Shown piece after piece: positions 1 through 64,000 of a DNA stretch of 64,000 bases. The notes below the pieces were generated by a model. That model did not search any database. It had not been told where the DNA came from and saw only the letters and a list, made by a program, of their open reading frames with translations. The DNA is from Halobaculum sp. MBLA0147 (GTDB lineage: Archaea > Halobacteriota > Halobacteria > Halobacteriales > Haloferacaceae). The stretch lies in contig NZ_JBGKAD010000001.1 in the NCBI RefSeq assembly GCF_041361345.1, positions 1,054,001 through 1,118,000 on the forward strand, given 5' to 3'. Each line of letters opens with the position of its first letter. Within the stretch, counting starts at the first letter, position 1. Both the position numbers and the translations under genes were made by a program.

Positions 1-93
1 GACGGCGGCGCCGAGTTGGCGGCCGAGCACCCACTCGCGGGAGGGGTCGCGTTCGAGGTGGGCACACAGCGCGAGTTCGAAGCCGTACTCCAC
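1..93 (-). CDS. N-terminal fragment of a haloarchaeal hypothetical protein (DUF5787-like), cut by window edge
   Basis: Reading leftward from a GTG at 93, 31 codons stay open to the window edge and give a start reading [15 protein letters not shown], then a segment with [10 protein letters not shown]. This resembles, from memory, the N-terminus of the haloarchaeal DUF5787 family, whose function is unknown. A TATA-like ACTACTTTT lies about 27-35 bases upstream on the minus strand (around 119-127), which fits a leaderless transcript divergent from the mutase gene. Only the first 31 residues are visible, so the family call is tentative. Confidence 0.45.
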
Positions 94-127
94 GGGGCGT
101 GGGTAGTGCCACGCAGAGAAAAGTAGT

Positions 128-258
128 GTGTCGGCGGGGCGGTGTGGGGTGGTGTGGGGTGGTGTGGGATGGTGCGGGTGGTGTGGGGTGGTGGGGAAGC
201 AGAACAGAGTGGCGCGGTGCGGATGCGGTGGCGGAGCGGTGCGGTTGCGGCACCAGCA
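128..258. repeat. G-rich simple-sequence tract (GGTGTGGGGT / GCGGTGCGG)
   Basis: The plus strand is made of short imperfect units such as GGTGTGGGGT and GCGGTGCGG with almost no C-rich interruptions, and shows no believable gene. Its right half (from about 222) is shared with the complementary C-rich tract near 62,946-62,990, so it forms the flank of the twin-hairpin element described separately. The G runs might allow quadruplex formation, but that is inference. Confidence 0.6.
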
Positions 259-365
259 CACCCACCGCGAGCGCGCCGTCCGGCGCGCTCGCGGCCCTTT
301 TTGATCGAGCTTTTTTCCTCGGGTGGCGCGCGCAGCGCGCCACCCCGAGGAGTGAAAAAGGTCGT
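222..365. repeat. Twin-hairpin intergenic element, copy 1
   Basis: Two GC-rich inverted repeats are separated by T runs. Hairpin A has perfect 14-bp arms (265-278 and 281-294) around a TC loop. Hairpin B has about 15-bp arms (317-331 and 335-350) with one bulged C. Between them is CCCTTTTTGATCGAGCTTTT, and after B comes AGTGAAAAAGG. A nearly identical block lies inverted at 62,849-62,990. Stems and T runs are conserved while the loop of hairpin A differs (TC against AA when oriented alike). It sits directly upstream of the mutase start. It could be a bidirectional terminator, a REP-like mobile repeat or a structured RNA; the sequence alone does not decide. Confidence 0.75.
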
Positions 366-404
366 AGCGAACGGTTGAAGACCCAGAGCCACGACCCACT
401 ACGT

Positions 405-2087
405 ATGTACGATCCGGACGACCTCGAGCAGATCCGCGAGGAGAAAGACGAGTGGGAGGCGGAGACGCTCGGCCCGACACTCGACCGGTTCGGCGAGCGC
501 GAGGAGACGTTCACCACCGACACGGGTGGCCAAGAGGTGAAGCGGCTGTACACACCCGCGGACGTGGCGGAGTTGGACTACGACGAGGATCTGGGGTTCC
601 CGGGCGAGGAGCCGTACACGCGCGGGGTGTACTCGACGATGCACCGCGGGCGCCTGTGGACGATGCGGCAGTACGCCGGGATGGGGACGGCCGCGGAGAC
701 GAACGAGCGGTTCAACTACCTGATCGACAACGGCTCCTCGGGGCTGTCGATGGCGTTCGACCTGCCGACACAGATGGGGTACGACTCCGACGCCGCGATG
801 GCACAGGGGGAGGTCGGCAAGAGCGGCGTCGCCATCGACTCGCTGGCGGACTTCGAGCGGGTGTTCGACGGCATCCCGCTGGACGAGGTGTCCACCTCGA
901 TGACGATCAACGCACCCGCGTCGGTGCTGTTGGCGATGTACGTGGCCGTCGGCGATCGACAAGGTGTCGACCGCGAGCAACTCCGCGGGACGATTCAAAA
1001 CGACATCATGAAGGAGTACATCGCGCGGAACCTCTACATCTACCCGCCCGAGCCGTCGATGCGGCTCATCACGGACATCTTCGAGTTCTGTGCCGAGGAG
1101 ACGCCGAACTTCAACACGATCTCCATCTCGGGGTACCACATCCGGGAGGCGGGCGCGACCGCCGCCCAGGAGATCGCGTTCACGCTGGGCAACGGGATCG
1201 AGTACGTACAGGCCGCCGTCGACGCCGGGTTGGACGTGGACAGCTTCGCGCCACAGCTCTCCTTCTTCTTCGCGGCGCACAACAACATCTTCGAGGAGGT
1301 GGCGAAGTTCCGCGCCGCGCGACGGCTGTGGGCGAAGATCGTCGAGGAGCGGTTCGACCCGGACGACCCCGCGAGCAAGCAGCTCAAGTTCCACACCCAG
1401 ACCGCCGGCTCGACGCTGACGGCCCAACAGATCGAGAACAACGTCGTCCGCGTCGGCTACCAGGCGCTGGCGGCGGTGTTGGGCGGCACCCAGAGTCTCC
1501 ACACGAACGGGAAAGACGAGGCGCTGTCGCTGCCGACGGAGGAGTCGGTCCGGACCGCGCTGCGCACCCAGCAGATCCTCGCCCACGAGTCCGGCGCGGC
1601 CGACACCATCGACCCGCTGGCAGGGAGCTACTACGTCGAGTCGCTGACGGACGAGGTCGAGCGGGAGGCACGCGAGATCATCGCGGACGTGGACGAGCGC
1701 GGTGGGATGTTGGAGGCCGTCGAGAGTCAGTACGTCCAACGCGAGATCCAGGACGTGGCGTTCGACCGCCAACAGGAGATCGAGCGCGGCGACCGGATCA
1801 TCGTCGGCGTCAACGAGTTCGAGGTGGAGGACGACGAGACGGAGATGGACTTGGAGGACGTGAGCGAGGAGGAGGAACAGAACCAGATCGACCGGGTCCA
1901 AGAGTTGCGCGAGACGCGCGACCAGGAGGCGACGGACGCCGCGCTGGCGGCGCTGCGGGACGCCGCCCGCGGGGACGCGAACGTGATGCCGTACATCGTC
2001 GACGCGGTGAAGGCGTACGCGACGGTCGGCGAGATCTGCGACGTGTTCCGCGACGAGTTCGGGGAGTACCAGCCCGGACGGGCGTAG
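405..2087 (+). CDS. mcmA1: Methylmalonyl-CoA mutase, large (catalytic TIM-barrel) subunit
   Basis: Interconverts methylmalonyl-CoA and succinyl-CoA in propionate and branched-chain carbon metabolism. The 560-residue protein has the family segments in order: the substrate channel motif [28 protein letters not shown], the catalytic histidine in [13 protein letters not shown], and [11 protein letters not shown]-like sequence (read here as [13 protein letters not shown]). It lacks the cobalamin-binding C-terminal domain, as usual for archaeal split mutases, so a separate B12 subunit is expected outside the window. The frame is open to 99, but upstream codons run through the hairpin element and simple repeats; ATG 405 begins the typical [10 protein letters not shown] sequence. 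The epimerase follows 275 bases downstream. Confidence 0.93.
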
Positions 2088-2191
2088 TCTCGACCGGTCG
2101 GCTCGGTCGTTCGGTCGTCCGCACCCGTACCGCCCACACGCCTCCCCAGCCGACTCGCTCGCTCCGCTCGCTCGTCCTACGCCAGAGCAAG

Positions 2192-2229
2192 CTCTGACGA
2201 GGTCTCACTCACTCCGTTCGCGAGACCCT
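2192..2229. repeat. Dispersed 38-bp intergenic repeat, copy A
   Basis: This stretch is the reverse complement of 26,994-27,031 with a single mismatch in 38 bases. It contains the haloarchaea-typical word CGAACGGAGTGAGTGAGACC (minus strand). It lies in the spacer between the mutase and epimerase genes, within sequence rich in short CGCTCG units. No function can be read from it. Confidence 0.6.
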
Positions 2230-2329
2230 CGCGCGCTCGGTTCGCGCACGAGAGCGAGAACCGCGCGCGCCCGCCGGTCGGTGAACCTGGCGTCTACCGG
2301 TGGAGTGTTCACCGCACTCCGTACGGCGG

Positions 2330-2339
2330 GTATTTACTG
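2330..2339 (+). promoter_or_regulatory. TATA-like promoter of the epimerase gene
   Basis: GTATTTACTG lies 24-33 bases before ATG 2363, the spacing expected for a leaderless haloarchaeal transcript. It supports a promoter for mce separate from the mutase gene and excludes the longer upstream start at 2300. Confidence 0.6.
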
Positions 2340-2362
2340 TCGCGGGGCGAACCGGACGCCCG

Positions 2363-2758
2363 ATGCACCTCGATCACGTCGGCGTCGCGACGGACGACGC
2401 CGCCGACCTCGCGGCACTGTTCGCGGACCTGTTCGACACCGAGATCGCCCACGAGGAGGCGTTCGACGGCCTCCACGTCGTCTTCCTAGACGTGGGCGAC
2501 GGCGACGGGCCGTACCTCGAACTGCTCGAACCGCAGACAGAGGAGGGGGCCGTCGCCGGGTTCCTCGAGCGCGAGGGGCCGGGACTCCACCACGTCGCGG
2601 TGGCGACCGACGACGCCGCGGCGGCACTGGCGGGTGCCGAGGCGCTGGGCCTGGAACTGGTCGACGAGGAGCCACGACCGGGCGCGTGGGGCCACGACGT
2701 GGCGTTCCTCCACCCGGGCTCGACCGGCGGCGTGTTGGTGGAGTTCGTCGAACACTGA
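2363..2758 (+). CDS. mce: Methylmalonyl-CoA epimerase (VOC fold)
   Basis: Racemizes (2S)/(2R)-methylmalonyl-CoA so that the mutase can use it. The 131-residue protein consists of two VOC-type halves. Likely metal ligands are visible: His in MHLDHVGVAT, His in GLHHVAVATDD and Glu in GVLVEFVEH. The length matches the family. The start at 2363 is supported by a TATA box at the right distance and by homology beginning exactly with MHLDHVG. It lies downstream of mcmA1 on the same strand, so the two steps of the pathway are encoded together. Confidence 0.92.
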   Translation: MHLDHVGVATDDAADLAALFADLFDTEIAHEEAFDGLHVVFLDVGDGDGPYLELLEPQTEEGAVAGFLEREGPGLHHVAVATDDAAAALAGAEALGLELVDEEPRPGAWGHDVAFLHPGSTGGVLVEFVEH

Positions 2759-2818
2759 GACGGCGGGTGACCGTCGCGACCCGGAACCACTACGTCGTCC
2801 CGGGCCGGAGCGGCGAGT

Positions 2819-5197
2819 ATGCGCGACTGGCTGGCCCACCGGACCGCGTCGACGCCGGACGCGGAGGCACTCGTCGCGGCGGGATCGGGCCGCACGTGGA
2901 GCTACGAGGAACTGGACGAAGCCGCGGAGGCGATGGCCGGGAGTCTCGCGGCGCTGGGACTGGAGGCGGGTGACCACCTCGCCGTCTACCTCGACACGCG
3001 CGTGGAGTACGTGACACTGGTTCACGCCGCGATGCGACTCGGGGTGCGACTCGTCCCCGTCTCCGACCGGCTGACGGCGGCGGAACTCGGCCCGCGACTC
3101 GACCGCGCCGACCCGACCGCGGTCCTCGTCGGCGCCGAGACGGAACGCCAGGCAGTCGCCGTCACCGCCGACGGCGACGAACTGATCGCCGGTGACGACG
3201 ACACCCACGAGGCGTCAGACGAACCAGACGACTCCGGGGGTGACCACTCCTCCGAGACGGAAGACGACGCAGCGAGCGACGGGAGTGGTGGCGACGAGAC
3301 CGACGAGTCCGACGACGCCGACGACCCCGACGAGTCCTCGGAGACGGACGGCGGGACGGAGGAGACCGTCGAGATCGACGAGGCGGAGGCCGACGGCGAC
3401 GACGGGCCGGTCGTCGAGGTGCCGGTGTTCTCGCTCGACGAACCGGAGTGCGAGCGCGTCGCCCACCTGAAGTCGGTCGAGCCGGTGGCGGTCGACCGCC
3501 ACGACTGGACGCCGTCGGACCCGCTGGTGTACCTGTTCACGTCCGGCTCGACGGGGCGGCCGAAGCTCGTCACGCTGTCGGCCGGGAACGTCCGGCGGTC
3601 CGCCGTGGCGCTGGGCTTCCGACTCGGGATCGACCCCGGGGACCGGTACCTGCTCACGCTGTCGCCACACCACACCGGGGGACTGATGCCGCTGTACCGG
3701 GCGGTGTTGGCGGGGACGAGCGTCGTCCTCCGGACGGAGTTCGATCCCGGCGGGGCGGCCGACGACATCCGGCAGTACGACGTGACGGGGGTGTCGCTGG
3801 TCCCGACGATGCTCAAGCGGATGCTGGACGCACGCGGGACGCTGTCGGACTCGCTGCGCGTGGTGTTGCTCGGCGGCGCGCCGGCACCGGAGGAACTGCT
3901 CGAACGCTGTCGCGACTACTCCGTCCCGGTCCACCCCACCTACGGGATGACGGAGGCGGCCTCGGGGATCACCGTCGCGACGCCGTCGGAGGCGTTCGAC
4001 CACCTCGGCACCGTCGGGCGACCGCTGGTGTGGACGGAGGTGACCGTCCGCGACGACGACGGCACCGCACTGCCGGCGGGCGAGGTCGGGGAGCTGGTCG
4101 TCGACGGGCCGACGATCACGTCCGGGTACTACGGCGACGAGGCGGCGACCGACGAGGCGATGGGCGAACACGGGCTCCGGACGGGCGACGTGGGGTACCG
4201 CGACGAGGACGGCTACCTCTACGTGCTCAACCGGAAGGACGACCGGATCCTGACCGGCGGCGAGAACGTCGACCCGGGCGAGGTGGTGACGACACTGCGG
4301 GACCACCCGTCGGTCGTCGACGCGGCGGTGGTGGGTGTCCCGGACGACGAGTGGGGCGAGCGCGTCGCAGCGCTCGTCGTCCGCGGCGACGAGTCGACGA
4401 CCGCGGCAGACGTCGAGGAGTTCTGTCGCGAACGGCTCGCCGGATTCAAGATCCCGCGGACGATCCGCTTCACCGACGACCTCCCGCGGACCGACTCCGG
4501 CACCGTCGAGCGGCCGGTCGTCCGCGAGCGGCTGGCGGCGGCCGCCGAGTCCGCTATCGGGGACGCGGAGACGAGCGACGTGGAGCCCGCCGACGAGAGT
4601 GCGAGTGGAACGGAGGCGGGTGAGGCGGACGCGACCGGACCGGAGACCGCCGACGAACAGACACGAGAGTCGGAGCCAGGAGACGTGGAGTCGGAGCCAA
4701 GAGACGTGGAGTCTGAATCCGACTCCGACGTGGACGACGCGGAGGCGACGGGCGACGAGCCGCGCAGGGAGACCGGTGCGGGTGCAGAGGCGAGGGGGGA
4801 GGACGGCGACACGGAGGCGGGAGGCGACGACGCGGCCGCGGACGAACCGACGGCGGCCGGTGGTGGTGAGAGAGCCGAGTCCCTTCCAGCCGACGACGAG
4901 ACGCGAACCGAGTCGGAGTCGTCGGACGACCCGGCAGACCTGGTCGAGGCGGCGACGGAGAGTGGTGCCGACGATCCGGCAGATCTCGGCTTCGACGACG
5001 ACGCAGTGGGTGCCGACGACGGCGCCAGAACTGCCGACGACGGCGCGACGGGTGCCGACGGCGCGGCGGGTGCCGACGGCGCGGCGGGTTCCGACACCGC
5101 GTCGGGTGCCGACGGTGAGACGACCGCGGGTGACACGGGTGGCACGGAGCAGCGCCACGAGACCGACGACACCGGCGACGGCGAGCCGGACGCGTAG
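2819..5197 (+). CDS. menE: o-Succinylbenzoate-CoA ligase (MenE-like) with acidic insertion and long acidic tail
   Basis: An AMP-forming acyl-CoA synthetase; in haloarchaea this type activates o-succinylbenzoate for menaquinone synthesis. The P-loop-like motif YLFTSGSTGRPK is near residues 236-247, followed by HPTYGMTEAASG and the hinge region YRDEDGYLYVLNRKDDRILTGG split over two lines of sequence. Usual length is about 500 residues; this one has 792. Two additions explain it: a D/E/S/G-rich insertion at about 121-197 in the N-terminal domain, and a tail of about 210 residues (580-792) of D, E, A, T and G with short internal repeats (GADGAA). The substrate assignment is by family resemblance; another short or aromatic acyl-CoA ligase is possible. 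Confidence 0.75.
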   Translation: MRDWLAHRTASTPDAEALVAAGSGRTWSYEELDEAAEAMAGSLAALGLEAGDHLAVYLDTRVEYVTLVHAAMRLGVRLVPVSDRLTAAELGPRLDRADPTAVLVGAETERQAVAVTADGDELIAGDDDTHEASDEPDDSGGDHSSETEDDAASDGSGGDETDESDDADDPDESSETDGGTEETVEIDEAEADGDDGPVVEVPVFSLDEPECERVAHLKSVEPVAVDRHDWTPSDPLVYLFTSGSTGRPKLVTLSAGNVRRSAVALGFRLGIDPGDRYLLTLSPHHTGGLMPLYRAVLAGTSVVLRTEFDPGGAADDIRQYDVTGVSLVPTMLKRMLDARGTLSDSLRVVLLGGAPAPEELLERCRDYSVPVHPTYGMTEAASGITVATPSEAFDHLGTVGRPLVWTEVTVRDDDGTALPAGEVGELVVDGPTITSGYYGDEAATDEAMGEHGLRTGDVGYRDEDGYLYVLNRKDDRILTGGENVDPGEVVTTLRDHPSVVDAAVVGVPDDEWGERVAALVVRGDESTTAADVEEFCRERLAGFKIPRTIRFTDDLPRTDSGTVERPVVRERLAAAAESAIGDAETSDVEPADESASGTEAGEADATGPETADEQTRESEPGDVESEPRDVESESDSDVDDAEATGDEPRRETGAGAEARGEDGDTEAGGDDAAADEPTAAGGGERAESLPADDETRTESESSDDPADLVEAATESGADDPADLGFDDDAVGADDGARTADDGATGADGAAGADGAAGSDTASGADGETTAGDTGGTEQRHETDDTGDGEPDA

Positions 5198-5274
5198 CTC
5201 CGACACGAGTCGGTCCGGTCGAAGAAGAGTCGTCTCGTAGGAAGCCGTCCAGGGACGGTCGCCCGCGGCCGCGA

Positions 5275-5919
5275 TCAGTTCTCGATCACGTCGACGAAGC
5301 GGTCGAACACGTCGTCGGGCGTCCCCTCGCCGGACACCTCGACGAGCGAGCCGAGTTCGCGGTAGTGCTCGACGACCGGCTCCGTCTCCTCGGCGTACAC
5401 GCGGAGTCGTTCGCGGACGGTCTCCTCCGTGTCGTCCTCGCGTTGGACCAACTCGCCGCCACAGTCGTCACAGACACCCTGCTCCGCGGGCGGGTCGAAG
5501 TCGACGTGGAACGTCGCGCCACAGTCGTCACACACCCGCCGGCCGGTGAGGCGGTCGACGAGTTCGGCTTCGGGCACGTCGAGGAAGACGACGTAGTCCA
5601 ACTCCGTCTGTTCGGAGAGGTACTCCGCCTGGTCGAGGTTGCGCGGGTAGCCGTCGAGGACGAAGCCGTCGGCGTCCGCGAGCGCGGTGACGACGATCTC
5701 GTTGACGACGGCGTCCGGGACGAGTTCGCCCGCGTCCATGTACGCCCCCGGCGTGTCGTACTCCAACCCCAACTCGGAGATGTCCATCTCCTTGTTGTTC
5801 CGCAACGCGTCACCCGTGGTGATCACGTCGAGGTCGTAGCGGTCGGCGATCCGGTCGCCCTGTGTCCCCTTGCCTGCACCCGGCGGTCCCAACAACAGCA
5901 CGCGGTGGTCGTCGCTCAT
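5275..5919 (-). CDS. adk: Adenylate kinase
   Basis: Catalyses ATP + AMP = 2 ADP. The 214-residue protein is a long-form bacterial-type kinase. The P-loop [13 protein letters not shown] is at the N-terminus, the AMP-binding region follows ([18 protein letters not shown]), and the LID domain has a four-cysteine zinc site (CDDCG twice). The start was set at ATG 5919 ([11 protein letters not shown]), because a TATA-like ACCTTTTACC lies 22-31 bases upstream on the minus strand, rather than seven codons earlier. Confidence 0.95.
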
Positions 5920-6051
5920 ACGCGCAGCGTCGGCGGCCACGGTAAAAGGTGTGCGGAAGTTCGACCGATCCGTCGTGGTCGGCGGCCGATCCGTCGTGGT
6001 CGTCTGGCGACGCGCACGCCGTGATCTCCCACCGAACTCGACGCCTCGCCG

Positions 6052-6732
6052 TCAGTCGAACCGCACGCCGAGGTCGTGGAGGTCGTCGTTCTCCCGGGCG
6101 ACGTTGATCAACAGCGGGGTCAGCGACTCCACCTCGGGCGCGTTGCCGAGCCCGCCGGCACGCAGCGCGCGGAGGCCGTCGATCTCCTCGGCGAGGCGGA
6201 CGATCCGCGAGACGGCGTCGTCGGCGTCGCCGAACACCAGCGTGTCGATCCCCAACGGGGCGTCCAGCGCCGCCAGCCGCCCGGCGGCGAGGTTGTGGAA
6301 CGCGCCGACGACCGGGACGGCGTCGGGCGTCTCCTCGCGGACGAGTGCGGCGACGCTCCCGGTTCCCGGCGGGTGGTACGAGAAGCCGTCCTCGTCCCGT
6401 TGCATCCCCGCTGCGGGTGTGACCACCACGTCGTCGGCGTCCAACCCGTCCGCGACCGTCTCGACGGTGTCGGCGACGTGGTACGGCGGGACGGCCAAGA
6501 CGACGATCTCGGCCCGATCCGCAGCCATCTCGTTGGTGAACCCCTTGATCGCCAGGTCGTCCGGGTCGCCACCGGTGTCGGCCGCGACCGTCTCGGCGTA
6601 CGCCGTCGCCGCCTCGCGTGCTCGCTCCGGGTCCCGCGACCCGACCAGCAGTTCGTGGTCCGTGTCGCGTCCCCACCTGACCGCGAGCCCCTCACCCACG
6701 TCGCCGGTGCCGCCGAGTAGTGCGATTCGCAT
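6052..6732 (-). CDS. npdG: F420H2:NADP oxidoreductase
   Basis: Transfers hydride between reduced coenzyme F420 and NADP. The 226-residue product starts MRIALLGGTGDVGEGLAVRW, the glycine-rich NADP-binding motif, and continues with VVLAVPPYHV, VVTPAAGM and VVGAFHNLAAGRL, typical of the F420-dependent NADP reductase family. The start at 6732 is supported by a TTACCC-type TATA-like element about 25-33 bases upstream. The open frame continues further upstream, but those codons lie in the spacer next to the permease gene. Confidence 0.88.
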   Translation of the reverse strand: MRIALLGGTGDVGEGLAVRWGRDTDHELLVGSRDPERAREAATAYAETVAADTGGDPDDLAIKGFTNEMAADRAEIVVLAVPPYHVADTVETVADGLDADDVVVTPAAGMQRDEDGFSYHPPGTGSVAALVREETPDAVPVVGAFHNLAAGRLAALDAPLGIDTLVFGDADDAVSRIVRLAEEIDGLRALRAGGLGNAPEVESLTPLLINVARENDDLHDLGVRFD

Positions 6733-6872
6733 AGTGTCTCGTGAGGCCGAGACCCGGGTAAGGGTTGCGTGACCGGACGGGGTTGCCAGTCCCCCGCCGC
6801 AGTGGTAGTCGACCAGTTCGGATCGCGGCGGTCCGACGCGATCCGACACGGACCGCCAGGCCGGGCGGAACC

Positions 6873-9062
6873 TCAACCGAGGAACGCACGCAGTCGGGCG
6901 ACGAGTCCCTCTCCGCGTGGCGAGTGCGGGTAGACCGTGACGGTCGTGCAGCCGAACGCCCGAGTCGGGGGCTCGCCGCGGGTGCGGAGGCCACGGAGTC
7001 GTCGGTCGCGGCGCTCTCGGACGACGACGTCGGGGTCGGCCGGGAGGCCGCCGTCGGTGAGCACGGAGGACGACTGGACGCGGACCGGCAACTCGGCGGC
7101 GAGTGTCTCTGCGTACGCCGCGAGTGCGTCCGCGGAGTCGTCTCCGTCGGCGGTCGCGGCGGCACCGGGCGCCCACAGGGAGAGCACGCCGTCGTCGGCC
7201 TCCACGAGTGTCGTCCCGACCTCGACGACGAGCGGGTGGTAGGGGACACTCCACCCACTCACGACGACGCTCTCGGGCGACTCGTAGCCGAGGTTGTCGA
7301 CGAGCAACACGTCACAGGGTGCGTGGCGGACGATCCAGTCCACCGGGTCGCCGAACAGTCGCGACCGGAGCCGCAGCGGTTCGTGTTCCGTCACGATCGT
7401 GTCGACACCGCGCGACTCGGCGACGTTGACGACGGCGTGTTTCGTGTCGTGGCTCACCACCTCGTCGGCGACCACGTCGACGCCGAGTGTCTCGGCGAGT
7501 GTCTCCACACGCCGCTCGAAGGCACGGTCCGCCGACGACTGCACCGTCACCGCCTCGGTGAGCGGGACCTGGTCGGGCACCTCCTGGAACCGGACGACGG
7601 AGACGCGGCCGTCGGGGCCGACGAGATCCGCCGCGAGTTCGATCAACGATCGCTCGCGGAGGTCGCCGAGTGGCTTCGTCACGGCGACGAGCACGTCGCG
7701 GCGCGTGTCTCCGTCGACGGCTGTGTCGACGCCGTCGACCGGCACCGTCGGCTCCGACGCGTCACCGCGGGGGGCTGCACCGAGCGTCACACTCGGGCGG
7801 TCGATCCGCGGACGCGCGTAGACGACGTACCAAGCGACGCTCCCGACGACGATGACGACGGCACCGATCAACGCCACCGTCCCCATCTGTGTCAACAACA
7901 GCAGACTCGCGACGACACCGAAGAGCTGTACCCACGGGTACAGCGGGGCGGTGAACGACGGGTCGTAGTCACTCCGGCCCTCGCGGAAGGCGATCACGGC
8001 CAGGTTCACCAGCGCGAAGACGAGGATCTGGAACGCGCTGGCGAGTTTCGCGATCTCGAGGATCGGCACGAACGCGATCAACACGAGCAACACCGCCCCG
8101 GTGAGCGTGATCGAGGCCGTCGGCGTCCCGAAGCGGTCGCCGACCGCGGACAACGACGCCGGCACGAGTCGGTCGCGGCTCATCGCGAACGGGTACCGCG
8201 ACGCGGACAACACGCCCGCGTTGGCCGTCGAGACGAGCGCGAGCACGGCCGCGACGATCACCGCGACTACGCCCGCCGTCCCGAGCGTCGCCTCGGCGGC
8301 GACGGCCACGGGCGTCGCGGAGCCCGCGACGCTGCCGGGGTCGGTCACACCCACCAGCACGGCGACGATCCCGACGTACAGCAGCGTCGTGAACGCCAGC
8401 GAGCCGAGGATCCCGAGCGGGATGTTCCGGTCGGGGTCCTCGACCTCCTCGGCCACGCTCGCCACCTTCGTCACGCCGGCGTACGACACGAAGACGAGCC
8501 CCGTCGCGGCGACGAGCCCGCCGACACCCGAGTCGAAGAAGCCGGCGTAGTTCCCCTGGGCGACGCTCGGGGCGCTCCCGGCGGCGAACCAGCCGAGCGC
8601 CGCGAGCATCACCGTGACGACGGCCAGTTGGAGGCGGCCGGTCTGTTCCGCGCCGACGAGGTTGACGAGGATCAACACGGCCGCGAGTCCGAGTGCGACG
8701 GGCTGGAGCGGCAGGTCGAACAACAACAGGAGGTACGGGACACCGCCGACGAGCGCGAGTGCGCCCTTGAACGACAGCGAGAACCACGTGCCGACGCCGG
8801 CGACGGTCCCCAGCAGTGGCCCCATCCCGCGTTCGATGTAGACGTACGTGCCGCCGGCCTCCGGCATGGCGGTCGCCATCTCCGACTTCGAGAGCGCCGC
8901 CGGGAGCACCAACAGGCCCGCCAGCGCGTACGCGAGGATCACCATCGGACCGGCGAGTTCCAGCGCCAGTGCCGGGAGGATGAAGATGCCACTCCCGACC
9001 ATCGCGCCGATGCTGATCGCGAGGACGGACGGGAGTCCGAGGTCCCGTTCGAGGTCCTTCAC
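6873..9062 (-). CDS. APC-family amino acid permease fused to UspA domains
   Basis: A 729-residue membrane transporter with about 12 hydrophobic segments (residues 1-430). It opens with the APC signature SIGAMVGSGIFILPALALE and contains MPEAGGTYVYIERGMG and SRYPFAMSRDRLVP. From about residue 452 a soluble region begins with RRDVLVAVTKPL and resembles one or two UspA domains, a common haloarchaeal layout thought to gate transport. The GTG start at 9062 overlaps the stop of the TrkA-like gene by four bases (GTGA), so the two are translationally coupled. The cationic or neutral amino acid substrate cannot be told from sequence. Confidence 0.85.
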   Translation of the reverse strand: MKDLERDLGLPSVLAISIGAMVGSGIFILPALALELAGPMVILAYALAGLLVLPAALSKSEMATAMPEAGGTYVYIERGMGPLLGTVAGVGTWFSLSFKGALALVGGVPYLLLLFDLPLQPVALGLAAVLILVNLVGAEQTGRLQLAVVTVMLAALGWFAAGSAPSVAQGNYAGFFDSGVGGLVAATGLVFVSYAGVTKVASVAEEVEDPDRNIPLGILGSLAFTTLLYVGIVAVLVGVTDPGSVAGSATPVAVAAEATLGTAGVVAVIVAAVLALVSTANAGVLSASRYPFAMSRDRLVPASLSAVGDRFGTPTASITLTGAVLLVLIAFVPILEIAKLASAFQILVFALVNLAVIAFREGRSDYDPSFTAPLYPWVQLFGVVASLLLLTQMGTVALIGAVVIVVGSVAWYVVYARPRIDRPSVTLGAAPRGDASEPTVPVDGVDTAVDGDTRRDVLVAVTKPLGDLRERSLIELAADLVGPDGRVSVVRFQEVPDQVPLTEAVTVQSSADRAFERRVETLAETLGVDVVADEVVSHDTKHAVVNVAESRGVDTIVTEHEPLRLRSRLFGDPVDWIVRHAPCDVLLVDNLGYESPESVVVSGWSVPYHPLVVEVGTTLVEADDGVLSLWAPGAAATADGDDSADALAAYAETLAAELPVRVQSSSVLTDGGLPADPDVVVRERRDRRLRGLRTRGEPPTRAFGCTTVTVYPHSPRGEGLVARLRAFLG

Positions 9063-9712
9063 AGGTCCCCCACGAGCCTGTCGGCGAGCGTCCCGGTCAC
9101 ACACAGCGGTTCGTGGCCGGCCTCCGCGAGCGGCTCACACCGCCGGTCGTCGTGGACGAGGACGACCGTCCGTGGCGTCTCGAACCGGGCACGCGCCAAC
9201 TGTGCCAACATGAAGTTCCGCCGGTCCGAGGGCGTCGCCAGGATCAGCGTCGAGGCGCCGTCGACACCGGGAGTGTCCAACGGGTCCGTCGACGCGCCGT
9301 CTCCCGGGGCGATCGGTCCGAGAGCCGGACCGTCGTCGGGCCGGGCGACGGCTCCCGGCGTGTCGCCGGTCCGTCGAGCGTCCTCGTCGCGTGGTGTGGC
9401 ACCGTCCCGAGAGAGACCGTCTCCGGCGGAGTCTCCCCCGAAGCGTGACGTAGGCTCCGACTCTGGAAGTGCCGTCTGCGCTCGCTCCCGGTCCAGTGGT
9501 CGATCGTCGACGGCGGTCGCGGCGTACCCCGCCGCACGCAGTCGCTCGGCGATACCCGCACCGACGCGTCCCCCACCCACCACGACGTGAGTGGCTCCCG
9601 CAGCCGAGGCGGTCGACTCGTCTCCGCTCGTGTGAGTTCGTGTCACGGTTGTCACCGTCCGTCGCCACCCCGCGTGGCGAGAGTCACCCGACCTTACCAG
9701 ACGGAACAGCAT
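9059..9712 (-). CDS. TrkA-N-like NAD-binding protein, probable regulator of the adjoining permease
   Basis: Up to 217 residues. A Rossmann motif THVVVGGGRVGAGIAERLRA starts near residue 41. A low-complexity stretch (about 75-150, rich in D, G, S, T and P) interrupts the fold before TLILATPSDRRNFMLAQLARA and FETPRTVVLVHDD, the second half of a TrkA-N domain. It probably senses NAD(H) or nucleotides for the coupled permease. The start is uncertain: ATG 9712 is listed, but GTG codons about 20 residues in would fit a TTCAAAA box near 9724-9731 better. Confidence 0.65.
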   Translation of the reverse strand: MLFRLVRSGDSRHAGWRRTVTTVTRTHTSGDESTASAAGATHVVVGGGRVGAGIAERLRAAGYAATAVDDRPLDRERAQTALPESEPTSRFGGDSAGDGLSRDGATPRDEDARRTGDTPGAVARPDDGPALGPIAPGDGASTDPLDTPGVDGASTLILATPSDRRNFMLAQLARARFETPRTVVLVHDDRRCEPLAEAGHEPLCVTGTLADRLVGDL

Positions 9713-9867
9713 AAACGACGCGGTTTTGAAGACGATCCGTCACGAGAGTCGGCTCTCAATCCGGTTTCGTGATCGACGGTACGGTCGACGGTGAACGACG
9801 CCTGTCGTCGGACGCGGCGACGCGGTACGGTCGCCGGTCGGGGACCACTCGCGGTACCGGCGCGCTG

Positions 9868-9965
9868 GCGTCGGGAGAACCACGTCACTGGGTGCGTCGG
9901 CGTCGGGAGAACCACGTCACTGGGTGCGTCGGCGTCGGGAGAACCACATCACTGGGCGCGCCGGG
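9868..9965. repeat. Three direct copies of a 32-bp repeat upstream of an Lrp gene
   Basis: The words TCGGGAGAACCACGTCACTG recur with a period of exactly 32 bases (at 9871, 9903 and 9935), with no spacer between copies. A weaker fourth copy (GTCGGCAGAGGCGCGCCACTG) follows near 9965. The array lies 130-230 bases before the Lrp start codon. Helically phased repeats (about three turns) could be regulator binding sites, or simply a minisatellite. Confidence 0.8.
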
Positions 9966-10096
9966 GTCGGCAGAGGCGCGCCACTGGACGCACGGCTGTC
10001 GACGGAGCCACGACACAGGTTCCGAGGACGAGTCGACGAGACGGGGCGTCGCGCGGGAGACAGACCTATACCCGTCGCGTGGCCTACCAGAGGGAG

Positions 10097-10642
10097 ATGA
10101 GAGACGGCGAGTTGGACTCCGTCGACGAGCAGATCCTGTACCACCTCCAGCGGGACGCCAGACGGACGTCCTCGCGGGAGATCGGCGAGGCGCTCGGGTT
10201 GTCGCCGAGCACGATCCGGACGCGACTCAACGAACTCGAGGACAGCGGGATCGTCCGCGGGTACCACGTCGACGTGGACTACGAACGCGCTGGCTACCCA
10301 CTGTACACGAAGATCGTCTGTACCGCGACGGTGCCGGATCGCGACGACCTCGCGAGCCGTGCTCGTCGGATCGAGGGTGTGACCGCCGTCAGAGAGGTGA
10401 TGACGGGGGAGCGCAACGTCTACGTCAACGCCATCGGGGAGTCACACGACGACCTCAACCGGATCGCGACCGAACTCGACGAACTCGGACTCACCGTCGT
10501 GGACGAGCAACTCGTCCGCGAGGAGTACGTCTGTCCGTACCACGGCTTCCGAGGCGAGGAGACGAGAGGCGGAGACGAGGACGGGAGTGGAGACGACGAG
10601 AGTCCAGGCCGAGACGGAGACGACGGCGACACGACGGGGTGA
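10097..10642 (+). CDS. Lrp/AsnC-family transcription regulator with acidic tail
   Basis: Residues 1-60 form the Lrp winged helix-turn-helix (LDSVDEQILYHLQRDARRTS, then LSPSTIRTRLNELEDSGIV), and 65-145 the ligand-binding RAM domain (VTAVREVMTGERNVYVNAIG). A D/G/E-rich tail of about 25 residues ends the 181-residue protein. Lrp proteins of this kind sense amino acids or small metabolites. The neighbouring amino-acid permease on the opposite strand is a plausible target, but that is only inferred from position. ATG 10097 is the first codon before the conserved helix. Confidence 0.85.
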   Translation: MRDGELDSVDEQILYHLQRDARRTSSREIGEALGLSPSTIRTRLNELEDSGIVRGYHVDVDYERAGYPLYTKIVCTATVPDRDDLASRARRIEGVTAVREVMTGERNVYVNAIGESHDDLNRIATELDELGLTVVDEQLVREEYVCPYHGFRGEETRGGDEDGSGDDESPGRDGDDGDTTG

Positions 10643-10660
10643 CTCGTCTCGTTCGACCGC

Positions 10661-11524
10661 CTACGCCAACAGCTCAGGCAACTCGTTCACGTCCTCGACC
10701 ACGAGACTCGCGCCGGTCTCGGTGAACGCCGCACGCCCGGACTCGCCGGTCAACCCGCCGGTCAGGACGCCGACGCCGTAGTAGACTCGTTCGTCGTCGA
10801 CGGCGTCGGCGTTCGTCGCCGTCCGTACGTCGTCCAGCGTGTCGCCCGCGAACGCGACCCGCTCGGCGTCGGTGCGCTCGGCCAGCGTCGTGAGCGCGCT
10901 CGGGTCCGGTTTCCCCGCCGTCCAGTCGTCCATCGTGAACCGTCGCTCGGCCGGCACGTCGAGCCCGACGCGGTCGAGCGCGATGTCGGCCTCCGCCGAC
11001 GGGCGACCGGTGAGGACACACACCGGGTAGCGGTCCGTCAGGGTCGCGACCGTCTCCGGGTCGACGAGCACCGGCTCGTCGTGGACGTACCCCGTCGTCT
11101 CCACCGGCGGCTCGCCCCCTTCGAGGTCGCGGTACAGGTCCGCGCCGAGGTACAGCGCCTGGAAGGTGTCGCGGAGCCGGTCGGGGTCCCACGCCCGCTC
11201 GACGGTGTCGGCGACGTCGCCCAGCGCCGCCGCGAGGACCGACCGCGCCCCCTCGCGCCCGCCGCCGGCGTCCGCGATCGCGGCGGCGTACGCCTCGGGG
11301 TCGGCGTCGTACCCCTCGCGGCGCGCCAACACGTAGAGTGCGAGCGCGTCGGTGACGAGCCAGTCGTTGTTGAACCCGCCGGCGTCCTTCAGCGGTTGGA
11401 TCGCCGCCCGCGGTGGGTCGGCGTCGTACACCCGTGCGACCGACTCGACGACGGCGCGGCGGTAGGAGTCCGCCACGTCCACCAACACCCCGTCCACGTC
11501 GAGGACGACCGTGTCGACCTGCAT
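10661..11524 (-). CDS. HAD-superfamily phosphatase (TIGR01548-like)
   Basis: The 287-residue protein has the four HAD motifs: nucleophile motif [11 protein letters not shown] at the N-terminus, [13 protein letters not shown] (motif II), GKPDP (motif III lysine) and [12 protein letters not shown] (motif IV). A large alpha-helical cap region lies between motifs I and II. It resembles the small family of haloarchaeal/cyanobacterial HAD hydrolases known as TIGR01548, whose substrate is not established. The start ATG 11524 begins MQVDTVVLD; the divergent phosphatase gene starts 112 bases away. Confidence 0.8.
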
Positions 11525-11635
11525 CGCTCGTCGTGATGCGGCCGGCGGGCTTGGGTGTTGTGCTCGGCGGTCGCCGCACGGCTCGAGGCGGTGAAACGAC
11601 GGACTTTCCACCGGTGACTCGTCTACGACCGGGCC

Positions 11636-12466
11636 ATGACCGAGACGAGTGGGTCGGACGTGGCGGCCGAGCTGACGACGGCACGAGCGCAGACGGCGTT
11701 GCAGGCCGCACGAGCGGGGGCGTCGGTGGCGGCCGAGCACTTCCGCTCGGACGTGGCCGTCGAGACGAAGGGCGGCGACACGGACGTGGTGACGGTCGCC
11801 GACCGGGAGGCACAGGCGGCCGTCGTCGAGACGGTCGCGGACGCGTACCCCGACGACGAACTCGTCGGGGAGGAGGGAGACCTCCGGAAGGACGTGCCCG
11901 ACGAGGGACCGGCGTGGGTGGTCGACCCCGTCGACGGGACGAACAACTTCGTCAGAGGACTCCGGACGTTCGCTACCGCCGTGGCGGCGGTCGTCGACGG
12001 CGAGCCCGTCGCCGCCGCGAACGTCCTCCCGGCGGCGGGCGACACGTACGTCACGGACGGCGAGGCGGTGTACCGCGACGGGACGCCGGTGACGGTCAGC
12101 GACGTGACGGAGCCCGGACTGGGCTGTGTGGTGCCGACGGTGTGGTGGCCGCCGGAGCGGCGCGCGGAGTACGCCCGGGCCTGCGAGGGGATCGTCTCGC
12201 GGTTCGCGGACCTCCGGCGACCGGGGTGTGCGCAGGCGGCGCTGGGGAGGCTCGCCGCCGGCTCGCTGGAGGGTGTGGTCACGAACGTCGAGTGTAACCC
12301 GTGGGACACGGTCGGCGGAGTCCACCTCGTGCGGACTGCCGGCGGGCGCGTGACGAACCTCGACGGGGAGCGGTGGCGCGTCGGCGACCGAGGACTGGTC
12401 GCCTCGAACGGCCACCTCCACGACGAGGTGCTCGCCGCGGCTCGCGAGATCGACGCGGAACTGTAG
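11636..12466 (+). CDS. Inositol monophosphatase / fructose-1,6-bisphosphatase family enzyme
   Basis: A lithium-sensitive-type sugar phosphatase fold of 276 residues. The metal-binding motifs are present: GEEGD (residues 79-83), [16 protein letters not shown] (about 98-113) and [17 protein letters not shown] near the C-terminus. In archaea members dephosphorylate inositol-1-phosphate or fructose bisphosphate; the sequence does not separate the two. A weak ACTTTCC box about 28 bases upstream supports ATG 11636. Confidence 0.85.
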
Positions 12467-12552
12467 GGCGATCGGCTCCGGGGTCGAGGTGTCCACACCG
12501 CCCGGGATCGCCGTCCGAAATCGGGAAGTGGACACGCGTGGCAGGGTCACGC

Positions 12553-13002
12553 ATGGAACTGGACGAGACGGATCGGGAGATCCTCCGGATCCTCCAGCGA
12601 GACGCGCGGACGCCGTTCTCGGAGATCGCGCGCGAGATCGACATGTCGAGCGCGACGGTCCACGAGCGCGTCTCGCAGATGGAGGAGACGGGCGTGATCG
12701 ACGGCTACCACGCCGCCGTCGACCCGGACGCGGTGGGGTACGGCGTCTCCGCGCTGGTCGGCCTCCGGGTCGAGCAGGGCCACGAGGACGAGTCGCTGGC
12801 GCGGCTCCGCGACGTACCGGGCGTCAGGGAGATCCACCTCACCACCGGAGAGTGGGACGTGATGATGCGCGTGTACGCGGAGGACACCGACGGACTCCGG
12901 GACCTCATGTTCGAACAGATCGCCGACATGGACGGGTTCGACCGCTCGCAGACGATGGTCGTCCTCGACACCGACTACGAGGAACACGGCGTCGACTTCT
13001 GA
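12553..13002 (+). CDS. Lrp/AsnC-family transcription regulator
   Basis: A compact 149-residue regulator: winged helix ([20 protein letters not shown], then [19 protein letters not shown]) in residues 1-60 and RAM domain ([20 protein letters not shown]) in 65-145. The high similarity of the helix to the Haloarchaeal Lrp group makes the class certain; the effector and targets are unknown. The start ATG 12553 lies 86 bases after the phosphatase gene. A repeat cluster begins directly after its stop codon. Confidence 0.88.
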
Positions 13003-13170
13003 GACGATCACCCACGGGACGTGAGGCGACTCCCGACACGACCCTCCACGGGACGCGAGAGGAATCCCGACACGACTGCCACGAGCCACGACGCGACTCC
13101 CGACACGATCACCCACAGGACACGACGCGACTCCCGACACGATCACCCACGGGACACGACACGACTCTCG
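13003..13170. repeat. Imperfect tandem repeats starting at a stop codon
   Basis: Units resembling CGACTCCCGACACGATCACC, followed by CACGGGACACGACG, recur four to five times with a period of roughly 36-38 bases and growing divergence towards the left. The first partial unit begins immediately after the Lrp stop codon. The 300-base gap to the kinase gene holds only this array plus the kinase promoter. Confidence 0.7.
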
Positions 13171-13270
13171 AGCGACCGATCACGGACACGCGGACACACG
13201 GGTCCGGACCGGAGTTCGCTCGCCGATCGAGTTTGGTTCTACTAGTCTACGGACGTATTCACGTGAGAAA

Positions 13271-13277
13271 CTATTAT
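13271..13277 (+). promoter_or_regulatory. TATA box of the GAF histidine kinase gene
   Basis: CTATTAT stands out in GC-rich sequence and ends 26 bases before GTG 13303, which supports a leaderless transcript and this GTG as start. Confidence 0.65.
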
Positions 13278-13302
13278 CCCCAGGTGGCGGTACGGTTCGC
13301 AC

Positions 13303-14913
13303 GTGAGCATCGGCGCGGAGCAGGCGGCCAAGTTGGAGGCGCTTCACTTGGCCGCCTCGGAGATCGCGAACGCCACGACGACCGAGGAGGTGTACCAGAC
13401 GGCGGTCGACACCGGCGAAGACGTGCTCGGCTTCGACGTGTGTGGGGTGTTCGTCGCCGACGACGGGGAGTTGCGCCCCGTCGCACAGAACGACACGTCG
13501 GTGACGCTGGAGACGTACCCCGACGACAAGGGCGCACTCGGCGAGACGTACCAGACCCAGGAGTCGTTCCTCATCGAGGATGCGGCCGACGACGAGGTGT
13601 CCGAGCCGTCCGACGACTCCTTCGCGTCGGGCGTGTCGGTGCCGCTGGGCGACATCGGCGTGTTGCAGGCGATCTCCACCGAGCCCGCCTACTACGACGA
13701 GACGGACGTCGAACTGGCGGAACTGTTGGCCGTCCACATCCGGGAGGCGGTGGCGCGCATCCGGTCGAAGCGGGACCTGCGGGAGTCGAAGCGGAAGATC
13801 GAGCGACTCCACCGGGTCGCCACGTCGCTAGAGTCGGTGACCGACCGCGGGACGTTGTTGTGGGCTGCCGTCGAGGCCGCCAGCGACATCCTCGAGTTCG
13901 ACTGGTGTCTGCTCGCGCGCGAGGACGACGGCGTGTTCCGGGTAGAGGCCGCCTCCGAGGAGACGCCACTGGACACGGGCGACGAGATGTTCGCGACCGA
14001 CGAGGGCGTCGCGGGCCACGTCGTCGAGACGGGCGAGTCGTTCGTCGTCGACGACGCCCACGACCACCCGGTCGCCAACCCCGCCCACGAGTCGTTCCGG
14101 TCGGGACTGGTGGTGCCGGTCGGCGACGCGGGCGTGTTCGCCGCCGTCGACGACAGGGTCGGGATGTTCGACGAGCAGGACATGGAGTTGGCCGAACTGC
14201 TCGCCGCCAGCGTCGGGGAGGCGTACGACCGGATCGAGGCGCGCGAGCAGCTCCGACGGCGACAGGCGGAGCTGGACCTGTTGAAGGAGGTGCAGTCGCG
14301 CGTGTTGCGCCACAACCTCCGCAACGACCTGAACGTGATCGGCGGGGCGGCCGCGGAGGCGCGCGAGGCCGACCCCGAGCGGCGGGCCGACCTGTTGGAC
14401 ACCGTCGAGCGGACCGCCGAGCGGCTGGCTGCGACGAGCGAGCGCGTCCGGGAGATCAAGCGTGTCGTCGACCACGCCGACCGAATCCGGACGTTCGAGG
14501 TGGCCGAGACGGTGCGGACGGTGACGGAGGGACTCGACGAGAGTCACCCGGACGCGACGCTCGTGACGGACGTCCCCGACGGCGTGACCGTCCGGGCACA
14601 CAGTGACTTCCCGCTCGCAGTGCGGTGTCTCGTCGAGAACGGAATCGAACACGACGACGGGGTACCGCGGGTCGAGGTGTCCGCGACCCGGAGTGGCGAC
14701 CGCGTTCGACTGCAGGTGCGCGACGACGGACCGGGCATCCCGGACCACGAGGTCGAACCCATCGAGCGCGACCGCGAGACGGACCTCGAACACGGCAGCG
14801 GCGCCGGACTGTGGCTCGTCCGCTGGGTCGTCGACCGGTCGGACGGCAGCTTGCACTTCCCCGACACCGACGACGGGACCACCGTCCTCGTCGAACTCCC
14901 CGGCCCGGAGTGA
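13303..14913 (+). CDS. Soluble sensor histidine kinase with two GAF domains
   Basis: A 536-residue cytoplasmic sensor with no membrane segment. GAF domains span about 15-150 and 165-320. The dimerization/phosphoacceptor helix carries His337 in RVLRHNLRNDLNVI, the usual haloarchaeal H-box. The ATPase domain shows the N-box VENGIEHDDG, the G1 box VRDDGPGIP and G2 box GSGAGLWLVRWV. It probably senses a small molecule or redox cue through the GAF domains. No response regulator gene is adjacent, which is common in haloarchaea. Confidence 0.9.
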   Translation: MSIGAEQAAKLEALHLAASEIANATTTEEVYQTAVDTGEDVLGFDVCGVFVADDGELRPVAQNDTSVTLETYPDDKGALGETYQTQESFLIEDAADDEVSEPSDDSFASGVSVPLGDIGVLQAISTEPAYYDETDVELAELLAVHIREAVARIRSKRDLRESKRKIERLHRVATSLESVTDRGTLLWAAVEAASDILEFDWCLLAREDDGVFRVEAASEETPLDTGDEMFATDEGVAGHVVETGESFVVDDAHDHPVANPAHESFRSGLVVPVGDAGVFAAVDDRVGMFDEQDMELAELLAASVGEAYDRIEAREQLRRRQAELDLLKEVQSRVLRHNLRNDLNVIGGAAAEAREADPERRADLLDTVERTAERLAATSERVREIKRVVDHADRIRTFEVAETVRTVTEGLDESHPDATLVTDVPDGVTVRAHSDFPLAVRCLVENGIEHDDGVPRVEVSATRSGDRVRLQVRDDGPGIPDHEVEPIERDRETDLEHGSGAGLWLVRWVVDRSDGSLHFPDTDDGTTVLVELPGPE

Positions 14914-14923
14914 GCCGACCGGC

Positions 14924-14974
14924 CGGCTCGGCGACGGAGTGAGGCGAAGGGGGTCGGCTCGGCGACGGAGTGAG
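14924..14974. repeat. Direct repeat, 20 bp, after the kinase stop codon
   Basis: CGGCTCGGCGACGGAGTGAG occurs at 14,924-14,943 and again at 14,955-14,974 (offset 31), starting ten bases after the kinase stop. The remaining spacer up to tRNA-Ser (about 200 bases) holds only a CTTAAG box near 15,091-15,096, a possible promoter for the tRNA and ribosomal operon. Confidence 0.65.
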
Positions 14975-15179
14975 ACGAGGGACCGACGCCGTGCCGACAC
15001 GTCGGGGGCCGAGATCCGCCGACGGCACGGGACTCGCGGTCCGCGCCGACGGCGTGTGACTCCGTGACGATCCGGTGGCGTGTCCGTGACGCTTAAGTGG
15101 TGGACAGGCGTGCGTCCGAACGCAGACCTGTAGGGGTGCAGACCCCGAGTCCGGAGACGGGCGACGATACGACAGCCGA

Positions 15180-15263
15180 GTTGCGGTAGCCTAGCCTGGC
15201 CCAAGGCGCTGGGTTGCTAACTCAGTGGCGTAAGCCTCCGGGGTTCGAATCCCCGCCGCAACG
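15180..15263 (+). tRNA. tRNA-Ser (anticodon GCU)
   Basis: A type II tRNA. The acceptor stem GTTGCGG/CCGCAAC closes the molecule, followed by discriminator G. The anticodon arm is CTGGG-TTGCTAA-CTCAG, giving GCU. A long variable arm (TGGCGTAAGCCTC) and a T arm CGGGG-TTCGAAT-CCCCG are present. CCA is not encoded and there is no intron. It stands 18 bases before the uS13 start codon, so it may be co-transcribed with the ribosomal operon. Confidence 0.95.
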
Positions 15264-15281
15264 CTGTCTAGACCACAAGAC

Positions 15282-15806
15282 ATGAGTGCAGAAGACCACC
15301 GAGACACGCCAGACGAGCAGGAGGACGACGAGGACCTCCAGTACTTCGTCCGGATCGGCCAGACCGACCTGGACGGGACGAAGACAGTCGAGCGTAGTCT
15401 CACCGAGATGAAGGGTATCGGCCAGCGTGCGGCCCGCCTCATCGTCGAGACCGCCGAGGTCGACCGGACGGCCACGTTCGGTCGCCTCGACGACGAGGAG
15501 ATCGAGGGCGTCGTCGACGTCGTCGAGAACCTCGCAGACCACGCACCGGAGTGGATGGTCAACCGCCAGAAGGAGTTCTACTCCGGCGAGACCAGCCACG
15601 AGGTGGGGTCCGACCTCGAGGAGGCGCGTCGCCACGACATCAACCGCATGAAGATGATCGACTCCTACCGCGGTGTCCGCCACAAGCGCGGCCAGAAGGT
15701 CCGTGGACAGCGAACCAAGTCCACCGGCCGGACGGAGGGCACCATCGGCGTCAACGTCGAGGAGATCCGCGAAGAGCAGGCCGAAGAGGCAGGTGACGAG
15801 GAATGA
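15282..15806 (+). CDS. rps13: Small ribosomal subunit protein uS13
   Basis: Head protein of the 30S subunit that contacts the 50S subunit and the P-site tRNA. The 174-residue protein has the S13 helix-two-turns-helix ([20 protein letters not shown]) and the basic C-terminal RNA-binding part [20 protein letters not shown]. Short acidic extensions at both ends fit a halophile. It is the first protein of the operon uS13-uS4-uS11-rpoD; the stop overlaps the uS4 start by four bases (ATGA). Confidence 0.97.
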
Positions 15807-16327
15807 CGACCGGCGAGTCCACCAAGCGGTACGAGACGCCGAACCACCCGTACCAGGAGGAGCGGATCGCCGAGGAGTCGGAACTCCTCGGGCGGTACGG
15901 TCTCAAGAACAAAGAGGAGCTGTGGCGCGCACAGTCGGAACTGCGGAACTACCGGCGCGAGGCGCGACGGCTGATCGGCGACGCGCAGGGTGACCTGGCG
16001 GCCGCCGAGACCGCGGGCGCGGAGTTCGTCGAGAGTCTCCAGCGCGTCGGGATCCTCGACGAGACCGACGACCTGTCGGCGGTCCTGTCGTTGGACGTGA
16101 CCGACGTGCTCGAACGGCGACTCCAGACGGTCGCGTACCGCCAGGGGTTGGCGAACACGACCGAGCAGGCGCGACAGTTCATCGTCCACGGGCACGTCAC
16201 CGTCGACGGCGCACGGGTCACGCGACCCGGCTACCAGGTCGAGGTCCACGAGGAGGACGCCGTGAGCTTCGACGAGACGAGTCCGCTCGCGGACGAGCTA
16301 CACCCCGAACGAGCGGAGGGACAATAG
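15803..16327 (+). CDS. rps4: Small ribosomal subunit protein uS4
   Basis: Primary 16S rRNA-binding protein of the 30S body. The 174-residue archaeal form shows the S4 RNA-binding motif [20 protein letters not shown]. The N-terminus ([13 protein letters not shown]) matches the archaeal S4/S9e family and lacks the bacterial zinc module. ATG 15803 overlaps the previous gene by four bases; uS11 starts directly after its stop. Confidence 0.97.
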
Positions 16328-16720
16328 ATGAGCGAGTCACAGGCACAAGACAAGTGGGGCGTCGCCCACGTGTTCGCATCGTTCAACAACACGCTGATCA
16401 CGATCACGGACGTGACCGGCGCGGAGACCATCGTGAAGTCCTCGGGCGGCTCCGTCGTGAAGCAGAACCGCGACGAGGCGTCCCCGTACGCCGCGATGCA
16501 GATGGCCGAGAAGGTGGCCGAGGAGGCTCAGGCCGAGGGCATCGAGGGCGTCCACGTCCGCGTGCGCGGACCCGGCGGCAACGCACAGAAGTCGCCGGGG
16601 CCGGGCGCCCAGCCGACGATCCGGGCGCTGGCCCGCGCGGGGCTGGAGATCGGTCGTATCGAGGACGTGACTCCGATCCCGCACGACGGGACGCGCGCAC
16701 CCAAGAAGAACCGTCTCTGA
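16328..16720 (+). CDS. rps11: Small ribosomal subunit protein uS11
   Basis: Platform protein of the 30S subunit, binding near the Shine-Dalgarno helix. The 130 residues carry the family signatures [20 protein letters not shown] and [19 protein letters not shown], ending in the conserved [12 protein letters not shown]-like tail ([13 protein letters not shown]). It abuts uS4 without spacer and lies one base before rpoD, so the genes are translationally coupled. Confidence 0.97.
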
Positions 16721-16721
16721 C

Positions 16722-17471
16722 ATGACAGACGAGTTCGACGTGTCGTTCGTCACGCGCGAGGATCGCTCCGCCCGTGTGCTGATCCGTGGGCTCACGCCCG
16801 CGACGGCCAACGGGGTCAGGAGAGCCATGATCGCCGACGTGCCGACGTTCTCCGTCGACACGGTGCGGTTCGTGGAGAACTCCTCGGTGATGTTCGACGA
16901 GATGGTCGGCCTCCGGCTCGGGTTGGTGCCGTTGACCACCCCGTTGGCGGACTACGAGGTCGGCGACACCGTCACCCTCGCCTTGGAGAAGGAGGGGCCG
17001 GGGACGGCGTACTCCGGCGACCTCGAGACGGCGGACGACCGCGTCCAGCCGGCCGACGAGGACATCCCCATCATCGAGCTGAAGGAGGGGCAACGGCTGG
17101 AGTTCGAGGCCGACGCGGTGCTCGACACCGGCAAGGACCACGCCAAACACCAGGGTGGCGTCGGGGTCGGCTACCGACACCTCCAGCGGGTGGAGGTCGT
17201 CGGCGACCGCGAGGAGTTCGACGAGCCGGAGCCGCAGATCCTCCGGGGCGTGATCGAGACGGAGGACGGCGAGGTGCTCCACACGGACGAGTTCGACAAC
17301 GACCTCACGAACCGGTACCCGGGGAAGGAGGTCCGCGTCGAGGACGTGCCGGGGGCGTTCGTCTTCAACGTCGAGTCGGACGGCTCGTTGTCCGCAGAGG
17401 AACTGTTGGTGCGTGCGGTCGAGTCCCTGCAGGACCGCGCGGACGAACTGGCAGACGCAGTCGCAGTCTGA
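16722..17471 (+). CDS. rpoD: DNA-directed RNA polymerase subunit D (Rpo3)
   Basis: Archaeal counterpart of the alpha-subunit N-terminal domain and eukaryotic Rpb3; with subunits L, N and P it forms the assembly platform. The 249-residue protein has the dimerization region [20 protein letters not shown] and the conserved [20 protein letters not shown]. The insert domain (about 95-165) has no cysteine ligands for an iron-sulfur cluster, as expected for haloarchaea lacking it. This rpoD is not a sigma factor. Confidence 0.95.
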
Positions 17472-17591
17472 GACCGATGTACGGCTCCACCACACACCAC
17501 GGCGCACGCCCGACGACGGGCCACCGGTCCGTCGGTCGGTCGTGTCCGATCGAAACTGGTTTACGGGGAGCCGCGCAACGACGGAGTGCAC

Positions 17592-17676
17592 GCAGGGATA
17601 GCCAAGTTTGGCCAACGGCGCGGCGTTCAGGGCGCCGTTCCATAGGGATCCGCAGGTTCAAATCCTGCTCCCTGCA
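17592..17676 (+). tRNA. tRNA-Leu (anticodon CAG)
   Basis: Type II tRNA of 85 bases. Acceptor GCAGGGA/TCCCTGC is followed by discriminator A. The anticodon arm GCGGCGTTCAGGGCGCCG gives CAG, with long variable arm and T arm GCAGG-TTCAAAT-CCTGC. CCA is not encoded, and there is no intron. TGGTTTACG about 27-35 bases upstream may be its promoter. A second copy of its 3' end lies about 100 bases downstream. Confidence 0.95.
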
Positions 17677-17756
17677 CTTCTCGGCTCGACCACACGGGAG
17701 AGCCGTGAGTGCAGCGGACGGATTCGAGCCCCGGGAGTCGCCTCGCGTCTCCCGAC

Positions 17757-17780
17757 GGTTCGAGTCCTGCTCCCTGCACT
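17757..17780 (+). repeat. Copy of the tRNA-Leu 3' end
   Basis: Twenty-two of 24 bases match the T-loop and acceptor end of the tRNA-Leu gene at 17,655-17,678, displaced by 102 bases. The two differences (A to G) fall in the T loop and turn TTCAAAT into TTCGAGT. No other part of a tRNA is present around it. It looks like an attachment-site relic or a degraded tRNA duplication. Confidence 0.75.
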
Positions 17781-17927
17781 CCGTTCTACCGACGAACTAC
17801 GAGACACAGCGAAATCTCCCTGAGACCGTTCACCTGGAACGGGCGGTCGTAGACGGGTCGATCGTGGACACGCGTGTCCACGACGCCCGTGTCGCGACCG
17901 GCGTCTCACGACACACAGGAGGTCACT

Positions 17928-18290
17928 ATGAGTAGCAGCAAGACCAATCCACGACTACAGGATCTCGTCGCCGAGCTGAAGTCGGTCGCACGCGAGACCG
18001 ACGCCGGTGTGTGGCGCGACGTGGCGGACAGACTCGAGAAGCCGCGCCGCACCCACGCAGAGGTGAACCTCGGTCGCATCGAGCGGTACGCAGACGAGGA
18101 CGCCGACGAGACGGTGATCGTCCCGGGCAAGGTGCTCGGCTCCGGCGTGCTCACGAAGGAGGTCACCGTCGCGGCGGTGAACTTCTCCGGCACCGCCGAG
18201 ACGAAGATCGACCAGGTCGGTGACGCGATCCGACTGGAGGAAGCGTTGTCGAACAACCCAGAGGGCTCGAACGTGCGGGTGATCCGATGA
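17928..18290 (+). CDS. rpl18e: Large ribosomal subunit protein eL18
   Basis: A 120-residue 50S protein of the archaeal/eukaryotic L18e family (related to bacterial L15). Recognizable segments are [19 protein letters not shown], the [15 protein letters not shown] strand and [19 protein letters not shown]. Unlike most genes here it has a strong Shine-Dalgarno-like AGGAGGT six to twelve bases before ATG 17928, which fixes the start inside a leadered transcript. It heads the eL18-uL13-uS9-rpoN-rpoK-eno-uS2 cluster. Confidence 0.96.
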
Positions 18291-18736
18291 GCGTCGCAGA
18301 ACTCGACGCGGACGTCGTCGTCGACGCCCGCGACTGTATCCTCGGGCGCGTCGCCTCGAAGGTGGCACAGCGTGCACTCGACGGCGAGACCGTCGCGGTG
18401 GTCAACGCCGAGCGCGCCGTCGTCACCGGCAACGAGGAGTCGACGCTGGAGACGTTCCGGAAGCGGCGGGACGTCGGCTCGGACCGCGGGCCGGCGTACC
18501 CGCGGCGTCCGGACGGCATCTTCAAGCGCTCGATCCGCGGGATGTTGCCCCACAAGAAGCCGCGTGGCCGCGAGGCGTTCTCGTCGGTCCGCGTGTACGT
18601 GGGCAACCCGTACGCGGACGACGACGACTTCGAGGCGGAGGTGCTGGAGGGCACCTCGCTGGATCGCTTGTCGAACATCAACTTCACCACCCTCGGTGCG
18701 GTGTCCGAGGACCTTGGAGCGAACGTCACATGGTAA
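18287..18736 (+). CDS. rpl13: Large ribosomal subunit protein uL13
   Basis: Early-assembly 50S protein binding 23S rRNA. The 149-residue sequence shows [21 protein letters not shown] at the N-terminus and [20 protein letters not shown], the family's RNA-binding core. The start overlaps the eL18 stop by four bases (ATGA), and its end overlaps the uS9 start by seven bases. Confidence 0.97.
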
Positions 18737-19128
18737 CGAACACGTCCGGGAAGAAGAAGACGGCCGTCGCCCGTGCCACGGTGCGGGACGGCGAGGGCCG
18801 CGTTCGTATCGACTCCACGCCGGTGGAGCTCGTCGAGCCGGAACAGGCACGACTGAAGATGCTGGAGCCGTTCCGCATCCTCGAAGACGACCTCCGCGAC
18901 GAGGTCGACATCTCGGTGTCCGTCGAGGGCGGCGGGTTCTCGGGGCAGGCCGACGCGGTGCGGACGGCCGTCGCCCGTGGGCTCGTCCAACACCTCGGGG
19001 ACGCCGAACTGCGGGACGCGTTCATGAGCTTCGACCGCTCGCTGCTGGTGAACGACGACCGCCAGTCCGAACCGAAGAAGTGGGGCGGCCCCGGTGCGCG
19101 GGCCCGCTACCAGAAGTCGTACCGCTGA
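18730..19128 (+). CDS. rps9: Small ribosomal subunit protein uS9
   Basis: 30S head protein whose C-terminal tail reaches the P-site tRNA. The 132 residues begin with [20 protein letters not shown] and end with the basic [14 protein letters not shown] tail, both diagnostic. Length and order (uL13-uS9) match other archaea. Confidence 0.97.
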
Positions 19129-19140
19129 GGTGATCCACCC

Positions 19141-19335
19141 ATGATGATCCCAGTCCGGTGTTTCACGTGTGGTACCGTCATCGGTGACGACTGGGAGGAG
19201 TTCAAGGAGCGCGCCCGCGAGGGTGACGAGGACCCCGGCGCGGTGCTGGACGAACTCGGCGTCGACCGGCACTGCTGTCGGCGCATGATGGTGAGTCACA
19301 CCGACCTGGTCGACGTGGTGAGTCCCTACCAATGA
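19141..19335 (+). CDS. rpoN: DNA-directed RNA polymerase subunit N (Rpo10)
   Basis: A 64-residue zinc-binding subunit, equivalent to Rpb10, that joins the D/L/P assembly platform. The ligands are visible as CFTCG near the N-terminus and the CC pair in RHCCRRMM. Translation could start at the first or second of two adjacent ATG codons; the second ([10 protein letters not shown]) corresponds to the usual family start. Confidence 0.95.
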
Positions 19336-19520
19336 GCGGCAACTCCACACAGCGGTACAACCGGTACGAGAAGGCCCGGATCCTCGGGGCGCGAGCGCTG
19401 CAGGTGGCGTACGGTGCGCCGGTGCTCGTCGAGACCGAGCAGAGCGAACCGATCCTCATCGCGGCCGAGGAGTACGACGCCGGCGTGTTACCGTTCACGG
19501 TGCGCCGGGAGGGCCGGTAG
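19332..19520 (+). CDS. rpoK: DNA-directed RNA polymerase subunit K (Rpo6)
   Basis: Counterpart of Rpb6/omega that clamps the largest subunit. The 62-residue protein contains the family core [20 protein letters not shown] and ends with PFTVRREGR. It overlaps rpoN by four bases, and enolase begins on the base after its stop. Confidence 0.95.
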
Positions 19521-20732
19521 GTGACGCTCGTCGAGGCGGTCTCGTTGCGTCGCGTGCTCGACTCGCGGGGGAACCCGACGGTCGAGGCGGACGTGTTGAC
19601 CGAGGCGGGCGGCTTCGGTCGCGCGGCGGCGCCCTCCGGGGCGTCGACGGGCGAGTTCGAGGCCGTCGAGCGACCGCCGAGTGAGGCCATCGCCGCGGCT
19701 CGCGAGCACGCCGTCCCCCGACTCGTCGGGGCGGTCCACGCGGGCAACCAGCGGGAGGTCGACGCCGCACTCCACGCCGCCGACGGGACGGACGACTTCT
19801 CGGAGCTCGGCGCCAACGCGGCGGTCGCGATCTCGATGGCGGCGGCGAAGGCCGGCGCGGACACGGTCGGGTTGCCGCTGTTTCAGCACCTCGGTGGCTC
19901 GTTCCGCGGGGCACAGACGACGTTCCCGACGCCGTTGGGCAACGTCGTCGGCGGCGGGGAACACGCCGCAGAGGCGACCGCGATCCAGGAGTTCCTGGCC
20001 GCGCCGGTCGGCGCGCCGTCGGTCGCGGAGGCAGTCTTCGCGAACGCGGAGGTCCACGCGGCCGTCGCAGACGTGTTGGACGAGCGCGGGATCGCCGCCG
20101 CGAAGGGCGACGAGGGGGCGTGGGCGCCGCCGATCGACGACGCCGAGGCGTTCGAGGTCGTCGACGAGGCGGTCGACCGCGTCGCCGAGGCGCGCGGCTT
20201 CGAGATCCGGTTCGGCCTCGACGTGGCGGCCTCGGAGATGTACGACGCCGACGCGGAGGTGTACCGCGCGGGCGACACCGAGCGGACGCCGGCCGAACAG
20301 CGCGACTGGATCGCCGGGCTCGTCGACGAGTACGACCTGGCGTACGTCGAGGACCCGTTGGACGAGACGGACTTCGACGGGTTCGCCGAGTTGACCGACC
20401 GCGTCGGCGACCGGACGCTGGTGTGTGGTGACGACCTGTTCGTGACCAACGTCGAGCGGCTCGACCGCGGGATCGAGACGGGTGCCGGCAACAGCATCCT
20501 GATCAAGCCCAACCAGATCGGTACGTTGACGGACGCGTTCGACGCCGTCGAGCGCGCCCACCGTGCCGGGATGGACGCGGTCGTGTCACACCGCTCGGGC
20601 GAGACGGAGGACACCACCATCGCACACCTCGCCGTGGCGACCGACGCCCCGTTCGTGAAGACGGGGACGGTCGGCGGCGAGCGAACTGCCAAGCTGAACG
20701 AACTGGTTCGAATCGCGGAGGACGCCGTATGA
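19521..20732 (+). CDS. eno: Enolase (2-phosphoglycerate dehydratase)
   Basis: Interconverts 2-phosphoglycerate and phosphoenolpyruvate in glycolysis/gluconeogenesis. The 403 residues contain the N-terminal [16 protein letters not shown] and [11 protein letters not shown], the acid KGDEGAWAP, metal ligands in [10 protein letters not shown] and [10 protein letters not shown], the catalytic lysine in [10 protein letters not shown] and [16 protein letters not shown]. The usual GDEGGF is GDEGAW here. GTG 19521 follows the rpoK stop directly. Placement between rpoK and uS2 is the standard archaeal order. Confidence 0.96.
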
Positions 20733-21571
20733 GCAACAGCGAGAACACGACAGACGAGGCCGACCCCGAGGCGGCCGCCGAGGGGACGGAGACGGAGGCC
20801 GAACAGAGCGAGCCGGCGACGGAGCCGGCGGAGACGACCGACGAGACGCCGGAGACGAGCGAGGCGAGCGACGCCGGCGCCGCGGAGCCGGTCGACGCGG
20901 CGGGTGCCGGCGAGGCGGCCGCCGAGGGCGACGGCGACGAAGAGGAAGAGGCGGGCCCGCGCTTCGACGAGAACGTGATGCCCGACGACGAGGCGGACCT
21001 GCTGATCCCGGTCGAGGACTACCTCTCGGCGGGGGTTCACATCGGGACCCAGCAGAAGACGCAGGACATGGAGCGGTTCATCCACCGCGTCCGCGACGAC
21101 GGGCTGTACGTGCTGGACGTGAGCCAGACGGACGGCCGCATCCGGACGGCGGCGAACTTCCTGGCGGGGTACGACCCCGAGCAGGTGTTGGTCACCTCCT
21201 CGCGGCAGTACGGTCGGTTCCCGGCCGAGAAGTTCGCGGACGCCATCGGCGCCCGCGCACGCACCGGGCGGTTCATCCCGGGGACGCTGACGAACCCGGA
21301 GTACGACGGCTACATCGAGCCGGACGTGGTGGTCGTCACGGACCCGATCGGCGACGCGCAGGCCGTCAAGGAGGCCATCACCGTCGGGATCCCCGTGATC
21401 GCGATGTGTGACTCCAACAACCAGGTCTCGAACGTCGACCTGGTCGTGCCGACGAACAACAAGGGGCGTCGCGCCCTCTCGGTCGTCTACTGGCTGCTCG
21501 CCAACGAGACGCTGGACCGCCGCGGGGCGGAGCCGACGTACGCGCTGGACGACTTCGAAGCGGACATCTAG
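20729..21571 (+). CDS. rps2: Small ribosomal subunit protein uS2 with acidic N-terminal extension
   Basis: 30S protein at the head-body junction. The core starts near residue 88 ([20 protein letters not shown]) and includes [20 protein letters not shown] and [18 protein letters not shown]-like sequence. About 75 residues of E, T, A, D and G precede it, a halophile-type extension longer than usual. ATG 20729 overlaps the enolase stop by four bases. In many archaea mevalonate kinase genes follow; here a minisatellite follows instead. Confidence 0.96.
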
Positions 21572-21630
21572 ACGCCACTGCCTTCGACCGCTGGTTTCTC
21601 TCGGCGCCTCCTCGCCAGTGGCGACGCCGA

Positions 21631-21940
21631 CGTGTGGCGTGTGTGGTGCGTCGTGGATCGTGTGGCGTGTGTGGTGCGTCGTGGATCGTGTGGCGTGTGT
21701 GGTGCGTCGTGGATCGTGTGTCGTGTGTGGTGCGTCGTGGATCGTGTGTCGTGTGTGGTGTGTCGTGGATCGTATGTCGTGTGTGGTGTGTCGTGGATCG
21801 TATGTCGTGTGTGGTGTGTCGCGGATCGTATGTCGTGTGTGGTGTGTCGCGGATCGTATGTCGTGTGTGGTGTGTCGTGGATCGTGTGTCGTGTGTGGTG
21901 TGTCGTGGATCGTGTGTCGTGTGTGGTGTGTCGTAGCGCG
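21631..21940. repeat. 28-bp minisatellite, about 11 copies
   Basis: GGATCG recurs every 28 bases from 21,655 to 21,907 (ten full units and a partial eleventh). The unit reads GTGTCGTGTGTGGTGTGTCG followed by TGGATC, with position-specific variants that change gradually along the array (GCGTCG to GTGTCG, ATCGTG to ATCGTA and back). Because 28 is not a multiple of three, both strands stay open in several frames, creating spurious long ORFs. The array fills the gap between uS2 and the isomerase gene. There are no spacers, so it is not CRISPR. Confidence 0.9.
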
Positions 21941-21973
21941 TGTGGGTCGAGTACCGCCACACGCCGGGCCCCC

Positions 21974-21980
21974 AACTATA
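21974..21980 (+). promoter_or_regulatory. TATA box of the sugar isomerase/oxidoreductase pair
   Basis: AACTATA ends 26 bases before ATG 22006, just after the minisatellite, and supports the short start rather than the longer open frame that runs back into the repeats. Confidence 0.65.
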
Positions 21981-22005
21981 CCCGACGGGACGCGTACGGC
22001 GAGGT

Positions 22006-22974
22006 ATGGATGTCGGAGTACTCACGGTGCCGTTGGGAGAGTCGTCGCGCCGCGAGGCGTTCGAGTACCTCGGTGGACTCGGCGTCGACACGGTGGAGTT
22101 GGGTGTCGGCGGACACCCCGGGGAGGCGCACGCGGATCGCGAGCGACTGCTGGCCGAGCCGGCGGCCCGCGAGGAGTTGCGCGACGATCTCGCCGCACAC
22201 GACCTCTCGGTGAGCGCGCTCGCGACACACGACAACCCGCTGCACCCGGACGAGGAGCGGGCCGCACGGGCCGACCGGCACCTCCGGGAGGCGATCGAAC
22301 TCGCGGGCGACCTCGGCGTGGGGACGGTGACGTGTTTCTCCGGGCTGCCGGCAGGCGGCCCCGAGGACACGGTCCCGAACTGGATCACCGCGCCGTGGCC
22401 CCCGGAACACGCCGAGGCACTCGAGTACCAGTGGTCCGTCGCGGAGGCGTACTGGACGGACCTGGCCGACCACGCCGCGGCACACGGCGTAGACGTGGCG
22501 ATCGAGATGCACCCGAACATGCTGGTGTACGAGCCACACGGGCTCGTGGAGCTGCGCGAGGTGACGAACGAGCGGATCGGCGCGAATCTCGACCCGAGTC
22601 ACCTCTACTGGCAGGGGATCGACGTGGTCGCGGCGATCCGACTGTTGGGCGAGGCGGACGCGATCCACCACGTCCACGCGAAGGACACGCAGGTCGTCGA
22701 CGAGGTGGCCCGCGAGAAGGGGGTGCTCGACACGACGGACTACGGCGCGGCGAGCGAGCGGTCGTGGCTGTTCCGGACGGTCGGCTACGGCCACGACGAG
22801 GGGCACTGGCGCGACGTGGTGAGCGCGCTGCGGCTGGCGGGGTACGACGGCGCGCTCTCGATCGAACACGAGGACGCACTCACCTCCTCGCGAGAGGGGT
22901 TGGAGAAGGCGGTCGCGTTCCTCCAGCGGGTCACGTTCGAGACGCAGCCGGGCGAGACGTTCTGGACGGAGTGA
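22006..22974 (+). CDS. Sugar phosphate isomerase/epimerase (xylose isomerase-like TIM barrel)
   Basis: A 322-residue AP-endonuclease-2/IolE-type barrel. Metal and substrate residues of the family are visible in GTVTCFSGLP, VAIEMHPNMLVY, GANLDPSHLYWQGID, IHHVHAKDTQ and GALSIEHED. The four-base gap to the following Gfo/Idh/MocA gene shows an operon, a pairing typical for catabolism of inositols or modified sugars. The exact substrate is not deducible. Confidence 0.85.
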   Translation: MDVGVLTVPLGESSRREAFEYLGGLGVDTVELGVGGHPGEAHADRERLLAEPAAREELRDDLAAHDLSVSALATHDNPLHPDEERAARADRHLREAIELAGDLGVGTVTCFSGLPAGGPEDTVPNWITAPWPPEHAEALEYQWSVAEAYWTDLADHAAAHGVDVAIEMHPNMLVYEPHGLVELREVTNERIGANLDPSHLYWQGIDVVAAIRLLGEADAIHHVHAKDTQVVDEVAREKGVLDTTDYGAASERSWLFRTVGYGHDEGHWRDVVSALRLAGYDGALSIEHEDALTSSREGLEKAVAFLQRVTFETQPGETFWTE

Positions 22975-22978
22975 GACG

Positions 22979-24109
22979 ATGACGGACGAGCCACTGCGGA
23001 TCGGTGCGTTGGGGTACCGGTTCATGGGCGAGGCACACGCGAACGCCCTCCAGCGGCTGCCGACGTTCTTCCCGTCGGCACCGGAGACGGAGCTGTCGGT
23101 GCTCGTCGGGCGCGACGAGGAGGCACTCGCGGCGGCCGCCGACCGCCTCGGCTTCGAACGGACGGCGACGGACTGGCGAGAGGTGGTCGAGACGGTGGAC
23201 GTGTTCTACAACCTCGGGCCGAACCACCTCCACGTCGAGCCGACGGTCGCGGCACTCGAGGCCGACACCCACGTACTGTGTGAGAAGCCGTTGGCGCCGA
23301 CACTGGAGGGCGCTCGGCGCGTCCGAGGCGCGGCGGGGGACAGCGACGCGGTCGCGGGGGTGGCGTTCAACTACCGGTTCCTCCCGGCGACACAGTACGC
23401 ACGGCGACTGATCGCGGCCGGCGAGTTGGGAGAGATCAGACAGGTCCGTGGCCGGTACCTCCAAGACTGGCTCTCGGACCCGACGGCGCCGTGGACGTGG
23501 CGGACGGACGCCGAACGGGCGGGGTCTGGCGCGCTGGGCGACCTGGGTGCCCACACGTTCGACCTCGTGCGGTTCCTCGTCGGCGACCGGACGGGCCCCA
23601 TCGAGCGCGTCTCGGGACACCTCCGGACGTTCACCGAGGAGCGCCCCGTCGAGGAGGGAGACCCGGAGACCCGGCCGGTGACGGTCGACGACGCATACTC
23701 CGCGCAGGTGGCGTTCGCGAACGGCGCGATGGGGACGCTGGAGGCGTCCCGTGTCGCGGAGGGGCACCACAACGACCACACCGTCGCGATCCACGGCACG
23801 GCGGGGAGCTTAGAGTTCTCGCTGGAACGACTCAACGAGTTACGGGTGCAGACCGGCGAGGCGCGGGGGTACGAGACGGTGCTCGTCACCGACGAGTCGG
23901 ACCCGTACGTCGACCACTGGTGGCCGCCGGGCCACGTGCTGGGCTGGGAACACGCGTTCGTCCACGAGAACTACGAGTTCCTCTCGGCGGTCGCCGCCGA
24001 GGAGTCGTTCGCCCCGTCCGTCGCCGACGGGGTCGCCGTCCAACGGCTGCTGGACGCCGTCGAACGCGCCGACGAGCGCGGCGAGTGGGTCCGCGTCGAC
24101 GGAGAGTGA
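22979..24109 (+). CDS. Gfo/Idh/MocA-family NAD(P)-dependent oxidoreductase
   Basis: A 376-residue dehydrogenase: Rossmann domain (RIGALGYRFMGEAHANALQR), the signature EKP in THVLCEKPLAPTLEGA, and the catalytic region GALGDLGAHTFDLVRFLVG. Family members oxidize sugars or inositol at the expense of NAD(P). It is co-transcribed with the isomerase. A block of 24-bp tandem repeats starts shortly after its stop codon. Confidence 0.88.
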   Translation: MTDEPLRIGALGYRFMGEAHANALQRLPTFFPSAPETELSVLVGRDEEALAAAADRLGFERTATDWREVVETVDVFYNLGPNHLHVEPTVAALEADTHVLCEKPLAPTLEGARRVRGAAGDSDAVAGVAFNYRFLPATQYARRLIAAGELGEIRQVRGRYLQDWLSDPTAPWTWRTDAERAGSGALGDLGAHTFDLVRFLVGDRTGPIERVSGHLRTFTEERPVEEGDPETRPVTVDDAYSAQVAFANGAMGTLEASRVAEGHHNDHTVAIHGTAGSLEFSLERLNELRVQTGEARGYETVLVTDESDPYVDHWWPPGHVLGWEHAFVHENYEFLSAVAAEESFAPSVADGVAVQRLLDAVERADERGEWVRVDGE

Positions 24110-24130
24110 CGGTGGCGAGTCGCCACGGAC

Positions 24131-24266
24131 CGCGACGACACACCGAGGAGCCGCCGCGACGACACACCGAGGAGCCGCCGCGACGACACACCGAGGAGCC
24201 GCCGCGACGACACACCGAGGAGCCGCCGCGACGACACACCGAGGAGCCGCCGCGACGACACGACGG
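24131..24266. repeat. 24-bp tandem repeat, five copies plus a partial
   Basis: CGCGACGACACACCGAGGAG followed by CCGC repeats at 24,131, 24,155, 24,179, 24,203 and 24,227 with almost no variation, then decays. It begins 21 bases after the oxidoreductase stop. As 24 is a multiple of three, other frames encode an artificial repeat (RRHTEEPP), which is not treated as protein. Near-identity of the copies indicates recent expansion. Confidence 0.9.
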
Positions 24267-24283
24267 AAGATTCGACCACAGCC

Positions 24284-24292
24284 GTTAATATC
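24284..24292 (+). promoter_or_regulatory. TATA box of the recombinase-like/CheF-like fusion gene
   Basis: GTTAATATC lies 24-32 bases before ATG 24316, in the short unique stretch between the 24-bp repeats and the gene. Confidence 0.65.
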
Positions 24293-24315
24293 CGTGCGAC
24301 CACACGACATTCAGT

Positions 24316-26874
24316 ATGAGTTTCGAGGGCGCAACCGAGCCGCTGTCCCCGGCGGCGGCGTACGCGCTGTACCGCGGGGCGGTGTCACTGTCGGACTCCG
24401 ACGACCGTGTCGACGCCTGTTGTACGGTGTTGTTGGGCGGTCGGCTCGGGCTCTCCCTCGACGAGCAGGCACACCTCCACGACGGGTGGGTCGACTGGGA
24501 CCGGGGGTTGCTCCGCGTCCCCGAGTCGGAACCGTGTGCGTGTGCGGCCTGCTGTCGGACCGCGCGGCGTCGCGCCGAGGGACGCGAGCAGTCGGCGCTG
24601 GCGACACTGTACGAGACGTGTTGGCAGTCACCACACGGTGGCCGGACCGTGTCGTTCGGGTGGTCGCGGCGACTGAGTGCGGCGGTCACGGCTCACGTCG
24701 ACCGTCGGCGCGAGGACGAGGCGGCTCCGGCGTGGTCCGCCGGGGGAGACGACCACTCGCGGCGCGTGTTGCTGGCCGCGGCGGCGGAGGCAGCGCCGGC
24801 ACTCGACCCCGACGGCGTCGGTCCAGACCGACTCCGTGCGACGGCCGCACGCGTCTTCGCGGCGGCCGGCGTGTCGGCCGAGGACCTGGCGGCGCTGCTG
24901 GGGGTCGAGCGGGCCGTCGCGGAGCGGGTGGTCCGGCGGTACGGCGACGGCGCGGCGACGCGACTCGCGGCGGCCGTCGAGGGCACGGACGCGGCGGCGA
25001 GCGTGTCCAGTGGTGGACTGTCTGCGAGCGAGTGGCCGCTGGTCGTCGATCCGACGCCGTTCGCGAACGAGCCGTTCGATCCGCGGACGGTCGACGCCGC
25101 CGCCCGCGCGACCCGAGCCGACGACGACGCGGCGCCGCGTCCGGTCTCGAACCCCCGACCGCGGGAGCCGGGCGCGGACAGCGACTACGACCGGGCGCGC
25201 CACGACGTGCCGTCGTACCTCGATCCTGGCGCGGAGGGAGTCAGGGTCGGTGTCGACGGGACCGCGACGCTGTCGACGCTACCCGGCTGGGTGGCGGACC
25301 GCGAACGGGAGCGGCGCGGGGACGCGACGGCCGCGGGCACCCCGCCGGGTGTCGGTCGGAGCGGGAGTCTGCCGGAGTCCGTCTCCGACGGCGGGGCGGT
25401 CGAACGACGACGGAACTCGGCCGGGTCGGCGGCGACCGAGACCGACGGATCGGCTCGACCGAACACCTCGGCCAGTACGGACGGATCGGCTCGACCGAAC
25501 ACTTCGGCCAGTACGGACGGGTCGACTCGACCGAACACCTCGGCCGGAGGCGACACACCCGCACAGACGAGAACGCCGACGAGTGGAGGTGGGCCGGCGC
25601 CCGGGGGAGACCGTACGAGCGGGGTGCACCCCGACCCGACCGGGCCCGAGACCTCGGGGACGGGGGCAGGGACGGCGGGTGCGGACACGGAGACGACGAG
25701 CACCGACGCGGACGAGGCGGGGAGATCCGGAGAGACGACGGGTGACGACGACGGGACCGACTCGGGCGACGAGGTGACCGTCGGCACAGGTGGTTCGGCG
25801 TCGCTCGACCCGCGAGAACGTGTGACGGGGCCGGTTCGAGCCGAGGAGTCGACGCGGTTCGTGGTCGACGGCGTCGACGGCGGCCAACCGACGGACGGGC
25901 ACGTCGTGTTGGGTGCCGAGGAACTGTTGTTCGTCGGTCGGGAGGGTGACGCGACGACGATCCCACTCTCGGCGGTGGTGGACGTAGCCGTCGACTACGT
26001 CCCCGACGGCTTCGAGGACGTGTTCGACGACACGGTCGGCGTCGCCTACGAGCGAGACGGCGACAGACGACTGGCCGTCGGGGAGTTCCCCGGACGGAAA
26101 CAGATCGACGCCGCGACGGAGGTGTTCGCCACACTCCTCGACGGGACGCGCGCAACCGTCACGCACCCGGCGAAGGAGGGTGGGCGCGTGACGACCGCAC
26201 TCCCACGCCCCTGCGAGGTCTCGGTCGAGGGGCGGCGGATCGCGTTCCACGAGATCCGTCCCGCCGAGGACGACGAGCCGGAGTTGCCCGAGGTGGACGC
26301 CGACGCCGACGTGGACCGCGAACTGCTCGCGAAACTCGGGACGGACGACGACGAGAGCGAGGAGGAGGATCTCTCGCCGGTCGAGCGCGTCGCCGGGCTC
26401 CCGGATCGGGAACTCACCGTCGCCGACGAGCCGTTGGCGACGGTCGAGCCGACGAGTCTGGTCCACGTCGAGCGCGGTCGCCAGACCGTCGGCGACGGGA
26501 TGCGCGACGCGGTGAAGGTGGCCCACTACGCCGACGACATCGACGAGACGCCGATCACGACGGAGATCAGCGCCGCGACGGAGCGGACCTACCGGCTGCT
26601 CAAGCGGCGTCTCACCCACGAGTACCGGCGGCGCGAGCGACGGATCGAGGCGCTGGAGCTCTCCGAGGAGGAGAAGGAGGCGCTCGTCGCGCTGTACACC
26701 GTCGGCGACGGCGTCGACCCGGGGATGTTGGTGGACGTGGACCCGGACGGCGTGGGCGACGTGTTGACGACACTTGAGGAGAAGGGACTGGTGAAGACGG
26801 CCGGCGACGACGCCGGGCTCTCGGCGCTCGGGGAGACGGCCGTCAACGAGAAACTCGACGACGTGAACGTCTGA
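24316..26874 (+). CDS. Fusion of a degenerate tyrosine-recombinase-like domain with a CheF-like domain
   Basis: An 852-residue protein in three parts. Residues 1-220 follow the catalytic domain of haloarchaeal XerC/D-type integrases: GLSLDEQAHLHDGWVDWDRG, a cysteine cluster (C74, C76, C79, C80), W103, R110TVSF, DRLRATAARVF and LAALLGV. The first catalytic Arg is Ser47, the HxxR histidine is Asp171 (Arg174 remains) and the tyrosine position is Val, so it should be catalytically dead. Residues 225-495 are a low-complexity linker with three repeats of DGSARPNTSAS. Residues 496-852 resemble archaeal CheF: TTIPLSAVVDVAVDYVP, VTHPAKEGGRVTTA, and a terminal winged helix (LSEEEKEALVALYTVGDG). CheF links chemotaxis proteins to the archaellum motor. 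No che or arl genes are nearby. Both domain calls are from memory of the families. Confidence 0.7.
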   Translation: MSFEGATEPLSPAAAYALYRGAVSLSDSDDRVDACCTVLLGGRLGLSLDEQAHLHDGWVDWDRGLLRVPESEPCACAACCRTARRRAEGREQSALATLYETCWQSPHGGRTVSFGWSRRLSAAVTAHVDRRREDEAAPAWSAGGDDHSRRVLLAAAAEAAPALDPDGVGPDRLRATAARVFAAAGVSAEDLAALLGVERAVAERVVRRYGDGAATRLAAAVEGTDAAASVSSGGLSASEWPLVVDPTPFANEPFDPRTVDAAARATRADDDAAPRPVSNPRPREPGADSDYDRARHDVPSYLDPGAEGVRVGVDGTATLSTLPGWVADRERERRGDATAAGTPPGVGRSGSLPESVSDGGAVERRRNSAGSAATETDGSARPNTSASTDGSARPNTSASTDGSTRPNTSAGGDTPAQTRTPTSGGGPAPGGDRTSGVHPDPTGPETSGTGAGTAGADTETTSTDADEAGRSGETTGDDDGTDSGDEVTVGTGGSASLDPRERVTGPVRAEESTRFVVDGVDGGQPTDGHVVLGAEELLFVGREGDATTIPLSAVVDVAVDYVPDGFEDVFDDTVGVAYERDGDRRLAVGEFPGRKQIDAATEVFATLLDGTRATVTHPAKEGGRVTTALPRPCEVSVEGRRIAFHEIRPAEDDEPELPEVDADADVDRELLAKLGTDDDESEEEDLSPVERVAGLPDRELTVADEPLATVEPTSLVHVERGRQTVGDGMRDAVKVAHYADDIDETPITTEISAATERTYRLLKRRLTHEYRRRERRIEALELSEEEKEALVALYTVGDGVDPGMLVDVDPDGVGDVLTTLEEKGLVKTAGDDAGLSALGETAVNEKLDDVNV

Positions 26875-27304
26875 CGATCGGTCTCCGTCTCGTGCACGGG
26901 TCACAGGTGGAACCGTCCGCCGACTCGGCGAGGGAGTGTGCGGACGAGTTGGCTGTTGCGGGTGGCGCGCGAGAGACGCGTGAGAGACGCGCGAGGGGCT
27001 CGCGAACGGAGTGAGTGAGACCTCGTCAGAGGGAGGTCCCGACGGAGGAGGAGCGAGCGCAGTGGGCGAGGCGCAGCTGCGCCGCGCTTCGATACGATGT
27101 GGCGAGGCCGGAGGGCTCGTTACCGGCCGGGGTGAGCGGGAGCGACGCTCCCGCTACCCGCCGCGCGGCAGCACCGCGCCGCGACGGCGCAGTCCCCGGC
27201 GACGGATCGGGTTTCTCGGGTGCCAGTCCGAGCCGACGATTCACCGTCGCCCGAACGGTGTCTCGGTGCCGGCCGGAACACACACCACCGAGGCCGACGT
27301 ACGG
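26875..27304. other. Gene-poor 430-bp spacer
   Basis: Between the fusion gene and the small zinc-finger gene I see no convincing gene. It contains the second copy of the 38-bp dispersed repeat (26,994-27,031), short GC palindromes such as GCGGGAGCGACGCTCCCGC (27,127-27,155 region) and generally haloarchaeal intergenic words (CGAACGGAGTGAG). Open frames here are low-complexity and Arg-rich, typical of non-coding GC-rich DNA. Confidence 0.5.
26994..27031. repeat. Dispersed 38-bp intergenic repeat, copy B
   Basis: Matches the reverse complement of 2,192-2,229 at 37 of 38 positions, in inverted orientation 24.8 kb away. It lies in the spacer after the fusion gene. Confidence 0.6.
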
Positions 27305-27523
27305 GTGAGTGTGGCGTCACGCGAGTGCGACGGCTGTGGCGACGACGTGTCGGTAGCCGGCGGTGTCGCGAACCTCTGGACGCTGGAGGCGGACGCGACG
27401 GGTGGACTCACACTGGAGTTGGCCGACGGCGCGGAGGTGTTCTGCTGTTTCGACTGTCTGGACCGACTCCCGGACGACGAGACGGTGACCGTCGAACACG
27501 TCGACGCACTCGGCGAGGAGTGA
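27305..27523 (+). CDS. Small zinc-finger protein (DUF7561-like)
   Basis: A 72-residue protein with ligands arranged as C8-DG-C11 and C47, C48, C51 (VFCCFDC), likely binding one zinc. Between them is the conserved-looking VAGGVANLWTLEADATGGLT. It resembles, from memory, a haloarchaeal family of unknown function called DUF7561. GTG 27305 was chosen because upstream codons are low complexity. Role unknown; perhaps a small regulatory or RNA-associated protein. Confidence 0.65.
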   Translation: MSVASRECDGCGDDVSVAGGVANLWTLEADATGGLTLELADGAEVFCCFDCLDRLPDDETVTVEHVDALGEE

Positions 27524-27605
27524 GAGACCTCCGCCCCGCGAGGGACCAGTCGACCTCCCGATCGGTGGCGACCGAGTCGACTCCCGTCGGTCGCCACGAC
27601 GGACA

Positions 27606-27615
27606 AACTACTTAG
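27606..27615 (+). promoter_or_regulatory. TATA box of the small PGF-CTERM-like gene
   Basis: AACTACTTAG lies 24-33 bases before GTG 27639. A promoter at the canonical leaderless distance is the main support that this very small gene is real. Confidence 0.55.
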
Positions 27616-27638
27616 TCTCCGCTGGTAGACACTGTGGC

Positions 27639-27821
27639 GTGCACAGTCTCGTCGCCGCCGACCTCCTCGCGGTCGCCGGACGCGTGACCGCCGCGAGTGC
27701 CACCGCGACCCCCACGCCGACCGGCACGAGCGTCTCGACCGTCGGCACCGCCGGGTTCGGCTTCGTCGTCGCCGTCGTCGCCGTCGCCGTCGCCGCCCTG
27801 TTGTCTCGGCGACGCGAGTGA
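27639..27821 (+). CDS. Tiny exported protein with PGF-CTERM-like sorting end
   Basis: Sixty residues: a hydrophobic N-terminus (MHSLVAADLLAVAG, perhaps a signal), a short S/T/P linker (ATATPTPTGTSVSTVG), then GFGFVVAVVAVAVAALLSRR. The last part has the layout of the PGF-CTERM signal recognized by archaeosortase A: a GF pair, one membrane helix and a basic end, though the proline of PGF is alanine here. Apart from the signals almost no mature protein remains. It could be a minimal lipid-anchored surface peptide or a decayed gene. Confidence 0.55.
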   Translation: MHSLVAADLLAVAGRVTAASATATPTPTGTSVSTVGTAGFGFVVAVVAVAVAALLSRRRE

Positions 27822-27980
27822 ACGGGACCGACCACGTGATCCGGTGTCTCGGTCGACGGTAGAGTGGTTCCAATCACCACTAGGAATGGGGGCGGAGGAC
27901 TGTCGGTTGGAGTGTACGAAGCGAGAACGGTGTCGACGAGCGACCACTCACGGCTGGTCGGTGTCGTGTCGGCAGGAGAG

Positions 27981-28055
27981 TAGCGGGAGGTAGATTTGAA
28001 CTACCGATCTCCGGGTTATGAGCCCGGCGGAATCTCCTGGCTATCCCATCCCGCT
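27981..28055 (-). tRNA. Initiator tRNA-Met (anticodon CAU)
   Basis: On the minus strand the gene begins AGCGGGA and ends TCCCGCT plus discriminator A. The A1-U72 pair at the top of the acceptor and the three consecutive G-C pairs in the anticodon stem (CCGGG-CTCATAA-CCCGG) are features of archaeal initiator tRNA. T arm is GGTAG-TTCAAAT-CTACC. No intron, in contrast to haloarchaeal elongator tRNA-Met, and no encoded CCA. A TATA-like GCTTACATG lies about 24-33 bases upstream. Confidence 0.93.
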
Positions 28056-28260
28056 ACCAGAACGCAACCGGGCGCAACATGTAAGCGTTGCGTTCTGTCC
28101 CCACGCCGTCCGACGGTCACACGTTCACATACCGCGTCGCCGCCACACTGTCCCGTCACGTCCGGTGGGACGCGCGGCGCCGGCGGTCGTCGTCACCGGC
28201 ACCGGTCACGTCTCGCACGGCAGAAGGTACGACCACTCCCGACACGAGGTGCGCTCACGT

Positions 28261-28713
28261 TCAGGCCGCGACGCGCCAGGTGAACAGACTCTCGGCGACG
28301 TAGTTGAGCACCATCCCGAGGCCGATGCCGATCCCGTTGGCGACCGTCGGCCAGAAGTCGAGCCCGAACACGAGGAGTCGCACGTCGGTCCAAGCGGTCA
28401 ACGCGTGGAGTGCAGCGAACGACACCGCGAGCCCACCGAGGCGGACGGTGTGCGAGCGGAGCCAGCGGCGCGGGAGCGAGTCGTCGTCCGCGCCGTGCCC
28501 GTCGAACGTCCAGTTGTCGTTGAGGAGGAACATCGTCGAGATCGACGCCTCCGCGCCGACCGCCTTCGCCGCGAGCGGGCCGACGCCGGCGAGGGTCGTC
28601 AACAGCGCGACGATCACCTGTTCCAGCGTCGCGCCGACCACGCCGACGGAGACGAACTGTCCGATCCGAGTCGTCGAGGCCAGTGCGTCGAGCGTGCGCT
28701 GCTCGTCACTCAC
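28261..28713 (-). CDS. GtrA-family membrane protein
   Basis: A 150-residue protein with four hydrophobic segments (GQFVSVGVVGATLEQVIVAL, then LAAKAVGAEASISTMFLLND, LGGLAVSFAALHAL and VANGIGIGLGMVLNYVAE). This is the GtrA/DPMS-like family, which helps flip or anchor polyprenyl-linked sugars. The motif FLLNDNWTF is typical. GTG 28713 overlaps the end of the GT2 gene by eight bases, so the pair acts together in glycan synthesis. Confidence 0.87.
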   Translation of the reverse strand: MSDEQRTLDALASTTRIGQFVSVGVVGATLEQVIVALLTTLAGVGPLAAKAVGAEASISTMFLLNDNWTFDGHGADDDSLPRRWLRSHTVRLGGLAVSFAALHALTAWTDVRLLVFGLDFWPTVANGIGIGLGMVLNYVAESLFTWRVAA

Positions 28714-29515
28714 CGCCGACCCCTCCGGTGTCCTCCGGGACGCGGTCGTCGTCCGTCCGGTCGCGGTCGACGAGCGCCGTCTCGTCGTCGGTCGACAACA
28801 GTCGGTGGAGCCGGTCGTCACGCAACAGTCGCGCACGGTGGCGGGCGACGAACAGCCCGCGAGCCATGTCGAGGGTGTCGGAGACCGGCGAGACCGTCGA
28901 GCCGGGCTGATCCTCCCAGACGACCGGCACCTCGTGGACGCGGTACTCTAGCGCCGCCGTGACGGCGACGAGTTCGATGTCCCAGGCGAACCCCGGCTCG
29001 TAGAGGTGTGGTGCCACGTCACGCCACGCACTCGCGGCGATCGCCTTCGCGCCACACTGGTAGTCGTACAACGGCGCGGCGAGCAGTCGGCGAGCGATCC
29101 ACGCGAACCCGTCGCCGAGGAACCGCCGTGCGAACGTCTGGTGAGACTCGACGGTCGCGTCGGGGTGACGACGCGACCCGACGGCGAGGTCCGCTCGCCC
29201 GTCCGAGACGGGTGCGACCACGTCCGCGAGCGAACTCGCGGGTGTCGCCCCGTCGGCGTCGGCGAACGCCAACACGTCCGTCGAGAGCGCCTCGAACCCG
29301 TCCGTGATCGCGCCACCCTTGCCACGACGACGGCGGACGACCGAGCAGTCGACCCACTCGGGCACGGCGAGGTCCGTCCCGCCGGGGTCGGGGGCGTCCA
29401 ACTCCACGCGGACGACGTCCGGATCGACGGTCTGGCGGACGGACCGGAGGTACGCACGGAGCCGCTCGGGGTCTGGACGGAAGGCGGGGACCACGACCCC
29501 AAGGGTCGTCGACAT
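28706..29515 (-). CDS. GT2 glycosyltransferase, dolichyl-phosphate sugar synthase-like
   Basis: A 269-residue cytoplasmic transferase: N-terminal GVVVPAFRPDPERLRAYLRS, the nucleotide/metal motif LAFADADGATP, and DYQCGAKAIAASAWR with the later WDIELVAVTAALEYRVHEVPVVW, typical of dolichyl-phosphate glucosyl/mannosyl transferases. The start at 29,515 is fixed by a minus-strand TATA box GCTTTTTGTC. It is coupled to GtrA, so it probably charges a lipid carrier for N-glycosylation or exopolysaccharide. Confidence 0.85.
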   Translation of the reverse strand: MSTTLGVVVPAFRPDPERLRAYLRSVRQTVDPDVVRVELDAPDPGGTDLAVPEWVDCSVVRRRRGKGGAITDGFEALSTDVLAFADADGATPASSLADVVAPVSDGRADLAVGSRRHPDATVESHQTFARRFLGDGFAWIARRLLAAPLYDYQCGAKAIAASAWRDVAPHLYEPGFAWDIELVAVTAALEYRVHEVPVVWEDQPGSTVSPVSDTLDMARGLFVARHRARLLRDDRLHRLLSTDDETALVDRDRTDDDRVPEDTGGVGGE

Positions 29516-29537
29516 GCGACTCGCTACCCGTGGCCAG

Positions 29538-29547
29538 GACAAAAAGC
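29538..29547 (-). promoter_or_regulatory. TATA box of the GT2-GtrA operon
   Basis: GCTTTTTGTC on the minus strand, 23-32 bases before the ATG at 29,515. It excludes the much longer open frame that extends upstream to 30,733. Confidence 0.65.
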
Positions 29548-29649
29548 GCACGGAACCCGTCGTCGGCTCGCGGTGACGACACGACCACCGCACGACGGCC
29601 GAGGTGCGGTGGGGGACGCGTCTCGACGGCGACTGCGGGCTTTCAGGGT

Positions 29650-29659
29650 TCTTTTGTAG
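29650..29659 (+). promoter_or_regulatory. TATA box of the small acidic protein gene
   Basis: TCTTTTGTAG ends 22 bases before ATG 29681, divergent from the GT2-GtrA promoter about 100 bases away. Confidence 0.6.
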
Positions 29660-29680
29660 TGGCGCGCCGAATCGCGGCGT

Positions 29681-29881
29681 ATGACGGAGTTCAACGAAGA
29701 CGACCGTGTCGAGTTGACGGACGACCACAGTGACTTCGACGGCCAAGTCGGCGTCGTCACACAGGTGATGGAGACGATGTTCGGCGACGCGACCTACACG
29801 GTCAACTTCGAGGAGGGACAGGAACAGGGTGTCCCCGCCGACCAACTCGAGCTCGTCGAAGCCGCCGGCGACGAGGAGTGA
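29681..29881 (+). CDS. Small acidic SH3/KOW-like protein
   Basis: Sixty-six residues with a predicted small beta-barrel pattern: DRVELTDDHSDFDGQVGVVT, then ATYTVNFEEGQEQGVPADQL. The alternation of beta strands around a GxxGxV turn resembles DUF1918/KOW-type domains. No catalytic residues are seen and its role is unknown. A TATA box at the leaderless distance and good haloarchaeal codon usage support expression. Confidence 0.7.
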   Translation: MTEFNEDDRVELTDDHSDFDGQVGVVTQVMETMFGDATYTVNFEEGQEQGVPADQLELVEAAGDEE

Positions 29882-29998
29882 CTCCGACCGGGGCGGCGCC
29901 GAGCGGGTAGCGTCCACCCCGCGACGAGGCGCCCCCGCGACGCTCCCCGTCGGCACCCGATTCGAACCCTTTTGTCCCCCAGCCACGTACCGGTCGGT

Positions 29999-30475
29999 AT
30001 GGCTCGTGTACCCTTCCACTACGTCGACCTCCGTGCGTTCTCGTACGCGACAGAGGACGACCGTCGCGTCGAGGACGCCCTGCGGACCTTCCTCCCGGAG
30101 GAGTTCCCGGTCGACACAGACACCGTCGAGGGGCACAACGGCGACCGGATCGCGACGCTGTCGGCGCGCGTCGAGAACGCCGACGACGTGCGCCACGTCC
30201 TCTCGGAGTTGGCGACCCTCGACGAGATCGACCGCGTGGTGCGGGAGTTGGACGACCGCGTGGACGACAACTGTGCGCTGTTCCTCCGTCTCGACAAACA
30301 GGCAGCCTTCGGCGGTCGCGTCCGCCTCGGCGAGGGGCTCACCCTCCGTGCGAAGGTGGAGGCGTACCCCGCCGACCGCGAGAACGCCGTCGAGAACGCC
30401 ACCGAAGTACTGACCAGACTTCGCGACGAGCGGGCCGAGACCGACGGCACGGAGCGGTCGCACCCGGCGGAGTGA
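29999..30475 (+). CDS. RNA-binding protein of the PF01877 family
   Basis: A 158-residue protein starting MARVPFHYVDLRAFSYATED. The family is annotated as archaeal RNA-binding or exosome-associated, with a ferredoxin-like fold. The conserved EGHNGDRIATLSARVEN and LFLRLDKQAAFGGRVRL segments are present. CTTTTGTC 23-30 bases upstream sets ATG 29999. The exact RNA target is unknown. Confidence 0.78.
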   Translation: MARVPFHYVDLRAFSYATEDDRRVEDALRTFLPEEFPVDTDTVEGHNGDRIATLSARVENADDVRHVLSELATLDEIDRVVRELDDRVDDNCALFLRLDKQAAFGGRVRLGEGLTLRAKVEAYPADRENAVENATEVLTRLRDERAETDGTERSHPAE

Positions 30476-30524
30476 GAGACGAGCGGCGGACCCCACCAGG
30501 AGTCTCGGGTACCCTGCCGAGCGC

Positions 30525-31463
30525 TCAGTCCGCCGGGTCGCCAGTCTCGAGACTCTCCTCGACGTCGGCGAGCGCCTCCGAGTCCGTCCGCGGGAGCCGA
30601 TCCCGGAGTCGGCGGACGACCGCGCGTGTCTCGGCGAACTCCGCCTCGGCGACGGCCCGGACGAGCGCGGCGGCGCGGCGGGTCCGGGCGCGACGCCACG
30701 ACTCCTCGCGGGCCTCGTACGTGCGGACGGCACGCAGTAGGTCTACCTTCGAGAACTCCGGCCAGTAGGGGGTACAGAAGTACACCGCCGCCTCGTTGCC
30801 GTTGGCGTGCCACGGGAGGAAGTTCGAGGTTCGCTCGTCCCCGCCGGTCCGGACGATCAGGTCCACGTCTCGTACCGGGCTGTCGTACAGTCGCGACTCC
30901 ACCTCGTCGGCGTCGACGGCCGCCGGCGCCAGCTCGCCCGCCGCCACGTCGCTGGCGACCGCCCGCACCGCGGACAGCAGTTCGTTGCGACCGCCGTACG
31001 CCAGCGCGATGTTGAGCGTGAACGAGTCGTAGCCGCTGGTCCGACGCTGTGCGTACCGCACCGCCTCGCGGACGTGGTCCGGGAGCATCGCCACGTCCCC
31101 CAGCACGCGGATCTGGACACCCTGGTCGTGGACGCGGTCGGCGTCCGCGAACTCGCGGAGCTTCCGCTCCATCAGGTCGAACAGCGGTTCCAGTTCCTCG
31201 TCCGGGCGCTCGAAGTTCTCCGTCGAGAAGGCGTACAGGGTCAGCTCCTCGACGCCGAGGTCGGCACACCAGTCGAGCACCTGCTCGGTCGTCTCCGCGC
31301 CGGCCCGGTGCCCGTCGGGCGCGTCGCCACCCTGCGACCGGGCGTAGCGTCTGTTCCCGTCCTGGATGATCGCGACGTGTTCGGGGACGCCGTCGATCTC
31401 CCGCCGGAGGAGCCGCTCGTAGGCCCCGTCGATCACTCCCCGGAGTGACGTGCCCTGGATCAC
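30525..31463 (-). CDS. uppS: Undecaprenyl/polyprenyl diphosphate synthase (cis-prenyltransferase)
   Basis: Adds isopentenyl units in cis to make the polyprenyl carrier lipid (dolichol precursor) for protein glycosylation. The 312-residue sequence contains PEHVAIIQDGNRRYARSQG (catalytic Asp), LYAFSTENFERPDEEL, TLNIALAYGGRNELL and DLIVRTGGDERTSNFLPWH, all diagnostic. GTG 31463 is preceded by a CATTAAG box at 31,486-31,492. A charged C-terminal extension of about 50 residues follows the core. Confidence 0.93.
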   Translation of the reverse strand: MIQGTSLRGVIDGAYERLLRREIDGVPEHVAIIQDGNRRYARSQGGDAPDGHRAGAETTEQVLDWCADLGVEELTLYAFSTENFERPDEELEPLFDLMERKLREFADADRVHDQGVQIRVLGDVAMLPDHVREAVRYAQRRTSGYDSFTLNIALAYGGRNELLSAVRAVASDVAAGELAPAAVDADEVESRLYDSPVRDVDLIVRTGGDERTSNFLPWHANGNEAAVYFCTPYWPEFSKVDLLRAVRTYEAREESWRRARTRRAAALVRAVAEAEFAETRAVVRRLRDRLPRTDSEALADVEESLETGDPAD

Positions 31464-31618
31464 TACGTCTCCGTGCGGTTGCGGGCTTAATGTGTTTTGT
31501 GAGTTTCTCTCGACACGACTCACGAACCGCCGGCGAGGGTGTGGCTCGGGGTGACGGCGGGCCCGAGAGTGACGACGGTGCCCGGCCACCGAGACCGGTC
31601 GCCGGTCGTCGCCCGCAG

Positions 31619-32575
31619 TCACTCGCCGCCGTCGGGGCGGGCGGGTTCCTCCGCCGGCCCGTCGACGACGGTCACGTCGCCGGTGAGTTGGCGGTGGACG
31701 TACGGCATGTCGATCCCCTCGGCGTCGAACCGTTCTTTCACCGCGGCGACGAGCTCCGAGCGCGCGCCGACGTAGTCGCCCCGCGTCGGGTCTTCGATCC
31801 AGTAGCGGGCCTGGAGGCCGACCGCGGAGTCGCCCAGTTCCGTCACCCGGATCGACGGGCCGGGGTCGTCGAGGATGTCGTCGACGCCGCGTGCCTCCTC
31901 CAGGATGCACTCGCGGGCGTGGGCGATGTCGTCGTCGTAGCCGATGCCGAATGTGAACTTCCCGCGGAGCGTGCGGTACGCGACGGGGTTGACGATGGCG
32001 TCCGTCGCGAGGTCGCTGTTCGGGACGGTGATCTGCTCGTTGTCGAACGTCTGGACTCGCGTCACGCGGAGGTCGATGTCGCGGACGATCCCCTCGCCGT
32101 CGGACCACTCGATCCAGTCGCCGACCTCGAACGGCTTGTCCTTGAGGATGAAGATCCCCGCGACGAAGTTGCCGATGAGGTCCTGTGCCGCGAACCCGAC
32201 CGCCAGCGCCAGCGCGGACCCGAAGGTGGCGAACGCCGTCAGGAACGCCCCGAACCCGGAGACGGTGAACGCCACCGCGACGGCGGCGAAGACGACCGCG
32301 GCGTTGACGATGCTCTCTCCGAGACTCTCGACCGTCTCGTCGAAGCCACGACTCGACAGGACGCGTCTGACCAGTGGGGCGACGACACGCGACCCCAGCA
32401 GGTAGACGACGAGGAAGGCCAAGACGAACGTCGCCACCGTCGCCACGTAGCCGATCACGGTGTCGACGACCTCCTCCCGAGTGATCCCCTGGAACTGTGC
32501 GAGTGGGTTCGTCTGTGCGAGCCCCCACGCCGTCGCGTCGGCGCCAGCCGCCCGCAGCGTCGTACTCCCGACCAT
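31619..32575 (-). CDS. MscS-family mechanosensitive channel
   Basis: A 318-residue small-conductance channel that releases solutes on osmotic downshock. Two hydrophobic segments precede the pore helix FGSALALAVGFAAQDLIGNFVAG, which is followed by the conserved beta domain KDKPFEVGDWIEWSDGEGIV and NEQITVPNSDLATDAI. The C-terminal cytoplasmic vestibule is present. A TATA box at 32,598-32,605 fixes ATG 32575. Confidence 0.92.
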   Translation of the reverse strand: MVGSTTLRAAGADATAWGLAQTNPLAQFQGITREEVVDTVIGYVATVATFVLAFLVVYLLGSRVVAPLVRRVLSSRGFDETVESLGESIVNAAVVFAAVAVAFTVSGFGAFLTAFATFGSALALAVGFAAQDLIGNFVAGIFILKDKPFEVGDWIEWSDGEGIVRDIDLRVTRVQTFDNEQITVPNSDLATDAIVNPVAYRTLRGKFTFGIGYDDDIAHARECILEEARGVDDILDDPGPSIRVTELGDSAVGLQARYWIEDPTRGDYVGARSELVAAVKERFDAEGIDMPYVHRQLTGDVTVVDGPAEEPARPDGGE

Positions 32576-32597
32576 AGCCACCGCAACACCGGCGCAG

Positions 32598-32605
32598 TAC
32601 AAAAG
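32598..32605 (-). promoter_or_regulatory. TATA box of the MscS gene
   Basis: CTTTTGTA on the minus strand, ending 23 bases before the ATG at 32,575; it excludes a longer start near 32,746. Confidence 0.65.
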
Positions 32606-32767
32606 TACCCCGGCGACGGCGGTGGGAGATACCCGACGCACGAAAGGGTGGAGTCGGATCTGCGGTGAGGTGGTGTCGGACACGCGGCGAGCGCCTCCGG
32701 CTGGCGTCGGACACCCCGGCCTCGGACCCACCCGAGAGTTCTTCACCGGCGGCCGTCACCTGCGAAC

Positions 32768-33568
32768 GTGAGTACCGACCACGTCCGCGAGCCGTACGAT
32801 CCCGACGCGGAGCACGCCTACCCGGACCACAAGCTCAACGAGGTGCTGCCGGTGATCCGGGACGACCCGGAGATCCAGACGTACCTCCGGGCGCAGAACG
32901 TCAACGCCGTCACCCGCAAGGGGTACAACGACCACGGCGCCAAACACATCGAGATCGTCCGCAACCGCGCGCTGACGCTGTACGACCTGCTGAAACGCGG
33001 CGGCGTGGCGTTCAACGGTGCCAGCGAACAGGGGCTCGAGGAGGCCGACGAGCCGGTGATCGTCGCCCTCGCGGCGACACTGCACGACGTGGGCCACGTC
33101 GTCCACCGCGACGAACACGCCTACTACTCCATCCCGCTCGCGGCGGACCTGCTCGATCGGCTCCTCCCGGAGTTCTACGACACGGAGGGTGTCGTCCGGA
33201 TGAAGGGGGAGGTGTTGCACGCGATCCTCTGTCACCACACCGAGGAGGACCCGCTGACGACGGAGGCGGGCGTGATCCGCGTCGCGGACGCCCTCGACAT
33301 GGAGCGCGGTCGCTCGCGGATGCCGTACAAGAAGGGGTCGCGCGGGATCGACACGCTGTCCTCGCAGGCGATCAAACGCGTCTCCCTCCAAGAGGGGAAC
33401 GGTCGGGCCGTGCTCGTCGAGATCGAGATGGCCGGCGCCGTCGGCGTCTACCAGGTAGACAACCTGCTGAAGGCGAAGCTCCGCAACTCCGGGATCGAAG
33501 ACGACGTGCGGATCGTCGCGATCAACAAGACCGAAGACGACGCCTTGGTCGAACGGATCGAGTTGTAG
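32768..33568 (+). CDS. HD-domain phosphohydrolase
   Basis: A 266-residue metal-dependent phosphohydrolase. The HD metal site is visible as GYNDHGAKHIEIVRNRAL (first His) and VALAATLHDVGHVVHRDEHA (His-Asp pair), with further acids in RVADALDMERGRSRM. Such proteins hydrolyse nucleotides or cyclic nucleotides, but the substrate cannot be read. GTG 32768 is about 30 bases after AGTTCTTC, a weak promoter. Confidence 0.85.
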   Translation: MSTDHVREPYDPDAEHAYPDHKLNEVLPVIRDDPEIQTYLRAQNVNAVTRKGYNDHGAKHIEIVRNRALTLYDLLKRGGVAFNGASEQGLEEADEPVIVALAATLHDVGHVVHRDEHAYYSIPLAADLLDRLLPEFYDTEGVVRMKGEVLHAILCHHTEEDPLTTEAGVIRVADALDMERGRSRMPYKKGSRGIDTLSSQAIKRVSLQEGNGRAVLVEIEMAGAVGVYQVDNLLKAKLRNSGIEDDVRIVAINKTEDDALVERIEL

Positions 33569-33675
33569 TTCGCCGTCGTACGGCTCGGAACGACGGACTC
33601 GAGGCGAACGCAGTGAGTAGCCGACTCTGGCGTGTCGGTGTGGGTGTCCGTCTCGCACCCTTCCGCGATAATCGA

Positions 33676-33683
33676 GTTTAAAC
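33676..33683 (+). promoter_or_regulatory. TATA box of the MFS transporter gene
   Basis: GTTTAAAC, 28-35 bases before GTG 33711. It favours this GTG over the in-frame ATG at 33,693, which would lie too close to the box. Confidence 0.6.
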
Positions 33684-33710
33684 GCCACCGGGGTGTTTCG
33701 ATACGTAACG

Positions 33711-35015
33711 GTGGCTCGGTTCGGTAACTCCATCGCACTGTTGCGGGACAGAGAGTTCGCCGCCCTCGCGGGGACGGCGTTCGCCAGGAGTCAGGCGTAC
33801 TCGACGATCCTGATCGCGCTGGCGCTGTACGCCGACCAGTTCGGCACGACGGGGTTCGTCGAGGGGCTGTTCGGCACCGGCTTCGCCGTCGTGCAGCTGT
33901 TGATCGTCCTCCCGCTGGGCCGGCAGGTGGACAAGGGGAACGCCAAGCGCTGGCTGCTCGGCGGGCTGGCGTTGAACGTGCTCGTCTTCTTCGGGTTCAT
34001 GCTCGTGGAGTCGTCCGTCCACGTCATCCTGATCCGGATGGTGCAGGGTGTCGGCGCGAGCATCCTCTGGATCACCGGCTCGACGGTGATCGGCACCATC
34101 TCGCCGGACGACGAGAACGGGCGGTGGCTCGGCTCGTACAACCAGGTGGCGGCGTTCTCCTCGTTGGCCGGGGACGCGGTCGGCGGCTACCTGCTGTACA
34201 CCTACGACTTCACGTTCACCTACGTCGTGTTGACCGCCATCACCATCGCGGCGTTCCTGCTCGTGTTCGCGTTCCTGCGCGACGACCCCGGCGGCGGCGT
34301 GGAGGCCGACGCCGGCAGCGGCCGCGAGACGCTGCGGGCACTCCTGTCGCTCCCGATGGTGAAGGCGCTCGTGCTCTTCCGCGTCGCCTTCTCCGTCGGG
34401 AAGATGGCGGTGATCATCTTCCTCCCGATCCTCGCGCGGACGGAGTTCGGCATCAACGCCCTCGTCATCGGGTGGATCCTCGCGGGTGGGAAACTCACCA
34501 AGTCGCTCACCCAGGGGTACGTCGGCGACCTCTCGGACCGCGTCGGCAAGAAGCAGTACTTCGTCGTCGTCGGGGCGCTGTTGTACGGCGTCGGCACCGC
34601 GTTGATCCCGCTGTCGTTCTACTTCGAGGGGACGATGACGCCGTTCCGCGTCCGGGCGTTCGGCGGCGTCCAGGAGTTGGGTGGCGCGTTCTTCGCACTC
34701 TTCGCCGCCTACGGCGTGCTCGGCGTCGCCGACAGCATCCGGCTGCCCGCGAGTATGGCACTGTTCGTCGAGGAGGGCGAGAAGTACGACTCCGTCGCCT
34801 CGAGTATGAGTCTCCGCTCCATCTCGTGGAAGGTAGGGCAGGTTGCGGGACCGGTCGGGATCGGGCTGATCAAGGACGTCGTCTCCGTCCAGGTGGCGTT
34901 CTACACGGCGGCGGCGTTCATCGTCTTCGCCTCCGGCGTGTTCTGGGTGGTGTTCACCGTCGCGACGCGGGCCGAAGACCGCGAGGGCGAGTTGGCCGTC
35001 GACCCCGGAGACTGA
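33711..35015 (+). CDS. Major facilitator superfamily transporter
   Basis: A 434-residue membrane protein with about 12 hydrophobic helices. Loop motifs of the superfamily are visible: LPLGRQVDKGNAKRWLLGGL (between helices 2 and 3) and QGYVGDLSDRVGKKQYFVVV in the second half. The central loop (GGGVEADAGSGRETLR) is acidic and short. Likely a drug or metabolite exporter of the DHA type, though the substrate is unknown. Start as argued from the promoter at 33,676. Confidence 0.85.
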   Translation: MARFGNSIALLRDREFAALAGTAFARSQAYSTILIALALYADQFGTTGFVEGLFGTGFAVVQLLIVLPLGRQVDKGNAKRWLLGGLALNVLVFFGFMLVESSVHVILIRMVQGVGASILWITGSTVIGTISPDDENGRWLGSYNQVAAFSSLAGDAVGGYLLYTYDFTFTYVVLTAITIAAFLLVFAFLRDDPGGGVEADAGSGRETLRALLSLPMVKALVLFRVAFSVGKMAVIIFLPILARTEFGINALVIGWILAGGKLTKSLTQGYVGDLSDRVGKKQYFVVVGALLYGVGTALIPLSFYFEGTMTPFRVRAFGGVQELGGAFFALFAAYGVLGVADSIRLPASMALFVEEGEKYDSVASSMSLRSISWKVGQVAGPVGIGLIKDVVSVQVAFYTAAAFIVFASGVFWVVFTVATRAEDREGELAVDPGD

Positions 35016-35178
35016 CGCGGGTGGGTCGTTCGGGTAGGTCGGAACGTCGACAGTTGCTGTCGTCTCGCGTCGGAGTGGTGGTGTGTCGGGCGGGAGTGGT
35101 GGTTTGTGTCGAGCGTGGTAGTCGTGCAGTGCATCGGACGGGGAAAGAGTCACCTATCGACACGAGTAGATCACAAGC

Positions 35179-35511
35179 GTGAGCGACACGGAGAGCGAGA
35201 TCACGCGCGTCTCGACGGACGGGCGGACGACGATTCCGAGAGGGATTCGGGAGCGGCTCGGAGTCGAGCCGGGTGATCGCGTTCGGTGGTCGGTGGACGG
35301 TGGCGCGGTGACGGTCGAGAAGGCGACGCCGGCGTCGACGCACGGTATCCTGCTGGCGGACGGCGTGACCGACGAGGAGCGGCGCGAGGTAGCCGAGGAG
35401 CTGGGCGAGTACGTGAGAGAGAAGCGGCGAGGTGAGTGGGGCGGGGAGTCGACGCGGGTGAACGCAGCAGATACGAGCCGGTCGGGTTCGGACCCCGATT
35501 CGTCGGAGTAG
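35179..35511 (+). CDS. AbrB/SpoVT-type DNA-binding protein
   Basis: A 110-residue protein whose first 50 residues form a swapped-hairpin AbrB domain (ITRVSTDGRTTIPRGIRERL, then GVEPGDRVRWSVDGGAVTVE). The C-terminal half is charged. Such proteins are often antitoxins paired with a PIN-domain VapC toxin, but no PIN gene follows; the next 190 bases show no MxxLDTxxxx-type start. It may act alone as a regulator or be the remnant of a toxin-antitoxin pair. Confidence 0.8.
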   Translation: MSDTESEITRVSTDGRTTIPRGIRERLGVEPGDRVRWSVDGGAVTVEKATPASTHGILLADGVTDEERREVAEELGEYVREKRRGEWGGESTRVNAADTSRSGSDPDSSE

Positions 35512-35672
35512 ACTCGGTGGGGGTCACACTGGACGAGTTCGCGGACACCGCGTACCGGCGGGTCGGAGACCCGTCGGGTCGAATCCGGCGTGGTCGCCGG
35601 TCGGAACGCAGACGCCGCCGTAGAGTAGTTCGAGGTCGAGATCTGCACCGGACACCGATCCGGAGGCCCGAC

Positions 35673-35681
35673 GTTTTTGTC
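35673..35681 (+). promoter_or_regulatory. TATA box of the chimeric lipoprotein gene
   Basis: GTTTTTGTC, 24-32 bases before ATG 35705; it supports that ATG over the one at 35,693. Confidence 0.6.
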
Positions 35682-35704
35682 GAACGGGGTCGTTGCGGAC
35701 ACCG

Positions 35705-36973
35705 ATGGATCGGGTTCGGACCGCGGTCGAATCGACGGACACACGCGGGTGGGGACGGAGAGCGGTCGTGCTCGCGCTCGCCGGTGGCCTCGCCGGCTGT
35801 TTCGGAGTGTCGGAGTCGTCGGACGAGGACGGCGGCGGATCGAGCGCGACACCGACCGACACCCCGACGGACAGCCCGTCGCCGACGGAGACCGACTCCC
35901 CGACCGAGACGGCGACGCCGGAGCCCGCGGAAGGCTACGTAGACCTGAAGCCCGCGGACGCCGACGCCTCGTACGCGGACCGGTCCGTCTTCGACGAGTT
36001 CGACGGCGACGTAGCCATCGAACTCGACCTCCACGAAGCCACCCTAGACCGCCACTTCGCCAAGATCGAACGAGTCCGCCAACCCGAACCGATCAAAGAG
36101 TTCGCCCTCAACTACGACGACCCCGAATGGAGACAACAGATAGTCGAAGAAGCTGAGAATAAAAACTACTACAGTAATCTCGAAGACCCCGTCGACCAGG
36201 AACACCTCAAAACCACAGACGACATACAAGAACGACTCCTAAACGGCGTAATAGACGTACCAAACACCGACTCAATAGAACAACCTTCTCTCTGGTCAAT
36301 GTTTGCAGTGACAAACCTGGGAGGATACTCCTCAACCAACAACGAGATGAAGGCAGCCGCCCTCCAAGCAGCAGAAGTCCGCCGAATCAACGACAAACAC
36401 GACGCAGACCCAGAAACAGAGAACGAAGAGTTCGGCGACACCTACCAATCACCGCTGTACCCCACCCGCGAAACAGTTGACGACATAGACAACATAATCT
36501 ACGCGCTAGCAGTGGATCAGGACGACGGCGGCGGACACGGAGTCTACCAAGTATTCAATCGAGTCACGGACGAGAGCGACGAAACAGCACAGCAGAGAGT
36601 GCTTCTTGGAGAGACAGACCCATACTGGGACCAACAGCTAACAGAATGGGAAAACAGCGACTACCCAGACGACAACACAGAACTAGGAAGCGCATTCGAC
36701 CACCCGGCCGAATACGACCACAAGGACAAGAACTGGAAAGCAGCAAATGGACTCCTCGGTAGCATAGCCTCGAACAGGTCAGAAATACTAGAAAATATTG
36801 AATTCAGTGAGTTAGTACTAGAAGAAACGAGAGATTTCTACGAGAATCCAGAATCAGCGAGAGGGCAGCACATCGTTGATACGATGATCACGGCGGGCAG
36901 ACTCGCTGAAGAAGGTTACAGCGTGGAGGTCAGGAGTGACGGCCTGTACGTGGAAGAACAGGCCGCCGAATAG
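35705..36973 (+). CDS. Secreted lipoprotein of unknown function with foreign-looking 3' part
   Basis: A 422-residue protein. The leader ends in a lipobox (ALAGGLAGC, Cys32) and is followed by a D/T/P/S-rich linker to about residue 77, typical of haloarchaeal lipoproteins anchored outside the cell. The rest is acidic and helical with many N, Q, Y and K residues (NKNYYSNLEDPVDQEHLKTT) and matches no family I recognize. Base composition changes inside the gene: up to about 36,130 codons are GC-rich, and beyond that A-ending codons (GAA, ACA, CCA, AGA) dominate. This suggests a transferred or recombined domain behind a native export leader. Confidence 0.75.
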   Translation: MDRVRTAVESTDTRGWGRRAVVLALAGGLAGCFGVSESSDEDGGGSSATPTDTPTDSPSPTETDSPTETATPEPAEGYVDLKPADADASYADRSVFDEFDGDVAIELDLHEATLDRHFAKIERVRQPEPIKEFALNYDDPEWRQQIVEEAENKNYYSNLEDPVDQEHLKTTDDIQERLLNGVIDVPNTDSIEQPSLWSMFAVTNLGGYSSTNNEMKAAALQAAEVRRINDKHDADPETENEEFGDTYQSPLYPTRETVDDIDNIIYALAVDQDDGGGHGVYQVFNRVTDESDETAQQRVLLGETDPYWDQQLTEWENSDYPDDNTELGSAFDHPAEYDHKDKNWKAANGLLGSIASNRSEILENIEFSELVLEETRDFYENPESARGQHIVDTMITAGRLAEEGYSVEVRSDGLYVEEQAAE

Positions 36974-37076
36974 AGAGTCGTGGAGACTGCTCGTCCGAGG
37001 GCGTCGTCGTACCTCCGTCGGGGTCTCCGTCCGCGTCACACCGTGTGCGAGACTCCCGGACGGCCGAAGCGAGAAC

Positions 37077-37147
37077 TGCGCCGGGCGGGAATTGAACCCG
37101 CGTCGATGGCTTGGAAGGCCATTGTCATACCACTAGACCACCGGCGC
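37077..37147 (-). tRNA. tRNA-Gly (anticodon UCC)
   Basis: On the minus strand: acceptor GCGCCGG/CCGGCGC with discriminator A, anticodon arm ATGGC-CTTCCAA-GCCAT giving UCC, and T arm GCGGG-TTCAATT-CCCGC. No intron and no encoded CCA. A TATA-like GTCTTAATG lies about 26-34 bases upstream (37,173-37,181). It borders the atypical lipoprotein gene. Confidence 0.95.
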
Positions 37148-37248
37148 GCACTCTGCGCTACCGGCGGGGAGCATTAAGACGTTACCCTTTGGAGTCACGG
37201 TGCGGGCCCGGCGTTTTGCTCCCGCCGATCACTCCCCGACGCCGCCGC

Positions 37249-38238
37249 TCACTCCCCCACACCACTCCCGTCGTCGTCCACGCGCGGGTCGATCAGCGCG
37301 TAGTAGAGGTCCTGCACGAGGTTCACGCCGACGGCGAGCGTCACCGGGAGCAACACGACCGCGAACACCAACCCCGGCACGCGCGCGCCGACGGCGTCGA
37401 TGGTCAACGCGCCGAAGCCGGGCACGAGCGTCAGCCACTCGACGACGTAGATCCCGACCAACACCATCCCGAGCATGTCGGTGAAGAACGCCGTCGCGAG
37501 GTGGACGACGGTGTGCGGGAGGATGTGCCACCCGACCCGCAGCGGGCCGGCACCCTTCGCGCGGGCGACCTTCACGAACGGTCGCTCGGCGTGCTCGTTC
37601 AGCTCCGAGCCCGCGTACCGCATCTGGATCGCGGTCAGGTACACCGTCGTCGCGACGAACGGGAACACCATCATCCGGAGGTTCTCCGGTGCCAACGGCC
37701 CCCGAGCCACCTCGAACCGGAACGCGAGGAAGTTCAAGTCCAACGGCTCCGCGACCGCGACCAACAGCGTCGTCCGAGCGAAGTACGCGAGGAGGAACAC
37801 CGGGACACTCACCGCGACGACCGCGACGAGTCGTGTCCACCAGTCGAGACGCGTCTCCGTCGCGACGGCGTACAACTGCACCGCCGTCCCGGCCAACAGG
37901 GCGATCACGACCGCCGGGAGGAAGTACACCGCCGTGAACCCCAGCGAGTCGACGACGACGCCGGAGACCGACGCCGCCGCCTCGCCGGGCATCCGTCCGA
38001 AGTCGAACTGGAGGAGTCGCCCCGCCCACCGCCCGTACAGCGCCGGCAGCGAGGCCTCTCTGGCCGCGAACCGCGGCAGCCTGGAGACCACGACCGTGGG
38101 GTGACGGGGTGCGTACGAGAAGGTGCGGCTCGTGTTCGGGTTCGACACGAACGACAGCGACAGGAACACGGCGGTGAAGACCACCGGGAGTGTCGCCAGC
38201 CCGCGAACGAGCCGCCGGACGAGCGCCTCAGGCCGCAC
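37249..38238 (-). CDS. ABC transporter permease, DppB-like (peptide/nickel family)
   Basis: A 329-residue inner-membrane subunit with about six hydrophobic segments. The cytoplasmic EAA loop, which contacts the ATPase, is recognizable as PFVKVARAKGAGPLRVGWHI. GVYVVEWL-like VGIYVVEWLTLVPGFGALTI is also typical of DppB permeases. GTG 38238 begins VRPEALVRRLVRG directly before the first helix. The partner permease is divergent, and no ATPase or solute-binding protein is adjacent. Confidence 0.83.
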   Translation of the reverse strand: MRPEALVRRLVRGLATLPVVFTAVFLSLSFVSNPNTSRTFSYAPRHPTVVVSRLPRFAAREASLPALYGRWAGRLLQFDFGRMPGEAAASVSGVVVDSLGFTAVYFLPAVVIALLAGTAVQLYAVATETRLDWWTRLVAVVAVSVPVFLLAYFARTTLLVAVAEPLDLNFLAFRFEVARGPLAPENLRMMVFPFVATTVYLTAIQMRYAGSELNEHAERPFVKVARAKGAGPLRVGWHILPHTVVHLATAFFTDMLGMVLVGIYVVEWLTLVPGFGALTIDAVGARVPGLVFAVVLLPVTLAVGVNLVQDLYYALIDPRVDDDGSGVGE

Positions 38239-38440
38239 GCGGACCCCCTCCGGTCGCGCGTCGCGTCGCCTCCCAGCGTGGCGTCCCCTCGGTCGGTCCC
38301 CGCTGCGTGTCGGTCTGGTGACACACGCGAGCGGCGGCACGAGGGCTGTTCGGCACCACGACGGTTCGTCTCGTCGTTCCGGAGACGGACGGAGGGTTCG
38401 GTGGCGTCATTCGGTGACCACTCCGGAGTGTGAGCACAAC

Positions 38441-38449
38441 ACATTAGTC
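38441..38449 (+). promoter_or_regulatory. TATA box of the DppC-like permease gene
   Basis: ACATTAGTC, 25-33 bases before ATG 38474; it rejects a longer start at 38,123 that would overlap the divergent permease. Confidence 0.6.
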
Positions 38450-38473
38450 CTTTCGCAGACAGGTCGCGGCCAC

Positions 38474-39664
38474 ATGTCAGACTCGCCCTCCACGGAGGAG
38501 CGACGGTTCGACGCCGTCGACTGGAGTAGCCTCGACCCGACGACGACGGACGGCGGGAGTCGTCGGACGGTCGTCGCCGTGCTGCTCCCGCTCGTCGTCG
38601 CGGCGGCGTTCGCCGTCGACTACCTGACGGCCGACGGGCCGCCCGCGTCGGGGCCGACCGCACTCGACTGGCTGTTGATCGGTGCCGCCGCGGTGCTCGT
38701 GTCCGTCGGGCTCGCACTCGTCGGCGACACGCAACGCGTTCGGGAACAGTGGTCCTCGTTCCGACGCCACCGGCTCGCGGTCGCCGGACTCGTGTACCTG
38801 GTGGCGTTCTTCGCCGTCGGACTGGTCGGGCCGCTGTACTTCACCGACCCCGAACTCAACGTCCTCGTCAACGCGCAGCCGCCCGTGTGGGGGTCGATCG
38901 ACGTGCGGAAGGTACCGCAGTGTGCCGGTGTCGTCGTCGACGGCCGGTGTCGGGGGACACTCGAGTTCCTCCTCGGAACGACCGCTCGAACGGGGAAGGA
39001 CCTCGTCCCGCTGGTCGTGTTCGGAATCCGCAGCACGGTCACCGTCGTGTTGGGTGCCGCCGCGTTGATCGTCCCGACGGGCATCGTCGTCGGCGTGGTC
39101 GCGGCGACCGTCGGCGGACGCGTCGAGAGTACGCTGATGTGGGTCAGCGAGGTGCTCCAGACGTTCCCGGCCATCCTCGTCTACTTCACGCTGTTCTGGG
39201 TCGTCGTCGACGGGCGGCTCGTCCTGTTGACCGTCGTCTTGGGGTTGGTGAGCTGGGGTGGTGTCGCACGGCTGGTCAGAAACGAGATCCGCGAGCGGAG
39301 CGACGAACTGTTCGTCCACGCGGCCACGGTCGGCGGCCTCGATCGCTGGCAGACGGTGCGACGACACCTGCTCCCGAACGTCGGCTCCTCGCTGGTGACG
39401 ACCGTGACGCTGCAGGTGCCACTGTTCGTGATCCTGGAGGCGTCGGTGTCGTTCGTCCGGATCCCGGTCACCGGCGGCACGCCCACCACGCTGGGCGACC
39501 CGTCCGTCGTGTCGCTTGGGCAACTGGTCTACCAGGGCTTCTTCAGCACCGGGTTCCCCGTCGCGTGGTGGGTCGGCGGAGTTCCGGCAGTCCTGCTCGT
39601 CTGTACCGTGCTGTCGTTCAACCTCGTCGGCGACGCGCTCGCCGACGTACTAGACCCACAGTGA
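38474..39664 (+). CDS. ABC transporter permease, DppC-like (peptide/nickel family)
   Basis: A 396-residue membrane protein. Two N-terminal helices (VVAVLLPLVVAAAFAVDYL and LDWLLIGAAAVLVSVGLAL) precede the usual DppC core, which starts QWSSFRRHRLAVAGLVYLVA. The periplasmic loop resembles the family (FGIRSTVTVVLGAAALIVPT), and the EAA loop is DELFVHAATVGGLDRWQTVR. Members import oligopeptides or similar solutes. It is read away from the DppB-like gene, with a 235-bp divergent promoter region between them. Confidence 0.83.
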   Translation: MSDSPSTEERRFDAVDWSSLDPTTTDGGSRRTVVAVLLPLVVAAAFAVDYLTADGPPASGPTALDWLLIGAAAVLVSVGLALVGDTQRVREQWSSFRRHRLAVAGLVYLVAFFAVGLVGPLYFTDPELNVLVNAQPPVWGSIDVRKVPQCAGVVVDGRCRGTLEFLLGTTARTGKDLVPLVVFGIRSTVTVVLGAAALIVPTGIVVGVVAATVGGRVESTLMWVSEVLQTFPAILVYFTLFWVVVDGRLVLLTVVLGLVSWGGVARLVRNEIRERSDELFVHAATVGGLDRWQTVRRHLLPNVGSSLVTTVTLQVPLFVILEASVSFVRIPVTGGTPTTLGDPSVVSLGQLVYQGFFSTGFPVAWWVGGVPAVLLVCTVLSFNLVGDALADVLDPQ

Positions 39665-39667
39665 GTC

Positions 39668-39717
39668 GCCACGAGGCGTAGAGAGGGCCACGAGGCGTAG
39701 AGAGGGCCACGAGGCGG
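39668..39717. repeat. 19-bp tandem repeat after the DppC-like stop codon
   Basis: GCCACGAGGCGTAGAGAGG occurs at 39,668 and 39,687 and partly at 39,706, starting three bases after the permease stop codon. It fills much of the 90-base gap to the convergent flavoprotein gene. Confidence 0.75.
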
Positions 39718-39755
39718 CAGTGGGTTCGAGAGGCGGAGCGAGCCGTCCGCGTCGG

Positions 39756-40841
39756 TCAGTCGTCCGCGGGTGCCTCACCCTCGCCCGTGGCCTCGTCCTC
39801 CGCGGTCCGGGGCCCACCGGCGTGGCCCTCGTGTGCGACGGCAGTCGCCAGCAGGTCCGCGGAGATGGCCGGTACGTCCGCCTCGGTGACCGCCCCCTCC
39901 GACTCGATCTCTTCGGTCGAGCGCGGGAACTCGCGAGCCTCGTAGTGGATACCGATCCCGGCCTTCGCACCCTGGCCCATCGCGACGGGGATCTGGTTGT
40001 GACCCGGCACGATGTCCCCGACGGCACGGACCCCGTCGACACTCGTCTCCCCGTGGTCGTCGACGGCGATGGTGCCGTCGTCGTTGCGCTCGACACCGAG
40101 CTGGTCTGCGAGGTCGGCGTTGTAGTCGGAGCCGTACATCGGGAACCCGCCGCGGTACTCGCGGCGGGTGCCGTCCGCGAACTCGAAGGCACGCAGCCAG
40201 CCGTCGTCGTCCTTCTCCATCCCAGTCACGTCCGCGTGGACGATCTCGACCGGGTGGTTGCGCAGTTGTGCGTCCGTCTCGTCGCTCCAGGTCGGCTCGT
40301 CGCCCCGCGTCAGCAGGTCCACGTCGTCGGTGAAGTTCAGCATGATCATCGCGACGTGTGCGGCGGCCTCGCCGGTCCCCATCACCCACACCGGCTCGTC
40401 GACGAACATGTACGCGTCACAGTGGAGACACCAGTGGAGTCCACGCCCGGTCCGCGGGAGCGGCGGGTCGGGTCGCTCGTCGGAGAACCCCGTCGCCAGG
40501 ACGACGTGGTCGGCACCGAGCGTGTCCTCGTCGGCCGTCACGTGGAACCGCGGCGCGTCGTCGTCTGCGTCCGCACCCGTCTGCTCGACCCGGGAGACGA
40601 ACCCCTGGCGGTACTCGGCGCCGTAACTCTGGACCTGTTCGCGTGCGGTCTGGAGGAACTCGACCCCGCTGGTCTCCTCGGTGACGCCGATCACGTTGTG
40701 CGTGTCGGTCATCATCGCCGCGCGGCCGCCGCCACGGTTCACCACGACCGTGTCGTGTCCCAACCGCGTCGTGTACAGTGCCGCCGTCAGCCCGGCCGGT
40801 CCCCCGCCGACGACCGCCACCTCGTACTGCTCGTCTGTCAT
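39756..40841 (-). CDS. Thioredoxin-reductase-like FAD/NAD(P) oxidoreductase
   Basis: A 361-residue two-dinucleotide-domain flavoprotein. The FAD motif VAVVGGGPAGLTAALYTTRL is at the N-terminus, a redox-type pair C138-LH-C141 follows in HWCLHCDAYMF, and the FAD C-terminal motif is VRAVGDIVPGHNQIPVAMGQ. The NADP site VWVMGTGEAAAHVAMI lacks the typical GxGxxA spacing of classical TrxB, so it may reduce another partner. The tail (320-361) is acidic. GTTTTTACC about 25-33 bases upstream sets ATG 40841. Confidence 0.82.
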   Translation of the reverse strand: MTDEQYEVAVVGGGPAGLTAALYTTRLGHDTVVVNRGGGRAAMMTDTHNVIGVTEETSGVEFLQTAREQVQSYGAEYRQGFVSRVEQTGADADDDAPRFHVTADEDTLGADHVVLATGFSDERPDPPLPRTGRGLHWCLHCDAYMFVDEPVWVMGTGEAAAHVAMIMLNFTDDVDLLTRGDEPTWSDETDAQLRNHPVEIVHADVTGMEKDDDGWLRAFEFADGTRREYRGGFPMYGSDYNADLADQLGVERNDDGTIAVDDHGETSVDGVRAVGDIVPGHNQIPVAMGQGAKAGIGIHYEAREFPRSTEEIESEGAVTEADVPAISADLLATAVAHEGHAGGPRTAEDEATGEGEAPADD

Positions 40842-40940
40842 CGTGTGTGTCGAAGGGCTCCCAGCGGTAAAAACACGGCCGGTCGTGCGAGCTGCTCGGA
40901 CCGGCGGAGTTCTCTCGTCTGGCGTCTGCGTGGAGTTCCC

Positions 40941-41753
40941 TCACCGAGCGTCGGCGGGATCGACACACTCTGTCGGCTCGCCGCTCTCCGACGCGACCGA
41001 TCGCTCCGCGTTCCCGTCCTCGCCGTCCTCCGCGTCGACCGCTCGCTCGGCGTCTCCGTCCGTCTCGCCGGTGTCGCGCCAGTAGAACCGCGGCCCCAAC
41101 ACCGCGTAGCCGACGGCGAGGAACAACAGCGCGAAGGCGAACGTCTCCCCGAGGCGACCGGTCGTCAGCACCGCGACGGCCTGGACGACACCCATCACGA
41201 GCGCGTCCTGCGCGTGGAGATCCGGGTACGCGACGGGCGTGACCATCGCGGGTGCCAACACCGCCGCGAGCGCGACGACGACGACCGGTGTCGCCAACCC
41301 GGCGAGCACCGTCGCGGCGAGGACCGTCCCCGCCAGCGTCGTCTGCACGCCGTGAGTCACCACGCTGTCCTCGTCCTCGACGGTGTAGACGCCGAGTCGC
41401 ACCACCGCGAAGGCGACGTACACCGCCGCGACCGCGATCACGGTGCCGCTCCAGAGCGGCCGACTCGCGGGCGGCTCCGGGAGTGCGACGACGACCGCGA
41501 GCAGGGCGGGTGCGATCCCGAACGACGCCACGTCCGCCAACGAGTCGAGGTACGGCCCGACCGTGGTCCCACCGACGTGACGGGCGACGACGCCGTCGAG
41601 GCCGTCCGCGACCGCGGCCACCAACAGCAACCGCGCCGCGAGTCCGGTGTCGAACCAGACGACGACCGCCGTGACGAGCCCCAGCGCCGCGTTCGCGACC
41701 GTGACGGCGTCCGCGAGCCCGAGCCGGCGGAGGAACCGCGGGCGCGACGACAT
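40941..41753 (-). CDS. pssA: Archaetidylserine synthase (CDP-alcohol phosphatidyltransferase)
   Basis: Transfers an archaeol phosphate group from CDP-archaeol to serine; in Haloferax this lipid pathway is needed for archaeosortase-dependent anchoring. The family motif is complete: DGLDGVVARHVGG then TVGPYLDSLADVASFG, carrying the metal-binding aspartates. About six to eight hydrophobic helices follow, and a charged tail of about 45 residues ends the 270-residue protein. A minus-strand GGGTTTACC at 41,776-41,784 supports ATG 41753. Confidence 0.85.
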   Translation of the reverse strand: MSSRPRFLRRLGLADAVTVANAALGLVTAVVVWFDTGLAARLLLVAAVADGLDGVVARHVGGTTVGPYLDSLADVASFGIAPALLAVVVALPEPPASRPLWSGTVIAVAAVYVAFAVVRLGVYTVEDEDSVVTHGVQTTLAGTVLAATVLAGLATPVVVVALAAVLAPAMVTPVAYPDLHAQDALVMGVVQAVAVLTTGRLGETFAFALLFLAVGYAVLGPRFYWRDTGETDGDAERAVDAEDGEDGNAERSVASESGEPTECVDPADAR

Positions 41754-41893
41754 ACCGGCGAAGTCGGCCAGCGGTGGTAAACCCCTTTCTATCTCCACGG
41801 CCGTCGCGGGTCGTCTCCCACGCCGTCCACGACGACCGGAGGGCCGCGAGCGACACCGCGCTCCATTTACCGGTCGGCGGCCTACCACGGACT

Positions 41894-42307
41894 ATGCGAC
41901 GACGCCGCTTCCTCGCCGCCGTCGGCACCGCGGCCACGGTCGGGTCGGCCGGGTGTGCCGGATTCGAGCCGCTGGCGGACGACTACGACGTAGGGATGAC
42001 CGCACAGGCGTACCGTCCTCGGGAGGTGACCGTCGCGGTCGGCGACACGGTGGTGTGGAAGAACACCTCGACGCGAGCACACTCCGTCACCGCGTACGGC
42101 GACAGCCAGCCCGACGGGGCGGCGTACTTCGCGACCGGTGGGTTCGACGACACCGCGACCGCCCGCGAGGCGTGGGACGACAACCGCGGCGTCATCACCA
42201 ACGGTGAGACGTTCGAACACACCTTCGAGACGCCGGGACGACACGACTACTTCTGTATCCCACACGAGACCGCCGGGATGGTCGGTGCCGTGATCGTCGA
42301 GGCGTAG
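41894..42307 (+). CDS. Halocyanin-type blue copper lipoprotein
   Basis: A 137-residue membrane-anchored electron carrier. The leader MRRRRFLAAVGTAATVGSAG ends in a lipobox Cys21. The plastocyanin fold supplies type 1 copper ligands His63 (RAHSV), Cys121, His124 and Met129 (FCIPHETAGM). It has one copper domain, the usual halocyanin size. CATTTACC 23-30 bases upstream fits ATG 41894. It probably passes electrons between respiratory complexes at the outer face of the membrane. Confidence 0.92.
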   Translation: MRRRRFLAAVGTAATVGSAGCAGFEPLADDYDVGMTAQAYRPREVTVAVGDTVVWKNTSTRAHSVTAYGDSQPDGAAYFATGGFDDTATAREAWDDNRGVITNGETFEHTFETPGRHDYFCIPHETAGMVGAVIVEA

Positions 42308-42416
42308 CGGGTGACGGGGGAGACCATCGGGGTCGAGAGGCGTCTCGGCAGTCGGTCGTCGGTCGGACCCGGTCGGTCGGCCACGCGATCGCGGGTCGGA
42401 GCCAGTGGGTCCGTGG

Positions 42417-44261
42417 TCAGTCGTCCGTCGGCGTCGACGAGTCGCCGTCGAGTTCCTCCTCGACCGCCTCGGCCTCCGAGACCGCCGTCGTCAGGGAGAC
42501 GTTGAGCGACAGCATCGAGCCGACGCCGCCGACGACCGTGACGAGGTTCTTGACCGCGTGGTCCAACACCGCGGCCGCGAACGCCGTCGCGGCCGGCACG
42601 CCGCCGAGCCCGACGGCGAAGGCCGTGAACGCCGCCTCGTACAGCCCGATCCCGCCCGGCGACAACGGCAGCACCTTCGCGAGGTTCCCGACGGAGACGG
42701 CGAAGAACCCCACCGTCAACAGTGTCGTCGGCGTCAACTGCACGCCGGGGAACGCGACCAGCACGAGCAACGCCGTCACCACGTCCAACGTCCAGATCAC
42801 GAGACTCGACGCGCCGATCCGCAGCGCCGACCGCCCGTCACCCGCGACCGTCTGGACGCCGCCGACGAACTCCTCGACGACACCCGCGACGTAGGCGGCG
42901 TACGAGTCCGAGGAGAGCCGGTCGACGACGGCGCGGACGAGGTTCCGGTCGGAGCGTGCCGTCGCGACGGTCGCCAACAGAACCCCGACGGCAGCGACGC
43001 CGACCGCGGCCGCCACCTGCACCGCTCGTTGGACCGCCGTGGGGGTGAGCACGCCGCCACCGACGTTGCCCGAGATCGCCGTCGCCAACTCCGCCGTGCC
43101 GCCGCCCACCAACAGCCCGGCCAAGACGACGCCGGCCATCGCGGTGATCGTCAACAGGTCGAAGACGCGCTCGGCGGCCAACGACGCCCCGCCGGTCGGG
43201 TACGGGATGCCGCGGCGGGTCTTCACGACGTACGCCCGGACGGCGTCGCCCGCCCGCGCCGGGAAGACGAGGTTGCCGGTCTGGCTGACGAACACCGCGC
43301 CAGTGAGGAAGCCGAGCGTCTCCTCGTACCCCAACTCGCGGAGGATGTCGCGGTACCGCGCCCCGCGCAGCGGCCACGACAGCGCGTACACGACCGCCGC
43401 GGCCGCGACCGGCAGCGTCGCCGCCTCGCCGAACGCCGCCAACACCTCGCCGACGGGGATGTACACCGTCATCAGCCCGAGCGCGAGGACGGTGATCAGG
43501 AGCCCGGCCGCGAGCGTCACGCCGGGCGTGATCCGTGGCGCGACGGCCACCTCCCACCACAGCCGGACGATCTGACTTCCCATCCCGAACACGTCTCGGA
43601 CGAGGTCGACCTTCGAGTCGCCCTTCGGCTCCCACTCGACCGGGAACTCCACGACCGTCAGCCCCGCCCGTTGGGCGCGGACGAGCAGTTCCGTGTCCCA
43701 GAACCAGTGGTCGTCCGCAACGTCGTCGCGAAGCCGTTCGAACGCCGTGCGAGAGACGGCCTTGAAGCCACACTGGTGGTCGCGGAGGTCCGACCGCAAC
43801 ACGCCGCGGACGAGTCCGTTGTACACGCGGCTCGGGACGCCACGCTTCGGCGGGCGGTCCGCCTCGTCGCCGGGCATCCACCGCGAGCCGGTCGCCACGT
43901 CAGCCTCGCCCGACCGGACGCGCTCGACCAACTCCTCGAGGTGGCGCATGTCCGTCGCCAGGTCCGTGTCGAAGTAGACGAGTGTGTCCCCGGCCGCGCC
44001 GTCGAAGGCGAACTCCAGTGCGCCGCCGCGACCGAGTCGCTCGTCGCTGTGGAGGTGGCGGACGCGATCGTCGTCGGCCGCGAGCCGGTCGGCGATCTCC
44101 GGCGTCCGGTCCTCGCAGCCGTCCTCGGCGACGATCACCTCGAACGTGTCGGCCGGCAGGAAGGAGGCGAGTGTGTCGAGGGTGACCTCGACGGTCCGCT
44201 CGATGGTGTCCGCCTCGTTGTAGGCGGGGAGCACGACACTCACCTCGACACCCGTCGTCAT
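42417..44261 (-). CDS. aglD: AglD-like glycosyltransferase with membrane flippase-like domain
   Basis: The 614-residue protein joins a GT2 domain (1-235; VSVVLPAYNEADTIERTVEV, VYFDTDLATDM, DHQCGFKAVSRTAFERL) to an LPG-synthase/UPF0104-type membrane domain with about 8-10 helices (265-595; VFPARAGDAVRAYVVKTRRG and PLSPGGIGLYEAAFTAF). This layout is that of Haloferax AglD, which makes dolichyl-phosphate mannose for the last sugar of the S-layer N-glycan. The orthology is inferred from architecture. A TATA-like AGTACTTACT lies 24-34 bases upstream. Confidence 0.8.
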   Translation of the reverse strand: MTTGVEVSVVLPAYNEADTIERTVEVTLDTLASFLPADTFEVIVAEDGCEDRTPEIADRLAADDDRVRHLHSDERLGRGGALEFAFDGAAGDTLVYFDTDLATDMRHLEELVERVRSGEADVATGSRWMPGDEADRPPKRGVPSRVYNGLVRGVLRSDLRDHQCGFKAVSRTAFERLRDDVADDHWFWDTELLVRAQRAGLTVVEFPVEWEPKGDSKVDLVRDVFGMGSQIVRLWWEVAVAPRITPGVTLAAGLLITVLALGLMTVYIPVGEVLAAFGEAATLPVAAAAVVYALSWPLRGARYRDILRELGYEETLGFLTGAVFVSQTGNLVFPARAGDAVRAYVVKTRRGIPYPTGGASLAAERVFDLLTITAMAGVVLAGLLVGGGTAELATAISGNVGGGVLTPTAVQRAVQVAAAVGVAAVGVLLATVATARSDRNLVRAVVDRLSSDSYAAYVAGVVEEFVGGVQTVAGDGRSALRIGASSLVIWTLDVVTALLVLVAFPGVQLTPTTLLTVGFFAVSVGNLAKVLPLSPGGIGLYEAAFTAFAVGLGGVPAATAFAAAVLDHAVKNLVTVVGGVGSMLSLNVSLTTAVSEAEAVEEELDGDSSTPTDD

Positions 44262-44518
44262 CGTCTGTGGGTGGCCCGCCGCCGAGTAAGTACTTTCCGA
44301 CAGCGACTCCCGTAGCGGGTGACGTCGAGCGTCGTGGTCGATCCGTCGGGTGGACCCCCGTCGTCGTTCGAGGATCGTACCGAGATCGGTCGCGAACGAG
44401 CCACGGCGAGGGGTGGTCGAACTACGGATCGGGGGGTAGACGGGACGACACACCGGAACGCGACGTGTTAACCGGTCGTACCAAATCGGCCTTTAGGGTG
44501 TGTGTCGTGGTGACTGGT

Positions 44519-44764
44519 ATGAGCACCACCGCGGCGCAGACGGGGACGGGTGAGTTGACACAGAAGCAGCGGCGGATCCTGGCGCACCTCAGAGAGCACG
44601 CCGCGGAGCAGACGTACTTCAAGTCGCGGCTGATCGCCGAGGAACTCGACCTCACCGCGAAGGAGGTCGGGGCGAACATGACGGCGATCCGCGACGGCGA
44701 CTTCGACGTAGACGTCGAGAAGTGGGGGTACTCCTCCGGCACGACGTGGATGGTGACGACCTGA
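44519..44764 (+). CDS. Small winged-helix protein (DUF7123-like)
   Basis: Eighty-one residues, all one winged helix-turn-helix: LTQKQRRILAHLREHAAEQT, then YFKSRLIAEELDLTAKEVGA and the wing WGYSSGTTWMVTT. It matches a widespread haloarchaeal family of unknown function that I recall as DUF7123. It may be a small DNA-binding regulator. CCTTTAGGG about 22-30 bases upstream is a weak promoter. Confidence 0.75.
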   Translation: MSTTAAQTGTGELTQKQRRILAHLREHAAEQTYFKSRLIAEELDLTAKEVGANMTAIRDGDFDVDVEKWGYSSGTTWMVTT

Positions 44765-44924
44765 TCGACCGTGAGCGGCCCCGCAGAGCCGGTAGCGACG
44801 GGGAAGAGACACACGAGAGGTGCGGCCGCGACACGGACCGCAGCGGCACGTCCGACACCCACGCGGACGACGTGTGTCGGACGACCCCGTGGATTCTTCT
44901 CTCTGGCACACACACGTCGGGGTG

Positions 44925-46961
44925 ATGACAGACGACCGGCCGGCCGACGCGCTGGCGACGGGGCTGTCGGCGTCCGCCGCGAGCGACCGAACTGCGGCCG
45001 CCGAGGCGCTCCAGGCGCGTGCCGACCACGACCCCTCGGCCGTCGCGAGTGTCGCCCCTGACCTCGCGGCCGGGCTGACCGACGTGGACGGCGCGGTCCG
45101 GACGGCGACGGCCGCCGCGGTGGCGGACGCGGCCGACGCGGACGCGGCGGCGGTCGGCGCACTCGCCGGCCACCTCGCCGACCGGGTCGCCGACGACGAT
45201 CACCTCGCCGTTCGTCACCACGCGGCGTACGCACTCGCCCGGGTCGGCGAGACGGACCCCGTCACGGCACAGCGTGCGCTCCCGGCACTCGTCGACGCAC
45301 TCGCGGCCGCCGACGACGCACTGCGCCGCCTCGCGACGCTCGCCGTCGCCGCCGTCGCCGACGCCGATCCGAGTGTCGTCGCGGAGGAACTGGCCGCCGG
45401 CCCGGAGGCGGTGACGGCGGAGGGGTCGACGGGAGGTGACACCACGAGTGCCGACGACGGTGTCGGAGACGACGCAACCGCGGAGACGATCGACCCCGAG
45501 ACGCTCGCGACGCGACTCGCCTCGGCGGTGACGGACGACGACGCCACCGTCCGGCGACGAGCGAGTCGGGCACTCGCACGACTCGTCGAGGCGGACACCG
45601 GCGTGCCGCCGGTCCCCGACCTCGACGCGATCCGGACCGCACTGGTCGCCGACACGGCCGTGGTGCGACGCGACGCGGCGTTCCTGCTCGCGCGGGCCGC
45701 GGCGACGGCACCCGAGAGCGTCCCGGACGACGAGACGCTCGTCACGGACCTCCGGGACCGACTCTCCGACCACGGGGCAGTCGCAGTCCACGCCGCCGCG
45801 GCGCTGTCGGATCTCGCCGACCGGCGGCCGGCGGCCGTCGCGCCGGCCGTGCCGGACCTCGCGACGGCGGCGACACACGACCGCCCGGACGTGCGTGCCA
45901 ACGCGACGCTGGCGCTGGGACGACTCGCAGAGACGGCACCCGACCGCGTCGCCGAGACGGTCGAGACACTGGCGGAGTCGGTGACCGCCGACGCGGCGGT
46001 CGTCCGTGCCAACGCCGCCTTCGCGTTGTCGCGGTTGGCCGAGGCCGACCCGGAGGCGGCCCGACACGCGATGGAGCCACTGCTCGCGCGCCTCGAAGAC
46101 GACACGGAGACGGACGCGGTCCGCGGCCACGCCGGCACCGCACTCGACACGCTCCGGTCGGAGCTGTCCCCGGGGGCGACGCTCGGCCCGCCGGGAGACG
46201 ACTCCGGAGAGGTCCCGCGTGGCGCCGCGGCCGTCTCGAACGGTCGGGGCGTCGCCGACGCTCCCGGCGGAACGGGACCGGACACGTCCGCCGGACGGAC
46301 GCATGGAGACGACAACGGGGAGTACGCCCGCGGTGCGCCGACGAGTGGGTCCGGTGACGCAGAGCACGACGCTGCCGAGCCTGCCGAGGCCGCGACGACC
46401 CCCGTCGACTCCGACACGCCAACCGACGACGCCGTCGACTCCGACACGCCAACCGACGACGCCGTCGACCCCGACACGCCAACCGACGACGCCGTCGACC
46501 CCGACACGCCAACCGACGCCGTCGACCCCGAGCCCGCTGGCGAGTCCGCAGACGCCGACACCACGGATCCCTCCGAGTTCGACGAGGCGGTCGCGTTCGG
46601 CGACGACGCCGCGTTCGACGCCGAGGGAGAGTTCGTCGAAGAGGGGGAATTCGTCGAAGAGGGGGAATTCGTCGAAGAGGGGGAATTCGTCGAGGAGGGG
46701 GAGTTCGCCGAGGAGGCGACGTTCGAGACGGACGACGGCGACGCGTTCGGTGACGACGGCGCCGGAGAGGCGGAACCCGAGTCGACCGGCGACGACACGC
46801 GGGCGGCAGAGGCCGGCTTCGCCGACGAGGGGGCGGAGGACGTGTTCGACGGTCCGGACGTGACCCCGTTCGCGTCGGAGTCGACGGACACCGCTGGGCA
46901 GGGAGACGGCGGCAACGCGGAGGACCGACCGTCCCACGGCGACACGGCCGACGAGGACTGA
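44925..46961 (+). CDS. HEAT-repeat protein with acidic, internally repeated tail
   Basis: A 678-residue soluble protein. Residues 1-410 are HEAT-like helical repeats of about 35-45 residues (AVRHHAAYALARVGETDP, VRRRASRALARLVEADTG, VRANATLALGRLAETAPD, VRANAAFALSRLAEADPE). A G/D/T-rich insert lies at about 165-185. The tail 411-678 is disordered and acidic with two minisatellites: a 10-residue unit (DTPTDDAVDP) and a 6-residue unit (EGEFVE). It probably serves as a protein-binding scaffold; partners are unknown. ATG 44925 was chosen; GTG 44922 is equally possible. Confidence 0.75.
   Translation: MTDDRPADALATGLSASAASDRTAAAEALQARADHDPSAVASVAPDLAAGLTDVDGAVRTATAAAVADAADADAAAVGALAGHLADRVADDDHLAVRHHAAYALARVGETDPVTAQRALPALVDALAAADDALRRLATLAVAAVADADPSVVAEELAAGPEAVTAEGSTGGDTTSADDGVGDDATAETIDPETLATRLASAVTDDDATVRRRASRALARLVEADTGVPPVPDLDAIRTALVADTAVVRRDAAFLLARAAATAPESVPDDETLVTDLRDRLSDHGAVAVHAAAALSDLADRRPAAVAPAVPDLATAATHDRPDVRANATLALGRLAETAPDRVAETVETLAESVTADAAVVRANAAFALSRLAEADPEAARHAMEPLLARLEDDTETDAVRGHAGTALDTLRSELSPGATLGPPGDDSGEVPRGAAAVSNGRGVADAPGGTGPDTSAGRTHGDDNGEYARGAPTSGSGDAEHDAAEPAEAATTPVDSDTPTDDAVDSDTPTDDAVDPDTPTDDAVDPDTPTDAVDPEPAGESADADTTDPSEFDEAVAFGDDAAFDAEGEFVEEGEFVEEGEFVEEGEFVEEGEFAEEATFETDDGDAFGDDGAGEAEPESTGDDTRAAEAGFADEGAEDVFDGPDVTPFASESTDTAGQGDGGNAEDRPSHGDTADED
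46411..46525 (+). repeat. In-frame 30-bp minisatellite in the HEAT protein tail
   Basis: CCGACACGCCAACCGACGAC plus GCCGTCGAC and one base repeats at 46,411, 46,441, 46,471 and 46,501. Copies are nearly identical at the base level, not only in amino acids, so they arose recently by duplication. Confidence 0.85.
46623..46712 (+). repeat. In-frame 18-bp minisatellite in the HEAT protein tail
   Basis: Five copies of GAGGGGGAATTCGTCGAA with slight variants, encoding EGEFVE repeats. The AT-containing GAATTC words are unusual in this GC-rich gene. Confidence 0.85.
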
Positions 46962-47064
46962 GTGGGCGTCCGTCGTCGCCGTCGTCGGCGCCCCAGGGCG
47001 TGTGCTCGTCCGGCGCTCTCGTCGCTGCCGTCTCCGTCGCCGAGAGTGCGCTCGCTTCCGAAAG

Positions 47065-47072
47065 CTTATATC
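47065..47072 (+). promoter_or_regulatory. TATA box of the arylsulfotransferase-like gene
   Basis: CTTATATC, one of the clearest boxes in the window, 24-31 bases before ATG 47096, which it favours over GTG 47090. Confidence 0.65.
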
Positions 47073-47095
47073 TGGTACCGGGTTGACTCGTGACG

Positions 47096-48598
47096 ATGAG
47101 ACGCGGCTCCCTCGTGGCGGGTGGTGGCGTGGTGGTGGTGGTCGCGACGCTACTGCTCGGCGCGGCACTGGCTCCGGGCACCGGGAGCGCGGTCGACGGC
47201 ACCGACCCGGCAGCCGGGACGCCGTCGCCGACGTCGACACCGGTCGGGACGGTCGACGAGACGCGGAGCGGGACGAGGAGCGGGACGGCGACACCCACCG
47301 ACGGCGCCGCCCCGACGCGACGCGGGACGCTGATCGGCGTTCAGGGGAGCGGGAGCTACACGGAGCGCGGCTACGCGGAACTCGTCGTCGACGGCGCTCG
47401 CCAGTGGGCACTGACCGAGGAAGACACCTACTTCGACGTGTCGCCGCTCCCCGACGGACGTGCCGTCGCGGCGTGGATGTCACACGGCGTCGACGACTGT
47501 GGCCCGTACCCGGCGCCGTGTGCCCGGACCGGGTTCGTCGTCGTCGACACGGACGGCGCGGCGGGGAGTCCCGAGGTGCTCGAACGGTTCTCGATCCCGG
47601 TGCGGACGGACACGAACAGCGAGATCCACGACGTGGAACCGCTGCCGGGCGGCCGGTTCGCGGTGACGGACATGGACCGGGAACGGCTGTTGATCGTCGA
47701 AGACGGGGAGGTCGTCTGGCAGTGGAACGCCAGCTCGTTCTACGAGGCGCCGCCGGACCCGACCAGACGCGACTGGCTGCACGTGAACGACGTGGATCGG
47801 ATCGGTGACGGGCGGTTCCTGCTGTCGGTGCGGAACGCGAACCAACTGTTGGTGCTCCAGCGGCGCGGCGACGACGCCGAGGTGGTCGAAGTGATCAACC
47901 GCGACCGCGGCGGTGACGACGCCTCCTGTACCGAGGGGCCGCGACTGTACGACGCCGACGGGGACGGCGACGTGCGGTGTGGCGATCCCTCCGTGTTCCA
48001 GGAGCAACACAACCCGCAGTGGCTCGGCGACGGCGCGGTGTTGGTCGCCGACTCGGACAACGACCGTGCGGTCGAACTCCACCGCCGTGGGGACCGCTGG
48101 GTGCCGGTGTGGGTGTTGACCGGCGCGAACGGCCGGTCGTTCGAGTGGCCGCGCGACGCCGACCGCCTCCCGAACGGCAACACGCTCGTCGCCGACTCCC
48201 GCGGCCGCCGTGTCGTCGAGGTGACCCAGTCGGGGGAGGTCGTCTCGTCGTACTCGACGGGCAACGGGATCGTCTACGAGGCCGACCGGCTGCCGTACGG
48301 CGAGCCCGTCGGTGCGCCGCTGTACGCGACCGACCAGCCCCCGACCGGTGGTGACGAGACGGCGACGGCCGACGGCGACGGCACCGCCGAGCCACCTGCC
48401 GCGACGGGGACGGACGGACCGGTCGTCGTCGGCGAACCCGACACGTCGCTGCCGGTGTTCAGTCCCGCGGCGAGTCTCCTCCGTGCCGGACTCCCGTGGC
48501 TCCCGCTGTGGCTCCAGGGGGCCGAGGTCGCCGGCGTGACGCTCGGACTGCTGTTGATCGGTGGCGGCCTCCTCGACCGGCGGCGGTCCGGGGAGTGA
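47096..48598 (+). CDS. Arylsulfotransferase (ASST)-like membrane-anchored beta-propeller protein
   Basis: A 500-residue exported protein. An N-terminal signal or anchor (GVVVVVATLLLGAALAPGTG) and a T/P-rich linker are followed by a propeller of about 320 residues with repeats such as IHDVEPLPGGRFAVTDMDRE, WLHVNDVDRIGDGRFLLSVR, QHNPQWLGDGAVLVADSDND and DRLPNGNTLVADSRG. These are the arylsulfotransferase/NHL-type signatures. A C-terminal helix (VAGVTLGLLLIGGGLLDRRR) anchors it. Substrate unknown; it may be a binding propeller rather than an enzyme. Its last codons are duplicated just after the stop. Confidence 0.75.
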   Translation: MRRGSLVAGGGVVVVVATLLLGAALAPGTGSAVDGTDPAAGTPSPTSTPVGTVDETRSGTRSGTATPTDGAAPTRRGTLIGVQGSGSYTERGYAELVVDGARQWALTEEDTYFDVSPLPDGRAVAAWMSHGVDDCGPYPAPCARTGFVVVDTDGAAGSPEVLERFSIPVRTDTNSEIHDVEPLPGGRFAVTDMDRERLLIVEDGEVVWQWNASSFYEAPPDPTRRDWLHVNDVDRIGDGRFLLSVRNANQLLVLQRRGDDAEVVEVINRDRGGDDASCTEGPRLYDADGDGDVRCGDPSVFQEQHNPQWLGDGAVLVADSDNDRAVELHRRGDRWVPVWVLTGANGRSFEWPRDADRLPNGNTLVADSRGRRVVEVTQSGEVVSSYSTGNGIVYEADRLPYGEPVGAPLYATDQPPTGGDETATADGDGTAEPPAATGTDGPVVVGEPDTSLPVFSPAASLLRAGLPWLPLWLQGAEVAGVTLGLLLIGGGLLDRRRSGE

Positions 48599-48656
48599 CG
48601 GGCCTCCTCGACCGGCGGCGGTCCGGGGAGTGACGAGTTTCCTCGACCGGCGCGGA
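48566..48656. repeat. 35-bp direct repeat covering a gene end and its stop codon
   Basis: The last 33 coding bases plus TGA of the ASST-like gene (from 48,566) are repeated exactly after the stop (48,601-48,635), and a decayed third copy follows (from 48,637). The first copy includes the stop codon, so the duplicate is silent for the protein. Confidence 0.85.
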
Positions 48657-48721
48657 CGACGGAGCGACCGCGTCCCTCGCCAGACGGCGGTCGACGGACC
48701 AGAGACGAGACGGACGACACG

Positions 48722-48731
48722 GGTTTTTGTC
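48722..48731 (+). promoter_or_regulatory. TATA box of the NUDIX gene
   Basis: GGTTTTTGTC, 23-32 bases before GTG 48754; supports that GTG over an earlier ATG at 48,727. Confidence 0.6.
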
Positions 48732-48753
48732 GTCGGCACACGGACGACTGGTC

Positions 48754-49374
48754 GTGACAGACGACTCCACCTCCGAGGACGCGGTGGCGTGGACGACCCG
48801 CGAGACGGAGATCGAGTACGCCAACCCCGGGTTCGGCGTGCGCCGCGACGACGTGACGCTCCCGGACGGCACCGAGACGGACTACCACTACGTCGACGAG
48901 CCGCCCGCGGCGGTGATCCTCCCGTTCACGTCGAGCGGCGAGGTCGTCCTGATCGAGGAGTGGCGACAGGCCGTCGGGCGCGTGAACCGCGGCGTGCCTG
49001 CGGGGACGCTCGAACGCGCCGACGGGGGCGACGAGGCGCCGTGGTTCGACCTCGACGCGGCGTTCGAGTCGCCCGAGCGAGCGGCCCGCCGGGAACTCGG
49101 GGAGGAGACGGGGTACGAGGCGGGGAACCTCGCCCACCTGACGAGCGTCGAACCGTCGAACGGGGTCGCCGACTCCGTCCACCACCACTTCCTGGCGCGC
49201 GGCTGCGAGCCGAGCGGTACCCAGCGGCTCGACGACGACGAGAGTATCCGCGTGACGACGGCCGACTTCGACGACCTGCGAGCGGCGGTCCGCGACGGCG
49301 ACGTGCGCGACGGCCGAACCGTGATCGCCGTCCTCCAGCTGCTCGCGAGCGACCACGCGGTTCCGACTGCGTGA
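48754..49374 (+). CDS. NUDIX hydrolase
   Basis: A 206-residue pyrophosphohydrolase. The Nudix box is visible as GTLERADGG up to RAARRELGEETGYEAGN, with the REx2E-E acids in RRELGEETG. An insertion (GDEAPWFDLDAAFESPE) separates the glycine from the helix, lengthening the loop of the box. The overall shape (VILPFTSSGEVVLIEEWRQA, then GVPAGTLE) resembles ADP-ribose pyrophosphatases. The precise nucleotide substrate is uncertain. Confidence 0.83.
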   Translation: MTDDSTSEDAVAWTTRETEIEYANPGFGVRRDDVTLPDGTETDYHYVDEPPAAVILPFTSSGEVVLIEEWRQAVGRVNRGVPAGTLERADGGDEAPWFDLDAAFESPERAARRELGEETGYEAGNLAHLTSVEPSNGVADSVHHHFLARGCEPSGTQRLDDDESIRVTTADFDDLRAAVRDGDVRDGRTVIAVLQLLASDHAVPTA

Positions 49375-49420
49375 GACTGGGCGGGAGACGGCTCTGGTGG
49401 GGGAGCCCAGTCCCCGCCGA

Positions 49421-50437
49421 CTACGCCAGATCGAACCGCTCGCGGATCTCCGCCACCGACTCCCGGGTCGCGGCGTCCGGTTCCGTCTCGTCCGGCTCCA
49501 CCGGCGGCCGGCCGTCGAACGTCTCGTGGACGATCTCGACACCCTCCGACAGCGTGTCGAGGTCGTAGCCGCCCTCCAACACGAACCCGAGCCCGGCGTC
49601 GGCCGTCTCGGCGGCACTCCGGAGGCGGTCCGTCGCCAGTGCGTACCCCTCCGTCGAGAGACGCATCCGCGAGATCGGGTCGTGGCGGTGTGCGTCGAAC
49701 CCCGCACTCACCAACAGCAGATCGGGGTCGTACGCGACCAGTGCCGGGACGATCGCCTCTTCGAGCACGTGGAGGTAGTCGTCGTCGCCCGCGCCGGCCG
49801 CCAGCGGGACGTTCAGTGTCGTCCCCGCGCCCGCACCCTCGCCGGTCTCCGAGAGCCCACCGCTCCCGGGGTAGATCCCGTCCTCGTGGACGGACGCGTA
49901 GAACACGTCCGGGTCGTCGTAGAAGATGTCCTGCGTGCCGTTGCCGTGGTGGACGTCCCAGTCGACGATCGCGACACGCTCGACGGCGACCGCCGCGTCG
50001 TCGAGGACGGCACGTGCGGCGACGGCGGCGTTGTTGACGAAACAGAACCCCATCGCGTCGTCGCCGACGGCGTGGTGGCCCGGCGGCCGCCCCAGCGCGA
50101 ACGGCGTCTCGCGGCCGATCTCGCCGTCGAGTGCCTCACGGGCGGCCCACTCCGCCAACCCCGCCGACTTGCGTGCGGCCGCCCACGTGCCGTCGCTGGC
50201 GACGGTGTCGGGGTCCCAGTTGCCGCCACCCGACTCGCAGAAGGCGGCGACTTCGTCGACGTAGTCCGCGTCGTGGACGGCCGTGATCGCCTCCCGCGTG
50301 GCGGGGTCGGCGTCGACGTAGGCGACCCCGTGACTCCGTTTCAGTCCCTCGCGGACCGCACGGAGTCGGTCGGCCGTCTCCGGGTGTCGCCGACCCGTGT
50401 CGTGCCCGAGACAGTCCTCGCTGTAGCCGAACCGCAT
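49421..50437 (-). CDS. Histone deacetylase-family protein
   Basis: A zinc amidohydrolase of the HDAC/acetoin-utilization/acetylpolyamine amidohydrolase family, 338 residues. Catalytic features: [20 protein letters not shown] (His-His pair), [20 protein letters not shown] (zinc Asp and His), [12 protein letters not shown] (zinc Asp) and LEGGYDLD near the end. It is encoded one base after the stop of the histone gene on the same strand, so the two are co-translated. That makes histone or another DNA-associated protein a plausible target, though polyamines are an alternative. Confidence 0.88.
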
Positions 50438-50438
50438 C

Positions 50439-50870
50439 TCACTCGAACAACTCGAAGTACGTCTCGATGTCCTCGGCCTGTACGGTCCGGCGGTCGGCGT
50501 GGCGTGCGAGGATCGCCGCCGCGCGGGCCACGTTGTCGGCGTAGTCCTCGAGCACGTCCGCCAGCGCGATCCGCGCGTCCATCGAGACCCGGTAGCCGTC
50601 GTCGATGTCGAGCCGCGCGATCCGATCGACCGGGGCCACCGGCAGCGACAGGTCCGCACGGTCGACGACCTGCTCGACGCCGAAGTCAGACGCCATCAGG
50701 GTCTTGCGGCCGTCCTCGTCGGCGACGGCCGCCGCGTCGACGGCCAGTTCGGCACCGCGCGACTGGATCCGGCGGGCCAGTTCCTCGGCCGCGTCGGCGC
50801 TCACCCGGAGGTCCCCGGCGTTGCGCCGGATCACTTCGTCGACCGGCGCGAACGGCAACTCGACGCTCAT
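50439..50870 (-). CDS. hstA: Archaeal histone with two fused histone folds
   Basis: A 143-residue protein containing two histone-fold halves in one chain, as known for haloarchaeal histones. The first is [20 protein letters not shown] then [16 protein letters not shown], the second [20 protein letters not shown] then [16 protein letters not shown]. It is more acidic than methanogen histones. Its promoter (CGTTATACC, minus strand) lies 23-31 bases upstream. It heads the two-gene operon with the deacetylase. In haloarchaea this histone may act more as a global regulator than as bulk chromatin. Confidence 0.92.
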
Positions 50871-50892
50871 ACCCGTACACGTGGTACTCGTC

Positions 50893-50901
50893 GGTATAAC
50901 G
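50893..50901 (-). promoter_or_regulatory. TATA box of the histone-HDAC operon
   Basis: CGTTATACC on the minus strand, ending 23 bases before the histone ATG at 50,870; it excludes longer starts up to 50,927. Confidence 0.65.
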
Positions 50902-51091
50902 TTTTCCTCGCGCCGTCGCCGGGTCACGACCGGTTGGCGTCGTCGTTCTCCACGAGCCGAATCTCGCAGACACCCTCCTCGCCTGCGCCTCCGGACTCGA
51001 CACGCGACATACGCGGTAGTTTCGCGGCATCGGTCGAGACGCTTCGGTGCGGTGTGGGAGGCCGGAACACCACCTCGCGACGACTCGCAGT

Positions 51092-51100
51092 GTTTTTACC
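51092..51100 (+). promoter_or_regulatory. TATA box of the eL43-rpoP-pcc1 operon
   Basis: GTTTTTACC, 26-34 bases before ATG 51126. The three following genes have short spacers and probably share it. Confidence 0.6.
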
Positions 51101-51125
51101 GTCGAGTGGCGAACCGAGTGGTACT

Positions 51126-51401
51126 ATGGCCGAAGACAAGGCGCGATCCACCGGGAGTTCCGGTCGGTTCGGCGCGCGGTACGGGCGAGTCGCCCGCAAG
51201 CGCGTCTCCGAGATCGAGGCGGGGATGGAGTCGGCGACGGTCGACGGCGACTCCGTGAAGCGAGTCGGTACCGGCATCTGGGTCAACGAGGAGACGGGCG
51301 AGAAGTTCACCGGCGGAGCCTACAGCCCGCAGACGCCGGGTGGACGCGGCGTCACGCGCTCGATCCGCGCGGCGCTGGAGTCCGAGGACGACGACGAGTG
51401 A
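51126..51401 (+). CDS. rpl37ae: Large ribosomal subunit protein eL43 (L37Ae) lacking the zinc cysteines
   Basis: A 91-residue 50S protein. The N-terminal RNA-binding arm ([20 protein letters not shown]) and the core [28 protein letters not shown]-type sequence (positions about 46-72) are diagnostic. The usual zinc finger has cysteines before [10 protein letters not shown] and after it; here the corresponding positions are ATVDGD and VNEETGEKF, and the whole protein has no cysteine. The fold must be held without zinc. It heads an operon with rpoP and pcc1. Confidence 0.92.
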
Positions 51402-51444
51402 TCGGCACGGGTACTCAACTACCGCCCACCCATACTACGTCCCG

Positions 51445-51579
51445 ATGAGCTACAAGTGTTCCCGGTGTAAGCGCGACGTACAGCTCGACGAGTACGGCGG
51501 CGTCCGGTGTCCCTACTGCGGGCACCGCGTCCTGCTGAAGGAGCGCGCCCCCGACGTGAAGGAAGTCGACGTCGTCTGA
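51445..51579 (+). CDS. rpoP: DNA-directed RNA polymerase subunit P (Rpo12)
   Basis: A 44-residue zinc-ribbon subunit of the D/L/N/P assembly platform, equivalent to Rpb12. The ligands are intact as [10 protein letters not shown] and [15 protein letters not shown]. It follows eL43 by 43 bases. Unlike its neighbour eL43 it keeps all four cysteines. Confidence 0.95.
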
Positions 51580-51688
51580 CGCGGTCGACTCGCCGCTGCG
51601 GCACGCCGGCGGACCCGTCCACACGGCGACGCGACTCGCGACGCGACCGACCCGTCGCGACTCGACGGTCACGTCGGACTCGACACTC

Positions 51689-52003
51689 GTGTCCGACCAC
51701 CGACACACGACGACGCTGTCGTTCCCGTACCACGAGGAGCGGCGCGCACGGCTCGTCGCCGACGCCCTCGCCGTCGAGGTCGGCCGCATCGACGACGACC
51801 GGTCGGCCGCTCGTGTCACCCGCGACGGGGACACCGTCGTCGTCACGGTCGAGGCGGCCGATCCGACGGCGCTGCGGGCCGGCATCAACACGTGGACGCG
51901 ACTCGTCGCCGTCGCCGAAGGTGTCGGCGGCGACCCTCTCACCGCCGGCGGGGGAACCGTCGCCGGCGACGAGGGGGTCGACGACGAGACCAGCGAGGAG
52001 TGA
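51689..52003 (+). CDS. pcc1: KEOPS complex subunit Pcc1
   Basis: Dimerization subunit of the KEOPS complex that makes the t6A modification of tRNA. The 104-residue protein has the small alpha/beta fold of Pcc1: TTTLSFPYHEERRARLVADA, then VTVEAADPTALRAGINTWTR. It starts at GTG 51689 and has an acidic tail. It belongs to the eL43-rpoP-pcc1 cluster, and the catalytic partner Kae1-Bud32 lies 5.4 kb downstream on the other strand. Confidence 0.85.
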   Translation: MSDHRHTTTLSFPYHEERRARLVADALAVEVGRIDDDRSAARVTRDGDTVVVTVEAADPTALRAGINTWTRLVAVAEGVGGDPLTAGGGTVAGDEGVDDETSEE

Positions 52004-52065
52004 TCCCGCTCCCGGTCTAATCTGAACACCGATAGAGGAGAAAATGATGGTCGATTTTTCACGTA

Positions 52066-52073
52066 GATATAAG
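52066..52073 (+). promoter_or_regulatory. TATA box of the unknown 178-residue protein gene
   Basis: GATATAAG in a locally AT-rich stretch, ending 25 bases before ATG 52098; a strong consensus-like box. Confidence 0.7.
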
Positions 52074-52097
52074 TAGTACGGAGCCGTACACGAGAGC

Positions 52098-52634
52098 ATG
52101 GAAGACGGCACGGAGTTCCTGGGACGGTACGTCCTCGCGTTCGTCGAGAGCACCGGTCACGTCTCGTCCGTGTTCGAGCGGAAGACGCGCAAGATCTTCC
52201 GCCAGAACGGGCTCGTCGTCGAGGAGGTCGGGCCGGAGACGTGGCACGACGCCGCCACGTACGCGAGTGCGGTGCGCGAAGTCCGGGCGGAGGTCGGCGA
52301 GGAGACGCTCAGACAGGCCGGCGAGGAGCAGGCCAAGCGGGTTCCGTGGGAGGGTAACGCCGAGACCGTCCGAGAGGGGCTGGCCTTCCTCGCCGAGATC
52401 GACCGGCAGGCCCACCGCAGTCCGAGTGGGGAGTTCGCCGGGAGTTACGACTTCGAGATGGTCGCCGAGGACCGCGTCAGGGTCAGTGTCCCGGCGGGTG
52501 TCCCGTACCCGGTCGAGAACGTCGAGGGGTTGTTCGAGGGCGCGGTGAAGACGCTCTCCGAGTCGCCCGTCGTCTCCCTGGAGGACGCCGACACACGGGC
52601 CGACGAGCGGGCCGCGTTCGCGGTCACCTGGTGA
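52098..52634 (+). CDS. Conserved-looking protein of unknown function
   Basis: A 178-residue soluble protein I cannot place. It is helical in its first two thirds (TGHVSSVFERKTRKIFRQNG, then ETWHDAATYASAVREVRAEV) and beta-rich near GSYDFEMVAEDRVRVSVPAG. It has no cysteine, no signal and no membrane segment. The alternation resembles small ligand-binding sensors of the heme-NO or DUF2378 type, but no binding residue can be pointed out. It has one of the best TATA boxes of the window, so it is probably well expressed. Confidence 0.7.
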   Translation: MEDGTEFLGRYVLAFVESTGHVSSVFERKTRKIFRQNGLVVEEVGPETWHDAATYASAVREVRAEVGEETLRQAGEEQAKRVPWEGNAETVREGLAFLAEIDRQAHRSPSGEFAGSYDFEMVAEDRVRVSVPAGVPYPVENVEGLFEGAVKTLSESPVVSLEDADTRADERAAFAVTW

Positions 52635-52751
52635 CGACGCGGGAGCGACCGACGAAGACCGAACGGTTGGGTACGCCGTCACGGCGCGAGGCTACACCGT
52701 TTCGGAATACACTCGTCGGACTTTTGCACCCTGCCGTCGAACCGGCGGACG

Positions 52752-54236
52752 ATGTCCGACGAGATCACAGACACACACGCGGAGACGGCGGCGGAGGTCC
52801 TCCCCGAGGAGATCGGGATCTACGTGGACGGCGAGTTCCGCGACGCCGTCGAGGGTGGCACGTTCGAGACGACGGACCCGACCACCGGCGAGTCGCTGGC
52901 GACGGTGCCGGCCGGCACGGCGGCGGACGTCGACGACGCCGTCGCGGCCGCCGAGGCCGCCTTCGAGGGTGAGTGGGGTGCGACCGGCGCGACGGACCGC
53001 CAGCAGCTCCTCCACGAGATCGCCGACCGGATCGAGGACCACAAGACGGAGTTCCTCAAACTGGAGGCGCTCGACAACGGGAAGCCGACACGAGAGGCGT
53101 ACGGTGACATCGACGCCGTGATCGACCACTTCCGGTACTTCGCGGCCGCGACGCGACTGAACGAGGGGACCGCGCTCCCGGAGGACGGTCCGCGCCACGT
53201 CTCGACGGTCCACGAGCCGTACGGCGTCGTCGGCGCCATCGTCCCGTGGAACTTCCCGCTGCTCATCACCTCCTGGAAGGTCGCGCCGGCGCTGGCGGCC
53301 GGCAACAGTGTCGTCCTCAAGCCGGCCGAACAGACGCCGCTGACGGCGCTGAAGCTCGCCAACGTGATCGACGACGTGCTGCCCGACGGCACGCTCAACG
53401 TCGTCACCGGCTTCGGCGAGGAGACGGGCGCACCGCTGACGGAACACGAGGACGTGCGGAAGGTGTCGTTCACCGGCTCGACGGTCGTCGGCAAGCAGGT
53501 GATGAAGGCCGCCGCCGACCGCGTCGCGGACGTGACCCTGGAACTGGGCGGGAAGGGACCGCTCGTCGTCCACGAGGACGCCGACCTCGACACGGCGGTC
53601 CACGCGGCGACGCTGGCGATCTTCTACAACACCGGCGAGACGTGTACGGCCGGCTCGCGGCTGTTCGCTCACGAGTCGATCGCCGACGAGCTGTTCGACC
53701 GGCTGGTCGAGACCGCCGAGACCCTCGAGATCGGCGACCCGCTCGCCCGCGACACGCGGATGGGGCCGAAGGTGTCCGTCGCGCAAGCCGAACGCACGCT
53801 GGAGTACGTCGAGCAGGCCCGCGAGGCGGGTGGCGAGGTGCTCGTCGGCGGCGGGCGACCGGACGACGCGCTCTCGGAGGCGTTCGTCGAGCCGACCGTG
53901 ATCACCGGGTTGGACCACGACGCCGCGCCGGTCCAAGAGGAGATCTTCGGCCCGGTGCTGACGGCGTTCACCTGGGACGACTACGACGAGATGATGACGT
54001 TGGCGAACGACGTGGACTACGGACTGGCGGCCGGCGTCGTGACGGAGGACGCCGCGCAGGCGTACACCACCGCGGGTGACCTCGAAGTGGGGACCGTCTG
54101 GGTGAACCAGTACCAGGACTTCCCGGCCGGGATGCCGTTCGGCGGCTACGAACAGTCCGGGATCGGCCGCGAGACCGCCTTCGAGACGGTGAAGGAGTTC
54201 ACGCGGACGAAGAGCATCGACGTGTCGCTGCGGTAG
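52752..54236 (+). CDS. NAD(P)-dependent aldehyde dehydrogenase
   Basis: Oxidizes an aldehyde to the acid. The 494-residue protein shows the cofactor-binding VPWNFPLLITSWKVAPALAA and FTGSTVVGKQVMKAAA, the catalytic glutamate in TLELGGKGPLVV, the catalytic cysteine in FYNTGETCTAGSRLF, and the C-terminal EIFGPVLTAFTWDDYDE and FGGYEQSGIGRE. It resembles betaine/glycine-betaine aldehyde dehydrogenases, but the substrate is not certain. ACTTTTGC 24-31 bases upstream supports ATG 52752. Confidence 0.92.
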   Translation: MSDEITDTHAETAAEVLPEEIGIYVDGEFRDAVEGGTFETTDPTTGESLATVPAGTAADVDDAVAAAEAAFEGEWGATGATDRQQLLHEIADRIEDHKTEFLKLEALDNGKPTREAYGDIDAVIDHFRYFAAATRLNEGTALPEDGPRHVSTVHEPYGVVGAIVPWNFPLLITSWKVAPALAAGNSVVLKPAEQTPLTALKLANVIDDVLPDGTLNVVTGFGEETGAPLTEHEDVRKVSFTGSTVVGKQVMKAAADRVADVTLELGGKGPLVVHEDADLDTAVHAATLAIFYNTGETCTAGSRLFAHESIADELFDRLVETAETLEIGDPLARDTRMGPKVSVAQAERTLEYVEQAREAGGEVLVGGGRPDDALSEAFVEPTVITGLDHDAAPVQEEIFGPVLTAFTWDDYDEMMTLANDVDYGLAAGVVTEDAAQAYTTAGDLEVGTVWVNQYQDFPAGMPFGGYEQSGIGRETAFETVKEFTRTKSIDVSLR

Positions 54237-54365
54237 GCGGAGGATCCAGGGTGGGTCCCGGGTCGAACCTCGCCGCCCTCGGGGTCGGGTGGGGCGGTCT
54301 GCGCGATCCTCCCGGCGGACGACGGGAGCCGCCACACCGAAGTGCGAGCGGCGACAGGAGTCGGT

Positions 54366-54893
54366 ATGGCAGACGACGCGGAGTCGGCGGGGCCACTCCC
54401 GGATGCGGAGCACCCCGAGTCCGAGGCGGATCGGTGGCCGGACCTGGACCCGGTGGTGAACGCGAGCGACTTCCTGATGCACGTCGTCGAGACCGCCGGG
54501 GCGGTCGTGTTCGCGCTCCTGTTCGGGATCGGGTTGTTCGACCTCGTCGTGCTGATCATCGAGTCGATTCGTACCGGCGAGATCAGCGACCCCATCGTCG
54601 TCGTCACGTTCGTCGACCGGGGACTGTTGCTGTTCATCATCGCCGAGGTGTACCAGACCGTCGTCGCGTACGTCCGTGGACAGTCGCCGCGGCGTATCCT
54701 GCGACTCGTCATCTTCACCGGGCTGATCGCCATCATCCGGAAGGTGATCGTCTTCCGCACGGAGGTGTACGAGACCAAGTTCGACGCGCTCACCGTCGCC
54801 GGCACCTACGCGCTCCTCCTCGTCGGGTTGGGTGTCGTGATGCTGATCGACCAGCGCGAGGCCCTGCTGGAAGGCGACACGACCGAGGAGTAA
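54366..54893 (+). CDS. PsiE-like membrane protein (phosphate-starvation-inducible type)
   Basis: A 175-residue protein with an acidic N-terminus and four hydrophobic helices (AGAVVFALLFGIGLFDLVVL; FVDRGLLLFIIAEVYQTVVA; ILRLVIFTGLIAIIRKVIVF; LTVAGTYALLLVGLGVVMLI). The pattern, including QSPRRILRLV and FRTEVYETKFD, fits the PsiE family, whose function is poorly defined. Its last codons are duplicated after the stop. Confidence 0.8.
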   Translation: MADDAESAGPLPDAEHPESEADRWPDLDPVVNASDFLMHVVETAGAVVFALLFGIGLFDLVVLIIESIRTGEISDPIVVVTFVDRGLLLFIIAEVYQTVVAYVRGQSPRRILRLVIFTGLIAIIRKVIVFRTEVYETKFDALTVAGTYALLLVGLGVVMLIDQREALLEGDTTEE

Positions 54894-54944
54894 CGAACGA
54901 CGCCGCGACACGACCGAGGAGTAGCGGACGACGCCGCGACACTC
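54874..54944. repeat. 31-bp direct repeat covering the PsiE-like gene end
   Basis: GCGACACGACCGAGGAGTAA at 54,874 recurs at 54,905 with TAG in place of TAA, and CGACGCCGCGACAC follows again near 54,930. The first copy carries the stop codon of the PsiE-like gene, the second is intergenic. Confidence 0.8.
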
Positions 54945-54957
54945 CCGTCGCTACCCG

Positions 54958-56385
54958 CTACGCGTCACCCACCTCGTCGCTCGCGGCGCGGACCAACCCG
55001 TCGAGAATCTCCGGCGTCGTCGGGTGGTACGCCCTGTCCGGGACGGTCCGTACGTCCGTGCCGTCCTCGACGAGTACCTGCATCGTCTTCGCCATCGCGT
55101 CGGCGTGGTAGTGGAGGCCCTGGTAGCCCAACACCGTCCCGTCCGTCGCGTCGACGGTCAACTCCGCGAGCCCGTACGGCGCCGCCTTCGTCAGGAACAC
55201 GCCGTCGTCGGCCGCCTCTCTGCGGACCGTGACGGTCTCGTACCCCGCAGCAGCCGCCGAGTCGGCACTGTGACCGACCCGTGCGTACGGGTAGACGCCC
55301 GCGCCCGAGAACATCACGTGGTGGGTCGTCGGGTCGTACGCGGCGAGTGACTCGCCCGCCAGATCCGCGAGGACGTTGTCAGCCGCGAGGTACCCCTGTT
55401 CCTTGGCGACGTGGAGGATCGGCTCGCGCCCGTTCGCGTCGCCGACGACGTAGGTCCGCCCGGTCTCGTCGTCCGTCGCCCGCATCGTCGCGTCGACCCA
55501 CCCGGGACCCGGCTCCAGCGGCGTCGCGTCGAGACCGAGCCCGTCGAGGTTCGGTCGTCGCCCGGTGAACAGGAACAACTGGTCGGCTTCGACGGTCGCG
55601 TGGTCGTCGTCGCGGTCGGTGTGGAGACGGACCCCGCCGTCTGCGGTCGGTTCGAGGCGGCGCTCGTGCGTCTCCGTGAGCACCTCGATCCCGAACGACT
55701 CGCGGTAGAGGTCTAAGAGTTCGTCGCCGAACGCCGCCGGGGCGTCGTCCAACGGTCGCGCGTCGTGTTCGATCACGGTGAGGTCGACGCCCGCCTCCGC
55801 GAGGTACGGTGCCATCTCGATCCCGACGTAGCCGAACCCCATCACCACCCCGGAGTCCGGCAACGTCGTCGCGTCGAGCACGTCCGCGCTCGTCGCGTAC
55901 CCCACCTCCTCGATCCCCGGTACGTCCGGGACGTTCACCGTCGAGCCGGTCGCGACGACGACGTAGTCGGGCGACAGCCGCTCGCCCGCGTCGATCAGCT
56001 CCAACTCGTGTGGCCCGACGAACCGCGCGGTGTCGTGGCGGAACACGACGCCGTCGTGGTCGGCGAGCCGTTCCGTCGCCGCGCGGCGGTGGGCGGCGAA
56101 CGACGACGTGTGTTCGTCCTTCCGCTCGACGACGCGGTCGAGGTCGATCTGCGGTGGTTCGCCCGCGAGACGGTCGTCGTGGCGCGTCTTGTACCGCGCC
56201 TCGGCCGCCGAGAGCACCTCCTTCGAGGGCATACAGCCGCGGAGGATACACAGTCCACCGCCGGGCTCGCCGTCGTCGACCATCGTGAGCCTGTCCAGCG
56301 GCTCGCCGTCCCCGACGTAGTCGACCAGCCCCTCTGCGACCGCGACCCCGGCGCTGCCGTACGCGCCGATCACTGCGACGTGCAT
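54958..56385 (-). CDS. Dihydrolipoamide-dehydrogenase-like flavoprotein
   Basis: A 475-residue pyridine nucleotide-disulfide oxidoreductase. FAD motif VAVIGAYGSAGVAVAEGLVD (slightly atypical), the redox-active disulfide in GLCILRGCMPSKEVL, NAD motif VVMGFGYVGIEMAPYLAEAG, and the dimerization domain from about residue 340 (THHVMFSGAGVYPYARVGHS). The usual first-motif GxGxxG reads GAYGSAG, and the catalytic His-Glu of true lipoamide dehydrogenases (HPHPTxSE) is replaced by YHADAMAKTM. It may therefore reduce a substrate other than lipoamide. A GCTACTTACC box 21-31 bases upstream fits ATG 56385. Confidence 0.83.
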   Translation of the reverse strand: MHVAVIGAYGSAGVAVAEGLVDYVGDGEPLDRLTMVDDGEPGGGLCILRGCMPSKEVLSAAEARYKTRHDDRLAGEPPQIDLDRVVERKDEHTSSFAAHRRAATERLADHDGVVFRHDTARFVGPHELELIDAGERLSPDYVVVATGSTVNVPDVPGIEEVGYATSADVLDATTLPDSGVVMGFGYVGIEMAPYLAEAGVDLTVIEHDARPLDDAPAAFGDELLDLYRESFGIEVLTETHERRLEPTADGGVRLHTDRDDDHATVEADQLFLFTGRRPNLDGLGLDATPLEPGPGWVDATMRATDDETGRTYVVGDANGREPILHVAKEQGYLAADNVLADLAGESLAAYDPTTHHVMFSGAGVYPYARVGHSADSAAAAGYETVTVRREAADDGVFLTKAAPYGLAELTVDATDGTVLGYQGLHYHADAMAKTMQVLVEDGTDVRTVPDRAYHPTTPEILDGLVRAASDEVGDA

Positions 56386-56543
56386 ACCACCCGATTCCGC
56401 CGCCCGCGGTAAGTAGCTGCCTGCGGTCGTGCGCGACGACGGGCGAGTCCGGAAGTCGACAGGTGTGTGCCACCCTCGTACCGCCGCAGTCCCGGCACCG
56501 AGCGCCCGACAGCCACAAGCCCGTGCCGTGCCGACGGGGGAGC

Positions 56544-57341
56544 GTGCGCGACGTGGTCTTCAGAGACCGGGCAGTGTACCTCGAACGGGGCGACGCGCTC
56601 GTCCTCGCAGATCTCCACGTCGGTCGCGGGGAGGGGTCGGACGTGGAGTTCCCGTTGGGCGAGGCCTCGGACCTAGCCGAGCGGCTGTCGGCACTCGTCG
56701 AGGCGTTCGCGCCGAGCAGGGTCGTCGTCGCCGGCGACGTGCTCCACCAGTTCGCCCGCGTCTCGGACCGTGTCGACCGCTCGCTGTCGGATCTCGTCGC
56801 CGTCTGTCACGACGCCGGCGCGCGACCGGTGCTCGTCCGCGGGAACCACGACACCCAGTTGGCGAGCGTCTGGGACGGCACGATCCACGACGCCTACGAG
56901 ATCGAACTGGACGAGGCGGGCGAGGATGAAGACGACGCCGACGGCGGAGCCCCTCGTTCGACCGACGAGTCGTCGTACCTCCCGGCGAGCGCCTCCGGAC
57001 CGGTGGTCGTCCGCCACGGCCACGAGGCGCCGCCCGCGGACGAGGCGGATCGCGCTGGGCTGTACGTGATCGGTCACGACCACCCGACCGTGGAGATCCA
57101 GGGCGGGCGGCGGCGTCCGTGTTACCTCTACGTGCCCGACGCCGTCCGCGGGACGCCCGCGCTCGTGCTCCCGGCGTTCAACCGCCTCCCGGCCGGCGTG
57201 ACCGTCGGGGGGATGTCCGGCGACGACTTCCAGTCCCCGTTCGTCACCGCCGCGAACCCGCTGCGCCCGGTCGTCTGGGACCCCGAGACGGACGACCGCC
57301 TCTCGTTCCCGCCGCTGGGCGAGTTCCGACGGATGTTGTGA
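56544..57341 (+). CDS. Metallophosphoesterase
   Basis: A 265-residue calcineurin-like phosphoesterase. All five metal/active-site motifs can be seen: LVLADLHVGRG, VVVAGDVLHQF, VLVRGNHDTQ, VVRHGHEAPP and VIGHDHPTVEI. An acidic loop (about 125-145) interrupts the fold. This is the archaeal ICC-like/SbcD-related type with unknown substrate. GTG 56544 is preceded by CCACAAGCC about 23-31 bases upstream. Confidence 0.87.
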   Translation: MRDVVFRDRAVYLERGDALVLADLHVGRGEGSDVEFPLGEASDLAERLSALVEAFAPSRVVVAGDVLHQFARVSDRVDRSLSDLVAVCHDAGARPVLVRGNHDTQLASVWDGTIHDAYEIELDEAGEDEDDADGGAPRSTDESSYLPASASGPVVVRHGHEAPPADEADRAGLYVIGHDHPTVEIQGGRRRPCYLYVPDAVRGTPALVLPAFNRLPAGVTVGGMSGDDFQSPFVTAANPLRPVVWDPETDDRLSFPPLGEFRRML

Positions 57342-57404
57342 CGGGGTGCTGGCGTCGAGCACCGCCCGGCGGTCGTCGTCTCCGACCGGTCGGCTCCCAG
57401 TCGC

Positions 57405-59234
57405 TCACTGGTACCGCCCGCGGCCCTCGACCTCGCGCAGTCGCTCCAGCACCGAGTGGTCGCCGGCGACCTCGCGGGTCGTCTCCGTCGTCTCGGCGAC
57501 GCGCTCGTAGCGGCGTTCGACGACGTCGACGAGTCGCTCGGCGTCGGTGACCGTCCCACGCAGCGACCGCTCGAACACGTGGAGGTCGACGGCGAGGTCC
57601 TCGACGTGGTCCGTGTAGTGGCCGAGCCCGAAGTCGATCAGGAACGTTCGTGGCGTCTCGTCGGGGGCCGGATCGACGACTCCTTCGGGAGCCACCCGGA
57701 CGTTGCGCGTCGTCGGGTCCCCGTGGACGATCCCGGCCGCGTGGAGCCGCGCGAGGTGGCCGCCCACCGCCGCGACCAGCGACTCGATCTCGGCGGCGTC
57801 GTGTGACGCGACGGCCCGTGGCTCCGTCGCCGCCTCGCCGTCGGCGTCCTCGTCCGCCAGCGCCCGCGCGAGGTCGTACTCCCCGACCCGGGAGAGCTCC
57901 AGCGTCGCCGTCGCCGTGTCCACGTCCCGCACCAGCGGCGTCGGGACGCCCTGCCGGCGTGCGGCCGCGAGCAATCGCGCCTCGCTCACCGTCCGCTCCG
58001 CCCGGAGCCGCTCGTCGAGCGTCTCGTGCCGGTACGTCTTCGGCACGCGCCGCTTGACCACGGTGTCACCGTCGAGCCGGACGGCCGCCTCCGCACCGGC
58101 GAAGGCGTCGGACTCGCTGCGGGTCTCACCCGAGTTCGTGGTGCCGTCGTTCGCTCCACTCTCCGTCGCCGCCGCGAGCCCGCCGACTCTGGTGACCGTC
58201 TCCGCGTCGTCGCGCCACCCGACCGGGACCTGGTCCGGTCGGAAGTCCGGGTCGACCGCCGACTCCGCCACGGGCACCGTCTGGCCCGCCGCGGCCATCT
58301 TCGCACCCAAGACGGCGATCATGTTCGCGTTGTCGCGGAGGAACCGCGGCTCTGGGGCGTAGAAGTCGGCGCCGCGCTGCTCGCACATCTCCGCGAGCAT
58401 CTCCCGGAGGCGCGCGTTCTGACCGACGCCACCGCCCAACACGAGTTCGTCCGCACCGGTCAACGACAGCGCCCGCTCGCTCACCTCGGTCAACATCCCG
58501 AAGACGTGCTCTTGGAGCCCGTGACAGACGTTCTCGACCGGGACACCGTCGTCGACGGCGTCCTTCGCCGCGGAGACGATCCCCGAGAAGGAGAAGTCCA
58601 TCCCCTTCACGACGTACGGGAGGTCGTGGTAGCTGCCGTCTGCGGCGTGGCGCTCGACTTTCGGCCCGCCGGGGTGGCTCCACCCGACGTGGCGGGTGAA
58701 CTTGTCCAGACTGTTGCCGACTCCGGTGTCGGTCGTCTCGCCGAGGACCCGGTAGCGACCGGCACGGTACCCCAACAGGTGCGCGTTCGCGCCGGAGGCG
58801 TTCAGACACACCGGCGAGTCGAACCCCGAGCGGTGGCGCCCGATCTCCAGGTGTGCGACCATGTGGTTGACGCCCACTAGCGGTACGTCGAGTCGGCCGG
58901 CGAGTGCCCGGGCCGCGGTCCCGACGATCCGGAGACACGGCCCCAGTCCGGGACCGCGAGAGAACGCGACGGCGTCGACCGGCGGATCGTCGTCGGCTGC
59001 CGACGAGTCGGCGTCTGCGTGCTCCTCCGCCGGTGCCGTCTCGCGGGCGTGTGTCAGTGCCCGCTCGACGACATCGGGGACCGCCGAGCCCATGTGTTCG
59101 GCTGCCTCCCGTGGGTGGATCCCGCCGCTGTCGGGTTCGTAGCGGTCGTGGAACTCGACGGACTCGTCGCTGGCTGTGTCGTACACTGCGGCACTGGCCA
59201 TCCAGGCGGTCCCCTCGATCCCGAGAACGCGCAT
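57405..59234 (-). CDS. KEOPS complex: Kae1-Bud32 fusion (tRNA t6A synthase and kinase)
   Basis: A 609-residue fusion. Residues 1-325 are Kae1, which transfers the threonylcarbamoyl group to tRNA A37: metal histidines in VNHMVAHLEIGRH, SGANAHLLGY, GKGMDFSFSGIVS-like VKGMDFSFSGIVSAAKDAV and LVLGGGVGQNARLREML. A linker of about 55 residues leads to Bud32 (385-609), an atypical kinase/ATPase: VVKRRVPKTYRHETLDERLR, the HRD-like IVHGDPTTRNVRV and metal DFG LIDFGLGHYTDHVEDLA. The fusion is common in Euryarchaeota. It lies 12 bases after eS24. Confidence 0.94.
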   Translation of the reverse strand: MRVLGIEGTAWMASAAVYDTASDESVEFHDRYEPDSGGIHPREAAEHMGSAVPDVVERALTHARETAPAEEHADADSSAADDDPPVDAVAFSRGPGLGPCLRIVGTAARALAGRLDVPLVGVNHMVAHLEIGRHRSGFDSPVCLNASGANAHLLGYRAGRYRVLGETTDTGVGNSLDKFTRHVGWSHPGGPKVERHAADGSYHDLPYVVKGMDFSFSGIVSAAKDAVDDGVPVENVCHGLQEHVFGMLTEVSERALSLTGADELVLGGGVGQNARLREMLAEMCEQRGADFYAPEPRFLRDNANMIAVLGAKMAAAGQTVPVAESAVDPDFRPDQVPVGWRDDAETVTRVGGLAAATESGANDGTTNSGETRSESDAFAGAEAAVRLDGDTVVKRRVPKTYRHETLDERLRAERTVSEARLLAAARRQGVPTPLVRDVDTATATLELSRVGEYDLARALADEDADGEAATEPRAVASHDAAEIESLVAAVGGHLARLHAAGIVHGDPTTRNVRVAPEGVVDPAPDETPRTFLIDFGLGHYTDHVEDLAVDLHVFERSLRGTVTDAERLVDVVERRYERVAETTETTREVAGDHSVLERLREVEGRGRYQ

Positions 59235-59246
59235 CCGACCGGGGCG

Positions 59247-59552
59247 TTACGCCTCTTCGGCGTCCGCGTCGTCGGCGCCGATGCTGTTGCGTTCGAGCAT
59301 GTGGTCCTGCTCGATCTCCGTCGCGTGGTCCGCGGAGTCGTACACCTTCGCGTAGCCGACGGTCTTGCGCATCCCGAACTTCGTGTCGAGTTCGTGGACG
59401 ACGACCTCCTCGGCGGCCTTGTCCAGCGTGGCGGCCAGCGAGTCACGCACCTGGAGTCGCTCCGGGGTGGCGTCCTCGTGGACGACCTCGAACTCCACGT
59501 CCGTGCGGTGCAACATCGGATTCTCGTCCTCGTCGACGATGTCGATATCCAT
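59247..59552 (-). CDS. rps24e: Small ribosomal subunit protein eS24
   Basis: A 101-residue archaeal/eukaryotic 30S protein. The family core is clear: DEDENPMLHRTDVEFEVVHE, then ELDTKFGMRKTVGYAKVYDS. Its stop is followed after 12 bases by Kae1-Bud32; the small zinc-ribbon protein eS31 (S27ae), which I recall between these genes in other haloarchaea, is absent from this spot. Confidence 0.95.
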   Translation of the reverse strand: MDIDIVDEDENPMLHRTDVEFEVVHEDATPERLQVRDSLAATLDKAAEEVVVHELDTKFGMRKTVGYAKVYDSADHATEIEQDHMLERNSIGADDADAEEA

Positions 59553-59689
59553 GGTTCAGTTACCAGAACTACCGCCCGATACCCGGAAAAGGATTTCGAA
59601 GCGGACGACGCCTCGTCGGGGGACGGCGGCCAGACGGCCGCAGGCTCCCGAACCCACGGATACAAGCCACGCGGCCACGACGCTCCGGT

Positions 59690-60280
59690 GTGCGACAGTT
59701 CGTACTCTGTGCTCACGAGGTGCCGGCCGACGGCGACCTCTCGCTGGACGACCTCCCGGGCAGCGGCGGTCGTCTCGACCTCCTGTGTCGGTGTGTCGGC
59801 GCCGGGTTGTTCACCTCCCACGGGATTCGCTCGGACGCACGCGTCCACCTCGTCGTCGACGACGCGGTGACGGTCCGGTTCGACGGCGCGGACGCCCGGA
59901 ACCTGAACCCCGACGAGCGGTCGACGGCCGCGCGGGTCCGGGACGCGCTGGAGCAGCGCGAGTCGGCCATCGGCCACCAGCCCGCGGACGTGAGTCCCGG
60001 CGTCGAGGTGTACCGGATGGGACTCGCGGAGACGCTGGACGGTCTGGACGGGACGGTCGTCCAGCTCCACGAGGACGGCGAGCCCGCGGTGGACGTGTCC
60101 CCGCCGACGGACCCGGTGTTCGTGCTCTCGGACCACCGCGACTTCACCGCCGCGGAGTCGACGGCGATCCGCGACCGCGCGGCCCACCGGCTCCGGTTGG
60201 GGCCGCGAGCGATCCACGCGGACCACAGCGTCGCCGTCGCCCACAACTGGCTCGACACGGACGGCTACCGCTCGTACTGA
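59690..60280 (+). CDS. trmY: tRNA pseudouridine-54 N1-methyltransferase TrmY
   Basis: Methylates pseudouridine 54 to m1-pseudouridine in the T loop, the archaeal replacement of ribothymidine. The 196-residue SPOUT protein starts MRQFVLCAHEVPADGDLSL, has ARNLNPDERSTAARVRDAL and the SAM-binding knot VFVLSDHRDFTAAE, ending RAIHADHSVAVAHNWLDTDG. GTG 59690 is preceded by GGATACAAGC 22-33 bases upstream. It is next to a tRNA gene. Confidence 0.92.
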   Translation: MRQFVLCAHEVPADGDLSLDDLPGSGGRLDLLCRCVGAGLFTSHGIRSDARVHLVVDDAVTVRFDGADARNLNPDERSTAARVRDALEQRESAIGHQPADVSPGVEVYRMGLAETLDGLDGTVVQLHEDGEPAVDVSPPTDPVFVLSDHRDFTAAESTAIRDRAAHRLRLGPRAIHADHSVAVAHNWLDTDGYRSY

Positions 60281-60355
60281 GTCGGGCGGCGGTGTCGGCG
60301 TGCGGGCCGGTGGTTTCGAAGGGGTTAAGAATCAGCCTCCGGTACCTCCGAGTGC

Positions 60356-60428
60356 GGGCCGGTGGGGTAGCTTGGTATCCTTCGGCCTTCGGGTGGCCGT
60401 AACCACGATTCAAATTCGTGCCGGCCCA
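60356..60428 (+). tRNA. tRNA-Pro (anticodon CGG)
   Basis: Acceptor GGGCCGG/CCGGCCC with discriminator A, anticodon arm CGGCC-TTCGGGT-GGCCG giving CGG, T arm CACGA-TTCAAAT-TCGTG. No intron or encoded CCA. GGTTAAGAAT 24-33 bases upstream is a good promoter candidate. Its 3' half and about 60 bases beyond are duplicated 162 bases downstream. Confidence 0.95.
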
Positions 60429-60662
60429 CTTCTCCCGCAGTTCGGTTCTGTAGTGGCTGGTGTCCGACGGGTGGCCGTACCCACGCTCCCGTGAGCGCAG
60501 CGAACGGGAGGCGACGAGTCGCAGCGCGGACCGCGAGCGCAGCGAGCGGTCCGTGACCGTCTCGTCTGCATTCAAATTCGTGCCGGCCCACTTCTCCCGC
60601 AGTCCAGTTCTGTAGTGGTAGGTATCCGACGGGTGGCCGTGACCACGCTCCCGTGAGCGCAG
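60408..60662 (+). repeat. Direct duplication including the tRNA-Pro 3' end
   Basis: The segment from the T loop of tRNA-Pro (60,408) through about 60,500 is repeated from 60,570 to about 60,662. The first 33 bases of the repeat (ATTCAAATTCGTGCCGGCCC onwards) are identical, and the rest, including GTTCTGTAGTGG and ACGGGTGGCCGT, agrees with scattered changes. The second copy has the T loop and acceptor but no 5' half. Between them is haloarchaeal low-complexity sequence (GAGCGCAGCGAGCGGTCCG). It looks like flanking attachment sites left after loss of an element, or a local duplication. Confidence 0.85.
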
Positions 60663-60667
60663 CGAAC

Positions 60668-61630
60668 TCACTCCTCGTCACCACGTCGTTCGAACGGCCG
60701 CGCGGTGACGACGAGTTCGCCGTCGGGGAGTGCCGAGATCTCGGTCGACTCCTGGAACGTCTCGCCGTCGGCGCGGCGGCCGACCGTCTCGCCGCCCCAC
60801 TCGCCGTGTTCCTCGACGAACGGGAGCACGTCGCGGGCGATCAGTTCGACCTCCGACTCGGGGCGCAGCGTCTCCCACCGCCGGCCGAGCAACTCCGACC
60901 GCTCGTAGCCGTACAACTCGAGGTACGCGTCGTTGGCGTACTTCACCCGCCCGTCGGCGTCGAGGACACAGATCCCCTCGCGTGCGGCTTCCAGCGCCGC
61001 CAGTCGCTCCGCCGCGGCCTCGCGCGCTCGGTGCCGCTCCACCTCCCGTCGAATCCGGTTGCCGAGCTTCACGTAGTGAGCCTCCCCCGTCGACTTCTGG
61101 ACGTGGTCGTTCACACCCGCGGCCAGCGCGTCCGAGACGAGCTCGGGGTCGCCACGACTCGTGTACAACAGGAAGGGGAGCCACGGGCGGCGGCGACGCA
61201 CGGCCGCGAGGAACTGCAACCCGTCCGTCGACGGCATCTCGTAGTCGCTGAGCAGACAGTCGATCTCGCCGTGACCGCCGTCCGTCTCGCCCTCCGTCTC
61301 CCTCGTCCCGTCCGTCTCCGTCTCACCCCCCGTCTCCGTCGTCCCGTACGCCTCCGTCGGCCCTCGCGTCTCCGTCTCGCCGGCGACACTCGTCTCGTCG
61401 TCGTCGGGCGTCGCACCCACGGACGTGTCGACGGCCGTCGCGTCGGTCCGCGCCCGTTCGGCCGCAGCCTGTCGGTCGAGGCGGTCCAACACCGCCGCCG
61501 GACAGTCGACCGACTCCACGACGACGCCGTCCACGAACCGCTGGAGGCTGTCCGCGACGAGCCGACGGAACCCGGCGTCGTCGTCGACGTGTAACACACG
61601 GATCGGGTCGCGAGCCTCGGCGTCCGACAT
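60668..61630 (-). CDS. Response regulator with PAS domain and interrupted receiver
   Basis: A 320-residue signal protein. Receiver: acidic pocket IRVLHVDDDAGFRRLVADSL near the N-terminus, phosphoacceptor Asp129 in CLLSDYEMPSTDGLQFL, Thr/Lys of the switch in LLYTSRGDPEL and DHVQKSTGEAHY. Normally the acceptor is near residue 53-60; here about 70 extra residues rich in E, T, G and D separate beta-2 from beta-3. A PAS domain follows (210-310; ICVLDADGRVKYANDAYLEL). No kinase or output DNA-binding domain is attached. Confidence 0.85.
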   Translation of the reverse strand: MSDAEARDPIRVLHVDDDAGFRRLVADSLQRFVDGVVVESVDCPAAVLDRLDRQAAAERARTDATAVDTSVGATPDDDETSVAGETETRGPTEAYGTTETGGETETDGTRETEGETDGGHGEIDCLLSDYEMPSTDGLQFLAAVRRRRPWLPFLLYTSRGDPELVSDALAAGVNDHVQKSTGEAHYVKLGNRIRREVERHRAREAAAERLAALEAAREGICVLDADGRVKYANDAYLELYGYERSELLGRRWETLRPESEVELIARDVLPFVEEHGEWGGETVGRRADGETFQESTEISALPDGELVVTARPFERRGDEE

Positions 61631-61685
61631 CGTCCACGTCGTTACCACGCCCGCCGGAAGAATTTTTGGCCGATTTCACAGGTGC

Positions 61686-61693
61686 ATTTATAT
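61686..61693 (+). promoter_or_regulatory. TATA box of the amphi-Trp gene
   Basis: ATTTATAT, a near-perfect archaeal box, 24-31 bases before ATG 61717. Confidence 0.7.
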
Positions 61694-61716
61694 GTGTGGA
61701 GCACGTACACACGCCT

Positions 61717-61986
61717 ATGGTCGAGGAAGTCGTGTTCGAATCCGAGCGGCGAGAGGACCGTGCGACGGTGGCGGAGACGCTCCGGACCGTCGCGGACAGA
61801 CTCGAGGCGGACGGTCGCGTCACGCTGTCGGCCGGCGGAGAGTCGGTCGAGATCGACGTCCCCGAGCAGCCGACCTTCGAGGTGAAAGTCGAGAACGAGG
61901 GCTCCGAACGGAGTATCGAGTTCGAGTTGGAGTGGGACACCACCGACGGCGCGAGCGACACGGGTGGCTCGCTGTCCGTCGAGTGA
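61717..61986 (+). CDS. Amphi-Trp domain protein
   Basis: An 89-residue protein: MVEEVVFESERREDRATVAE, a helix (TLRTVADRLEADGRV), TLSAGGESVEIDVPEQPTFE and the terminal SIEFELEWDTTD with the conserved tryptophan of the amphi-Trp family (TIGR04354 as I recall). Function unknown; often found near stress or surface genes. Strong TATA box. Confidence 0.8.
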   Translation: MVEEVVFESERREDRATVAETLRTVADRLEADGRVTLSAGGESVEIDVPEQPTFEVKVENEGSERSIEFELEWDTTDGASDTGGSLSVE

Positions 61987-62168
61987 CGGCCGGCACACAC
62001 CGGCGTCGAGACGCGGAAACGGCTCGCTGCGGACAGACGACCGGAGCGCCGTGGTACCGCGCCACGGAGCTACCGGTTGCGTCTCCGACAGCGGGACACT
62101 GGGGCGGACCACACGGTTGAAATGCCACCGGGTCGAGACGGACGAGTGTCTATGACTGAGAGTGCACG

Positions 62169-62843
62169 GTGGGGGCGTGGGGCCAGTTCGACCCGGGGGT
62201 GGCGAGCGTGACCGACGGACCGGACGCGAGCGACACGGGCGACGCGAGTGTGACACCGGTCCTCGACGGCGGATCGGCACTGTCGGGCGACGCCCCGACC
62301 GCGACGCTGGTCGACGACTCACTCACGAGTGTCACGTCGGCCGCGGCGACGACGGCCTCGCTGGTCGTCGTCTGCGGCCCGCCGGGCGTCGGGAAGACGA
62401 CGGTCGCCGAGACGGCCGCGGAGCGACTCGACGCCACGCTCCTCCGGACGGACGTGGTCCGGAAGGATCTCTTCCCGGCGCCCACCTACAGCGACGAGGA
62501 GACCACGCGCGTCTACACGGAACTCTTGGAGCGCGCCCGGTCGCGGCTGGCTCGCGAGGAGTCGGTCGTCCTCGACGGTACGTTCCGGACCCGCGACACC
62601 CGCCGTCGTGCGGCCGGCGTCGCCGAGACGACAGACACCCCGGCTCGCCTCGTCCGCGTCGCCTGCGAGGAACCGGTGGTCCGCCGCCGCCTCGCCGACC
62701 GCGAGGACGACGCCAGCGACGCCGACTTCGCGGTCCACCGCTCGATCCGCGAGCAGTTCGAACCGCTGGAGTTGGCCCACGCCCGGATCGACAACTCCGG
62801 GACTGCGGCGGCGACGCGGCGACAGGTCGAGGAGCGGCTCTAG
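62169..62843 (+). CDS. P-loop kinase of the AAA_33/zeta-toxin-like type
   Basis: A protein of up to 224 residues. An S/T/D/A-rich stretch (1-60) precedes the Walker A motif VVVCGPPGVGKTTVAETAAE; the rest (LRTDVVRKDLFPAPTYSDEE, VVLDGTFRTRDTRRRAAGVA) fits small nucleotide/antibiotic-kinase-like ATPases that phosphorylate a metabolite. The start is uncertain: GTG 62169 or GTG 62208 are both possible and no clear promoter was found. Six bases after its stop begins the second twin-hairpin element. Confidence 0.7.
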   Translation: MGAWGQFDPGVASVTDGPDASDTGDASVTPVLDGGSALSGDAPTATLVDDSLTSVTSAAATTASLVVVCGPPGVGKTTVAETAAERLDATLLRTDVVRKDLFPAPTYSDEETTRVYTELLERARSRLAREESVVLDGTFRTRDTRRRAAGVAETTDTPARLVRVACEEPVVRRRLADREDDASDADFAVHRSIREQFEPLELAHARIDNSGTAAATRRQVEERL

Positions 62844-62848
62844 AACCG

Positions 62849-62990
62849 ACCTTTTTCACTCCTCGGGTGGCGCGCGGCGCGCGCCACCCGAGGAAAAAAG
62901 CTCGATCAAAAAGGGCCGCGAGCGCGCCGTTCGGCGCGCTCGCGGTGGATTGCGGTGCCGCGACCGCACCGCTCCGCGACCGCATCGCCG
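62849..62990. repeat. Twin-hairpin intergenic element, copy 2 (inverted)
   Basis: Reverse-complement copy of 222-365. Hairpin B has perfect 15-bp arms (62,861-62,875 and 62,879-62,893) with loop GGC. Hairpin A has perfect 14-bp arms (62,916-62,929 and 62,932-62,945) with loop TT. They are separated by AAAAAAGCTCGATCAAAAAG and preceded by CCTTTTTCACT. It begins six bases after the stop of the P-loop kinase gene, so in this orientation it could terminate that gene. Confidence 0.75.
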
Positions 62991-63178
62991 CCGCACCGCT
63001 CCGCCACCGCACCGCCACAGCACCGCACCGCCCGCTCCGCTATCGCACCGTCACAGCACCACCCGCCCCACTCCCCCACCGCTACAGCACCGCACCACAC
63101 CGCCCCACGCCGCCACCGCTCCGCTCTCGCACCCGATACTGTCTCGTCACGTCGACACACTCGAACTCGCTCACGGGG
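62991..63178. repeat. C-rich degenerate simple repeats (CACCGCACCGCT)
   Basis: Short words such as CCGCACCGCT, CACCGCCACAGCACCG and GCTCCGCTATCGCACC repeat imperfectly. The complement matches the style of the G-rich tract at 128-258 that flanks the first element copy, so the simple repeats travel with the twin-hairpin element. No gene is seen. Confidence 0.6.
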
Positions 63179-63607
63179 TCAGTCGACGACGACCGTCGTC
63201 ACCGGCACCGCCGCGGCCTTCCCGACGTGGTCCGCAACGCTCCCCGTCACGAGGCGGTCCAACCCCTGCCGCCGGTGGGTCCCCATGACGACGAAGTCAC
63301 AGTCTCGCGCCTCGACCTGCTCGACGATCACGTCACCCGGCTCTCCCTCGACGGTCGCACGCTCCAACGACACGTCGCCGATCCGGTCGGCGACCGCCTC
63401 GAACACCGCCTCCGGCGACCGCGGGTTCTCGACCGTCCCCGCCTCGCCGGCGGGCGCCGTCTCCGTCTCGTCTGCATCCGGGTCCACGACGTGGAGCGCC
63501 ACCAGTTCCGCGTCCAACGCCGCCGCGAGTGTGTGTGCGTGATCGACCACCGTCTCCACGTCGCCGTCCCCGGCGACCGGCAGGAGGATTCGCTCGTAGT
63601 CGGCCAT
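63179..63607 (-). CDS. Universal stress protein (UspA family)
   Basis: A 142-residue single-domain Usp: MADYERILLPVAGDGDVETV at the N-terminus (strand and loop), ALVALHVVDPDADET, and the nucleotide-type loop VVMGTHRRQGLDRLVTGSVA. The motif GxHxxxG with GSV is the ATP-binding form G-2x-G-9x-G(S/T). Start ATG 63607 (MADYERI) follows the family; seven upstream codons were dropped. Confidence 0.9.
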   Translation of the reverse strand: MADYERILLPVAGDGDVETVVDHAHTLAAALDAELVALHVVDPDADETETAPAGEAGTVENPRSPEAVFEAVADRIGDVSLERATVEGEPGDVIVEQVEARDCDFVVMGTHRRQGLDRLVTGSVADHVGKAAAVPVTTVVVD

Positions 63608-63700
63608 ACGCGTCCGTCGTGACACCACGGAGTTAACTCCTCGTGTTCGCCGCTCGCAGGGGGCGCCCCGGCTCCCGTTCCCACACCACCGGTGCCCGTA

Positions 63701-63709
63701 GCTTTACCC
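63701..63709 (+). promoter_or_regulatory. TATA-like box of the amidohydrolase gene
   Basis: GCTTTACCC, 25-33 bases before ATG 63734. Confidence 0.5.
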
Positions 63710-63733
63710 GACCCTGGTGGGAAGTGGTGGCAC

Positions 63734-64000
63734 ATGAGTACACTCGTACTCCGTGACGGCACCGTCGCCGACGCCGACGGCACCGTCGCGGCCGACGTGG
63801 CGGTCGACACGACGAACGGGGAGATCACGGCGGTCGGCGACGTGAGCGACGCCGTCGCCGCCGCGGACGACCTCACCGAGATCGACGCGAGCGACGACTA
63901 CGTCGCGCCGGGGCTGATCGACAGCCACGTCCACATCCAGATGGACGGCCGCGCCGACACCGAGTCGGTCCACGGCGAAGCCACGGAGTCACTCGCGCTG
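63734..64000 (+). CDS. Amidohydrolase, N-terminal part (runs off the window)
   Basis: The first 89 residues read MSTLVLRDGTVADADGTVAA and then APGLIDSHVHIQMDGRADTE. The HxH in DSHVH is the first metal-binding motif of the amidohydrolase superfamily (dihydroorotase, imidazolonepropionase and related enzymes). The rest of the gene lies beyond 64,000, so the exact reaction cannot be named. Confidence 0.8.
   Translation, partial: MSTLVLRDGTVADADGTVAADVAVDTTNGEITAVGDVSDAVAAADDLTEIDASDDYVAPGLIDSHVHIQMDGRADTESVHGEATESLAL

Follow-up and report, generated by a model that had tools for sequence, protein, structure and literature searches.

A CheF-family protein of haloarchaea with an N-terminal domain derived from a tyrosine recombinase

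We found that a gene of Halobaculum sp. MBLA0147 encodes a tyrosine-recombinase domain, stripped of all but one of its active-site residues, joined to a full-length CheF. CheF is the adaptor between chemotaxis signals and the archaeal swimming motor. The gene lies at 24316-26874 (+ strand) of the window, the 64,000-nucleotide stretch of DNA that we analyzed, where the preliminary description of this DNA had placed it. It is one uninterrupted open reading frame encoding 852 amino acids, and its start codon agrees with the starts of its orthologues in an alignment. This anatomy, a recombinase-derived N-terminal part followed by a full-length CheF, is near certain. We favor, at a probability of about one half, the view that the protein is an extra CheF2-type adaptor that once acquired a recombinase domain from a mobile element, and that this domain, no longer catalytic, has been retained as a docking module at the N terminus. 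It is the function of the fusion that we infer, as opposed to the folds, the loss of the active site, the single origin and the selection on the gene.

The N-terminal part has the fold and the relatives of the tyrosine recombinase superfamily. The catalytic domain spans residues 9-225 (24340-24990, + strand). Annotated haloarchaeal tyrosine recombinases matched this part in tblastn searches (E 6e-8). Across 170 genomes of the family, it retrieved the orthologues of the fusion and many integrases of 225-260 amino acids, with E values down to 1e-64. An AlphaFold model of the N-terminal part, built with 21 sequences, had a mean pLDDT of 78, and most blocks of the domain were above 90. All 50 of the Foldseek matches listed for the model were tyrosine recombinases, among them the MRSA integrase, the Tn1549 integrase, XerA, Cre and lambda Int; the top probability was 1.00, with a modest E value (6e-3). 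A proposal made from the sequence alone, that residues 1-220 form the catalytic domain of a haloarchaeal integrase, was thus borne out both by homology and by the predicted structure. A Pfam scan of the window protein did not call the recombinase domain, because the motif residues are gone, and phmmer searches of each half of the protein against PDB sequences gave nothing relevant. Phage_int_SAM also had no Pfam match in the window protein, in which the catalytic domain begins at about residue 9. That is, the protein lacks the core-binding (SAM-like) domain of classical XerA/SNJ2-type recombinases.

The active site has been lost from the fusions. The short haloarchaeal integrases of plasmids and haloviruses (225-260 amino acids; PF00589) have, like the fusions, a catalytic-domain-only fold, a C-x(n)-C-x2-C cluster and an LRAT box II, but they keep R-K-H-R-W-Y. 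Our alignment comprised 12 fusions, 10 standalone integrases and five related recombinases of the long form. The standalone integrases all retained R-K-H-R-W, and nine of the 10 retained the tyrosine. The long-form recombinases kept their active-site residues except for one histidine. In contrast, K-beta, H-II and W-III were gone from all 12 fusions, the tyrosine from nine, R-I from five and R-II from two. In the window protein, R-I is Ser47 (24454-24456), K-beta is Pro106 (24631-24633), H-II is Asp171, W-III is deleted and the nucleophilic tyrosine is Val205 (24928-24930). Of the R-K-H-R-(H/W)-Y set of an active tyrosine recombinase or integrase, only R-II is kept (Arg174, in box II with Asp171; 24826-24837). 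The preliminary description had listed the first catalytic arginine, the histidine and the tyrosine as replaced. This is correct for the window protein, but does not extend to the fusions as a group, 7 of 12 of which keep R-I; the losses of K-beta and of the box III tryptophan had not been named. Because of the residues lost, and given established active-site chemistry, the domain is probably catalytically dead and should be unable to act as an ordinary recombinase. The cysteine cluster (C-x-C-x2-C; C74, C76 and C79; 24535-24552) is invariant across the fusions and the tail-bearing and standalone recombinases. Of 15 columns that are basic in the standalone integrases, most are lost or mixed in the fusions, apart from R43, R63, R110, R119 and R174.

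Between the two halves lies a region that is only partly linker. Residues 238-270 (25027-25125), which contain the motif PxPFxxEPFxP, are conserved between the fusions and a group of ~480-amino-acid recombinases, with P246, P248, E252, P253, P256 and D260 invariant. This extension is predicted to be structured (pLDDT about 90 or more). Residues 286-335 (25171-25320) are partly conserved, as judged from the alignment and AlphaFold. Residues 336-495 (25321-25800) are of low complexity (86% G/A/S/T/P/D/E) and presumably disordered, and contain a 36-bp tandem repeat of 2.8 copies (25444-25545) that encodes DGSARPNTSAST units. A disordered linker of 270 residues had been suggested; we place it at ~160 residues, about 336-495.

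The C-terminal 357 residues (496-852; 25801-26871) are a CheF, as had been supposed from short motifs. The PF04283 (CheF-arch) profile scored 88 bits with the window protein (cut-off 25) and 44-108 bits with the orthologues. An AlphaFold model of this part, built with ten sequences, had a mean pLDDT of 82. It begins with a seven-stranded domain plus a helix; another beta domain and a long helix follow, and then come a helical or winged-helix-like end that includes a beta hairpin and, last, a helix at the C terminus. The best fold match in the PDB was the CheF crystal structure 7OVP (Foldseek, E 5.6e-11), and a profile of this part retrieved both 7OVP and 7OD9. The model thus predicts two PH-like domains followed by a helical bundle and a C-terminal domain, the architecture of crystallized CheF (PMC9126983). 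The first PH-like domain is at residues 509-608 (25840-26139), from comparison of predicted secondary structure with the published structure (PMC9126983), and the second, from AlphaFold, is at residues 612-753 (26149-26574). The second has an acidic insertion (about 26266-26412) that is absent from aligned relatives. The long helix and the C-terminal winged-helix-like domain (26581-26862) were assigned from AlphaFold, Foldseek, the profile search and the published structures, in which the winged-helix-like domain is the surface for dimerization and for binding CheY-P (PMC9126983).

Within the CheF family, the fusions are of the CheF2 type. In a tree of CheF sequences, the fusions grouped together (99/99), adjacent to CheF2-type paralogues, and CheF1 formed a separate clade (100/100) that excludes them. 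One divergent solo CheF from Halovenus fell inside the fusion clade, on a long branch. At the C terminus, the fusions carry the CheF2-like VNx in Halohasta, Halonotius, HArc-gm2 and the window's genus, where CheF1 has MN(D/E)Q; in Halovenus this end of the fusions has diverged. The C-terminal domain and end of the fusion match CheF2, and the CheF1-type residues are absent. The fusion thus shares with CheF2 (the OE2404R group; PF04283; 7OVP/7OD9) the two PH-like domains, the long helix, the winged-helix-like end, the terminal residues and the separation from CheF1. It differs in carrying a recombinase-derived N-terminal part of ~330 residues and a disordered linker, in lying outside the che region and in forming its own clade. 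In Halovenus carboxidivorans, which has seven CheF domains in its genome, a separate and divergent CheF-like gene encoding 320 amino acids lies directly upstream of the fusion (L104:6593-7555), and the end of its product weakly matches the N-terminal domain of HVO_A0261.

The chimera arose once, as judged from the trees, and is conserved across several genera. In addition to the window's own genus, we found it in Halohasta salina, Halohasta litorea, Halonotius terrestris, Halovenus carboxidivorans, Halobacteria archaeon HArc-gm2 and metagenome-assembled genomes. In the recombinase tree these sequences form one clade (99/98), which nests with the long-form recombinases in a clade (100/100) that excludes the standalone integrases. 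The sequences also indicate purifying selection. In four pairs (Nei-Gojobori), the recombinase part had a dN/dS of 0.13-0.43 and the CheF part one of 0.10-0.31; the linker of the Halohasta pair had 0.64. One orthologue from the Halohasta group (G049; L037:10007-12138) has a frameshift that splits the gene into two open reading frames with a 4-bp overlap (GTGA); this is either an error in the sequence or a genuine split in which translation of the two frames is coupled. A reading of the fusion as an artifact (a chance similarity, an assembly error or a gene in decay) could point to this frameshifted copy, but it is refuted by the conservation of the fusion, which recurs in many independent assemblies and has a dN/dS well under 1, and we give it almost no credence.

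Based on these comparisons, the source was most likely a mobile and apparently active lineage of long-form recombinases that was joined once to a CheF2-type gene. Catalysis was most likely lost after the fusion, which then reached at least two families by spread or by inheritance. The ~480-amino-acid recombinases of Halorubrum, Haloferax and Halobiforma group with the fusions (100/100) and share the PxPFxxEPFxP extension. They differ in keeping the active-site residues (with one exception, at H-II) and in ending in a hydrophobic segment instead of CheF. These proteins (L107:7968-9413, and also at L108, L109 and L110) are nearly identical in the three genera. At one locus the gene adjoins one for a UvrD/PD-(D/E)XK protein and putative ATPase-like and resolvase-like genes, the latter two judged from the start of their sequences. 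The ~480-amino-acid proteins may be anchored in the membrane and belong to a mobile element. A further long-form relative of 531 amino acids (L079, G450) has two C-terminal hydrophobic segments and arginine at H-II.

The fusion genes are found in ordinary chromosomal surroundings. All of the loci that we read were chromosomal and non-mobile, with no defense or provirus context seen around the fusions. Among plasmid records, none matched the fusion over its CheF part or over most of its length; there were integrase matches to the N-terminal part only. In the window, the gene adjoins oxidoreductase and sugar-isomerase-like genes, and in Halovenus it is near a proteasome subunit gene and genes resembling truD, pth2 and dcd. 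We looked for an operon or neighbor common across genera and found none; the neighbors are unrelated housekeeping or metabolic genes that differ by genus. No fusion locus read had che or arl neighbors, and the gene lies outside the chemotaxis region characteristic of CheF genes (Schlesner 2009). Together, the single origin in the trees, the catalytic losses, dN/dS below 1 and these chromosomal contexts support the notion, already present in the preliminary description, of a motility adaptor to which a domesticated recombinase has been joined.

Ordinary, separate CheF genes were present in all 11 fusion carriers tested, as was the archaellum ArlD/E domain. The co-occurrence with ArlD/E is not significant, because ArlD/E is present anyway in 292 of the 392 genomes in this order (74%); with few independent fusion lineages, it is uninformative as evidence for a role in taxis.

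Other features of the window and its genome were seen along the way. A perfect 24-bp tandem repeat of 5.5 copies (24130-24261) ends about 55 bp before the fusion start codon. A 28-bp tandem repeat of 10.9 copies (21631-21934; 97% matches, with an inner 7-bp period, CGTGTGT) lies between rpsB-like and sugar-isomerase-like genes. The same genome encodes a short integrase on an 82-kb contig (L004; G000:C6:34052-34612) in which a histidine aligns with the nucleophilic tyrosine, and which may be inactive too. This contig and G140:C51 are both 81,852 bp, but 20-kb pieces of each had no blastn match to the other, which gives no support to the idea of one shared plasmid.

How might the fusion work as an adaptor? 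The CheF part would dimerize and dock as CheF2 does, to CheY, CheC and CheD and to the ArlCDE switch complex, with its free C terminus left accessible. CheF2 of Halobacterium salinarum (OE2404R) binds CheY, CheD and CheC2, and its deletion has a weak phenotype (PMC2666748). The flexible linker would keep the recombinase fold at a distance from the CheF part, and that fold would recruit or anchor another partner, which is more probably a protein than specific DNA. The outcome would be modulated or localized motor switching, and the two ordinary CheF proteins would not be replaced. The domain order of the fusion is compatible with CheF function, because CheF tolerates an N-terminal addition: a GFP fusion to the N terminus of Haloferax CheF was functional and one to the C terminus was not (PMC9126983). 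Against the adaptor model stand the lack of a che/arl cluster at the loci read, unlike typical CheF genes, the diverged CheF C-terminal end in the Halovenus fusions and the near-neutral charge of the recombinase part in the window's own family; the co-occurrence with archaella does not help it either.

The main competing view, which we consider possible but doubtful, is that the inactive fold still recognizes DNA. The protein would then be a DNA-bound regulator or a chromosome tether, and the CheF part, through its winged-helix-like end, would couple CheY-P or the state of the motor to transcription, or taxis components would be tethered to the nucleoid. The recombinase fold is a DNA-binding fold, and R-II, several structural arginines and the cysteine cluster are retained. 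A precedent is fam30-04, archaeal tyrosine recombinases that combine Phage_integrase with BAT and HTH_10 (PMC8371274). The charge of the domain bears on both sides. In the window's family, the recombinase part is far less acidic (-0.4 to -5 per 100 amino acids) than the CheF part (-6 to -13), and this near-neutrality, with the recombinase ancestry, leaves room for nucleic-acid binding. In contrast, K-beta and most of the conserved basic positions have been lost, and in two lineages, Halovenus and the HArc-gm2 type, the recombinase part equals the remainder of the protein in acidity. Because most basic positions were lost and the domain was acidified in two lineages, we lean, from these sequences, toward a protein contact rather than a DNA tether. 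In addition, the surface of the CheF C-terminal domain serves CheY-P binding and dimerization in solved structures (PMC9126983). A related reading, in which the fold was recruited into the control of archaeal motility and would tether a CheF2-type adaptor to DNA or to cell-pole or nucleoid machinery and so link motor switching to the position or state of the chromosome, seems unlikely to us.

It is improbable that the CheF-like part has left taxis altogether to become a general dimeric scaffold unrelated to motility. The lack of che/arl context and the CheF2-type ends without CheF1 residues in the C-terminal domain would fit such a departure, as would the CheF paralogues of Haloarcula that lie outside che regions and whose role is unknown (PMC2666748). 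However, the PH-PH-CTD architecture is complete and, a weak point, all carriers tested have the archaellum. It is also quite improbable that the protein is a decoy that blocks the integration of haloviruses or plasmids by binding their integrase subunits or att sites, with CheF serving only as a dimerization scaffold. Dead subunits can poison recombinase tetramers, and plasmids, viral contigs and one mobile-looking island carry the integrases that are the nearest intact relatives. Nevertheless, a decoy would not need a whole CheF fold, which is kept and constrained; defense or provirus surroundings were not seen; and the recombinase part is only 25-40% identical to active integrases.

In our literature search, which covered a minority of subscription papers, we came across no account of a CheF joined to a recombinase. 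The closest precedent in print is fam30-04. Both join an archaeal tyrosine-recombinase domain to signaling domains, but the partner domains differ: BAT, GAF and HTH_10 had no Pfam match in the window protein, which falls outside fam30-04. What is new here is the domain partner that this CheF paralogue has gained. The fusion clearly illustrates how the fold of a mobile-element enzyme was domesticated into a signaling family that controls archaeal swimming, and it has a single origin and intact relatives for comparison. It offers a way into the second CheF paralogue, which is poorly understood, and into the uses of non-catalytic tyrosine-recombinase folds. Its role is testable, since the carriers include cultured strains, Halohasta litorea, Halonotius terrestris and Halovenus carboxidivorans.

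Follow-up and report, generated by a model that had tools for sequence, protein, structure and literature searches.

A Histone-hdaI Gene Pair of Haloarchaea and the Candidate Targets of Its Deacetylase

The window, a 64,000-nucleotide stretch of the Halobaculum sp. MBLA0147 genome, contained a histone gene and, one base downstream, hdaI, a gene for a histone-deacetylase-family protein. The explanation that we favored, with moderate confidence, was that the two genes form a coupled haloarchaeal pair, that HdaI deacetylates several proteins, and that its vital target is not this histone. The pair itself is already known from Haloferax volcanii, and the idea that the histone is a substrate of HdaI was in print in 2010. 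Specifically, the passages on HdaI in a 2010 review (PMC2946573) described the H. volcanii histone gene and hdaI as overlapping and cotranscribed. The same passages named the histone as a reasonable HdaI substrate, with candidate lysines that were conserved in haloarchaea and with experimental proof missing.

The histone gene, hdaI, and their junction

The histone gene was located at positions 50439 to 50870 of the minus strand and ended in a TGA stop codon. Its 143-residue product was identified as a doublet archaeal histone: PF00808 matched in two stretches, NF043032 matched as well, and the two folds lay in one acidic chain with 31 aspartates and glutamates, 16 arginines, and 1 lysine. The structural model had a pLDDT of 92.9, and its best PDB match by E-value in Foldseek was 1f1e, the doublet histone of Methanopyrus kandleri, which likewise has two histone folds per chain and was 30% identical to the window histone in the structural alignment. 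The window histone is the same kind of protein as the HstA and HpyA histones of other haloarchaea, including HpyA of Halobacterium salinarum. In the sections of the literature that deal with this type, the HstA/HpyA-type cluster was given a median length of 143 residues and a pI of 4.7 (PMC13260811), DNA binding was stated for HpyA and HstA (PMC10128011), and HpyA was called the sole histone of the H. salinarum genome. Such sections also described face-to-face (miniature) histones from Halobacteria, which look unrelated to the window type, and noted that, in most datasets, a histone of this kind ranked with the most highly expressed genes. The genome that contains the window yielded one match to the window histone and one to PF00850.

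The hdaI gene was located at positions 49421 to 50437 of the minus strand. The junction, read on the minus strand, was TTCGAG TGA G ATG CGG, in which the histone stop codon, one base (position 50438), and the hdaI start codon follow each other; the one-base spacing given in the initial annotation was therefore exact. Among 80 loci that were fetched by similarity to the window histone, in all of which an HDAC gene followed the histone gene, the junction fell between -4 and +13 nt in 78, of which 15 had a spacing of exactly +1 nt. A Shine-Dalgarno-like motif preceded hdaI in 1 of the 80. The tight junctions and the near absence of Shine-Dalgarno motifs fit the idea that hdaI is translated by ribosomes finishing the histone, and the sequences suggested that the pair is probably an operon-like, translationally coupled unit. 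The operon-like pairing that had been proposed for the window was thus borne out, and it was conserved across the haloarchaea sampled. The spacing does not by itself imply that the two products are made in a fixed ratio, as the initial annotation had supposed.

In the mechanism that we propose for this genome, one promoter before the histone gene would lead to transcription of both genes. Ribosomes ending the histone would then bring about hdaI translation at stop and start codons that touch or overlap and that have no Shine-Dalgarno sequence. A possible TATA-like element, GTTATA, was read by eye at positions 50895 to 50900 of the minus strand, which is 25 to 30 nt before the histone ATG, and a loose scan of the 80 loci detected a comparable box in no more than 37. 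The element gave a weak indication of a promoter that would produce a leaderless transcript spanning the histone gene and hdaI.

Conservation and genomic setting of the pair

The pairing was not limited to this genome, which was one of the points on which the initial annotation had made its proposal depend. We surveyed an evenly drawn sample of 116 genomes of the order, which were at least 90% complete and represented 45 genera. A window-type histone and a match to the HdaI query were present in all 116, and HdaI was encoded beside the histone, on the same strand, in 112, which is more often than chance would produce. The gaps in the 112 linked genomes, which were taken from match ends and are uncertain by some nucleotides, ranged from -4 to 283 nt and were 30 nt or shorter in 101. 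An HdaI-type match (at least 57% identity) that was located solely away from the histone was found in none of the 116 genomes, and one genome (G064) carried a second, unlinked HdaI copy besides the linked one. In seven genomes of one genus (g18; L091 to L097), the gap was about 135 to 283 nt. In L089 (G095), the hdaI match lay in several pieces in different frames, which would fit a disrupted gene or an error in sequencing.

The four other genomes (G006, G008, G009, and G026) kept the histone, but their best HDAC matches were 40 to 42% identical to HdaI, were located elsewhere, and fell outside the HdaI group in our tree. Judging from these matches, HdaI is absent rather than moved in the four genomes. 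In two HdaI-less genomes (L085 and L086), the histone gene was still located between rpa and cca; in two (L083 and L084), neither rpa nor hdaI was next to the histone gene. By eye, the histone start in L083 and L084 overlapped the end of an upstream universal stress protein-like gene.

Of the 140 haloarchaeal loci that were fetched, a set that may include repeats of one species, 132 had an rpa gene upstream of the histone gene, on the same strand and 38 to 1378 nt before it. When the histone-adjacent genes of L085 were used to scan the 80 loci, rpa was detected upstream of the histone gene in 76 loci and cca was detected downstream in 44; the rpa query passed the cutoff of NCBIfam NF005551, single-stranded DNA binding protein. 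The window pair was away from this usual rpa-histone-hdaI locus and adjoined a divergent eL43-rpoP-pcc1 group. In its own genome, the pair matched at C1:1103424-1104870, rpa at C1:252246-253700, and cca at C1:2358122-2359564. Because rpa and cca are common beside the histone in relatives, the window genome is the one that was rearranged, and its histone-hdaI pair seems to have been relocated as a whole. In one relative (L040), the pair was at the same new site beside eL43. We considered and rejected the idea of a scrambled neighborhood: the window's neighbors recurred in only 1 of the 80 loci (L040), but rpa and cca recurred at the frequencies given above. The pair was also found without rpa upstream in L046, L081, L082, L089, and L102, with 1.6 to 2.1 kb of upstream sequence examined in L089 and L102. 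In L046, whose histone was 92% identical, the pair was at yet another location.

The H. volcanii locus resembles the window in that the same two genes, hstA (HVO_0520) and hdaI (HVO_0522), are in close contact, but the H. volcanii genes overlap and those of the window are one base apart. The rpa2 gene of H. volcanii (HVO_0519) has the locus number that precedes hstA, whereas rpa is about 0.85 Mb away in the window genome, and the position beside eL43-rpoP-pcc1 is unlike that of the H. volcanii pair. Elsewhere in the window, a long acidic open reading frame on the plus strand (44820 to 46961) had runs of the short repeated units EEGEFV and DTPTDDAV in its translation.

Outside the haloarchaea, the association was looser. 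In 80 genomes of the phylum, 68 of which were outside the order, match tables inspected by eye showed histone and HDAC matches a few kilobases apart on one strand in eight. In the seven of these loci that were fetched (L173 to L179), the HDAC match started about 0.9 to 4.6 kb after the start of a singlet histone, and cca was located beyond it in all seven. Thus, a loose histone-HDAC link may be older than haloarchaea. The idea that the linked nonhaloarchaeal HDACs are HdaI orthologues was unsupported: in a midpoint-rooted tree of 51 rows, which included 20 HdaI sequences picked from 134 distinct ones, the HdaI sequences grouped in a single clade (100/100), and a separate clade held five of the seven nonhaloarchaeal enzymes. 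The HDAC of L178 was in a different branch than those of L175 and L176, which belong to the same family, as if it had been replaced in place.

HdaI and its likely class of substrate

HdaI is a zinc-dependent, class II-type HDAC family protein of 338 residues, and PF00850 (Hist_deacetyl) covered residues 18 to 304 with an E-value of 5.1e-88. The predicted catalytic residues were H121, H122, D161, H163, D248, and Y291, of which we take H121 and H122 to be active-site histidines, D161, H163, and D248 to be zinc ligands, and Y291 to be the catalytic tyrosine. In 134 distinct HdaI sequences, H121, H122, and H163 were conserved without exception, D161 was present in 133 (one Q), D248 in 131 (three gaps), and Y291 in 131 (two gaps and one S). 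The structural model had a pLDDT of 82.4, with values below 50 for residues 118 to 132, which include the active-site histidines.

When structures were ranked with VIA-align among Foldseek's top chains, the best rows for HdaI were Kdac1, HDAH, and HDAC6, and the best 50 rows (Z of 36.9 to 38.7) consisted of Kdac1, HDAH-type, HDAC6, and HDA15 chains. HDAC6, bacterial HDAH, and Acinetobacter Kdac1 share the fold over about 320 residues and the catalytic residues with HdaI, at about 30 to 36% identity. In the PDB sequence search, the top rows were two-domain HDAC6 chains, whose scores sum two domains. Among single-domain chains, HDAH led with 211 bits, and single-domain HDAC6 reached up to 157 bits; acetylpolyamine amidohydrolases reached up to 145 bits, and HDAC10 reached 120 bits. 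Chains named dimethoate hydrolase or propanil hydrolase scored 205 to 207 bits, and given these relatives, a small-molecule amide may be a substrate of HdaI.

In acetylpolyamine amidohydrolases, the active site is constricted by an insertion that forms the dimer. HDAC10 has a gatekeeper glutamate after the SAGFD motif, and we presume that it corresponds to HdaI position 255. This position was isoleucine in 131 of the 134 distinct HdaI sequences, with two gaps, one proline, and glutamate in none; HDAC6 differs from HdaI here, with leucine in its second domain and lysine in its first. Isoleucine rather than glutamate at position 255 speaks against a polyamine substrate. As far as sequence can tell, a protein is a more likely substrate than a polyamine, and the best reading of HdaI is that it is a protein lysine deacetylase. 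Built like the class II zinc-dependent members of that group, it would remove acetyl groups from the lysines of several proteins. Sensitivity to trichostatin A in H. volcanii is cited in PMC3510453.

Lysine K56 and the targets of HdaI

The sole lysine of the window histone, K56, is encoded at positions 50703 to 50705 of the minus strand and lies in the GRKT loop that follows the long fold 1 helix. We take K79 of eukaryotic H4 to be its equivalent, and K56 is possibly a DNA contact. Position 56 was lysine in all 136 distinct haloarchaeal histones (of 141), and the fold 2 counterpart, position 128, was arginine in 135 and lysine in 1. The pseudo-symmetric doublet has RKT in the DNA-side loop of fold 1 and RRT in fold 2. 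The K56 codon was AAG in 73 of the 80 loci and AAA in 7. Lysine number ranged from 1 to 7 across the 136 distinct histones, such that K56 was the sole lysine in 43 and some relatives had several (2 to 7 in the others). Eukaryote-type acetylation goes with a lysine-bearing tail or several lysines; the window histone has one lysine, and its helix 1 begins at residue 7. Special lysine depletion was rejected as an account of this composition, since nine neighboring proteins contained 1.45% lysine, which gives an expectation of 2.1 per 143 residues.

The conservation of K56 went beyond genomes with HdaI. The residue was kept in the four HdaI-less genomes, and singlet-histone stretches of the phylum (28 distinct stretches from a profile over 37 loci) contained RKT in 26 cases and RRT in 2, which indicates that K56 is an ancient residue. 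For the same reasons, we rejected the invariance of K56 as proof that it is a deacetylase target. The window histone would be at most one of the targets of HdaI, via K56 in the DNA-side loop, and acetylation of K56 would be expected to weaken DNA binding.

Published genetic work on H. volcanii, as described in the relevant passages, also bears on the question. The chromosomal hdaI gene was deletable solely with a plasmid copy present (PMC2946573), and HdaI was reported to be essential (PMC2946573 and PMC6267482, citing 2009 work). HstA could be deleted with a growth defect that was complemented by hstA alone (PMC10128011, 2023). If HdaI is essential and HstA is deletable, then the vital substrate of HdaI would be something other than this histone. 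The exception would be a toxic effect of the histone in its acetylated form, in which case HdaI may be essential as long as the histone is present. Although they are drawn from different studies, the two findings suggest that HdaI has another vital target. In the open-access literature, we found no paper with this essentiality-versus-dispensability argument or with a histone lysine count. The essential role of HdaI in H. volcanii would thus be exerted via another protein, and the candidates are RPA2 and the abundant face-to-face (miniature) histone. The gene for RPA2 (HVO_0519) precedes the histone gene at the common locus, and published work describes the protein as essential in H. volcanii. 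RPA proteins from 118 loci contained 5 to 18 lysines; six alignment columns were lysine in 60% or more of them, and one column was lysine in all 118. By this comparison, RPA has more conserved lysine sites than the window-type histone. The main text of one paper that was searched for acetylation of RPA2 and the miniature histone did not mention RPA.

The initial annotation had taken the tight spacing to strengthen the idea that the enzyme acts on the histone or on DNA-bound proteins rather than on polyamines. The preference over polyamines held up, as HdaI has no HDAC10-type gatekeeper, but the histone as main substrate fared poorly because of its single lysine, the persistence of K56 in HdaI-less genomes, and the mismatch in essentiality. 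A reading in which the histone is nevertheless the main substrate, with HdaI deacetylating K56 and acetylated histone being harmful without HdaI, seemed to us possible but unlikely. It would account for the near-universal adjacency of the pair, for an invariant lysine in fold 1 opposite an arginine in fold 2, and for the absence, rather than relocation, of HdaI in the four unlinked genomes. However, K56 persists in these four genomes, though they keep another HDAC, and it appears to be ancestral given the singlet stretches; the H. volcanii genetics points the same way. In addition, according to PMC2946573, histone acetylation was not detected in a proteomic study of two methanogens, and the main text of an H. 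volcanii acetylome paper mentioned histones five times, always in connection with eukaryotes or in cited titles. A related proposal is a one-lysine switch, in which acetylation of K56, reversed by the HdaI made together with the histone, loosens one half of the doublet particle; we consider it rather improbable.

It is also improbable, to a slightly greater degree, that the adjacency has little functional meaning and was inherited from an old rpa-histone-HDAC-cca block, with HdaI as a housekeeping deacetylase. The frequency of rpa upstream and cca downstream and the seven nonhaloarchaeal loci with cca beyond a histone and an HDAC are what such a block would leave behind, but the histone-hdaI junction is far tighter than the spacing to rpa (at least 38 nt), and the pair stays joined where rpa is not upstream, as in the window. 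A role of HdaI as a deacetylase of polyamines or other small acetylated amines is very unlikely: acetylpolyamine amidohydrolases and HDAC10 were among the sequence matches, with single-domain HDAC6 scoring little higher, but the gatekeeper position, the lead of HDAH, and the composition of the best 50 structural rows all argue against it. Thus, the reading that we retain is a coupled pair whose deacetylase has several protein targets, with the vital one being other than this histone.

Reversal of histone acetylation in archaea bears on the origin of eukaryotic chromatin regulation. Our survey sharpens the 2010 suggestion, since only one lysine recurs throughout the 136 distinct histones examined from haloarchaea. 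The genetic findings in print already suggest that the vital target of HdaI is a different one. If the one-lysine switch were true, then K56 acetylation would be a minimal, asymmetric histone mark.
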